Shown here one piece after another: positions 1 through 36,101 of a DNA stretch of 36,101 nt. A program made the translations under genes and the position numbers. This DNA is from a bacterium (GTDB lineage Bacteria; Patescibacteriota; Patescibacteriia; SG8-24). The notes under the pieces were generated by a model. It made no database searches, was not told the origin of the DNA, and saw nothing but the letters and a program-made list of their open reading frames with translations. Position 1 is the first letter of the stretch. Each line of letters begins with the position of its first letter. The stretch spans positions 1 through 36,101 of the forward strand of contig JAHFIW010000003.1 in NCBI GenBank assembly GCA_023246195.1, given 5' to 3'.

Positions 1-1923
1 CTGATGGCGAAGATCTCCAAGGCGGCCTGGGAGTGCGGTGATCCCGGCCTGCAGTACGACTCCACCATCAATCGCTGGCACACCTCGCCGAACTCGGGCC
101 GCATCAACGGCTCCAACCCGTGCAGCGAGTACATGTTCCTTGACGACACGGCCTGCAACCTGGCTTCGCTCAACCTCATGAAGTTCGTGCGCGAGGACGG
201 GAGCTTCGACGTCGACTCCTACAAGCACACGGCCGAGGTGATGGTCACTGCGCAGGAAATCCTGGTGAGCAACTCCAGCTACCCGACGCCGGCCATCGAG
301 GAAAACAGCCTCGACTTCCGCCCTTTGGGGATTGGTTACGCCAATCTGGGAGCGCTCCTGATGTCGCGCGGCTTGGCGTATGACTCTGATGAGGGCCGCA
401 ACTTTGCCGCCGCCGTCACTTCGCTGCTGTCCGGCCACTGCTATTACCAGTCGGCCAAAATTGCCGAAGCGCTCGGTTCTTTCCGCTACTACAAGCTCAA
501 CGAGAAGCCGTTTCTCAAGGTCATCGGCATGCACCGCGATCACGCCTATGCGGTTTCGTCGAACGGCGTGCCGGCAGATTTGTTGCGCGAGTCTCGTCAC
601 TCCTGGGACAACGCCCTTGAACACGGCATGACGTACGGCTTCAAGAACGCGCAGATCTCCGTGCTCGCGCCCACCGGTACCATCGGCTTCCTGATGGATT
701 GCGATACTACCGGCATCGAACCGGACATCGCGTTGGTGAAATACAAGTGGTTGGTCGGCGGCGGTCTCATGAAGATCGTCAACCAGACGGTGCCTTCCGC
801 GCTTTCCTCGCTCGGCTATGACGAGCGGCAGTGTCGCGAGATCCTCGACTACATCGACAAGCACGATACCATCGAGGGCGCTCCCGGCCTGTTGGAGGCG
901 CATCTCTCCATTTTTGACTGCGCGTTCAAGCCGGCAAAGGGTTCGCGTTCCATCCAGTACATGGGTCACATCCGGATGATGTCCGCGGTGCAGCCGTTCC
1001 TGTCCGGCGCGATTTCCAAGACGGTTAATCTTCCCGCGACCGCAAGCGTAGAAGACGTGCAGGATGCCTACGTGCAGGGGTGGAAGCTCGGGCTCAAGGC
1101 CATCGCCATTTATCGTGACGGATCAAAGGGCCAGCAGGTGCTGACCGTCACGTCGGAGAAGAATTCCGACAACAAGGCCGCTGCAGTCGCCGCGACTCCC
1201 GCACCGGCTGCTTCGTCCGCCGTCGAAACGAGAATCGAGTACCGCCCGCTCCGCCGCAGGCTGCCAGACGAGCGCAAGTCGTTGACGCACAAGTTTTCCG
1301 TTGGGGGGCATGAAGGCTACATCACCGTGGGCCTGTATGACGACGGTCAGCCCGGTGAACTGTTCGTTCGCATGGCCAAGGGCGGTACGGTCGTTTCCGG
1401 CCTGATGGATGCCTTTGCCACCTCGACGTCGATCGCGATGCAGTATGGCGTGCCGTTGAAGGTGCTGGTCAACAAGTTCGTGCACGTGCGCTTTGAGCCG
1501 TCCGGTTACACTTCGCATCCCAACATCCGCATTGCCAAGTCCATCGTGGACTACCTCTTCCGCTGGATTGCCATCAAGTTTCTGCCGCTTGAGGACCAGC
1601 GCGCCGTCGGGGTAAACATGGATGCGCCCACGCTTGGCGAAGCGGGCGAAAGCGACGTTGCCGTTTCTTCCGCGCCGCCGACGGCAAAGATCGAGCCAGA
1701 ACGTTCCGTCTCCGTAAACCAGATGCGCATGGGCGAAGTCGCTCCGGCGCAGCACGCTACCATGACGTTGGAAATCGACCGCAGCGCCACCGCAAACGCC
1801 CTTACCATGAGTTTTGACGTCTCTTCGGACTCGCCGGCCTGCGACACGTGCGGCGCCATCATGGTGCGCAACGCGGCCTGCTATAAGTGCCTGAACTGCG
1901 GCTCTACCAGCGGTTGTTCGTAA
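1..1923 (+). CDS. nrdJ: Adenosylcobalamin-dependent (class II) ribonucleotide reductase, 3' part
   Basis: The reading frame is open from the first base, so the N-terminus lies outside the window; the ATG at 4 is internal. The enzyme reduces ribonucleotides to deoxyribonucleotides with vitamin B12. Visible marks are NPCSEYMFLDDTACNLASLN near residue 38 (active-site loop), PTGTIG near 224, a TSCPD-type domain at about 420-530, and a C-terminal Cys-rich tail (CDTCG, CYKCLNCG, GCS at about 613-639) that resembles the thioredoxin-reducible swivel or zinc tail of long NrdJ proteins. Residues 385-410 form an Ala/Pro-rich linker before the TSCPD domain. A strong hairpin terminator follows. The family assignment is firm; the reducing partner is not visible here. 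Confidence 0.95.
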   Translation: MMAKISKAAWECGDPGLQYDSTINRWHTSPNSGRINGSNPCSEYMFLDDTACNLASLNLMKFVREDGSFDVDSYKHTAEVMVTAQEILVSNSSYPTPAIEENSLDFRPLGIGYANLGALLMSRGLAYDSDEGRNFAAAVTSLLSGHCYYQSAKIAEALGSFRYYKLNEKPFLKVIGMHRDHAYAVSSNGVPADLLRESRHSWDNALEHGMTYGFKNAQISVLAPTGTIGFLMDCDTTGIEPDIALVKYKWLVGGGLMKIVNQTVPSALSSLGYDERQCREILDYIDKHDTIEGAPGLLEAHLSIFDCAFKPAKGSRSIQYMGHIRMMSAVQPFLSGAISKTVNLPATASVEDVQDAYVQGWKLGLKAIAIYRDGSKGQQVLTVTSEKNSDNKAAAVAATPAPAASSAVETRIEYRPLRRRLPDERKSLTHKFSVGGHEGYITVGLYDDGQPGELFVRMAKGGTVVSGLMDAFATSTSIAMQYGVPLKVLVNKFVHVRFEPSGYTSHPNIRIAKSIVDYLFRWIAIKFLPLEDQRAVGVNMDAPTLGEAGESDVAVSSAPPTAKIEPERSVSVNQMRMGEVAPAQHATMTLEIDRSATANALTMSFDVSSDSPACDTCGAIMVRNAACYKCLNCGSTSGCS

Positions 1924-1989
1924 AGAGAAGACGCGGAGAATTCTTCCCGTCCCCACGGCGCGCTCACCGCAAGGAAGGTAAGCACGCCC

Positions 1990-2028
1990 GCAATGCCCGG
2001 CCGCTCGCAGGCCGGGCATTGCGTTTTT
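1990..2028 (+). terminator. Rho-independent terminator of nrdJ
   Basis: A perfect 12-bp stem (GCAATGCCCGGC at 1990-2001 with its complement at 2011-2022) and a 9-nt loop are followed by GTTTTTG. Confidence 0.9.
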
Positions 2029-2051
2029 GAGCATTCCGGACGACGTGAGGC

Positions 2052-2080
2052 TTGCCAAGTTCGCGTTTATGGTGTATTTT
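2052..2080 (+). promoter_or_regulatory. Promoter of the 2121 gene
   Basis: TTGCCA at 2052-2057, a 17-bp spacer and TATTTT at 2075-2080 match the sigma70-type pattern. This gives a leader of about 35 nt that contains the Shine-Dalgarno of the next gene. Confidence 0.6.
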
Positions 2081-2120
2081 GCATCGTCGCCGCACCATTG
2101 CGCGACACAAGGAGAACGTC

Positions 2121-2498
2121 ATGTCCCAGATCGTCAAAGTCCTTTTGCTCGACAAGTATGCCGATTACCTGCAAGACCTTTCGGCGCGCGACATCACCAT
2201 GGAGGTGACGCACGAGCTGGTCTGGAATCCGAACGTCTACGAGGCCACCAAGGCCACGATCGCCAAGATCCAAGAGCTGACCGCCATTCGCAGCTTCGAC
2301 ATCGTGGTGCTCGGCAACAACCTCGGCGCCGGCATCATCAAGGCGTCCGCCATTCATCAGCGGCTGCACGGCCGGACCGTCGTGGTCTGGAACGACGAGT
2401 ATTTCGCCGGCAGGGAGAAGTACGAGACGCTCGGATTCAAGAAGTTCATGGCGCGCTCCAGCCTGCGCGCATTCGTCATCAATTTCGTCACGAACTGA
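2121..2498 (+). CDS. Hypothetical protein, 125 aa, alpha/beta fold
   Basis: I do not recognise this family. The start at 2121 is chosen because AAGGAG lies 6-7 nt upstream at 2109-2114; the longer frame from 2052 runs through the promoter. Hydrophobic strands (IVKVLLLDKY, FDIVVLGNNLGAG, TVVVWND) alternate with helices, and the C-terminus ends FVINFVTN. This layout is reminiscent of a receiver or Rossmann-like domain, but the acidic pocket and conserved Lys of response regulators are not evident. It is a single gene between two strong terminators, has no signal peptide, and is likely cytoplasmic. Confidence 0.8.
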   Translation: MSQIVKVLLLDKYADYLQDLSARDITMEVTHELVWNPNVYEATKATIAKIQELTAIRSFDIVVLGNNLGAGIIKASAIHQRLHGRTVVVWNDEYFAGREKYETLGFKKFMARSSLRAFVINFVTN

Positions 2499-2511
2499 CG
2501 GCACTCATCAG

Positions 2512-2538
2512 GCCCGCGGATTTCCGCGGGCTTTTTTT
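2512..2538 (+). terminator. Rho-independent terminator of the 2121 gene
   Basis: A 9-bp stem (GCCCGCGGA at 2512-2520, complement at 2523-2531) is followed by seven T. Confidence 0.9.
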
Positions 2539-2570
2539 AAAGATATTCGCCAAAGGAAAGGCTCGGAAAG

Positions 2571-2597
2571 AAAAAATCGGCCCTTACGGGCCGATTT
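2571..2597 (-). terminator. Rho-independent terminator of the 2646-3104 gene
   Basis: Read on the minus strand, AAATCGGCCC and its complement (2588-2597 and 2574-2583) form a 10-bp stem with a 4-nt loop, followed by a T run at 2576-2571. Confidence 0.88.
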
Positions 2598-2645
2598 GGT
2601 TTTCGGAATCCTTCCATGATGGCGGGATTCCGGTCGCGATGCGTC

Positions 2646-3104
2646 TCAGTGCGTGACCGCGCGGACTTCGCGCCCGCGGTTGTCGAGGTTCCAGGCCGTG
2701 ACCTCGAAGAGGGGGACGACGTGGAACTTCGCGCGCGACGTCGAGGCAATCTCGGAGTCGGGCGGCAGGAGCTTGGCGGCGATGAGCACGCACTGGAACG
2801 AATAGAGCATGCCGCGTCCGTCTTCGACCACCGTGAACCCGGGAGTCAGCGTGAGCGGCCAGCCGACGTTTCCCGGCAGGATGCGCGGCACCATCACGAC
2901 GACCGAGTCCCGATTGTGCGTGTTGAGAAGCCCGTACTTGATGAGGCCCTTGGTCTCTTCGTCGCACGAGATCGGCACGCCGTCGTAGAGCTTCTCTTCG
3001 CACGGGTACGTGCTCCAGATCTGCTCCGGGATGACGGGCGCGCCGTTGTTGATCAGGGACGTGACGGTCTTGAGGACCGCGGAGGAAAGGTGCAATAATC
3101 GCAT
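2646..3104 (-). CDS. Hypothetical protein, 152 aa
   Basis: I do not recognise this family. The start at 3104 (MRLLHLSSAV) is supported by AAGGAG about 9 nt upstream on the minus strand; the longer frame from 3173 would run into the promoter. The protein is soluble, with beta-rich stretches (DSVVVMVPRI, WPLTLTPGFTVVEDG, FHVVPLFEVTAWNL) and three cysteines. There is no signal peptide. It has its own promoter, shared back to back with the 3253 gene, and its own terminator. Confidence 0.8.
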   Translation of the reverse strand: MRLLHLSSAVLKTVTSLINNGAPVIPEQIWSTYPCEEKLYDGVPISCDEETKGLIKYGLLNTHNRDSVVVMVPRILPGNVGWPLTLTPGFTVVEDGRGMLYSFQCVLIAAKLLPPDSEIASTSRAKFHVVPLFEVTAWNLDNRGREVRAVTH

Positions 3105-3163
3105 TTGAACGCTCCTTGTTTGTTCGTTTTTCGCGTCATGTTCGACGGGAAAAGGAACAGCCC

Positions 3164-3195
3164 ATATTGTCATATGTTTCCGATTTTGTCAATAT
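3164..3195. promoter_or_regulatory. Overlapping divergent promoters for the 3104(-) and 3253(+) genes
   Basis: On plus: TTGTCA at 3167-3172, 17 bp, CAATAT at 3190-3195. On minus: TTGACA at 3192-3187, 17 bp, CAATAT at 3169-3164. Each -10 overlaps the other promoter's -35, and the site is flanked by the inverted repeat CATATTG (3163-3169) / CAATATG (3190-3196). Both -10 boxes are weak matches. Confidence 0.5.
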
Positions 3196-3252
3196 GGAGG
3201 CGTCATCGTGACCTGTTCTTTAAAGTGCCAACCGTTCATTCAGGAGCATCCG

Positions 3253-3651
3253 ATGTCGGACACGACTAAACCGCCTCCGTCACCCCCGAAAACCGAAGCT
3301 TCGCCGGAGAAGAAACCTCTCGAGAACCCCAAGGTCAACGTGCGGGTGGTTCCCGCAAAGAAGAACGACCGCGAGTACGCAGAGAAGGTCAAGCGCAACC
3401 TCAAGACCGATGTCGAAAAGACGGTCAGGGAAAATGAGGGCGGCGGCGCAAAGAAACAGCTCGAATCCGCCGAAAAGACGGTCAGGGGAGTCGGCACGCA
3501 GGTCGACCCGAACAAGATCAGGGAGATTTCCGTGGATGTCAGCGGCAAAGTCGGCAAGACGAAAATTGCCGAGGAAACCGTGGTCAAGCCCGGAGCCGCG
3601 CCCGCTTCGGCGCCGTCTCCCGCAAAGCCTGACGACGGCAAGAAGAAATGA
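3253..3651 (+). CDS. Hypothetical hydrophilic low-complexity protein, 132 aa
   Basis: The start at 3253 (MSDTTKPPPS) has AGGAG at 3241-3245, 7 nt upstream. The N-terminal 35 residues are rich in Pro, Lys, Ser and Glu. The middle holds two copies of an EKTVR motif (about residues 57 and 75), and the C-terminus returns to an Ala/Pro/Lys-rich tail. It has no cysteine, membrane segment or signal peptide, and is probably largely disordered and cytoplasmic. No family recognised. A terminator follows directly. Confidence 0.78.
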   Translation: MSDTTKPPPSPPKTEASPEKKPLENPKVNVRVVPAKKNDREYAEKVKRNLKTDVEKTVRENEGGGAKKQLESAEKTVRGVGTQVDPNKIREISVDVSGKVGKTKIAEETVVKPGAAPASAPSPAKPDDGKKK

Positions 3652-3657
3652 CACAGC

Positions 3658-3679
3658 CCCCGATGTTTCGGGGTTTTTT
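3658..3679 (+). terminator. Rho-independent terminator of the 3253 gene
   Basis: CCCCGA / TCGGGG stem (3658-3663, 3668-3673), 4-nt loop, then six T. Confidence 0.85.
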
Positions 3680-3686
3680 GTTGGCT

Positions 3687-5330
3687 TTACGCGGATGCGT
3701 ATGCGACGGGTGCCAATTTTTTCACCATGTACGTTCCTTCGAGTGCGTAGCCGAGTTTTCGGTAATACTCTCGCACGCCAATGCCCGAAATGACCGCCAG
3801 CTTCGAGTACCCCGCAGCCGCGGCGACGCGCTCGGCTTCGGCCATCAGCTTGCGTCCGAGGCCTTTGTGCTGGCTCGCGTCCGCATCGTGTTCGTCGATG
3901 GGGACGAGATGGCCGTAAGTGTGCAGCTCGCGAATGAAGGCGACCCCGCGGATTTCGGGCATCGTATCCCACAGCTCCCTGACTTCGTCATGCGGATTTT
4001 TCGACGGCAGGCGCAATCGGCAGAAGGCGAACACGGCATGGCGCGCGCTGTCTTCGAGGCTCATGAAGTGCTCTTCGCCGCCGGACGCTTCGTAGACATC
4101 GTCAAAATATGTCAGCGCTTCTTTCATCAGCGCCGGTTCGGTTTGCGCGGCACGGCCGATCTCGCGGCATCGCAGGCAGGCGCACTTCAGCCCGCGCTTG
4201 GCCATCTCTGCCTGCACCGTCTGCCGCAGGTTCGTCACCGCGTTACCGGCGACGATGGACGTTGAGGGAATGTCGCGAATCAGGCGCGAGATGCGACAGT
4301 AGCGCGGTACGGCGGCCTTGGCGGCGATGAGCATCTCCGTGAGTTCGGCATCGGCGTAGGGAACATAGCGTCCGTCCTTCCACCATTCGTGGAGTTCGGC
4401 GAGTTCCACGGTCACGCACGGATAGATCTTGATCATGTCCGGACGGAAAGCGGGGTTGGCGAAAATCTCGCGCATCTCGGCGAGGTCGGAGGCGGGAGTG
4501 GCGCCGGGGAGTTGCGGCATCATGTGGAAGTCGGTCTTGTAGCCGGCGTCTTTCAGCAGCGCGGCGGCTCGCGTTACTGCGGCGACGTCGTGGCCGCGCT
4601 TGGTCAGCTCCAAAATGCGGTCGTCGACGGACTGCACGCCGAGCTCCACGCGGGTGCAGCCGAGCGCGCGCAGCCGCAAAATTTCCTTGGGCGTAATCCA
4701 GTCAGGACGCGTTTCCAAAGTGATGCCGATGATGCGGTGGCCGGCGGTCTCGTTACGGTCCTGGGCTTCGGCCAGGGTCTCGGTACGTTCGCGTTCCGCT
4801 GCCAAAAAATGATTGCAGGCGTCGAAACAGCGCTTGATGAACCATTGCTGATATTCCCAGGCATAGGCTGACCATGTCCCGCCCTTCACGATCAGTTCGA
4901 TCTTGTCGGCGGCGTGGCCGTTGTCGGTCAGGGCGCGCAGCCGTTGCGTCACCTGCTTCCACGGATCGAAGCGGTGCATGAGCGCGCGCATGGCCGCAGG
5001 CTCGTTGGAAAGGTAGCTCTTGGGCATGATGGCCTCGGTGGGGCAGTAGACGCACTTGCCGGGGCAGGCGTATGGTTTGGTGAGCACCGTCACGATGGCC
5101 ACGCCAGACAGCGAACGGACGCCGCGACGGGTGAGGACTTTGTCCAAGGCGGCGCTGGCCCTGGACGGATCGGCGGCGACGACCTTGGCGTAGGCTTTAC
5201 GCAGCGCCGAAGTGGGCGGAACGTTTTCTCCGGCGGCGCCGGACATCTTCCTCTTGAATTCCAAAAATTCGTCCTTGGTTTGGACGCCGTGCCTCAGAGA
5301 TGCTTGAATGATGTCTTCGGATATTCCCAT
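3687..5330 (-). CDS. elp3: Elp3-family tRNA uridine-34 modification enzyme (radical SAM + GNAT)
   Basis: Elp3 uses S-adenosylmethionine radical chemistry and acetyl-CoA to place a carboxymethyl group on C5 of wobble uridine-34 of tRNA. The 547-aa length fits a full bacterial or archaeal Elp3. The N-terminal tRNA-binding region (DIIQASLRHGVQTKDEFLEF, then RSLSGVAIVTVLTKP) is typical. The radical-SAM cluster motif CPGKCVYCP gives C89, C93 and C96. A C-terminal GNAT domain starts near 430, with the acetyl-CoA loop HKGLGRKL at 488-495 and YYRKLGYALEG near the end. I keep the start at 5330 because the family's N-terminal helix begins there, although no Shine-Dalgarno is visible. The gene is head to head with a Trm9-like methyltransferase, 2 nt between start codons. 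Confidence 0.95.
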   Translation of the reverse strand: MGISEDIIQASLRHGVQTKDEFLEFKRKMSGAAGENVPPTSALRKAYAKVVAADPSRASAALDKVLTRRGVRSLSGVAIVTVLTKPYACPGKCVYCPTEAIMPKSYLSNEPAAMRALMHRFDPWKQVTQRLRALTDNGHAADKIELIVKGGTWSAYAWEYQQWFIKRCFDACNHFLAAERERTETLAEAQDRNETAGHRIIGITLETRPDWITPKEILRLRALGCTRVELGVQSVDDRILELTKRGHDVAAVTRAAALLKDAGYKTDFHMMPQLPGATPASDLAEMREIFANPAFRPDMIKIYPCVTVELAELHEWWKDGRYVPYADAELTEMLIAAKAAVPRYCRISRLIRDIPSTSIVAGNAVTNLRQTVQAEMAKRGLKCACLRCREIGRAAQTEPALMKEALTYFDDVYEASGGEEHFMSLEDSARHAVFAFCRLRLPSKNPHDEVRELWDTMPEIRGVAFIRELHTYGHLVPIDEHDADASQHKGLGRKLMAEAERVAAAAGYSKLAVISGIGVREYYRKLGYALEGTYMVKKLAPVAYASA

Positions 5331-5332
5331 GT

Positions 5333-6088
5333 ATGCGCAAAGAGATTGCCGATCAGCTGCTGGCCAAGGTGCGCGACGATTATGACGTGATAGCCGACGC
5401 CTTTTCGGCCTCGCGCGTTTCGACGTGGCCGGAAATGGACCGGATCCGCGAGTTCATCAAGCCCGGCGACCGCGTTTTGGACCTTGGATGCGGCAACGGC
5501 AGAGCGTATCAGCTGTGTAAGGGCATGGCAATAGAATATGAGGGCATGGACGCTTCATCCGAGCTCATCGCTCATGCCAAAAAAAACGTCAACGACCTGC
5601 TTGCCACCTTTGTCGTGGGAAACATGACCGCGTTGCCATATGAGTCGTCTTCGTTCGACCTCCTGTTGATGATCGCGTCGTTTCATCACCTGCCTTCCGA
5701 GGAGTATCGGCTTGCCGCGATGCGCGAAGCTTTTCGCGTGCTTAAGCCCGGAGGCGTGCTGTTCATGACTAATTGGGACAGGTGGAAGCCGCAATATGCG
5801 GCCGAACATTTCGCGGCATTTTTCAAGAAGATCCTCGGCCTGTCCCCCTATGATTTCGGTGACGTCTTCGTTGCCTGGAATCGCGGCGGTGCGAAGGTGA
5901 TGCGCTATTATCACGCCTTCACGCGCAGCAGCCTCGCAAGGGTATGTCGAAAGGCGGGACTCGTCGTAGCGGAGAACTATCATGTGGCCAAGGGCGTTCG
6001 CGTGCCGTGGTGGAAGGGCGATAATATCGTGACCGTCTGCCGCAAACCTCGTTTGGCCGACACGAATCCCGACCCCTTGCTTTTTTAG
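5333..6088 (+). CDS. Trm9/ALKBH8-like class I SAM methyltransferase, probable tRNA cm5U34 carboxyl methyltransferase
   Basis: The 251-aa protein has SAM motif I VLDLGCGNGR (48-57), acidic GMDAS (71-75), and motif IV/V region SFDLLLMIASFHHL (107-120). Beyond the generic fold it carries features I recall from yeast Trm9 and the ALKBH8 methyltransferase domain: an N-terminal YDVIADAFSASR..TWP (17-33; Trm9 has YNEIAPHFSQTR..PWP) and a C-terminal RYYHAFTRSSLARVCRKAG (191-209; Trm9 RYYHLYREGELVEECRQAG) followed by a DN pair (230-231). Trm9 methylates the carboxymethyl group made by Elongator/Elp3 to give mcm5U34. Its position beside elp3 supports the same role. No Shine-Dalgarno is visible; a GTG at 5366 is a less likely start. 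It could be a related MT11-type enzyme with another substrate. Confidence 0.82.
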   Translation: MRKEIADQLLAKVRDDYDVIADAFSASRVSTWPEMDRIREFIKPGDRVLDLGCGNGRAYQLCKGMAIEYEGMDASSELIAHAKKNVNDLLATFVVGNMTALPYESSSFDLLLMIASFHHLPSEEYRLAAMREAFRVLKPGGVLFMTNWDRWKPQYAAEHFAAFFKKILGLSPYDFGDVFVAWNRGGAKVMRYYHAFTRSSLARVCRKAGLVVAENYHVAKGVRVPWWKGDNIVTVCRKPRLADTNPDPLLF

Positions 6089-6097
6089 CTAAAAAAG
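6080..6097. repeat. 18-bp AT-rich palindrome at the end of the Trm9-like gene
   Basis: CTTTTTTAGCTAAAAAAG is a perfect palindrome that contains the TAG stop codon. It lacks the GC-rich stem of a good terminator, and its function is unclear. Confidence 0.5.
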
Positions 6098-6189
6098 ATA
6101 TGCTCTTTAAAGTCCGTTCTTTAATGATATCCGATAGAATGAACGTCCGAAAAGGGTAGACGAATAGGCTGTACCAAGGAGGCATTGTC

Positions 6190-7038
6190 ATGAGTAAGGA
6201 CGAACGGGGTGTCCCGCGGAACGATGAAGAACGCGTCATGCGACGCTTTCTCGACAAGGGCATCGCCTGCAAGTGGGAGCCGTCGGAAGGCGGTCGAAAG
6301 ATCGTCTTCGATCATCCGGAAAAGCTGAACGATTTTTTCGAGATGATGATGCGGCGTCCGTCGGCGGGCTTTGCCGTCGGCGCGAGGCTGTTCTACCAGG
6401 GACTGGTTGCCAAGGACGTGGAGCAGACGGTGCGTTCGCATCTGCTTACGCGGCTGGCCCGTTCCCTGCACGACAGCGATTCCGAGGGCACGTCCCTCAT
6501 TACCGAGTCGGAAGTCGCGATGTTCGGCCATTTCGTCGCCGAACTCATCGGGGACTGGCCCGAGATCTTCGTCGCTTGGGCCGGAGACATGAACTCCGAC
6601 GATCCGAAGAACGACTTTCGGAAGCAGCCCACGGCCCTGATTCGCGGAGTGTTTCTTTCCTCTGCGGTCATTCAAAAAACGCAGAGCCTTCGGTTTTGGG
6701 AGATGGCCGCCGAATCGGTGCGGTTTCCCCTGAGGATCTTCTCGGATCCCTGCGAATCGAAACACGGCATCGTGTTCGCACCCTTTCACCTGAGGGCGTT
6801 CAGTCACATCCTCGGTGCCGTTTCGCAGTCTGCCGCGGAACGTTTCGCGAGGCAGATGTTCGCGCATGCTCGGACGAAGATTTTCATGGAGCCCGTTCGT
6901 CCCGGCGTGTGGGAGAGACGAGAGTTGCCCGTGACCGAGAACGAGCGGCTTCAGGCGTTCAATAACGTGGTTTCCGGCATCGAGGATGGCCATCGCCGAC
7001 AGGAAATGGCCAAGACGCTCGGTGTCGTCACGTCCTGA
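6190..7038 (+). CDS. Hypothetical protein, 282 aa
   Basis: A textbook Shine-Dalgarno AAGGAGG (6175-6181) fixes the ATG at 6190. The protein is soluble and mainly helical, with a charged N-terminus (KDERGVPRNDEERVMRRF), a conserved-looking stretch PSAGFAVGARLFYQGLVAKD (about 57-76) and a basic C-terminus. No catalytic motif, metal site, signal peptide or membrane segment is apparent, and I do not recognise the family. It is followed by a very strong palindromic terminator, so it forms a single-gene unit despite lying between the Trm9-like gene and murC. Confidence 0.82.
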   Translation: MSKDERGVPRNDEERVMRRFLDKGIACKWEPSEGGRKIVFDHPEKLNDFFEMMMRRPSAGFAVGARLFYQGLVAKDVEQTVRSHLLTRLARSLHDSDSEGTSLITESEVAMFGHFVAELIGDWPEIFVAWAGDMNSDDPKNDFRKQPTALIRGVFLSSAVIQKTQSLRFWEMAAESVRFPLRIFSDPCESKHGIVFAPFHLRAFSHILGAVSQSAAERFARQMFAHARTKIFMEPVRPGVWERRELPVTENERLQAFNNVVSGIEDGHRRQEMAKTLGVVTS

Positions 7039-7043
7039 CGTTC

Positions 7044-7075
7044 AGGAGGGGGTACCCCCTCCTTTTTGTTTTTTT
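7044..7075 (+). terminator. Rho-independent terminator of the 6190 gene
   Basis: AGGAGGGGGTACCCCCTCCT (7044-7063) is a 20-bp perfect palindrome followed by a T-rich tract. The T tract also supplies the -35 box of the murC promoter. Confidence 0.88.
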
Positions 7076-7094
7076 GGGCTTCTCGCCCTATACT
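7066..7094 (+). promoter_or_regulatory. Promoter of murC-murB, giving a leaderless or near-leaderless mRNA
   Basis: TTGTTT at 7066-7071, 17 bp, TATACT at 7089-7094. The -10 ends 9 nt before the murC ATG, so transcription should begin at or within a few bases of the start codon. No Shine-Dalgarno is present. Confidence 0.62.
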
Positions 7095-7103
7095 TCATCG
7101 CAT

Positions 7104-8516
7104 ATGTCCTTCCTGGATTCCGTAAAGAAGGCGCACGTCATCGGCGCGGGCGGCATCGGCGTTTCTGCCGTGGCCCGTCTTTTGCTGCATGAAGGCAAAA
7201 TCGTCAGCGGTTCCGACGCGGTCCGTAACGAAACGGTCGACGAGCTGAATGCGGCGGGCATCGTCGTGACGGTCGGTCATGATTCCTCTCACCTTCCCCC
7301 CGATGCCGACGTGGTGATTTTTTCCGACGCCGTGCCGCCCACCAATCCCGAACGTCATGAAGCCAGGCGCCTCGGCATTCGCGAGATGAGCTATTTCGAG
7401 TTTCTCGGCGAGTTTTCCAAGGATCGCTGGACCATCGCCGTCTCCGGCACCAACGGCAAGAGCACTACCACCGCGCTGCTCGGATTGATGCTGGAGCGCG
7501 GAGGGCTGGAGCCCACCGTCATCGTCGGGTCCAAGGTGCCGACCTTCGCGCACAAGAACCTGCGTATCGGCCGCAGCAAGTTCTTCGTGGTCGAGGCCGA
7601 CGAGTACAACGCGCACATGTTGCAGCTTTCGCCGCAAATGATCGTGCTTACCAACATCGAGGAAGACCATCTCGATTTTTATCGCGACCTGGCGCACATC
7701 CGCGACACCTTCAGGGAATACGTGCAGAACCTTCCGCCGGACGGCCAGCTGATCCTGAATGCCGACGATCACGTTTGCTTCTACGAGCTCGCGCCAAAGG
7801 TGCCGTTCGTCACTTACGCCATGGATAACCCGGCCGACTACGCGGCTCGTCATGTTTCCGTGACTTCGGGAATGCAGGCGTTTCAGATTGTTCGCACGCG
7901 AGGCGGATTGGAAACGGCGCTGGCCGACTGCGCCATGCGCCTGCCGGGACGGTTCAACGTCATGAACGCGCTTGCTGCCGCCACTGCCGCGCTCGAACTC
8001 GGCGTTTCGCCGGATGCCGTGGTCGCCACGTTGCGCGAGTTCACCGGCATCTGGCGCAGGTTTGAGTCGGTCGGGGAGTATCACGGCGCCACGCTCATAT
8101 CCGACTACGGCCATCATCCCACCGCCGTTCGCGGTACGATCGATGCCGTCCGCAGCTTTTTTCCCGGACGCCGCGTCGTGCTCGCGTTTCAACCGCATCA
8201 CCGTAACCGCACTCGAAAGCTGTTCGACGAGTTCGTGGCGTCCTTTGACGGCGCTGACGTGCTGGTGCTGTCCGAAGTCTATGACGTCGCCGGCCGCGAG
8301 GACGATGCCGACGCGAATGTCAGTTCGCGAGATCTCGTCGCCGCCACGAAGGCCCGTGATGCCGAGCGCGTCGTCGAACGCGAAGTGCTGTTCGGCGGCA
8401 CGGTCGCCGAAACGCAAAAGCGACTGGAGCATCTCATCAAGCCCGGCGACGCGGTGGTGCTGATGGGCGCCGGCGACCTCTACGTCATCGCCAAAAAACT
8501 TACCGGCGGCAGCTAG
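7104..8516 (+). CDS. murC: UDP-N-acetylmuramate--L-alanine ligase
   Basis: MurC adds L-alanine to UDP-MurNAc in cytoplasmic peptidoglycan synthesis. The 470-aa protein has the N-terminal Rossmann motif [17 protein letters not shown] (11-27), the ATP-binding P-loop GTNGKSTTT (115-123), the central EADEYN and [10 protein letters not shown] motifs, and the C-terminal [15 protein letters not shown]. The ATG at 7104 is preferred over the upstream TTG at 7074 because homology begins at [14 protein letters not shown] and the -10 box lies between the two. murB follows after 9 nt, so the two are co-transcribed. Confidence 0.96.
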
Positions 8517-8525
8517 GATTTTCGT

Positions 8526-9512
8526 ATGTCGCATCTCAGCGCGTTGCGCGAGCGGGTCTCGTCCGAAGTCAAAGAGGGGGAGCCTCTCGCAAAACACACC
8601 ACTTTCAAGATCGGCGGCGCTGCCGAGTATTTTTTTGAAGCAAAGAATGCCGACGATGCCGTCAGGGCCGTCAGGGTCGCGGGCGAGTTGGGGATTCCCC
8701 TTTTTCTTTTTGGCGGAGGCTCCAACATGCTGGTGTCTGATCGGGGCGTGACGGGTTTGGTCATCAAGATGGCCAATCGCGGCTTCGTCATCGAGGGGAA
8801 TGTCATCACCGCAGAGGCCGGCGCGCCGACCGGGCTGGTGTCGATGCGCGCCAGCGAGGCGGGGCTCACCGGATTCGAGTGGGCCGTGGGCGTTCCGGGT
8901 ACCGTCGGCGGGGCGATTCGCGGCAATGCGGGAGCGTACGGCGGCGAGATGAAAGACTCCGTCATTTCCGTACGCGCCTACAAGGACGGTCAGGTGGTCA
9001 CGTTGCGCAATGCCGACTGCGGCTTCGGTTATCGTGACTCCGCCTTTAAGCGCAATGCCGGATGGTTCGTGCTGTCCGCGACGCTCGAACTCAAACTCGC
9101 AGCCGACGCGGAAGCCTCGAAGGCCCAACTCAGAAAAAACCTTCTCGACCGCAAGGAAAAGCAACCCGTCGAATTTTCGACTGCCGGCTGCATGTTCACG
9201 AACTGGAGGCCGGAACGTCCCGAGCAGCTTGCCGGCATGCGCAAGTGGTTTGATCTCGACAAGGACGAGAAGGTCCCGTTGACTTCCCAGGGCACGATTC
9301 CCGCAGGATGGATCATCGACCGCGCCCAGCTCAAGGGCACCAAGGTGGGTCACGTGCAGGTGTCCGAAAAGCACGGCAATTTCTTCGTCAGTGACGGCCA
9401 AGCCAAGGCTGACGACGTGGTCGCGCTGACTGCGGTCCTCAAGACCCGTATTCGCAACATGACCGACGGCAACGTGCAGCTGCAGGAAGAGGTGGAATAC
9501 GTGGGGTTTTGA
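8526..9512 (+). CDS. murB: UDP-N-acetylenolpyruvoylglucosamine reductase
   Basis: MurB is an FAD enzyme that reduces UDP-GlcNAc-enolpyruvate to UDP-MurNAc, the step before MurC. The 328-aa protein shows the FAD-binding GGGSN (63-67), [19 protein letters not shown] (123-141) and the C-terminal [20 protein letters not shown], followed by KHGNFFV. The usual proton-donor serine in the SAGS.F motif is Cys222 here (TAGCMF). Cys is also known at this position in some MurB proteins, so activity is likely kept. It starts 9 nt after murC with no clear Shine-Dalgarno, which suggests translational coupling. Confidence 0.95.
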
Positions 9513-9516
9513 GATG

Positions 9517-9545
9517 TTGAGCTTCGCGAGGAACGTGGGTATACT
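9517..9545 (+). promoter_or_regulatory. Promoter of hpf
   Basis: TTGAGC at 9517-9522, 17 bp, TATACT at 9540-9545, just after the murB stop. Confidence 0.65.
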
Positions 9546-9595
9546 ATGTGCATTGAATGGCCTTTGCCGTTCGTCCGCCGCCTAACCGCATTATT

Positions 9596-9946
9596 ATGAA
9601 ACTCGCCATCAAGGCCACGCAAATCACCCTCACTGATGCCATTCGCGCCTACGTGGAACAGAAGGTCGCCTCGCTGGACAATAAGGTCAAGCGTTTCGGT
9701 CCCAGCGTCTCGGCAGATTGCGAAGTAGGTTTGACCTCCAAGCATCACAAGAAGGGCCCTATTTTCCGTGCCGAGCTTCACGTCCGTCTTCCGGGAATGC
9801 TCGTCTATGCCGAGCATGAGGACCTCAACCTGTACAACGCGATCAGCGAGACTAAGCGTGAAGTCGAGCGTCAAATCGCCGACTACAAGGGAGTGTTGGC
9901 TGAGAAGCTCCGTGCCGCCAAGAAGTCCAAGGGTGGACGCGCGTAA
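9596..9946 (+). CDS. hpf: Ribosome hibernation promoting factor, short form
   Basis: HPF binds the 30S decoding region in stationary phase and stops translation. The 116-aa protein starts MKLAIKATQITLTDAIRAYV, as in the family, then KVASLDNKVKRFG and a C-terminal DLNLYNAISETKREVERQI helix with a Lys-rich tail. It lacks the C-terminal dimerisation domain of long HPF, so it should act like short HPF or YfiA. A frame extension to an ATG at 9557 would add 13 non-homologous residues and lies only 11 nt after the -10 box; I prefer 9596. No Shine-Dalgarno. It sits directly before secA, a common arrangement in bacteria. Confidence 0.92.
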   Translation: MKLAIKATQITLTDAIRAYVEQKVASLDNKVKRFGPSVSADCEVGLTSKHHKKGPIFRAELHVRLPGMLVYAEHEDLNLYNAISETKREVERQIADYKGVLAEKLRAAKKSKGGRA

Positions 9947-9962
9947 GGCGATTGGGTATAAA
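9934..9962 (+). promoter_or_regulatory. Promoter of secA
   Basis: TGGACG at 9934-9939, 17 bp, TATAAA at 9957-9962. It overlaps the last codons of hpf. Confidence 0.55.
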
Positions 9963-10012
9963 GTGCGGACAGCAAATGGCTGCTTTCAGTTTGTCATTCT
10001 TTATCTGGCACC

Positions 10013-12793
<2,781 letters not shown>

Positions 12794-12808
12794 CGCCCGG
12801 CAATGAAA

Positions 12809-12835
12809 AAACCGCCTCCTAAAAAGGGGCGGTTT
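12809..12835. terminator. Bidirectional terminator between secA and the 12849 gene
   Basis: A 10-bp stem (12809-12818 with 12826-12835) has a T run on the minus side (from 12810 downward) and a shorter T run on the plus side. It should end both convergent genes. Confidence 0.8.
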
Positions 12836-12848
12836 GCGTTTGCGCGGC

Positions 12849-13091
12849 TTACGTCAGGATCTTGTAGACTGGCATGCCGAGCGGCATGTTCGAGGTGTTG
12901 CCGTCGTAGAGGCGTCTGGCGTTTTCGACGGTCGTCATGTCGGAGTTACGGAACTCCATGCTGATTTTCTCGAAAAGGAAGCTGCCTCCGCGAAGGCCGC
13001 AGTGGCCGGCATCGTCTCCGTCCCTGGGACGGCCGATGAATCGGTCACCGACGTTGAGTTCGCCGAACGTGAGCGGTTTCTGCTGTGACAT
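12849..13091 (-). CDS. Small hypothetical protein, 80 aa
   Basis: The start at 13091 ([20 protein letters not shown]) is supported by AAGGAG upstream on the minus strand. The sequence looks like a small beta-rich domain: [18 protein letters not shown] resembles openings of small SH3-like or signal-modulating domains, and a C-terminal [12 protein letters not shown] strand closes it. It has one cysteine and no membrane segment. No family recognised. It has its own promoter and shares a terminator with secA. Confidence 0.8.
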
Positions 13092-13110
13092 GAAGAATCT
13101 CCTTGAGTGA

Positions 13111-13139
13111 CAGGTATCACGCGCCGGTGCTGATGTCAA
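13111..13139 (-). promoter_or_regulatory. Promoter of the 12849-13091 gene
   Basis: On the minus strand, TTGACA (13139-13134), 17 bp, TACCTG (13116-13111). The -35 is perfect, the -10 weak. Confidence 0.5.
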
Positions 13140-13178
13140 CATGTGACGAGCGCGCTTTTTTAGAAATACCTTTCGCTC

Positions 13179-13289
13179 ATGAAAAAACTCGTTCCCGCCC
13201 CCTGCGTCATCCAGCAGGACGGCCTCGTGCTTTTGGGCATGAAGCCGGCATGGTGCCGGAAGATTGCGAGTTCAGCGGAAGCATGCTGA
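13179..13289 (+). CDS. Possible 36-aa small ORF upstream of the endonuclease-fold gene
   Basis: An ATG at 13179 opens MKKLVPAPCVIQQDGLVLLG and ends at a TGA at 13287-13289, 9 nt before the next ATG. The next gene has no Shine-Dalgarno of its own, so a short upstream ORF could provide coupling. There is no clear Shine-Dalgarno for this ORF either. It may be a leader peptide, a short gene, or chance. Confidence 0.3.
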   Translation: MKKLVPAPCVIQQDGLVLLGMKPAWCRKIASSAEAC

Positions 13290-13298
13290 ACTGTGCCC

Positions 13299-14081
13299 AT
13301 GGCAAACGAAAAATTGACGATCGTCTCGCTCAACGCCTGGGGCGGGCGCGCGCTGCCGGAGCTGCTGCAGTTCCTGCGCCGACATGCCCCGACAACCGAC
13401 GTTTTTTGCCTGCAGGAGATCTTTGACACCGCTCAGGCCGTCGTGGATGGACGTCATCCCGGCGAGTCCGTGTGCGGCGACTTGTTTCAGCGGATTTCCG
13501 ATGAGCTTTATGGCTTCTACGGGTCGTTCGCGCGACACGGGGACAATCCTGACCGCGCGAGCCTCGCGATGTTCATCAGGAGCACCGTTCCTCGCAGGAG
13601 GGGCATCACCGACTTCACGGTGCACGTTCCAGGCCGTCCAGTGGACATCGGCAGCGCGGCGCCGTCGTCTCGCCGTTTGCAGCATGCCACTCTCAACTTC
13701 GGCGGCAGGGGCGTGCTCGTGGCAAACTATCACGGCTTGTGGTGCGACGGTCCCAAGACCGACACTCCGGAACGTCTGACGCAGTCTCGACGCGTGAGGG
13801 CATTTCTGGATACGCAGATATCGCCGCACGTGCTCTGCGGCGATTTCAACTTGCTGCCGGAGACGGAGTCGGTACGCATCATTGCCGAGCATATGCGCAA
13901 TCTCGTCGTTGAGGCAGGCGTGCCCGGGACCAGGACGCCGCTCTATCGGCATTACCATGATGAGACCGAGCCGAACTTCGCGGACTACGTCTTCACGACG
14001 CCGGACCTCCGCGTCGACCGTTTCGAAGTGCTGCCGGACATCGCTTCGGATCACGCCGCGCTCCTGGTGGAGGTCGGCTGA
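13299..14081 (+). CDS. Endonuclease/exonuclease/phosphatase-family hydrolase
   Basis: The protein (260 aa) has the EEP metal-dependent phosphodiesterase fold: SLNAWGG (10-15; metal or phosphate Asn), FCLQE (36-40; metal Glu), VANYHGLWCDG (catalytic His strand), LCGDFNLLPE (Asp/Asn pair), DYVF and a C-terminal SDHAAL (Asp-His pair). The substrate cannot be told from sequence: DNA, nucleotides, phospholipids and inositol phosphates are all used by this superfamily. There is no signal peptide, so it is cytoplasmic. I choose the ATG at 13299 over the GTG at 13293; neither has a Shine-Dalgarno. Confidence 0.88.
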   Translation: MANEKLTIVSLNAWGGRALPELLQFLRRHAPTTDVFCLQEIFDTAQAVVDGRHPGESVCGDLFQRISDELYGFYGSFARHGDNPDRASLAMFIRSTVPRRRGITDFTVHVPGRPVDIGSAAPSSRRLQHATLNFGGRGVLVANYHGLWCDGPKTDTPERLTQSRRVRAFLDTQISPHVLCGDFNLLPETESVRIIAEHMRNLVVEAGVPGTRTPLYRHYHDETEPNFADYVFTTPDLRVDRFEVLPDIASDHAALLVEVG

Positions 14082-14166
14082 CAGAAGGCCGCTGCGACGT
14101 GTGAGCTCGCGCCCGACTATCCGTGCCGCGCTCATTCATGTCGAGTCGAAACGGAAATAGCTCAGC

Positions 14167-14193
14167 AGTCCGACGTCACGTCGGACTTTTTTT
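14167..14193 (+). terminator. Rho-independent terminator of the 13299 gene
   Basis: AGTCCGACG / CGTCGGACT stem (14167-14175, 14179-14187) with a 3-nt loop, then seven T. Confidence 0.85.
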
Positions 14194-14199
14194 ATCATC

Positions 14200-14228
14200 T
14201 TCACTCTTTTGCGGGAAAGTCGTATTCT
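14200..14228 (+). promoter_or_regulatory. Promoter of the TfoX-N gene, likely leaderless
   Basis: TTCACT at 14200-14205, 17 bp, TATTCT at 14223-14228. The start codon begins 8 nt after the -10 box and no Shine-Dalgarno is present. Confidence 0.6.
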
Positions 14229-14236
14229 AGCGACAT

Positions 14237-14617
14237 ATGGATACCAAGAAACGCAAAGACGATTCGTTCGTGGAATACTTGATTGATGCGCTGGCGGCAT
14301 TGCCCGGCCTGCGGTCAAAGCCGATGTTCGGCGGGCACGGCCTGCAGAGCGAGGACGCGTTCTTCGGTATCGTGGATGACGGCGTCGCCTACTTCAAAGT
14401 CGACGAGACCACGCTTCTCAAGTATGAGGAGCAGGGTTCTGAACCGTTTACGTATAGTCGTGAAGGCAAGTCCATGACCATGGGCTATTACGCCGTGCCG
14501 GCAGACGTGGTCGAGGATCACGAGATGCTGTTTGCCTGGGCAGAGGACGCGATTCGCGTGGCGCGGAAGGCGAGATCTACTAGGACGGGAAGGACGAATA
14601 AAAAGAGTCACACATGA
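14237..14617 (+). CDS. TfoX N-terminal domain protein
   Basis: The 126-aa protein matches the TfoX_N domain: an N-terminal helix, then LPGLRSKPMFGGHGLQSEDAFFGIVDDGVAYFKVD (family hallmark MFGG.GL, about residues 31-36), and YYAVPADVVEDHEMLFAWAEDAI near the end. TfoX N-domains occur in competence regulators and as stand-alone small proteins of unknown role; the C-terminal TfoX domain is absent here. The C-terminus is basic (RKARSTRTGRTNKK). It is followed after 10 nt by a VanX-type gene and probably shares its transcript. Confidence 0.88.
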   Translation: MDTKKRKDDSFVEYLIDALAALPGLRSKPMFGGHGLQSEDAFFGIVDDGVAYFKVDETTLLKYEEQGSEPFTYSREGKSMTMGYYAVPADVVEDHEMLFAWAEDAIRVARKARSTRTGRTNKKSHT

Positions 14618-14627
14618 TGCTTTTCGA

Positions 14628-15194
14628 ATGAAACTCACCTTCGTCGATTTGGGAAAACTCGGCTTCGTCATGGAACCACGCTACTATTTTTTTGGCTGGT
14701 CTGATTCGCCGCGCGTGATGGCGCGCAAGTCCTTGGCTGTGGCGCTTGCCCGGGCGCGGAAGCTGCTGCCGAAGGGCTGCAACTTCAAAGTGTGGGATTG
14801 TCAGCGCGATCGCAGGGTGCAGCTGAAGATGATCGCGGCATTCCGCCGTCGCCTGATAGCCGCGCACCCAAAGTGGAACGAGAGGCGGCTGGAGAAGGAA
14901 ATATTCACCTTTGCCAGTCGGCCAAAGCTGCGCGTCACGCGCCTTGATCATCATCGCAACGGGGGAGCCGTTGATCTCACCGTCATCGATCGCCAGGGTC
15001 GCGAGCTTTGGATGGGCACGGACCACGATGACCTTACGCCTGTTGCCGCCATGGACTACTTTGAAAGCGTTACGTCGTTGCGGGCAATGGACAAAGAGGC
15101 CAAGAAGAACCGCCGTTTGCTCAAAAAAGCCATGGTTAAAGCGGGTTTTTACGTGTACGCACCGGAGTGGTGGCATTTCGGTTTTGAGCGATAA
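14628..15194 (+). CDS. D-alanyl-D-alanine dipeptidase (VanX/DdpX type, peptidase M15D)
   Basis: The 188-aa enzyme hydrolyses D-Ala-D-Ala to D-alanine with a zinc ion. The zinc motif appears as DHHRNGGAVD (107-116; His109 and Asp116, family S.H..G.A.D), and the catalytic Glu and third ligand are in PEWWHFGF (Glu180, His183). The substrate-side WDCQRDRRVQ (56-65) corresponds to the Arg-containing loop of VanX. The start MKLTFVDLGK is chosen since homology begins there; no Shine-Dalgarno is visible. No signal peptide is present, so it probably recycles cell-wall dipeptide in the cytoplasm. No vancomycin-resistance genes lie nearby, so a housekeeping role is more likely than resistance. Confidence 0.88.
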   Translation: MKLTFVDLGKLGFVMEPRYYFFGWSDSPRVMARKSLAVALARARKLLPKGCNFKVWDCQRDRRVQLKMIAAFRRRLIAAHPKWNERRLEKEIFTFASRPKLRVTRLDHHRNGGAVDLTVIDRQGRELWMGTDHDDLTPVAAMDYFESVTSLRAMDKEAKKNRRLLKKAMVKAGFYVYAPEWWHFGFER

Positions 15195-15224
15195 ATGCGG
15201 GCATGCTATCCACACTTCGTCCAC

Positions 15225-15252
15225 TTCTCAAGGACGGGGCGTTTGTTATAGT
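15225..15252 (+). promoter_or_regulatory. Promoter of the 15313 gene
   Basis: TTCTCA at 15225-15230, 16 bp, TATAGT at 15247-15252. The leader is about 54 nt and contains the small hairpin CCGC-CTTC-GCGG at 15286-15297. Confidence 0.5.
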
Positions 15253-15312
15253 GGAGGCCGCTTGAAGTTTGCTATTTCCGGATTCCCGCCTTCGCGGTGA
15301 TGATGAATTGTT

Positions 15313-15744
15313 ATGCAAGAACTCAAAGACGTCTTCGACCGGATTCAGGAAAAAAAGAAGGAGCGCAAGGAATTGACCAAGATGTTTCAGGATGAGTTGA
15401 AGCATAATGGCGATTATCAGAAGATCCTGGAAGACATCAAGACCCTTCGTGAGAAGAAAAAGTCCATCGAGAACCAGGCCAAGGCCAACGCCCTGGCTGA
15501 TGCCACGCAGCTCGATAATCTTTCCGAGGAGATTCAGGGGTCGACCGAACTGCTCACCGACATCGCCCTCACCAAGCTGATGAATCGCGAGACGGTTGAG
15601 ATCAACGACGAGGCTAATGACATTCGCTACGTGCCGGCATTCTCGGTGCGCTTCAAGAAGGAGGAGGGGGAGTCGTATCAGCAGAAGGCAGAGGCCGAGC
15701 GCGCCGAGTCGCACAAGGAGGAGCGCACGTTCGCCCCCGCATAA
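15313..15744 (+). CDS. Coiled-coil protein, 143 aa
   Basis: Residues 1-70 are almost all charged heptad helix (DVFDRIQEKKKERKELTKMF, later LREKKKSIENQAKANALAD), then LSEEIQGSTELLTDIALTKLMNRETVEINDE, and a C-terminal Glu/Lys/Ala-rich tail. It has no cysteine, signal peptide or membrane segment. It resembles small cytoplasmic coiled-coil proteins of unknown role that are frequent in Patescibacteria. The start lacks a Shine-Dalgarno. The function is unknown. Confidence 0.85.
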   Translation: MQELKDVFDRIQEKKKERKELTKMFQDELKHNGDYQKILEDIKTLREKKKSIENQAKANALADATQLDNLSEEIQGSTELLTDIALTKLMNRETVEINDEANDIRYVPAFSVRFKKEEGESYQQKAEAERAESHKEERTFAPA

Positions 15745-15752
15745 GCAAGACC

Positions 15753-15774
15753 GCCGTCCGAAAGGGCGGCGTTT
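15753..15774 (+). terminator. Weak hairpin terminator after the coiled-coil gene
   Basis: GCCGTCC / GGGCGGC stem with a GAAA loop (15753-15770) and only three T after it. Confidence 0.5.
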
Positions 15775-15779
15775 GGTCA

Positions 15780-15808
15780 TGGACTGTTTTGGCGCAGGCG
15801 GCTACACT
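15780..15808 (+). promoter_or_regulatory. Promoter of the 15844 gene
   Basis: TGGACT at 15780-15785, 17 bp, TACACT at 15803-15808. Confidence 0.55.
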
Positions 15809-15843
15809 GCGGGTGCGTTCATTTACCGAAAAAGGAGGCGGCG

Positions 15844-16491
15844 ATGCTCATCACATTCCTGATCCTGGTCATCGTGGGAGTGCTTGGCCTTACGATTCTC
15901 GTCGTCGATGTGCGACGGCTGCGCCGCGGCAAGCTTGCCGCAGCCAAGAAGCAACTCGAACGTCAATCCGGAGTCACCGACACCTTGGCCGCGTACGCGC
16001 GCAATGACGAGATCGTGCGTTACGACTGCGGCCATGAGTACGCCAAGAGCTTCGGTTTCGACTTTTACGGCGAGCGGAGGGGAGTCATTGGCGAGCATGC
16101 CGAGAAGCGTGAGAAGTGCGGCGACTGTCTGCTGGCGGAGATCGGTCCTCGTCTCATTCGCTGCTGCCGGTGCGGCTGCGCGATCATGCCCGGTCAGGCC
16201 GTCGCGGCGTACGACGATGACGGCAGTTTCAAAAAGGCCTGGTCAACCGTGATGCCCGGAGGCGGATGCGTCATCGGCTGCATGCGCATGGACTGTTGTC
16301 CGAGCGGCGGATTCTTCGTCGGTCATTGGTCCTCGCAAGGGGTCAGGTCGGCGTTTGGCGGGCACATGAACGCCATCGCGCTGGTCATGGCTACGGGAAA
16401 GCCCGTAGTGGTCAATATCCAGGATGGCGAGGCCGAGGTCACCATTCTGCGTGCTGACGACGACGGGAAGAAAGAAAACGAGTCAAAGTAA
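15844..16491 (+). CDS. Membrane-anchored Cys-rich protein, probable zinc-ribbon-like
   Basis: AAGGAGG at 15832-15838 fixes the start. Residues 1-22 (MLITFLILVIVGVLGLTILV) are a membrane anchor, followed by an Arg-rich stop-transfer segment, so the rest lies in the cytoplasm if the anchor follows the positive-inside rule. The body carries clustered cysteines: YDCGHEY, KCGDC, RCCRCGC and GCVIGCMRMDCC, enough for one or two zinc sites. The last third (FGGHMNAIALVMATGKPVVV) is a soluble domain. No family recognised. It is a single gene with its own promoter and terminator. Confidence 0.85.
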   Translation: MLITFLILVIVGVLGLTILVVDVRRLRRGKLAAAKKQLERQSGVTDTLAAYARNDEIVRYDCGHEYAKSFGFDFYGERRGVIGEHAEKREKCGDCLLAEIGPRLIRCCRCGCAIMPGQAVAAYDDDGSFKKAWSTVMPGGGCVIGCMRMDCCPSGGFFVGHWSSQGVRSAFGGHMNAIALVMATGKPVVVNIQDGEAEVTILRADDDGKKENESK

Positions 16492-16502
16492 ATGGTGCTG
16501 AT

Positions 16503-16524
16503 GCCGAATTCGTTCGGCTTTTTT
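16503..16524 (+). terminator. Rho-independent terminator of the 15844 gene
   Basis: GCCGAA-TTCG-TTCGGC hairpin followed by six T. Confidence 0.85.
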
Positions 16525-16540
16525 ATCCGCCACAAACAAA

Positions 16541-16570
16541 AACCCCGACCGTGAGGCCGGGGTTCTTTTT
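16541..16570. terminator. Second, bidirectional terminator hairpin
   Basis: AACCCCG.CC with GG.CGGGGTT (16541-16550, 16555-16564) is flanked by A-rich sequence on the left and TTCTTTTTT on the right, so it can stop transcription from either side. Confidence 0.7.
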
Positions 16571-16616
16571 TGAGGGTCTGAAGTCCTGATCAGGCTTTTT
16601 GTACGACTGGCGTTAC

Positions 16617-16653
16617 TTGATCCTGCTGAATCTTCGGGGACACGTGCGTCCTA
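16617..16653 (+). repeat. Imperfect direct repeat, copy 1
   Basis: It reads TTGATCCTGCTGAA, then TCTTC, then GGAC-N6-GTCCTA. It matches copy 2 at 16764-16799 with one inserted base and a few substitutions. Each copy ends in a GGAC/GTCC mini-hairpin. Confidence 0.7.
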
Positions 16654-16744
16654 TCTTGTCAGATGACTCTCTCTTGTCTCTTTGGCCTCGGCCGAGCGCA
16701 GCATGGCGCGTCGACGGAAGCAGGGCGGGGAGTGAAGATCCGGT

Positions 16745-17020
16745 TCAGGCAATAACTCCGTATTTGATCCTGCTGAACCTTCTGGACCTGTGCGTCCTAC
16801 CGATTGGTCTCCCTCGCTTGAGGCACGAATTGCACAAGGCCTCCACAATAGCAGGAATCGGTCTGGTTGTCAATGGGTTCCGCTTCGGTTTGTCATAAAA
16901 GACCGTGTGGCAGCAGATATAGGGCGGAATTAAGGGGGTAAGACTGGTCGGCGGTGCCATCAGAGAAGGCTCCAGCTTGAAAGTCGCGTCGTTCGAGCGT
17001 ACCATGGCCTGAATCGTCAT
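16745..17020 (-). CDS. Doubtful 91-aa ORF
   Basis: The frame has no Shine-Dalgarno and no family resemblance. Its C-terminal half is basic with two Cys pairs (YICCH, ALCNSCLKRG) and ends GRTHRSRRFSRIKYG within repeat copy 2. It overlaps the promoter of the next gene. It could be a remnant of a small zinc-binding protein or chance. Confidence 0.2.
   Translation of the reverse strand: MTIQAMVRSNDATFKLEPSLMAPPTSLTPLIPPYICCHTVFYDKPKRNPLTTRPIPAIVEALCNSCLKRGRPIGRTHRSRRFSRIKYGVIA
16764..16799 (+). repeat. Imperfect direct repeat, copy 2
   Basis: Same unit as 16617-16653, 147 bp downstream. The ends (TTGATCCTGCTGAA and GTGCGTCCTA) are identical and the middle differs. Confidence 0.7.
16977..17005 (+). 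promoter_or_regulatory. Promoter of the deaminase-like gene
   Basis: TTGAAA at 16977-16982, 17 bp, TACCAT at 17000-17005. The leader is about 20 nt without Shine-Dalgarno. Confidence 0.5.
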
Positions 17021-17033
17021 TTGTGGCGCTTCT

Positions 17034-18023
17034 ATGCCCCAACGCTCCTATCGGCCGTACGCGGACCTGCATAACCATCTCGGCGCCTCCGTGCGGCCGT
17101 CGATCTTGTGGTCTATCGCGCATCGGCAGGGCATCAAGCTGCCCACCAAGAACTATTGGGAGTTTGAGGCCATGATCACCATGAGCGGCGACGAGCGCAA
17201 TCGCGGTTTACGCGAGATGAACGACCGCTTCTTCCATTGGACGGAACTGATCCAGTCGTCACCTGAAGCCGTCGAGGAATCGGTGAAGGCCGTCATCGAC
17301 GGCGCCTATCGCCGCGGCAACATCGTGCTGCACGAGCTGCGTTTCAATCCCATGAAGCGCAATCGCGGCGGGGAGCGCGACCTCGACCACACCATCATGT
17401 CGGCGTTGTGGGGCATGGATAAGGCGCTGCTCGAATATCCGCAGGTGAAGGCCGGCATCATCCTGATGATGGATCGAAGCTTTCCCAAGGGTCTCAACGA
17501 GATCATCGTCGATAAGGCCATCCGGTACAGGAACCGCGGCATCATCGGCATCGACCTGGCCGGACCGAACCACAAGGGCTTCTCGATGACCAAGCTCAAG
17601 GACCTTTTCGCCAAGGCGCGTCGTGCCGGGCTGGGCATCACCGTGCATACGGGTGAGGAGCGCCAGCTCGACGAGATGCGCTATGTGGTCGACGTCATCC
17701 GTCCCGACCGCATCGGTCATGGCGTGCAATGCGCCGAGGATGAGCGCCTGATGGAGAAGGTGGCGCGTCGCGGCATCGTGCTGGAAATCTGTCCGACATC
17801 GAACCTGCGCAACAGCATTTTCACGAACGTCGGGCAGATGCGCGCGATGTTCGGCGGCATCGTGCGGCATGGCGTGAAGTTCTGCATCTGCACCGACGGT
17901 CCGGAGATGTATCAGACGCACCTGTATCAGGAAGAGACGTTCCTGCTCGACAACGGCATCCTCGGAAGGAAGGATTTGGACCGCTCCTGCAAGACCGCTT
18001 TTGAGGCGACGTTCATTCGCTGA
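17034..18023 (+). CDS. Adenosine-deaminase-like metal-dependent hydrolase
   Basis: The 329-aa length fits adenosine deaminase. Metal and catalytic residues are kept: DLHNHL (His13, His15), VHTGE (His205, Glu208), RIGHG (His229), CPTSN, and Asp288. Two residues that bind substrate in classical enzymes are changed: the family HLDG motif is HLGA here (mouse ADA Asp19, contact to ribose 5'-OH, becomes Gly17), and TDDP is TDGP (Asp296, contact to purine N7, becomes Gly289). It should therefore be an active deaminase or hydrolase with a different substrate than adenosine. No signal peptide. No Shine-Dalgarno at the ATG. A bidirectional terminator follows. Confidence 0.9.
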   Translation: MPQRSYRPYADLHNHLGASVRPSILWSIAHRQGIKLPTKNYWEFEAMITMSGDERNRGLREMNDRFFHWTELIQSSPEAVEESVKAVIDGAYRRGNIVLHELRFNPMKRNRGGERDLDHTIMSALWGMDKALLEYPQVKAGIILMMDRSFPKGLNEIIVDKAIRYRNRGIIGIDLAGPNHKGFSMTKLKDLFAKARRAGLGITVHTGEERQLDEMRYVVDVIRPDRIGHGVQCAEDERLMEKVARRGIVLEICPTSNLRNSIFTNVGQMRAMFGGIVRHGVKFCICTDGPEMYQTHLYQEETFLLDNGILGRKDLDRSCKTAFEATFIR

Positions 18024-18049
18024 GCGTCAGAAAACTTCGCAGATGAAAA

Positions 18050-18078
18050 AACGCCCCGACAGTCATCGGGGCGTTTGC
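18050..18078. terminator. Bidirectional terminator
   Basis: A 10-bp stem AACGCCCCGA (18050-18059) with its complement at 18066-18075. It has A6 on the left (a T run for the minus gene) and TTT on the right. Confidence 0.85.
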
Positions 18079-18099
18079 GTTTACGAGAGGCTCGGATTT

Positions 18100-18414
18100 T
18101 TACGGCTGCGTCCCGTCCGTTTCGGTGACGATGGCGTCATTGCGGGCGGCAAGCTCAGCCGTCACGAACTGCAGCAATCGGAATTTGCCGTCCAGGATGC
18201 GCAAGCCGAGGCGATATGCCGTATCGTGCGGTTCGCCTCGCTCCAGTTGCGCCTCCTCGCGAACGGTTTCCTCCGTCTCGCACAGCGTTTGGTACATCCA
18301 GAGCAGCAGCTCGGCGTCCGTTTTTGAAAGAAGGGCGTGCACGTACAGGGGATCGCTTCCTTCACCCAGCGCTTCGCGGACTCGTTTTACGAAGGCCTGA
18401 TTCGGTTCTGACAT
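18100..18414 (-). CDS. Hypothetical helical protein, 104 aa
   Basis: AAGGAG upstream on the minus strand supports the start at 18414 (MSEPNQAFVKRVREALGEGS). The protein is acidic and all-helical, with SKTDAELLLWMYQTLCETEETVREEAQL in the middle and FRLLQFVTAELAARND near the end. One cysteine; no membrane segment or signal peptide. I do not recognise the family. It has its own promoter just after the ctpA terminator and its own terminator. Confidence 0.82.
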   Translation of the reverse strand: MSEPNQAFVKRVREALGEGSDPLYVHALLSKTDAELLLWMYQTLCETEETVREEAQLERGEPHDTAYRLGLRILDGKFRLLQFVTAELAARNDAIVTETDGTQP

Positions 18415-18459
18415 TCGGAAACTCCTTGCATGCTGAAAGTACGCTCAGGCACGTATTCA

Positions 18460-18488
18460 AAAATGTCACATTTGAAGCGCCTTGTCAA
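18460..18488 (-). promoter_or_regulatory. Promoter of the 18100-18414 gene
   Basis: On the minus strand, TTGACA (18488-18483), 17 bp, CATTTT (18465-18460). Confidence 0.5.
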
Positions 18489-18489
18489 T

Positions 18490-18520
18490 AAAAAATCCCC
18501 CGTTGTTACGAACGGGGGAT
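18490..18520 (-). terminator. Rho-independent terminator of the CtpA-type gene
   Basis: On the minus strand a 10-bp stem (ATCCCCCGTT and its complement, 18511-18520 and 18495-18504) is followed by a T run. Confidence 0.88.
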
Positions 18521-18526
18521 GAGCGT

Positions 18527-19717
18527 TCATCGGCCTTCGGAAAGGAAGGTGATGGCGCTCTCGAGTTGCGTGTCCTTGTCCTTGGCGATGTCGTCGGGGC
18601 TGGCGATTACCATCTCGTCGGGCGTAATGCCCGACTTGTCGATGGAATGGCCTTTCGGCGTGAACCAGAGGAAGGCGGTCAGACGCAGTTGGGCGCCGTC
18701 AGAGAAGGTGGTGATGTCCTGACCGCACCCTTTTCCGAAGCTTCTCTCGCCGATGATTCGGGCATTGGCAAGGTCTTGCAAGGCGCCGGCCGTGATTTCT
18801 GATGCCGAGGCGGAGTACCTGTTGATGAGTACCGCGGTCGGCATGCCGGCCAAGCGGGGATTGCCGGTACACTTTTCCACCTCGCGTTTGCCGTCCTTGC
18901 GTTCCATGAGCACGTACGGCTGGCGCGAGATCCATGTGCAGGATACTGCGCCGGCCGCCTTGATGTAGCCGCCGGGATTGTCGCGGAGGTCCAGGATGAA
19001 GCCGTCGACTTTCGCATTGACGGCTTCCTCGGCCGCTCGGTCGAACAGGTCGCCGGTGTCCCCGTGGAAATTCGTGATGGTCGCGCGCATCAGCCGTTTG
19101 CCGTTGCTGCCCGAAACGATCTTCCACGTGACGGACTTGATGGCGATCGTGTCGCGGACGATACTGACGTCGCGGGTGCCGTCAATGCCGACGCTCTGGA
19201 TGGTCAGCACCACGGCCGTGCCCTTCAATCCGCGGGTTTCCGCGGTGATCGCCTGCAGCGATTTTCCGGCCGTGCTTGCGCCGTTCACGGCGGTAATGAT
19301 GTCGCCGGCGGTCACTCCGGCCTTGGCTGCGGGCGAATCGTCCATAAGCCCCAGTACCTGCGGACGATCGTTCTTGAGCACGATCTGCACGCCGATGCCG
19401 GCGAACGTGCCGGCCATGGTTTCGTCGATCCGTCTGGCCTCGGCGGGGTCGACGAACTGCGAATACGGATCTTCCCGCAGGGCGTTGACCATGCCGCCGA
19501 TGGCGCCGTAGTAGAGCTCGTCGTCGCTGACCGGTATCCCGACGTGTTGGGATCGAATCAGTGCCATCGTATCGCTCATGTCCTGCGTATCCCTGTGGAA
19601 CGGCAAGCCGGTAGAGCGGGCGCCAATGTAGATGCCGAGTCCCAGCAGCAGCGCGGCAATGGCCGCGCCGAGCAGGAATTGGCCGAAACCATTCAAGACG
19701 GCGTTGAACTTTTTCAT
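18527..19717 (-). CDS. S41-family C-terminal processing peptidase (CtpA type)
   Basis: The 396-aa protein has an N-terminal membrane anchor (FGQFLLGAAIAALLLGLGIY, 11-30) that places the protease outside. A PDZ domain covers about 105-180 (GIGVQIVLKN, SPAAKAGVTAGDIITAVNG). The S41 core follows, with the LDLRDNPGG strand (242-250), the nucleophile segment YSASASE (301-307) and the general-base Lys329 in GERSFGKG. Such proteases trim or degrade exported proteins from the C-terminus. I start at 19717 (MKKFNAV) because GGAG lies upstream and the longer frame from 19828 runs through the promoter. Two extra cysteines (260, 283) could form a disulfide. Confidence 0.92.
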   Translation of the reverse strand: MKKFNAVLNGFGQFLLGAAIAALLLGLGIYIGARSTGLPFHRDTQDMSDTMALIRSQHVGIPVSDDELYYGAIGGMVNALREDPYSQFVDPAEARRIDETMAGTFAGIGVQIVLKNDRPQVLGLMDDSPAAKAGVTAGDIITAVNGASTAGKSLQAITAETRGLKGTAVVLTIQSVGIDGTRDVSIVRDTIAIKSVTWKIVSGSNGKRLMRATITNFHGDTGDLFDRAAEEAVNAKVDGFILDLRDNPGGYIKAAGAVSCTWISRQPYVLMERKDGKREVEKCTGNPRLAGMPTAVLINRYSASASEITAGALQDLANARIIGERSFGKGCGQDITTFSDGAQLRLTAFLWFTPKGHSIDKSGITPDEMVIASPDDIAKDKDTQLESAITFLSEGR

Positions 19718-19760
19718 CGTGAATACTCCGATATCCTTTGCGGGAAAGAACGTTGGCGTG

Positions 19761-19789
19761 ACTTCAGCAAGAAAAAGGCGTTTTGTCAA
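19761..19789 (-). promoter_or_regulatory. Promoter of the CtpA-type gene
   Basis: On the minus strand, TTGACA (19789-19784), 17 bp with TGC before the -10, TGAAGT (19766-19761). The -10 is weak. Confidence 0.45.
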
Positions 19790-19851
19790 TGAGAAAGGGC
19801 CGCAGTCGAAGGCTCGTTTTCTTTTCATTTCGGGTAAAATTCGCGGTCATT

Positions 19852-19860
19852 TGCTATACT
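19852..19860 (+). promoter_or_regulatory. Extended -10 promoter of the 19907-msrA unit
   Basis: TGC-TATACT at 19852-19860 has no good -35, as is common for extended -10 promoters. Confidence 0.5.
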
Positions 19861-19906
19861 TTAACCGGATTGCCGGTAATGCCGTCCGATAACAGGTCGC
19901 CCTATT

Positions 19907-20614
19907 ATGCCAAGTCTGCTTTCAATCGTCGTCATCCTGGTCATCTCGATGTACACGGCCGTCATGGGGTATTCTTTCGGCGTAGAGACCGAAACGGATG
20001 CCTCCCTGTCGACTTCCTTCATGCGGCAGATCATCCACCGGCCCGGCGACACTTCTTCCTATGCGTCACGTGGCTGGAAGCTCTGGAATGACGGCAGCTT
20101 CGATAAATCAGGCAAGGCCTACGAAGGTTTTACGGTGAAATATCCGCGCGATTTCGACGAGCATCACGGTACGGATGTCGGCGGCAACTTTATCGGCAAA
20201 CCTTCGGTAAGACTGGCGTTTCCGCAGGATTCCTACATGACGCCAAAGACGAACTTCGGTGAGGCCTACATGACCGTCAGTGTCGACGACGGCAAGGATG
20301 CGGTGAAGACGTGTTATGCCAATCCCGACATGTCCGCGGCAGACAGGACGCTGCCCACCGTCGTCACCGTCGGAGGAATTGATTTTCGCCGCGGAGATGT
20401 CGCTGAGGCGGCTGCCGGCAATCGCTACGATTCGCGCGTGTACCGCGCCTTACGAGGGTCGCGATGCTACGAAGTCGTGCTGACCGTGCATACCGGCGCG
20501 ATCGGCAACTATGACCCCGGCACCGTGGCGGAGTTCGACAAGGAAAATGCCTTTTCCGTCCTTCAGAAGATGCTCAACACCTTTCAGTTCACCGACAAGT
20601 CTCCGACGTCCTAA
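19907..20614 (+). CDS. Exported or membrane-anchored hypothetical protein, 235 aa
   Basis: The N-terminus MPSLLSIVVILVISMYTAVM is an uncleaved anchor or signal peptide with little charge before it. The extracellular part contains two cysteines (in KTCYANP and GSRCYEVVL) that could pair, an AYEGFTVKYPRDFDE segment typical of small alpha/beta exported domains of PsbP-like proteins, and a C-terminal NAFSVLQKMLNTFQF helix-strand. The pattern 'short sequence describing a fit to a peptide surface, ending in a -LNTFQF strand' is common among exported orphan proteins of Patescibacteria. Function unknown. msrA follows after 12 nt without Shine-Dalgarno, so both are probably translated from one mRNA. 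Confidence 0.82.
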   Translation: MPSLLSIVVILVISMYTAVMGYSFGVETETDASLSTSFMRQIIHRPGDTSSYASRGWKLWNDGSFDKSGKAYEGFTVKYPRDFDEHHGTDVGGNFIGKPSVRLAFPQDSYMTPKTNFGEAYMTVSVDDGKDAVKTCYANPDMSAADRTLPTVVTVGGIDFRRGDVAEAAAGNRYDSRVYRALRGSRCYEVVLTVHTGAIGNYDPGTVAEFDKENAFSVLQKMLNTFQFTDKSPTS

Positions 20615-20626
20615 TCGCGCGCCGCC

Positions 20627-21190
20627 ATGCCATCGACGTCTTCAACCAATATCGCGGTTTTCGGAGGGGGTTGCTTCTGGTGCACCGAGGCCGTTTTCAA
20701 GATGCTTCGCGGAGTCGTGGCCGTCGCTCCTGGGTATGCCGGAGGCACGGTCATGAATCCCACGTACGATCAAGTCTCCTCGGGACGCACCGGTCATGCC
20801 GAGTCCATTCGCGTTGAATTCGATCCGTCGCAGGTCAGCTATGAAACGTTGCTGATCGTCTTTTTCGCCACCCATGACCCCACCACGCTCAACCGGCAGG
20901 GGGATGACGTCGGCACGCAGTACCGTTCGGCCGTCTTTTATGCCGACGAAATGCAGCTGGCCAAGGCCAAGGCGTTCATCGCCGGATTGGAGCGCGAGAC
21001 GCCTGGAGGCGCGCCGATCGTGACCACGCTCGAATCGCTGACTGCCTTTTATCCCGCCGAGGATTATCATCGCGATTATTACGCTCGCAACAAGGACGCC
21101 GGGTATTGTCAGGCAGTCATCAATCCCAAGCTCAAGAAGGTCAAGGAAAAATTCGCCGCGCTGCTCGACGCTTCGGCTTTGGCAGATTGA
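20627..21190 (+). CDS. msrA: Peptide-methionine (S)-S-oxide reductase
   Basis: MsrA repairs oxidised methionine in proteins. The 187-aa protein has the catalytic GGGCFWCTE (13-21; nucleophile Cys16), then GYAGG, the family motif TGHAESIRVEFDP, and FFATHDPTTLNRQGDDVGTQYRS. A C-terminal DAGYCQAVI segment provides a candidate resolving cysteine. There is no signal peptide, so it is cytoplasmic. No Shine-Dalgarno is visible; the gene starts 12 nt after the previous stop and is likely coupled to it. Confidence 0.95.
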   Translation: MPSTSSTNIAVFGGGCFWCTEAVFKMLRGVVAVAPGYAGGTVMNPTYDQVSSGRTGHAESIRVEFDPSQVSYETLLIVFFATHDPTTLNRQGDDVGTQYRSAVFYADEMQLAKAKAFIAGLERETPGGAPIVTTLESLTAFYPAEDYHRDYYARNKDAGYCQAVINPKLKKVKEKFAALLDASALAD

Positions 21191-21196
21191 GGGAAT

Positions 21197-21226
21197 AAAA
21201 TTGCCCCCGTAAAAAACGGGGGCAAT
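21197..21226 (-). terminator. Rho-independent terminator of the trypsin-fold gene
   Basis: An 11-bp perfect stem (ATTGCCCCCGT at 21200-21210, complement 21216-21226) with an A-rich loop has a T run on the minus strand. It may also stop msrA transcription weakly. Confidence 0.85.
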
Positions 21227-21229
21227 GCA

Positions 21230-22003
21230 TCATCGCAGGTCGGCGCGGGTGACGCCGAGCGATTCGAGCGCATCGTCGATGGGCAGCATGCGGAGGCGGT
21301 TTTTGATGCCGAAGGGTCCGAGCGTGATGCCGACGACTTCGCCGCAGGCGTTCAGCACCGGCGCGCCGTTGTCCGCAGCCTTGGACACGATGCCCGCATC
21401 GGCAAAATGCGTGACCATGCCGTCGCTGATGTCCGTCTGCGCGACGGTTCCCTGCGACAACGGACCGCGCTCTCCGAGGAACCAGACCCGGTCTCCGGTG
21501 ATGACCTGGTCGTGACGGATTGCCAGCGGTGCGGGCATCGGCTGATCGCTTGAAAGGGCCAGCAGGATCATGTCGGTACTGACCGAGGAGATCAGCGGAG
21601 TGGCCAACGCCTCCCGCGTTTCGACGAAGTTACCGTCGTCGGTGGGCTGGCGCAGGGTCACCGTGATCGTCTGCGCGCCCTGTACGATGTGGTAGGCGGT
21701 GATGACGTAGCCTTTTGAGCCGATGACCGTGCCAGTGCCGCTCGTGACCGACTTGCCCTCATGTCCGTCGTAACGGATGCTGCGGACGGTAACGGTCGAG
21801 GCGACAGTGCGACGTACGAACTCGCGTTCGCGGGCGCGTGCCGTTTCCGCGGGCAGCTTCGGTTCGTCGACCGCCAGGCATTCGGAGTCGCGCGAGCAGA
21901 CGCCGGGAGTGCGGACATAGACGGTTTTGATGCAGGCTGCCAGCGACGCCAGCATGATGCACAGCATCAGGGAACGCGTGGAATGAGCAATGGAACGGGC
22001 CAT
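21230..22003 (-). CDS. Trypsin-fold (S1/DegP-like) lipoprotein lacking the catalytic serine
   Basis: AAGGAGG upstream fixes the start at 22003. The signal peptide ends in lipobox LAAC (Cys24), so the protein is probably a cell-surface lipoprotein. The chymotrypsin-fold core shows the catalytic His105 in ITAYHIV and Asp144 in STDMILLAL. The nucleophile motif, usually GNSGGP, reads ADNGAPVLN, with Asn212 (codon AAC) at the serine position and Ala for the second Gly. It should not be an active serine protease; a binding or scaffold role is likely. Otherwise the fold motifs (TGTVIGSKGYVITAYHIV, GEVVGITLG) are intact, so it is not a decaying gene. Confidence 0.85.
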   Translation of the reverse strand: MARSIAHSTRSLMLCIMLASLAACIKTVYVRTPGVCSRDSECLAVDEPKLPAETARAREREFVRRTVASTVTVRSIRYDGHEGKSVTSGTGTVIGSKGYVITAYHIVQGAQTITVTLRQPTDDGNFVETREALATPLISSVSTDMILLALSSDQPMPAPLAIRHDQVITGDRVWFLGERGPLSQGTVAQTDISDGMVTHFADAGIVSKAADNGAPVLNACGEVVGITLGPFGIKNRLRMLPIDDALESLGVTRADLR

Positions 22004-22039
22004 GGGAGCCTCCTTTTTGAGGTATCGGCCGACGTGTCA

Positions 22040-22068
22040 TCCTTAGCAGGATCGGGTCGTTCCGTCAA
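22040..22068 (-). promoter_or_regulatory. Promoter of the trypsin-fold lipoprotein gene
   Basis: On the minus strand, TTGACG (22068-22063), 17 bp, TAAGGA (22045-22040). Confidence 0.5.
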
Positions 22069-22140
22069 CCTGTGCGGGTGCCTCTGGACGCGTCGCATGC
22101 TATGCTTAGGGCAGTCCTTTCTGCAGCCAGGATGGCAAGC

Positions 22141-22788
22141 ATGAAAAAATCAAAAAGCCTGCGTGTTCCGCTGTGCACGCAACCGAACGGCGTCGGCTGG
22201 TGCGTTCCGGCGGCAGCTCGCATGGTCATGGCGTATCACGGCGATGACTTGCCGCTAAAAATCATTGCCCGAGAGATGGGGGTTCCTCGGCATGGCGGCG
22301 TCGATAGCATGCAGGCGGCAATCTACCTGCTCCGGCGCGGTTATGACGTGCGCATCGTCGGGTGGGTTTCCCAGTATCCCGCGTCATTCTCGCGCCTTCG
22401 CGGCCCTCTGCCTGCCGATGCCTTTCTTGCATGGGCGTCCCGAGACGTCGGGCGGACGTCTGCATATCGGTTGGCCTGCCGTTTGTACGGTTACGAGTTC
22501 GTTAAGCGGGGCGGCATCATCGAGCCTCGTCCGACGACATTGCAAGATATCCGTGATGCCGTCGAACGCAGGGAGCCGCCGATCGTGTTCGTCAATGTCA
22601 CCACGCTGTGGCATCGGAAAATGGAGAGATTCACTCACGCCGTCGTGCCCGTGAGCGTCAGCGCCGCTTCAATCACCCTGCTCGACCCCTCGCTTGCGGA
22701 GGGCCGTTCCAGGTATGGCACGGACGTGTTCCTTCACGCCTTTTATCGGGCGGAAGGAGAGTCCTTTCTCATCAGGCCGAAGCGTTAG
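22141..22788 (+). CDS. Peptidase C39-like cysteine peptidase
   Basis: The 215-aa protein has the papain-like C39 pattern: QPNGVGWCVPAAARMVMAYH (15-33; Cys21 as nucleophile), VNVTTLWH, FTHAVVPVSV (His166) and LLDPS (Asp182). C39-like domains cleave double-glycine leaders or act as stand-alone peptidases; this one has no ABC transporter fusion and no signal peptide, so it is cytoplasmic. I choose the ATG at 22141 because AGGA at 22129-22132 is 8 nt upstream; ATG 22132 and a longer frame from 22072 are alternatives. A TATGCT box at 22101 may be its -10. No peptide substrate gene is visible nearby. Confidence 0.82.
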   Translation: MKKSKSLRVPLCTQPNGVGWCVPAAARMVMAYHGDDLPLKIIAREMGVPRHGGVDSMQAAIYLLRRGYDVRIVGWVSQYPASFSRLRGPLPADAFLAWASRDVGRTSAYRLACRLYGYEFVKRGGIIEPRPTTLQDIRDAVERREPPIVFVNVTTLWHRKMERFTHAVVPVSVSAASITLLDPSLAEGRSRYGTDVFLHAFYRAEGESFLIRPKR

Positions 22789-22806
22789 GCAAATCGACTC
22801 AGGTCG

Positions 22807-22836
22807 GCGCGAGCCTCAGGGCTCGCGCATTTTTTT
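22807..22836 (+). terminator. Rho-independent terminator of the C39-like gene
   Basis: GCGCGAGCC-TCAG-GGCTCGCGC hairpin followed by A and seven T. Confidence 0.92.
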
Positions 22837-22863
22837 AGGCGACGTGCGTGAAGTCACGCACAA

Positions 22864-22892
22864 TTGACCAAAATGGGGAGAAGTGCTAGTGT
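22864..22892 (+). promoter_or_regulatory. Promoter of the rlmI-type gene
   Basis: TTGACC at 22864-22869, 17 bp, TAGTGT at 22887-22892. Confidence 0.6.
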
Positions 22893-22932
22893 GTCGAGTC
22901 ATGACCTGACGAATCATTTTTAACGTACGAAT

Positions 22933-24147
22933 ATGTACCCACAAGTCACTCTGCAGTCCGGTAAGGAGATGAACGTCGTTTTTCGCCACCCGTGGATTTT
23001 CTCGGGCGCGCTCACCAAGCGCCCTGAAGGCGTGGAACATGGCGACCTCGTTCGCGTCACGGACATCTCCGGCAAGATTCTCGGCATCGGCACGTACTCC
23101 GGCAAGTCTTCCATAGCCGTTCGCATGCTCGCCTTCGGTGACGTCGACATTCACATCGATCAGGATTGGTTCGCGGCTCGCTTCCGCGAGGCAGAAGAGC
23201 GCAAAAACTTGCTCGGCTACGGCATGGGCACGCAGACGGACGGTTATCGCGTCATCTTCGGTGAGACCGACGGCGTTCCGGGCCTGGTGGTCGACCGCTA
23301 TCGCGACGTCTTCGTGATCCAGATTTCCACGGCAGGCATGGATCGCCAGCGCGAGGTCATCGTTGCCGCGCTCAGGGAAGTCTTTTCTCCCGCGGCTATC
23401 GTTGAGCGCAGCGACATTGCGGTGCGTAAGGAAGAAGCCCTGCACGACGTGGTCGGCGTGGTGTCCGGTACGCTTCCGGAAGTCGTGGAGTTCAAGGAGA
23501 ACGGCATGACGTTCGTGGCCGACGTGCGCGACGGTCAGAAGACCGGTTTTTTCCTTGACCAGAAAACTCTGCGTCAGTCGATCATGAAGTTGGCCAAGGG
23601 ACGCGAGGCGCTCAACCTGTTCTCATAGTCCGGTGCGGCTTCGGTCGCGGCCATCAAGGGCGGCGCGACGAAGGTCGTCAACGTGGACAGCTCCGCCTCC
23701 GCGCTCGCCGCGGCCCGTCGTCATGCCGAGCTCAACGTCATCGAAGAGCATGTCCTCGTCAATGAGGAATCCGACGTCTTCCAATATCTTTCCACTAAGA
23801 CCGAGCCCTGTTTCGACATGGTCATCGTTGATCCTCCGGCGCTCATCAAGGCCCACCGCGACGAAGAGGAAGGCAAGAAGGCCTACCACTTCCTCAATCG
23901 CGCCGCGCTCCGCCTGGTGCGCGACGGCGGCATCTTCGTCACCTCCAGCTGTTCGCATTTCTTCAGCGAGGAAGACTTCGCCTTCACGCTGCGCCGCGCT
24001 TCGGTCCAGGCAGGCGTGCGCCTCGACCTGCTCGAAGTGGTGCATCAGGCTCCTGACCATCCGACTTCCGTGTACTTCCCCGAATCTGCCTACCTCAAGT
24101 CGTTCGTTTGCCGCGTGACGCGCGAAGCCGTCAAGACAGCGGTCTAA
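22933..24147 (+). pseudogene. RlmI-type 23S rRNA (cytosine-5) methyltransferase gene interrupted by an in-frame TAG
   Basis: Both halves are in one frame. The first (231 codons) holds an N-terminal PUA domain (VTLQSGKEMNVVFRHPWIFS, then GDLVRVTD) and the central EEHFM-free region YRVIFGETDGVPGLVVDRY, and reaches FVADVRDGQKTGFFLDQK and ALNLFS. Codon 232 is TAG (23626-23628), where the family has Tyr of SAM motif I (LNLFSY.GG). The second half resumes at once with SGAASVAAIKGGATKVVNVD, then VIVDPPAL (catalytic loop) and VTSSCSH. Apart from this codon no lesion is visible. The intact product would be about 404 residues, as in RlmI. The cause may be a recent nonsense mutation, amber suppression or a sequence error. 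The start has no Shine-Dalgarno. Confidence 0.88.
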
Positions 24148-24166
24148 TCGACGCCGTGATTGGCCG

Positions 24167-24193
24167 AAAATCGCCTTAGGTTAGGCGATTTTT
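24167..24193 (+). terminator. Rho-independent terminator of the rlmI-type gene
   Basis: AAAATCGCCT / AGGCGATTTT stem (24167-24176, 24183-24192) with T run. Confidence 0.88.
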
Positions 24194-24206
24194 CGTTTCA
24201 GGTGAA

Positions 24207-24235
24207 TTGACGTCCTGTGGGGGATTTGCTAAGCC
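24207..24235 (+). promoter_or_regulatory. Promoter of the TPR gene
   Basis: TTGACG at 24207-24212, 17 bp ending in TGC, TAAGCC at 24230-24235. Confidence 0.55.
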
Positions 24236-24288
24236 GATGATGGCGCATCTTCATTTCGGGGAAAGCCCCTGCAAGGAGTCTGGTGGCC

Positions 24289-26577
24289 ATGAAAAATAAG
24301 ACGTTCATTCGCATGATGGTTGCGGCGGTAGTTGTGGCGTTCGCCATGACCGGATTCCTGGTGCACGAGATGAGGGAAACGGCAAAGCGGGCGCAACGGA
24401 TCAACGACGACCTGGACCGCACGCAAAAAGGTCTCGACAAGACGGCCAAAGAGATGGACGAAGTCACGCGCGCGCTCGAGGCTCAGCGCCGGCACATCAA
24501 GGTGCTGGTGACGCCGTTCGAAAACGACGCGGCGGCACGTTCACTCTCGGCACTGTCACTCGGGATTCCGGCGCACATTGCCGAGCGTCTCGAGGACGAC
24601 CCCGACGTGGAGCCGCTCAACGGACCGTTGGTGCTCACCGAGGCGCAGGCACAGCTGGTCTCGCCGCTCGGCAAGGACTACGACTTGGCAAAGGCCAACC
24701 AGTTGGCGGTGTCTCGCGGCGCCACCCATTTTCTCACCGGCCGTTTTAGCGGTCAGGTGTGGGCGTGGACGTTCGAGGCGACGCTCTACAGGGCCGGCTC
24801 TTCCGGACCGACGTTGGTCGGGACGGGGAAGGCCCTCGGCGATCTCACCGACTTGGCGATGACCTCCACGGGAAAATCCGTTCGCACCAATTCGGCGGCG
24901 AACATCTTTTCCCTGATGGGCAAGGCAGTCGACGGGGCATTCACGGCATCGGGCTTCGCGCTCGCGCCGGCCACGTCCAAAGCCATCGCCACGCCGCCGA
25001 CGTCGGACGCCTTCGCCTTCCTCAAGTTGGCGCGCGCCTACGTTCGTTACTTCGGCAGCGTGCAGAATGACGGCGTGGGCGATACGGCCATCGGCCTCGC
25101 CAAAGTGGCGGCCGTCATCGACCCCAAGCAGGCAGAAGCGCAGCGACTCTACGCCGCGCTGCTGCTGCAGGGCGATCAGCTCAAGCTGGCACGCATCCAT
25201 TACGAGTTCGCCATCGAGAGCCGTCCCGGGGACGTGCGTTCGCTGGTCGCCCTCGGCAAGCTGGAGCTCGACGCCGACAACCCGGACATCGCCGCCGGTT
25301 ATCTGAAGCGCGCCACCGAAGTCCGACCGGGCGACGGCGATCCCTTTTACTGGTACGCCACGGCCCAGCTCAGGCTCGGCAAGTCCGACGACGCGATTGC
25401 CTCGCTGGAAAAGGCGCGCACCCTCCAATGGTGGCACGCTGACGCCCGCAAGGAACTCGCCAACCAGTACGCCAGCCGTCATCGCTACCGCGAGGCCGCT
25501 GCCGAACTGGACGTGGTGGCCAACCGCATCCTGACCAACGACACCGCTCCGGTGTTCCTGGAAGCCGCCTGCCTTCGTGCGGCGGACGATCGGAACGCCG
25601 CGCGTGACGTGCTCGGCAAGGCGGCCGCGCGCTTTCCCAAGGAGGCGCGGATGCACAAGTTCCGCGGAGACCTCTTCCTGCACGACGGCGACGTCGCTGC
25701 GGCGAACGCGGAATACCGTGAGGCCGCGCGCATCGATCCGACCGACGCGCGCATGCAAGCCACGCTCGACGGCGCCGCCAAGGGCGCGGTTCCGCTCGGC
25801 GGCGATACGCTCATTCTGACCATCGGGTCCGCTACGGACGACGCTGTCTCCGTCGAGACCGCGCGCTCGGGCTTTCAGAAGGCGGTCAACGACGCCATCG
25901 CCGACTTGCACTACAATGCCGAGAAGGCCTGCAAGGACGGCGGTTCGTCATCATCGGCACTCCTTGCCCAGCAGTTGGGCAAGCAGCATCAGGAAGTCGG
26001 CGCGCGCTTCGTCACCGCATCCGCGCGCATCTCGCGGGCGCTGCATGACGGCGAAGGCGCCGCATTGACCCCCGACGAGACCATTGCCGCCGGCAAGGTC
26101 ATCGAAGGTTCCGCCGCATCGCAGGCGGACGCGCGCGAAATGCGCGGGCAGTACGTCTCGGTGTTCGTCCCGTTGTACAAGCGCTACAAGTGCGAAACCT
26201 ACGACGGCCCGCTGACAGCTGCCACCGTGGAAAGCGTCGACAGGCGCGACGCCGACAGGCAGGTCATCCTGCCGCCCGTGGCGGTACCTCCGACGCTGAT
26301 GTCCTTCAGTCCCCAAATCGACGTCGAGCAGGGGAGGGTCATCCGCTTCATCGTGGACAACAGGGACGGCAGCAAGGAGCAGGTCCTTACTGTCGACGAC
26401 AGGGAATTCGGAACGGTGCTTCCCGGTCAACAGATGACGTTCTCGACGCAGTTCGGGTATCATCGCCTCTGCCTGCTCCCCAAGGGCGGCAAATGCGGGG
26501 ATGTTTCCACGCTGCGAGTCCCGTTCCTTCACGAAGGCTGGACCATCCGGGTCCGTAACGCCAAATCGGCCAAGTAG
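24289..26577 (+). CDS. Large membrane-anchored TPR protein with a TolB-N-like domain
   Basis: I start at ATG 24289 because AAGGAG (24273-24278) is 10 nt upstream; a GTG at 24283 is possible but too close. The N-terminus (FIRMMVAAVVVAFAMTGFLV) is a membrane anchor, followed by a coiled coil of about 45 residues. Next comes a domain (IKVLVTPFENDAAARSLSAL, then RGATHFLTGRFSG) with the 'VLPFEN ... lGa.yvltG' layout of TolB-N/FlgO-type domains. From about 240 to 500 lie helical TPR-like repeats (AQRLYAALLLQGDQLKLARI, ALGKLELDADNPDIAAGYLK, PFYWYATAQLRLGKSDDAIA). The C-terminal 130 residues are beta-rich and contain a Cys pair (LCLLPKGGKCG). It is 762 aa. It probably scaffolds an extracytoplasmic complex; function unknown. 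Confidence 0.82.
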   Translation: MKNKTFIRMMVAAVVVAFAMTGFLVHEMRETAKRAQRINDDLDRTQKGLDKTAKEMDEVTRALEAQRRHIKVLVTPFENDAAARSLSALSLGIPAHIAERLEDDPDVEPLNGPLVLTEAQAQLVSPLGKDYDLAKANQLAVSRGATHFLTGRFSGQVWAWTFEATLYRAGSSGPTLVGTGKALGDLTDLAMTSTGKSVRTNSAANIFSLMGKAVDGAFTASGFALAPATSKAIATPPTSDAFAFLKLARAYVRYFGSVQNDGVGDTAIGLAKVAAVIDPKQAEAQRLYAALLLQGDQLKLARIHYEFAIESRPGDVRSLVALGKLELDADNPDIAAGYLKRATEVRPGDGDPFYWYATAQLRLGKSDDAIASLEKARTLQWWHADARKELANQYASRHRYREAAAELDVVANRILTNDTAPVFLEAACLRAADDRNAARDVLGKAAARFPKEARMHKFRGDLFLHDGDVAAANAEYREAARIDPTDARMQATLDGAAKGAVPLGGDTLILTIGSATDDAVSVETARSGFQKAVNDAIADLHYNAEKACKDGGSSSSALLAQQLGKQHQEVGARFVTASARISRALHDGEGAALTPDETIAAGKVIEGSAASQADAREMRGQYVSVFVPLYKRYKCETYDGPLTAATVESVDRRDADRQVILPPVAVPPTLMSFSPQIDVEQGRVIRFIVDNRDGSKEQVLTVDDREFGTVLPGQQMTFSTQFGYHRLCLLPKGGKCGDVSTLRVPFLHEGWTIRVRNAKSAK

Positions 26578-26586
26578 TTTGGCGCC

Positions 26587-26616
26587 TCCCCTGACATCAG
26601 TCGGGGGATTTTTTTT
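26587..26616 (+). terminator. Rho-independent terminator of the TPR gene
   Basis: A 9-bp stem (26587-26595 with 26600-26608, one G-T pair) and eight T. Confidence 0.9.
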
Positions 26617-26626
26617 GCCGAGCGCG

Positions 26627-26656
26627 TTGACAGTTTCGTACTTTCGGCGCTACCTT
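26627..26656 (+). promoter_or_regulatory. Promoter of the PBP gene
   Basis: TTGACA at 26627-26632, 18 bp, TACCTT at 26651-26656. The leader contains the inverted repeat GAGGAGgtCTCCTC at 26674-26687. Confidence 0.55.
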
Positions 26657-26739
26657 ATCGGGACGTTTCTGTGGAGGAGGTCTCCTCAAAAACACGCTCT
26701 TTATCAGAGGAAATCCTTCTTAATTGAAGGGAGAAAAAG

Positions 26740-29382
26740 ATGAAAGACATGGTCATTCGATTGGCTCGTCTGGCAGGGTGGCTTTTGGCTATCTGGCTTT
26801 TGGCGAAGTGGATTGTCGCTTCGGTCAACGGCGTTACGGGAAGTCCGTATCTCAGCTGGCCGGCAGCCGCGCTGTTCGTCATCGCCGCTTTGCTCGCCGG
26901 CCGGCCTTACATGGCGCGGGGCGTCGACCGAAGGGGGTGGCGGATTCGTGCCATGGCCAAGGTGAAGCGAAAGACTCGCCTTGCTCGGATGGTGCCGTGG
27001 CGACTCGTCAGGGTCACGCTGCCGGGAAAGCGCTTTGCGTTTTTTCGGACACTGGCGCTGACAATCGCCATGACGGTGGTGTTTGGAGCCGCCTCGATTC
27101 CGTACGTGCGGGCGAGGATCGCGGAAGGTCTTCCCAAAGACCTCTCGGCGCTCCTCAAATACAACCCGCCGGTCACTACGCGCGTCTACTCCGCGGACAA
27201 CGAGCTTATCTGCACGTTTACCAACGAGAACCGCGTACGCGTGCCGTTGACTGACGTGCCAAAGCACGTGCAGCAGGCGTTCATCGCGGCCGAGGACAGG
27301 GACTTCTACAGTCATGGCGGCATCGACCCGGTTTCCATCGTACGCGCCGCGACGGTCAACTACCGCAGCGGGGCCACCAGGCAGGGGGCATCGACGCTCA
27401 CTCAGCAGGTGGTCAAGCAGGTCGTTCTTCATGACAATGCCAAGACGATCGCGCGTAAAATTCGCGAAATCGTGCTTGCGGTCGACGTAGAGCACCTGAT
27501 GACCAAGGACGAAATCCTCGAGGTCTACCTGAATCACGTCTTCCTCGGCCATAACGCTTACGGCGTTCAGGCCGCGGCGCAGGCGTACTTCGGCAAGGAC
27601 GTGAAGGACCTGACCTTGGGCGAGGCGGCGATGCTCGCGGGACTTCCGCGCGCGCCGTCACACGACTCGCCGTTCAGCCATTACGACCGCGCTCGCGTTC
27701 GCCAAGCCTACGTGCTCGGTCAGATGGTCAACGCGGGATTCGTCACGCAGGCGCAAGCCGACGCGGCGCTTCACGAGGAAATTGCCATCATCTACCGCGA
27801 GGACGCCCTCAATCACACGGCCGCTCCGTATTTCTGCGACCATGTGCGACGGGAGCTCAAGCGGATGTTCGGCAACGAGGCCATCTTCGAAAAGGGCCTG
27901 ACCGTGCAAACCACCCTCGACATGCGCATGCAGCGCGCGGCCGAGTCGGCGGTACGACGCGGGCTCATCGACCTGGAACGGCGCATCGGTTTCAACGGGC
28001 CCGAAGGAAAGGACCCGAAGTATGCCGGCTGCACCGGACCGGCTGAAGGTATCGTCGACGGCGTCATCGACATGGCCAGAGTGGCCGGCGTCGGCGGCAC
28101 GCCAAGCGTCTGCGTCAAAGGCACGGTCTATCCGATCTATGCCGAAGATGCCGATCGCATCGCCACGTGGGAGAAAAGCTCCTCAAAGAAACTGGCGGTC
28201 GGCGACCTCATGTCCGTGCAGATCGCGACCATCGCGCCCGATCCCGTTTCGAAGGGCGCGACGGACAAGGTCGGAGCGCCTGTCGTGGCGCCGGCATCCG
28301 CGAAGCGCTACGCCATCTCGGCGCGACGTACCAGCGGACCGGGTCATCCCGACGCGCTGCAGGCCGCGCTTATCGCAACGGACCCGCATACGGGTGAACT
28401 CAAGGCCTACGTCGGCGGCTATGATTTCGTCGAGAGCCAGTTCGACGCCGCTTCCATGGCACATCGTCAGCCCGGATCGTCGATCAAGCCGTACGTCTAC
28501 CTGACCGCGCTCGCGCACGGACTCAAAGTGGACGATGTCGTCATCGATGCGCCGTTCTGCTACCCGTCCGCTTCCGGTATCTGGTGTCCCCAAAACTACA
28601 AGAGTCCGTTTGGCGGAGATCAGTATTACGGTCGCATCGGTTTGCGCCGGGCGTTGGCGCTGTCTCTCAACTCGGTCTCGGTGCAGCTGGCCAACAGGGT
28701 CGGCATCGAGGAAGTCATCCGCACCATGCGTGCGCTTGGCATCACCTCGCCATTGCCGCGCGTGCTCCCGCTGGCCATCGGCGCCGCCGAGCTCACGCCG
28801 TGGGAACACACGTTCGCCTATACGTCGCTGGCTGCCGGCGGAAAAAAGCTTCCGCGTCATCCCGGTTCGGAAGACGCGGGCATCTTCATTCGCAGCGTCG
28901 TCGACGCTTCGGGTAAGGATCTCTACCGCTACGTGCCGGTACCTCGCGAGCAATGGCCGCAAGCGGTCAATGCCGGCGATGCCTATTGCATGACGTACCT
29001 GATGAAGGGCGTCGTGGAACAGGGTACCGGTCATCGCGTTCAGGAGCTGCAGCGTCCGGCTGCGGCCAAGACGGGAACTACCAACGATTTCCGCGACACG
29101 TGGTTCATGGGTTTTACCAATGACCTCGTGGTGGGAGTCTGGGTCGGGCGCATGACGCCGCAGCCCATCGTCAAGGAGGCAACCGGCGGTTCCGTGGCCC
29201 TCCCCATCTGGTTGGCTGCGGTAAAGGAGATGCATCCGCATACGCCGCCTCGGGACTTCAGCGTCCCAGATGACGTCATGCTCGTGCATAGCGTCTGGGA
29301 AGCGGACATGATCCCTTACCAGCGCGGACGTCTTCCTTATCAGCTCCTCGGAGGAAGCGGTAATACGGGAGACCTCAAGTAA
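26740..29382 (+). CDS. Class A penicillin-binding protein (glycosyltransferase + transpeptidase)
   Basis: The enzyme polymerises lipid II and cross-links peptides. The GT51 domain has EDRDFYSHGGID (185-196) and GASTLTQQVVKQ; the transpeptidase has the SxxK motif SSIK (580-583), SLN (642-644) and KTGT (777-780). AGGGAG near 26726 supports the start. The 880-aa protein is longer at its N-terminus than typical PBP1A: hydrophobic segments at about 10-30 (LARLAGWLLAIWLLAKWIV), 38-55 (LSWPAAALFVIAALLAG) and 100-120 (FFRTLALTIAMTVVFGAASI) suggest three membrane spans rather than one, with a basic loop between spans two and three. About 100 residues (430-530) between the two domains form a linker with two cysteines. 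A terminator follows. Confidence 0.95.
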   Translation: MKDMVIRLARLAGWLLAIWLLAKWIVASVNGVTGSPYLSWPAAALFVIAALLAGRPYMARGVDRRGWRIRAMAKVKRKTRLARMVPWRLVRVTLPGKRFAFFRTLALTIAMTVVFGAASIPYVRARIAEGLPKDLSALLKYNPPVTTRVYSADNELICTFTNENRVRVPLTDVPKHVQQAFIAAEDRDFYSHGGIDPVSIVRAATVNYRSGATRQGASTLTQQVVKQVVLHDNAKTIARKIREIVLAVDVEHLMTKDEILEVYLNHVFLGHNAYGVQAAAQAYFGKDVKDLTLGEAAMLAGLPRAPSHDSPFSHYDRARVRQAYVLGQMVNAGFVTQAQADAALHEEIAIIYREDALNHTAAPYFCDHVRRELKRMFGNEAIFEKGLTVQTTLDMRMQRAAESAVRRGLIDLERRIGFNGPEGKDPKYAGCTGPAEGIVDGVIDMARVAGVGGTPSVCVKGTVYPIYAEDADRIATWEKSSSKKLAVGDLMSVQIATIAPDPVSKGATDKVGAPVVAPASAKRYAISARRTSGPGHPDALQAALIATDPHTGELKAYVGGYDFVESQFDAASMAHRQPGSSIKPYVYLTALAHGLKVDDVVIDAPFCYPSASGIWCPQNYKSPFGGDQYYGRIGLRRALALSLNSVSVQLANRVGIEEVIRTMRALGITSPLPRVLPLAIGAAELTPWEHTFAYTSLAAGGKKLPRHPGSEDAGIFIRSVVDASGKDLYRYVPVPREQWPQAVNAGDAYCMTYLMKGVVEQGTGHRVQELQRPAAAKTGTTNDFRDTWFMGFTNDLVVGVWVGRMTPQPIVKEATGGSVALPIWLAAVKEMHPHTPPRDFSVPDDVMLVHSVWEADMIPYQRGRLPYQLLGGSGNTGDLK

Positions 29383-29389
29383 ACGAAGG

Positions 29390-29416
29390 CCCATCGCGCT
29401 TGCGATGGGTTTTTTT
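29390..29416 (+). terminator. Rho-independent terminator of the PBP gene
   Basis: CCCATCGC-GCTT-GCGATGGG hairpin followed by seven T. Confidence 0.92.
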
Positions 29417-29427
29417 ATTAGGCGTGC

Positions 29428-29459
29428 AAAAAAAGACCCCGTGCATGATGCACGGGGTC
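29428..29459 (-). terminator. Rho-independent terminator of the 29482-29814 lipoprotein gene
   Basis: On the minus strand an 11-bp perfect stem (GACCCCGTGCA and complement, 29449-29459 and 29435-29445) with a 3-nt loop, then seven T. Confidence 0.92.
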
Positions 29460-29481
29460 AAGTCCGCTTCCGTTGCGCAGA

Positions 29482-29814
29482 TTACTGCGCCTTCTCCTTG
29501 GCCTGGATGTCGAGTTGGTCCGGGTCGCCGACGTTCTTCGCCGAGTGCTTCTCGACGTAATCGGGCGCCGGATCCACGATCCACTCGGGGTGGATGCCGA
29601 TGCCGGGATCGCAGGACGGTCCCGGGCAGTGGCTCTGCCACGGGGGAGTGAACGGCGCGCCGCTCGCGCTGGGATTCGGGCTGCTTGCCGACCAGCCGAT
29701 CGGGCCGCCGGATGCGGGGGCCGCATCGTCCTGCTGTTGCGGGTCGGCACCGGCGCACCCGAGTGCGGAAACCAGCAAACCGACCGAGAGGACCGCTAAC
29801 GCTTTCGTTTTCAT
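29482..29814 (-). CDS. Small lipoprotein, 110 aa
   Basis: The signal peptide MKTKALAVLSVGLLVSALGC ends at Cys20 with a plausible lipobox (SALGC). The mature part is rich in Pro, Ser, Gly and Asp, with a Cys pair (SHCPGPSCDPG) and a C-terminal charged stretch ending AKEKAQ. It is likely a flexible surface lipoprotein. GGGAG lies just upstream of the ATG, at short spacing. No family recognised. Confidence 0.82.
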   Translation of the reverse strand: MKTKALAVLSVGLLVSALGCAGADPQQQDDAAPASGGPIGWSASSPNPSASGAPFTPPWQSHCPGPSCDPGIGIHPEWIVDPAPDYVEKHSAKNVGDPDQLDIQAKEKAQ

Positions 29815-29893
29815 TTCTCCCTACCTTTTCCTTTCGAAATTTCGAATGAACTGACTGAGACCGGGTGTCGTCGCACGGTGTGCACGACAGTAA

Positions 29894-29922
29894 AAAATAG
29901 CACATTTTAGACCCCTTGTCAA
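29894..29922 (-). promoter_or_regulatory. Promoter of the 29482-29814 lipoprotein gene
   Basis: On the minus strand, TTGACA (29922-29917), 17 bp, TATTTT (29899-29894). It is one of the best sigma70-type matches in the window. Confidence 0.7.
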
Positions 29923-29960
29923 CAGTCATGGCGTAAGGGTCGTACCACGTCTTTCCCAAT

Positions 29961-29985
29961 AAAAAAGCCTGATGTTCATCAGGCT
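29961..29985 (-). terminator. Rho-independent terminator of the 30017-30598 gene
   Basis: On the minus strand an 8-bp stem (AGCCTGAT and complement, 29978-29985 and 29966-29973) and a T run. Confidence 0.85.
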
Positions 29986-30016
29986 GGCATGAGGGGGAGC
30001 GAAAGAATGGAATCGG

Positions 30017-30598
30017 TCAGGAAGGTTCGGGGCATCGGATGGTGAAAAAGACGACGAGAAGGACGGCTGCCGACGACGACGCGACGGTAAGCAGTACCGG
30101 TAAGGATCCTTTGCATCCGAGACAGGCGATTCCGCACGCTGCCGCCGTGGAAAGGAATGCCATGACTTCCGGCTGAAGACCGAATTGGCGCCGCGACATG
30201 GCACAGAGGAGCGCGATGATGCCCACGGCGAACGCGATCGGCAACGTGCCGCCGAGGCCGTAATGCCCACCGTGTGACCGCAGGAACTCGATCAGCGCCC
30301 ATCCCGTTCCGAGAGCGAACGCGGAGAGGCCGACGTACATCGCTGAGACGCTCATGGCCATGAACGCATCGAAACGCGGGCCCGGTGAAATCCGTCGCGC
30401 CGACGTCATGAGCATGATGCCCAGAAAGGACGGCACGATGAGCACTCCGCTCGTGAGTATCGCGGCAGTCAACCTGTTGCCGTCGTACGCGACGAGGCAG
30501 GCGGCGAATGCGGCGCAGCACAGCGCGAGAGGAGAACACACGACGATGCTCGCCCTCTGTAAGAGCGAGAGCGATGACAACTGACTGATGGACTTCAT
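30017..30598 (-). CDS. Integral membrane protein, 193 aa
   Basis: GGAGG upstream on the minus strand fixes the start. About six hydrophobic helices are visible: IVVCSPLALCCAAFAACLVA, LTAAILTSGVLIVPSFLGIM, FMAMSVSAMYVGLSAFALG, TLPIAFAVGIIALLCAM, VMAFLSTAAACGIACLG and VLLTVASSSAAVLLVVFF. Loops are short. Several cysteines lie in the helices. No transporter or enzyme motif is seen, and I do not recognise the family. Confidence 0.82.
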   Translation of the reverse strand: MKSISQLSSLSLLQRASIVVCSPLALCCAAFAACLVAYDGNRLTAAILTSGVLIVPSFLGIMLMTSARRISPGPRFDAFMAMSVSAMYVGLSAFALGTGWALIEFLRSHGGHYGLGGTLPIAFAVGIIALLCAMSRRQFGLQPEVMAFLSTAAACGIACLGCKGSLPVLLTVASSSAAVLLVVFFTIRCPEPS

Positions 30599-30633
30599 GT
30601 GACCTCCATTGGCCGATAAAATGACCAGCCGAA

Positions 30634-30662
30634 ACCATACCTACGACGCGCTGCCGAGTCAA
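30634..30662 (-). promoter_or_regulatory. Promoter of the membrane protein gene
   Basis: On the minus strand, TTGACT (30662-30657), 17 bp, TATGGT (30639-30634). Confidence 0.6.
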
Positions 30663-30712
30663 CACGCTGTCGAACGGTGAAGGCGAAACCTCCGGCGTGG
30701 CGCCTTGCCCCG

Positions 30713-30749
30713 TTGACAAAATGCCCAATCGTGCCAAGCTGGGCATAAT
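30713..30749 (+). promoter_or_regulatory. Candidate regulated promoter of the paralogue pair
   Basis: A perfect TTGACA (30713-30718) and a CATAAT (30744-30749) are 25 bp apart, too far for a standard promoter. The inverted repeat ATGCCCA-N12-TGGGCAT (30721-30727, 30740-30746) fills the gap and could be an operator. Confidence 0.4.
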
Positions 30750-30792
30750 CGTTCTTTGCCTGTCCAAAAGGCACTACAAATGGAGAAGTACA

Positions 30793-31455
30793 ATGAAAAC
30801 GCACGTTAGCGGATCTATCGCCATACTGGAGGGTCCCAAGTTCGACTTCCGCAGGGTCGTTGCCGCACATGAATCGGTGCTCGACACGATTCTCGAGAAT
30901 TCCGGCCCCGTGAAGATCGCGGTGGACATGTCCAAGGGTCGCAACCGCATCGACTGGCCGGTTCCCGGCAAAAGGATTGCCATGCAGTTATGGGACGGTC
31001 TCAAGAATCTGCATGATGCCGACTCTCGGTCGCTCATCGTGCTCGGTCAGGACATCACCGTGCAGGTGCGACTGCTCGGCATTACGTGGGTCATTCAGGA
31101 TGCCGAGACGGGAGCGCTGAAGCTGCACGACGGCAGCGACGTAGCGCGCATCAATCCCGCACCGGTCATCAGCGTGCTTGGTCCGTGGGACGAAGCACGC
31201 CAGGTGTTCCGCCTGCTGTCCGGGGCGCGAGTGGATCGCATTGCGGACCTGTGCAACGGGCCGCTGGCGCATCTCGGGCTGAAGTTCGAGCGTTTGAGCG
31301 TCTCGACCCATCAAACCAGGAAGTCCGACCTCACCGACTACGTGCGGATCCATTTCCCGCACGACAGCCGGTATGGCGCCGGGCGGGGTCTCATCACCGT
31401 TCGTTGCGTCTCGTCGGACGGACGCGAACCGGATCCAACCAGCGTGGAGAACTGA
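30793..31455 (+). CDS. Hypothetical protein A of a tandem paralogue pair, 220 aa
   Basis: GGAG 8 nt upstream supports the start at 30793 (MKTHVSGSIAILEG). Shared features with the next gene include KFDFRRVVAAHESVLDT, IDWPVPGK, TWVIQDAETGALKLHDG, and a C-terminal FPHDSRYGAG with VRCVSSDG. It has two or three cysteines and no signal peptide or membrane segment. No family recognised. Its stop is 1 nt before the ATG of the second paralogue, so they are translated from one mRNA. Confidence 0.85.
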   Translation: MKTHVSGSIAILEGPKFDFRRVVAAHESVLDTILENSGPVKIAVDMSKGRNRIDWPVPGKRIAMQLWDGLKNLHDADSRSLIVLGQDITVQVRLLGITWVIQDAETGALKLHDGSDVARINPAPVISVLGPWDEARQVFRLLSGARVDRIADLCNGPLAHLGLKFERLSVSTHQTRKSDLTDYVRIHFPHDSRYGAGRGLITVRCVSSDGREPDPTSVEN

Positions 31456-31456
31456 G

Positions 31457-32125
31457 ATGCTCTTTGCAAAAAAGGCAGCGCCGCCGGTCATCGGCGGCGC
31501 TACGCCGATCTTCGGTAAAAAGTTCGACCTCGTACGCGTACTCTTCGCCTACGAACAGCTGTTCGATACGCTGACCGCCAAGTTCGGCAACGGCCGATCC
31601 AGGGTCTCTGCCCGATCGCCCGGCCTCGTCGACGGCGTCGACTGGCCGTATCCCGGAAAGGCCGGAGCCGTCGCGGCTTGGAAGGGGTGGTCCTGCGGTT
31701 TCGATGCCGTTGGAGAAGAAGCCGCTCACCAGGTCGGTCCCGTGAACGCCAAGGCCTACGTGCTTGCCAAGGGCTGGACCGTCTACGATCCCGTCAAAGG
31801 AACGCACACCTTGCATGACGGCAGGCCGCTCAAGGCCCTCGACACTGCTCCGGTCGTGGAAATCTACGGACGAAGCAGAGGCGAAGATGCATGCGGCATG
31901 AACGAGGTCCTTGCCGAAAAAGTCCGAGGCGTCATCGTCAGCGACCTTGCCAAGTTCGGATTCACCTACACTACCTCCTCGTTCTCTCGTTCCGATAACG
32001 GCGTCGAAATCGTCGGCATGATCTCATTCCCGCACTCCATCTACGGAGCGGGGGAGGATTGGCTCCGAGTGCGATGCGTCGGGCTGGACGGGAGCGAAGT
32101 ACGATCGGCGTTAGGCGGGAATTAG
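31457..32125 (+). CDS. Hypothetical protein B of a tandem paralogue pair, 222 aa
   Basis: GTGGAG upstream gives a Shine-Dalgarno 8 nt before the ATG at 31457. It aligns along its length with the previous gene: KFDLVRVLFAYEQLFDT, VDWPYPGK, GWTVYDPVKGTHTLHDGRP and FPHSIYGAG with VRCVGLDG. By eye perhaps a quarter to a third of residues are shared, so the duplication is old. It has a short N-terminal Ala/Pro-rich lead. Soluble, cytoplasmic, function unknown. The pair may form a heterodimer. A terminator follows. Confidence 0.85.
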   Translation: MLFAKKAAPPVIGGATPIFGKKFDLVRVLFAYEQLFDTLTAKFGNGRSRVSARSPGLVDGVDWPYPGKAGAVAAWKGWSCGFDAVGEEAAHQVGPVNAKAYVLAKGWTVYDPVKGTHTLHDGRPLKALDTAPVVEIYGRSRGEDACGMNEVLAEKVRGVIVSDLAKFGFTYTTSSFSRSDNGVEIVGMISFPHSIYGAGEDWLRVRCVGLDGSEVRSALGGN

Positions 32126-32135
32126 GTTCGGTGTT

Positions 32136-32163
32136 GACCTCCCGGTAATGGGGGGTCTTTTTT
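32136..32163 (+). terminator. Rho-independent terminator of the paralogue pair
   Basis: An 8-bp stem (GACCTCCC at 32136-32143 with 32150-32157, one G-T pair) and six T. Confidence 0.85.
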
Positions 32164-32169
32164 ATTGCC

Positions 32170-32198
32170 TTGACGCGCTACCGTACGTACGTTACTTT
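32170..32198 (+). promoter_or_regulatory. Promoter of the NrtR-type gene with a palindrome in the spacer
   Basis: TTGACG at 32170-32175, 17 bp, TACTTT at 32193-32198. The spacer contains the perfect palindrome CGTACGTACG at 32182-32191, well placed for an operator. A second site, CACTAAGTG at 32211-32219, lies just before the start codon. Confidence 0.55.
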
Positions 32199-32223
32199 GT
32201 GTATTACTAACACTAAGTGATAG

Positions 32224-32904
32224 ATGTCCTCACCGAAGAACGGGCACCCCTCATCGCAGGATATCAAGGTCGCCGTAGACGCGGCTATTTTTACCGTGCG
32301 GGACGGCGAATTGCGGGTGCTGGTCGTTCAGATGAAGAAGGCGCCTTTTGCAAGGCGCTGGGCCTTGCCGGGCGGACTCATCGGCGACCGTGAGACTTCG
32401 GAGTCCGCAGTACGTCGCGTACTTAAGGCCGAGACGGGCGTGGCTGACGTGTATGTGGAACAGCTCGGCACGTTCGACAATCCGGAGCGTGATCCGTTTG
32501 GTCGCGTGGTGAGCGTGGCGTATGTTGCCCTGATGTCTTCTGCGGATGTCGCGCTCAAGACCTCGTCAAAGTACGCGGACGTGCGCTGGGCCGCTTTGGA
32601 CGGGCTGAAGGCGTTGGCATATGACCATTCGGGGATTCTTAAGACGGCGGCGGCGCGGGTGCGCGAGCGGTTGGGATATTCCAACGTTGCTTGGAGCTTG
32701 TTGCCGAAGACGTTCACTTTGGCCGGTCTTCAGGAGGTGTACGAGGCCATTCTCGGGGAGAAGATGGATAAGCGGAATTTTCGCAAGAAAATCATGGCCG
32801 CGAGGCTGGTGGTTTCCGCGGGCAAGGTTTTGGTTGGCGGAGCGCACCGGCCGGCGGAGCTGTTCAAGTTCAAGACGCGAAACGTCGGGTTGACGTCACG
32901 GTGA
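32224..32904 (+). CDS. nrtR: NrtR-type transcriptional regulator of NAD metabolism (degenerate Nudix + winged helix)
   Basis: NrtR proteins bind ADP-ribose with a Nudix domain and DNA with a C-terminal winged helix, and control NAD genes. The 226-aa protein has the Nudix box at 51-73 (GLIGDRETSESAVRRVLKAE): of the GX5EX7REUXEEXGU signature the two glutamates at Val66 and Ala69 are lost, which argues for sensing rather than hydrolysis. The C-terminal LLPKTFTLAGLQEVYEAILG and DKRNFRKKIMAARLV match the NrtR winged helix closely, and HRPAELFKF the end. The next genes are a NadD-type enzyme and a PRPP synthase, both known NrtR targets elsewhere. No Shine-Dalgarno. Confidence 0.88.
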   Translation: MSSPKNGHPSSQDIKVAVDAAIFTVRDGELRVLVVQMKKAPFARRWALPGGLIGDRETSESAVRRVLKAETGVADVYVEQLGTFDNPERDPFGRVVSVAYVALMSSADVALKTSSKYADVRWAALDGLKALAYDHSGILKTAAARVRERLGYSNVAWSLLPKTFTLAGLQEVYEAILGEKMDKRNFRKKIMAARLVVSAGKVLVGGAHRPAELFKFKTRNVGLTSR

Positions 32905-32918
32905 TAATCGGCTAACAT
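32890..32918 (+). promoter_or_regulatory. Promoter of the NadD-type gene
   Basis: TTGACG at 32890-32895, 17 bp, TAACAT at 32913-32918, overlapping the 3' end of the NrtR gene. Palindromes TGACGTCA (32891-32898) and TCACGGTGA (32896-32904) lie in or at the -35 and spacer. Confidence 0.55.
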
Positions 32919-33017
32919 CAGCGGTTCTCCATGCGATGACAGTTCCGTGGAGGACGGGGCTCTTTTTCATTCGCGAGCGCGGCGCCGATTCCAGGCATCG
33001 AGACGGGCTCGTGGTCC

Positions 33018-33686
33018 ATGGACATCTCATTCGGAAACATCCAACAAATCGAGGTGGTCTTGTCCAAACACATTGCCGTCTATGGCGGCAGCTTCAATCC
33101 GCCGGGCAGTCATCACCGTGCCGTCGTGGAGCGGGTGATGCGCCAGAGCTGCAGGTTGCGCATCGACGAGATGGCGGTGGTTCCTTGCGGGCCTCGGCCC
33201 GACAAGGCCGCGATCAACGACGTCGCGCCCGTGCATCGCGCCGTCATGTGCGACCTGACCTTTCGGGGAATGCCGAACGTGCGCGTGGACCTGTTCGATC
33301 TCGAGAGCAGCATCTTCACTCGGCATCATCAGCTGCAGGAACGTTACGCTGCCGACGGGTCACAGGTGTGGCACGTGGTCGGTGCGGACTTGCTCAAGGG
33401 CGGTGCCGGCAGCGGTTCGCCGATCCAAAAAAAATGGGCCCACGGCGATGAACTGTGGCAATACTGCAATTTCATCGTGGTGCATCGCCAGGGGTTTCCT
33501 CTGGACGATGCGGACCTCCCGCCTCACTGCGAGGTGGTTGCGATAAGGGACAGTTTCGGAGCGGATCTGGTTTCGGGGTCTAGTTCGGAATTACGGCGGA
33601 GGATCTCTGGTCATCAGCCGTACGAAGGACTGGTGGTGCCGGAGGTGCATGACCACATCGAGCGGTACGGCTTATATCGCGAGTGA
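33018..33686 (+). CDS. nadD: NadD-type nicotinate-mononucleotide adenylyltransferase
   Basis: NadD transfers AMP from ATP to nicotinate mononucleotide in NAD synthesis. The 222-aa protein has the nucleotidylyltransferase opening VYGGSFNPPGSHH (21-33), VWHVVGADLLKGG, and the C-terminal SSSELRRRI, followed by LVVPEVHDHIERYGLY (family ISSTxIR). The usual HxGH of the first motif reads GSHH, so the first His is lost while the last is kept. The start at 33018 lacks a Shine-Dalgarno; GTG 33054 or TTG 33060 would sit closer to the conserved strand. The NrtR and Prs neighbours support an NAD role. Confidence 0.82.
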   Translation: MDISFGNIQQIEVVLSKHIAVYGGSFNPPGSHHRAVVERVMRQSCRLRIDEMAVVPCGPRPDKAAINDVAPVHRAVMCDLTFRGMPNVRVDLFDLESSIFTRHHQLQERYAADGSQVWHVVGADLLKGGAGSGSPIQKKWAHGDELWQYCNFIVVHRQGFPLDDADLPPHCEVVAIRDSFGADLVSGSSSELRRRISGHQPYEGLVVPEVHDHIERYGLYRE

Positions 33687-33755
33687 CGGTCGTTAAGTCG
33701 CTTGGGCAAGCCTCGAGTCTGTCCTCTTTCTTCCGATGACGAGACGGTTCGGCAT

Positions 33756-33783
33756 GCGGTCCGTACTTTCGGACCGCCCTTTT
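33756..33783 (+). terminator. Hairpin between nadD and prs, terminator or attenuator
   Basis: A perfect 8-bp stem GCGGTCCG / CGGACCGC (33756-33763, 33770-33777) with only four T (CCTTTT). No promoter is obvious between it and prs, so it may only partly stop transcription. Confidence 0.6.
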
Positions 33784-33856
33784 CCGAGGCTGCGCACTGC
33801 AAGGTGGGCAGCCGCGGCTGAAGAACGACCAGGTCTTTACAGGTAGAGGAGAAATC

Positions 33857-34795
33857 ATGGAATCGGGAGCCATCTTGTTTCACTGTCCGCAGATGACGGG
33901 TCTTGCGCGGCGCATCTGCGCCATCGAGCCCCGCATCGATTTGGGCCATATTTCGTGGAAGCGCTTCGATGACGGTTTTCCGAACATCTACATCGAGAAG
34001 CAGCGGCAGATCCGCCGCGCCAACGTCGCTTTCCTCGCGTCGTTCGATACGATGGGCGACATCTTCGAGCAGCTGTCGGCCATCATGGCGCTCACGCGCT
34101 GCGGCACGCAGCTGTTCAAGATCATCTTGCCGTATTTTCCGACCGGCACGATGGAGCGGGTGGATGATGAAGGCCAAGTGGCTACCGCAAAGACGCTGGC
34201 GCGATTCATGTCCTGCACGCCGATGTGCGGACAAGGTCCCGCCGAGATCGTCCTCTACGACGTGCATACGTTGCAGCAGCGATTTTACTTCGGCGACAAC
34301 GTCGTGCCGCGCCTTAAGAGCGGAACGAAGTACCTGAAGCGCGAGCTGGCGAAACTCACGGACGTGGCCATCGTTTTTCCCGATTTCGGCGCCAAGAAGC
34401 GCTTCGGGAAGATGTTCGCGGATTTTCCGCAGATCGTCTGCGAGAAGATACGGAATGGCGATGAGCGGACGGTGACCATCGCCGAGGGCAACCCCGGCGG
34501 TCGGCATTGCGTCATCGTCGATGACATCATCAAGTCGGGCGCGACGCTCATCAAGTGCAAGGATGCGCTTTTGGCGGCAGGGGCAGGATCGGTCAGCACG
34601 TACGCGACCCATGCGAGCTGTCCGCAAAATTCCTGGCGTCAGTTCATCGACGCGGGTTTCTCCAACGTCTGGATCTCGGACTCCTGTCCGCTCACGGTCG
34701 AGTCGGTGCGCGACCGTGAGCCGTTCCGCATCCTTTCGCTGGACGAGTCCATCGCCCGCGTCATCGTCGACGAGGATGAGCGGTCGGCGACTTGA
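33857..34795 (+). CDS. prs: Ribose-phosphate pyrophosphokinase, plant class II-like
   Basis: Prs makes PRPP from ribose-5-phosphate and ATP; PRPP feeds nucleotide and NAD synthesis. AGGAG at about 33846-33850 fixes the start. The 312-aa protein has the PRPP-binding loop VIVDDIIKSGAT (219-230). Its closest match from memory is the plant PRS3/PRS4 class rather than bacterial Prs: ANVAFLASF.....IFEQLS (56-73), LPYFPTGTMER.DDEGQVATA (91-111), DVHTLQQRFYFGD (135-147) and a C-terminal WISDSCPLTV with the DREPF segment. Plant class II enzymes are reported to be phosphate-independent. It closes the NrtR-NadD locus, consistent with NAD salvage. Confidence 0.9.
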   Translation: MESGAILFHCPQMTGLARRICAIEPRIDLGHISWKRFDDGFPNIYIEKQRQIRRANVAFLASFDTMGDIFEQLSAIMALTRCGTQLFKIILPYFPTGTMERVDDEGQVATAKTLARFMSCTPMCGQGPAEIVLYDVHTLQQRFYFGDNVVPRLKSGTKYLKRELAKLTDVAIVFPDFGAKKRFGKMFADFPQIVCEKIRNGDERTVTIAEGNPGGRHCVIVDDIIKSGATLIKCKDALLAAGAGSVSTYATHASCPQNSWRQFIDAGFSNVWISDSCPLTVESVRDREPFRILSLDESIARVIVDEDERSAT

Positions 34796-34820
34796 TTTCA
34801 TCGAGCACGTACGATATTCT

Positions 34821-34846
34821 GCCGGTCCCGTCATGGGCCGGCTTTT
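34821..34846 (+). terminator. Rho-independent terminator of prs
   Basis: GCCGGTCC / GGGCCGGC stem (one G-T pair) with a 6-nt loop, then TTTTC. Confidence 0.8.
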
Positions 34847-34871
34847 CTTATCTGCGAATCCGCGCAGGCGG

Positions 34872-34880
34872 TGCTATACT
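34872..34880 (+). promoter_or_regulatory. Extended -10 promoter of the S9-type gene
   Basis: TGC-TATACT at 34872-34880, with a poor -35. The leader is about 17 nt and has no Shine-Dalgarno. Confidence 0.55.
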
Positions 34881-34903
34881 GACGGCGAACCACGTATCGA
34901 ATT

Positions 34904-35815
34904 ATGCGCAAGGAAATTTCCGTCCTGCTGGAAAGAAAGGCAATTCAAGACGTGCGAAAGATTTCCCTGACTCCGGATGTCCTGAAGGGCATGGACGAAA
35001 AGTCCGTGGCATACATGCGTTTCGCGTCACGCAAGGCCGACGTCTATCATTTTTTTTACCAATCGAGAGGTTTGCGCGTGGCCGGCTACATGGCGCTGCC
35101 GAAACGGCTCGTCGCAAAGGCGCCGTGCGTCATTTACAATCGCGGCGGATCATTCGATCTTTTCAAGATGACGCCGAGGTTCGCCTTGGGACGGCTGGCG
35201 CAATATGCTTCGTGGGGCTACGTGGTCGTCGGCAGCCAGTATCGTGGCAATGACGGCGGGGAGGGGCGAGACGAACTTGGCGGGAGAGACTTGTACGACG
35301 TTTTGCAATTGCGCAACGTGCTTCGCGCCGTTCCGAACGCGGACATCGCGCGCATCGGCATGGTGGGCGGTAGCCGCGGTGGCATGATGACGTATCTGGC
35401 GTTGGCGAAGGTGCGTTGGATACGAGCTGCGGTAACCATGGCCGGCTTGGCTGACGTGGTGCGCAACGTGCGGCTTCGCCCGGGAATGCGTGAAATCGTG
35501 AAGCAGGCCCATGGGGCAAAAATGTCGGATCTTCGCGCGCGTTCTGCCGTTGCGTGGCCGCAAAAGTTCAGCAAGAAGGTGCCAATCCTGCTCATGCACG
35601 GCACGGCAGATTGGCGCGTGTCTCCGCTGGATTCGCTAGACTTATCGAGAAAATTATACGAGGCAAAGGTGCCGCATCGTCTCATCATGCTTGAAGGGGG
35701 TGACCACGGGTTGCGCGAGTTTCGCGGAGAAGTGGCGGTGCAGACTCGCGCCTGGCTTGATCGCTTCGTGAAGAACGGCGAGGCGTTGCCGGACCTGAAA
35801 CCGCACGGAGAGTAG
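34904..35815 (+). CDS. Prolyl-oligopeptidase-like (S9) alpha/beta hydrolase
   Basis: The 303-aa protein has the catalytic elbow GMVGGSRGGMM (152-162; Ser157), Asp236 in HGTADWRVSP and His268 in GGDHGL, in the order of the alpha/beta-hydrolase S9 family. The oxyanion-side NRGGSFD (79-85) and the QYRGNDGGEGRDE.GG segment are typical of S9C acyl-aminoacyl peptidases. The beta-propeller of full-length S9 enzymes is missing, so it is a catalytic domain only. There is no signal peptide. It probably cleaves small peptides or esters in the cytoplasm. Confidence 0.88.
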   Translation: MRKEISVLLERKAIQDVRKISLTPDVLKGMDEKSVAYMRFASRKADVYHFFYQSRGLRVAGYMALPKRLVAKAPCVIYNRGGSFDLFKMTPRFALGRLAQYASWGYVVVGSQYRGNDGGEGRDELGGRDLYDVLQLRNVLRAVPNADIARIGMVGGSRGGMMTYLALAKVRWIRAAVTMAGLADVVRNVRLRPGMREIVKQAHGAKMSDLRARSAVAWPQKFSKKVPILLMHGTADWRVSPLDSLDLSRKLYEAKVPHRLIMLEGGDHGLREFRGEVAVQTRAWLDRFVKNGEALPDLKPHGE

Positions 35816-35831
35816 TCGTGCGGGCGCCTCA

Positions 35832-35860
35832 TTGACAAATTCGTCTTTTTGGGGTAACAA
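35832..35860 (+). promoter_or_regulatory. Promoter of the last, partial gene
   Basis: TTGACA at 35832-35837, 17 bp, TAACAA at 35855-35860. Confidence 0.6.
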
Positions 35861-35895
35861 GCACGGGTCCAATCGCGGACGAAAGGGAGGAACGA

Positions 35896-36101
35896 ATGAG
35901 TTCATTTTGGAAGCATGCGTTGCTGTCGGTCGCGGTGATGACGGTCTTGGGACTTTGCGACTGCGGCGGCTACTCCGGTCCCCGTTGCGGCGATAACGTC
36001 TGTAACGGGTACGAGACGTCGTACAGCTGTCCGTTGGATTGCGGCAGGGTGCCGACGACCAACAGCGGCTATTGCGGCGACGGCGTCTGCAGCGGCGGCG
36101 A
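35896..36101 (+). CDS. Cys-rich exported protein, N-terminal part
   Basis: AGGGAGG at 35884-35890 is 5 nt before the ATG at 35896, and the frame is open to the end of the window, so the gene is truncated by the window edge. A signal peptide (HALLSVAVMTVLGLC) is followed by CGDNVCNGYETSYSCPLDCG and then CGDGVCSGG, two units of the CGDGxC.GxE...CPxDCG repeat known from many secreted bacterial and archaeal proteins. The cysteines probably form disulfides outside the cell. The first cysteines (LGLCDC) are not a canonical lipobox. Total length unknown. Confidence 0.85.
   Translation, partial: MSSFWKHALLSVAVMTVLGLCDCGGYSGPRCGDNVCNGYETSYSCPLDCGRVPTTNSGYCGDGVCSGG

Follow-up and report, generated by a model that had tools for sequence, protein, structure and literature searches.

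The window analysed here, a stretch of 36,101 nucleotides from contig JAHFIW010000003.1 of a Patescibacteriota genome (assembly GCA_023246195.1), encodes at positions 33857-34795 (+) a class II PRPP synthase of 312 amino acids. No other PRPP synthase was found in its own CPR genome, which is 98% complete, and the gene stands last in the order nrtR-nadD-prs, beside genes of NAD metabolism. We consider it fairly probable that the enzyme is active and that prs is transcribed from an NrtR-controlled nrtR-nadD-prs unit, coupling the supply of PRPP to the demand for NAD. Class II enzymes of bacteria are not new in themselves; the repeated placement of class II prs among NAD-salvage genes in CPR bacteria seems to be the new part.

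The gene is a true open reading frame with an ATG start, and a purine-rich stretch of the ribosome-binding-site type, GGTAGAGGAG, lies immediately 5' of the start codon. All 4 motifs that the first-pass annotation had reported, LPYFPTGTMER, DEGQVATA, HTLQQRFYFGD, and SDSCPLTV, are found in its translation. Pfam places the protein in the PRPP-synthase family, with PF13793 and PF00156 both above cut-off. Its score against the NCBIfam model TIGR01251 is 109 bits, slightly below the cut-off of 113; since 5 of the 11 other class II loci score above this cut-off and 6 below, while class I proteins reach about 395 bits, the cut-off is not decisive for class II membership. An AlphaFold2 model of the protein (pLDDT 88) aligns with E. 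coli PRPP synthase along the entire chain, with a TM-score of 0.83 at 26% identity.

Aligning the query with the class I Prs of E. coli and of Desulfonatronum, and with class II relatives, separates what is common to the family from what is particular to each class. All of the catalytic motifs are present: the D135-V-H137 motif (34259-34267), the catalytic flexible loop C195-EKIR (34439-34453) with K197 and R199, and the ribose-5-phosphate/PRPP loop VDDIIKSGATL (34517-34549) with D222, D223, and T230, all on the plus strand. D135, H137, K197, and R199 are invariant across classes I and II, and so are the 3 residues named in the last loop across the alignment. The query thus has its fold and catalytic motifs in common with the class I enzyme of E. 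coli, whereas 3 features are kept by class I only: the ARQDR loop, the glutamate of the FLAG region, and the C-terminal NEESISAMF tail. In the FLAG region of the query, DGFPNI (residues 39-44; 33971-33988, +), F41 stands in place of the class I glutamate, as aligned with SDGEVS of E. coli. The regulatory flexible loop reads PYFPTGTMER (residues 92-101; 34130-34159, +); a TMER-type sequence, a mark of class II in PMC13252144, stands where class I has ARQDR, and T98 is the equivalent of human R96. The tail is absent. The first-pass annotation had described a departure from the E. coli type, and this is borne out by identities of 28% to E. coli Prs vs 42-53% to members of the bacterial class II group.

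A June 2026 preprint that analysed more than 35,000 PRPP synthases provides the frame for assigning the class (PMC13252144). It marks class II by a TTMER loop and the lack of the FLAG glutamate, and it describes a sister class, class IV, with an STMER loop and a largely retained FLAG glutamate, linked to CPR. With GTMER and no FLAG glutamate, the query fits class II; it has the TMER-type loop, the missing glutamate, the conserved catalytic residues, and the position outside class I in common with the class II enzymes of the preprint, and differs from the published motif in the first letter of the loop. It differs further in that its genome yielded no second PRPP synthase and in that NAD genes adjoin it. 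In the preprint, about half of the class II species carry class I as well.

Phylogeny gives the same placement. The query is one of 12 class II-like sequences that form a clade with support of 100/100, separated from class I by a long stem; the 11 other members come from CPR genomes and two Desulfovibrionales, and the label "class II" is given to the clade by the motifs described in PMC13252144 and not by the reference sequences of that study. Constraining the query to group with class I was rejected (AU p = 6.4e-8). The corresponding test in which the other 11 class II rows were grouped without the query gave p = 0.17 and is uninformative, because the query as sister of the 11 rows is still permitted. 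The first-pass annotation had likened the gene to plant class II, named a phylogeny of Prs proteins as the check, and named a place among class I bacterial Prs as the outcome against it. Tree and AU test rule out an ordinary class I Prs, and together with the diagnostic residues they support the class II assignment. A phage origin was set aside as well: the phage matches listed are 23-30% identical, the class II profile gave 0 matches on the viral contigs scanned, and 2 phage Prs lie outside the clade.

Likeness to the plant class II enzymes PRS3 and PRS4 (spinach, Arabidopsis) may extend to the loop and C-terminal motifs; the query, however, is bacterial and linked to NAD by its gene context. 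An unverified plant sequence lands in the clade of the query and serves as a lead only. The first-pass annotation drew attention to such an enzyme in a bacterium, and the surprise in this is outdated: the preprint describes bacterial class II and argues for its transfer from bacteria to early eukaryotes (PMC13252144).

The reading of the query as a class IV enzyme draws on its CPR-type host, the group to which the preprint ties that class, and on the TMER loop common to both; we regard it as very unlikely. The FLAG glutamate is missing in the query and in its whole clade, and the loop is GTMER rather than STMER, class IV being taken here as it is described. The clade also holds Thermodesulfobacteriota members, and it was against the profile of a group like Thermodesulfobacteriota that the ancestral eukaryotic class II enzyme scored highest (PMC13252144). 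Possibly related to class IV is a very divergent CPR PRPP synthase (L044, genome G178), which lies on a long branch, carries a YSTMDR loop, and lacks the FLAG glutamate.

Of 380 genomes drawn from the same phylum, 4 gave a class II match above 300 bits, with the next best match at 133 bits; in the phylum to which the Desulfonatronum genome belongs, that genome alone, out of 297, gave one. The bacterial spread of class II is under-sampled in the DNA-pattern scan of genome contigs, because the scan used only the PTGT-type loop and the DxEGQV motif. CPR genomes with a class II gene usually had no other full-length PRPP synthase that we could find; another one was present in one CPR genome and in both Desulfovibrionales. 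A second, divergent PRPP synthase-like protein (L108:7346-8389, genome G426) is encoded in a CPR genome that has the class II gene as well.

In the window, the nrtR-like gene (32224-32904, +) encodes a Nudix domain with a degenerate Nudix box, RVLKAETGV, and a winged helix. PF21906 (79 bits) and PF00293 (57 bits) are both above cut-off and nadD is the next gene, the combination by which we recognise NrtR; the score against the NCBIfam equivalog NF050029 is 146 bits, below the cut-off of 400. The nadD-like gene (33018-33686, +) encodes a nicotinate mononucleotide adenylyltransferase of 222 amino acids, with PF01467 above cut-off and TIGR00482 at 70 bits, below 112. Terminator-like hairpins flank the 3 genes, one 5' of nrtR (32136-32157, +) and one 26 bp past the prs stop codon (34821-34842, +), and their positions suggest a single transcription unit. 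A further terminator-like site lies between nrtR and nadD (32941-32961), and with 113 and 170 bp the intergenic gaps are wider than one expects of a tight operon.

A repeat search returned a 16-bp palindrome, TACCGTACGTACGTTA, at 32179-32194, which may tentatively be put forward as an NrtR operator; going by the palindrome count of the window, one would fall in this gap by chance in about 6% of cases, and no second copy, with up to 2 mismatches allowed, occurs in the genome. NrtR of Mycobacterium smegmatis is an auto-repressor that is released by ADP-ribose and whose degenerate Nudix box is inactive (PMC6800001). By analogy, the NrtR-like protein of the window would repress its own unit until ADP-ribose releases it. 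Just 5' of the unit, 2 adjacent uncharacterised proteins (30697-31455 and 31373-32125, +) are 29.5% identical to each other and have no Pfam match. Long antisense open reading frames at 7-13 kb of the window were dismissed, as they lie opposite ordinary plus-strand genes.

The NAD setting recurs at other class II loci. At 5/12 class II genes vs 0/57 class I-like control genes, PncB, NadE, or NadD is encoded no more than 1.5 kb away (Fisher p = 7e-5); in the CPR subset the counts are 5/10 vs 0/32 (p = 3e-4). These p-values are indicative, as the class II loci themselves supplied the sequences for the neighbour HMMs, and the loci are not fully independent; the HMMs also detect PncB, NadE, and NadD of E. 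coli. Clusters of the form pncB-prs-nadE occur at four other CPR loci: L017 (PncA-like, NadD-NADK fusion, PncB, class II Prs, NadE), L020 (PncB, Prs, NadE), L106 (PncA-like, NadD-NADK, ADP-ribosylglycohydrolase, PncB, Prs, NadE), and L107 (NadD, PncB, Prs, NadE). The NadD-like protein of the window shares 41% identity with the NadD part of the NadD-NADK fusions. In these fusions, found in two CPR NAD clusters (L106:1147-2529 and L017:2198-3592), NadD-like and NAD kinase domains are joined in one protein. The ADP-ribosylglycohydrolase (L106:2526-3665; PF03747, 169 bits) lies inside its NAD-salvage cluster, a position that suggests the recovery of ADP-ribose for NAD. A literature search, and a term search of the main text of PMC13252144, gave no mention of an NAD-salvage neighbourhood of CPR class II genes.

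In the genome of the window, the link to NAD itself consists in nrtR and nadD being the neighbours of prs. No NAPRTase was found in this genome, and no QPRTase above cut-off. Only the C-terminal half of nadE is present, at the very start of contig C4 (positions 2-577; L029); the remainder was not found, which marks an assembly break. Part of the NAD genes may therefore lie in an assembly gap. The missing step may be in such a gap, or the lineage may enter NAD synthesis elsewhere. The other type I PRTases found are only PurF-like and ComF-like proteins, and as the sole PRPP synthase found in a genome with a PurF-like protein, the class II enzyme must also serve purine synthesis. The proposal of the first-pass annotation that the gene supplies PRPP for NAD salvage is thus upheld as a trend across CPR loci, and is incomplete for this genome, where the phosphoribosyltransferases for it were not found and PurF is served as well.

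These observations bear on whether the gene is a housekeeping PRPP synthase, class II by descent, whose NAD neighbours in this genome are coincidental and whose PRPP goes mainly to purines. Such a plain housekeeping role is possible, if somewhat unlikely. The single PRPP synthase found, the PurF-like gene, and the NAPRTase and QPRTase that were not found all fit it, as do the 7/12 class II loci that lack an NAD gene in the flanking 1.5 kb, among them the Desulfovibrionales genes, which adjoin unrelated genes. Coincidence accords less well with NAD genes near 5 class II loci and none of the class I-like ones, and with a locus in which nadD adjoins prs and an NrtR-type NAD regulator stands next to nadD.

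The presence of an ADP-ribose-linked regulator family at the locus, and of an ADP-ribosylglycohydrolase in one related cluster, brings up another chemistry. Adps, which functionally parallels PRPP synthase, acts in the phage NARP1 pathway, which rebuilds NAD and is found also in some bacteria (PMC12774641); an Adps-like query would convert ADPR to ADPR-pyrophosphate instead of acting on ribose-5-phosphate. On the indirect grounds of gene context, we regard this as very unlikely. The class II genes are accompanied by PncB, NadD, and NadE, as suits PRPP chemistry, and not by Namat/NAMPT: no Namat (NAMPT-like, PF04095) was found in the genome of the window, and the relatives of the query pair with PncB. 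Phage Prs-NAMPT modules and the Adps-Namat pair of NARP1 do resemble the CPR loci in that a Prs-family gene lies near a nicotinamide phosphoribosyltransferase gene. The CPR clusters, however, have PncB, NadD, and NadE, and both of the phage Prs whose genes neighbour NAMPT are placed outside the class II clade.

With a class II PRPP synthase in an NAD-linked unit as the preferred reading, the enzyme is predicted to form PRPP and NMP from ribose-5-phosphate and NTP, transferring the diphosphoryl group of the NTP to ribose-5-phosphate by analogy with characterised PRPP synthases. In related CPR bacteria, class II Prs would feed PncB within a fuller Preiss-Handler cluster (PncA-like, PncB, NadD or NadD-NADK, NadE), which sometimes also includes a Nudix-like protein and an ADP-ribosylglycohydrolase.

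Class II is defined by enzymes that are independent of phosphate, are not inhibited by ADP, and accept broad diphosphoryl donors (PMC3380012, PMC13252144), the lack of phosphate and ADP regulation having been measured for plant class II; for bacterial enzymes assigned to class II on their sequence, we found no biochemistry in the literature. In the query, the loss of two adenine-contacting residues suggests a loose choice of nucleotide, which PMC13252144 argues for class II. The missing class I tail and basic loop residues make an enzyme without regulation by phosphate or ADP plausible, and are consistent with the escape from normal control that the first-pass annotation had envisaged. Class II behaviour has been claimed for a bacterium before, under the question "bacterial class II PRS?", for the PRS of M. 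tuberculosis (PMC3380012); that enzyme has a class I-like sequence and is ADP-inhibited, whereas the sequence of the query places it in class II.

A wider proposal is speculative, and we hold it to be unlikely: that the class II Prs of CPR bacteria is a dedicated, feedback-free source of PRPP for NAD within a Preiss-Handler cassette, one that can rebuild NAD from its breakdown products with Nudix-like or ADP-ribosyl hydrolases in some loci, and that the class II enzymes of eukaryotes, plants included, descend from such an NAD-salvage gene. The loci described here give bacterial class II PRPP synthases a functional setting that we did not find described, namely the salvage of NAD in bacteria that are reduced and probably depend on a host. 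This setting suggests a concrete reason for an unregulated source of PRPP, and an ancestral role that the plant enzymes may have had.
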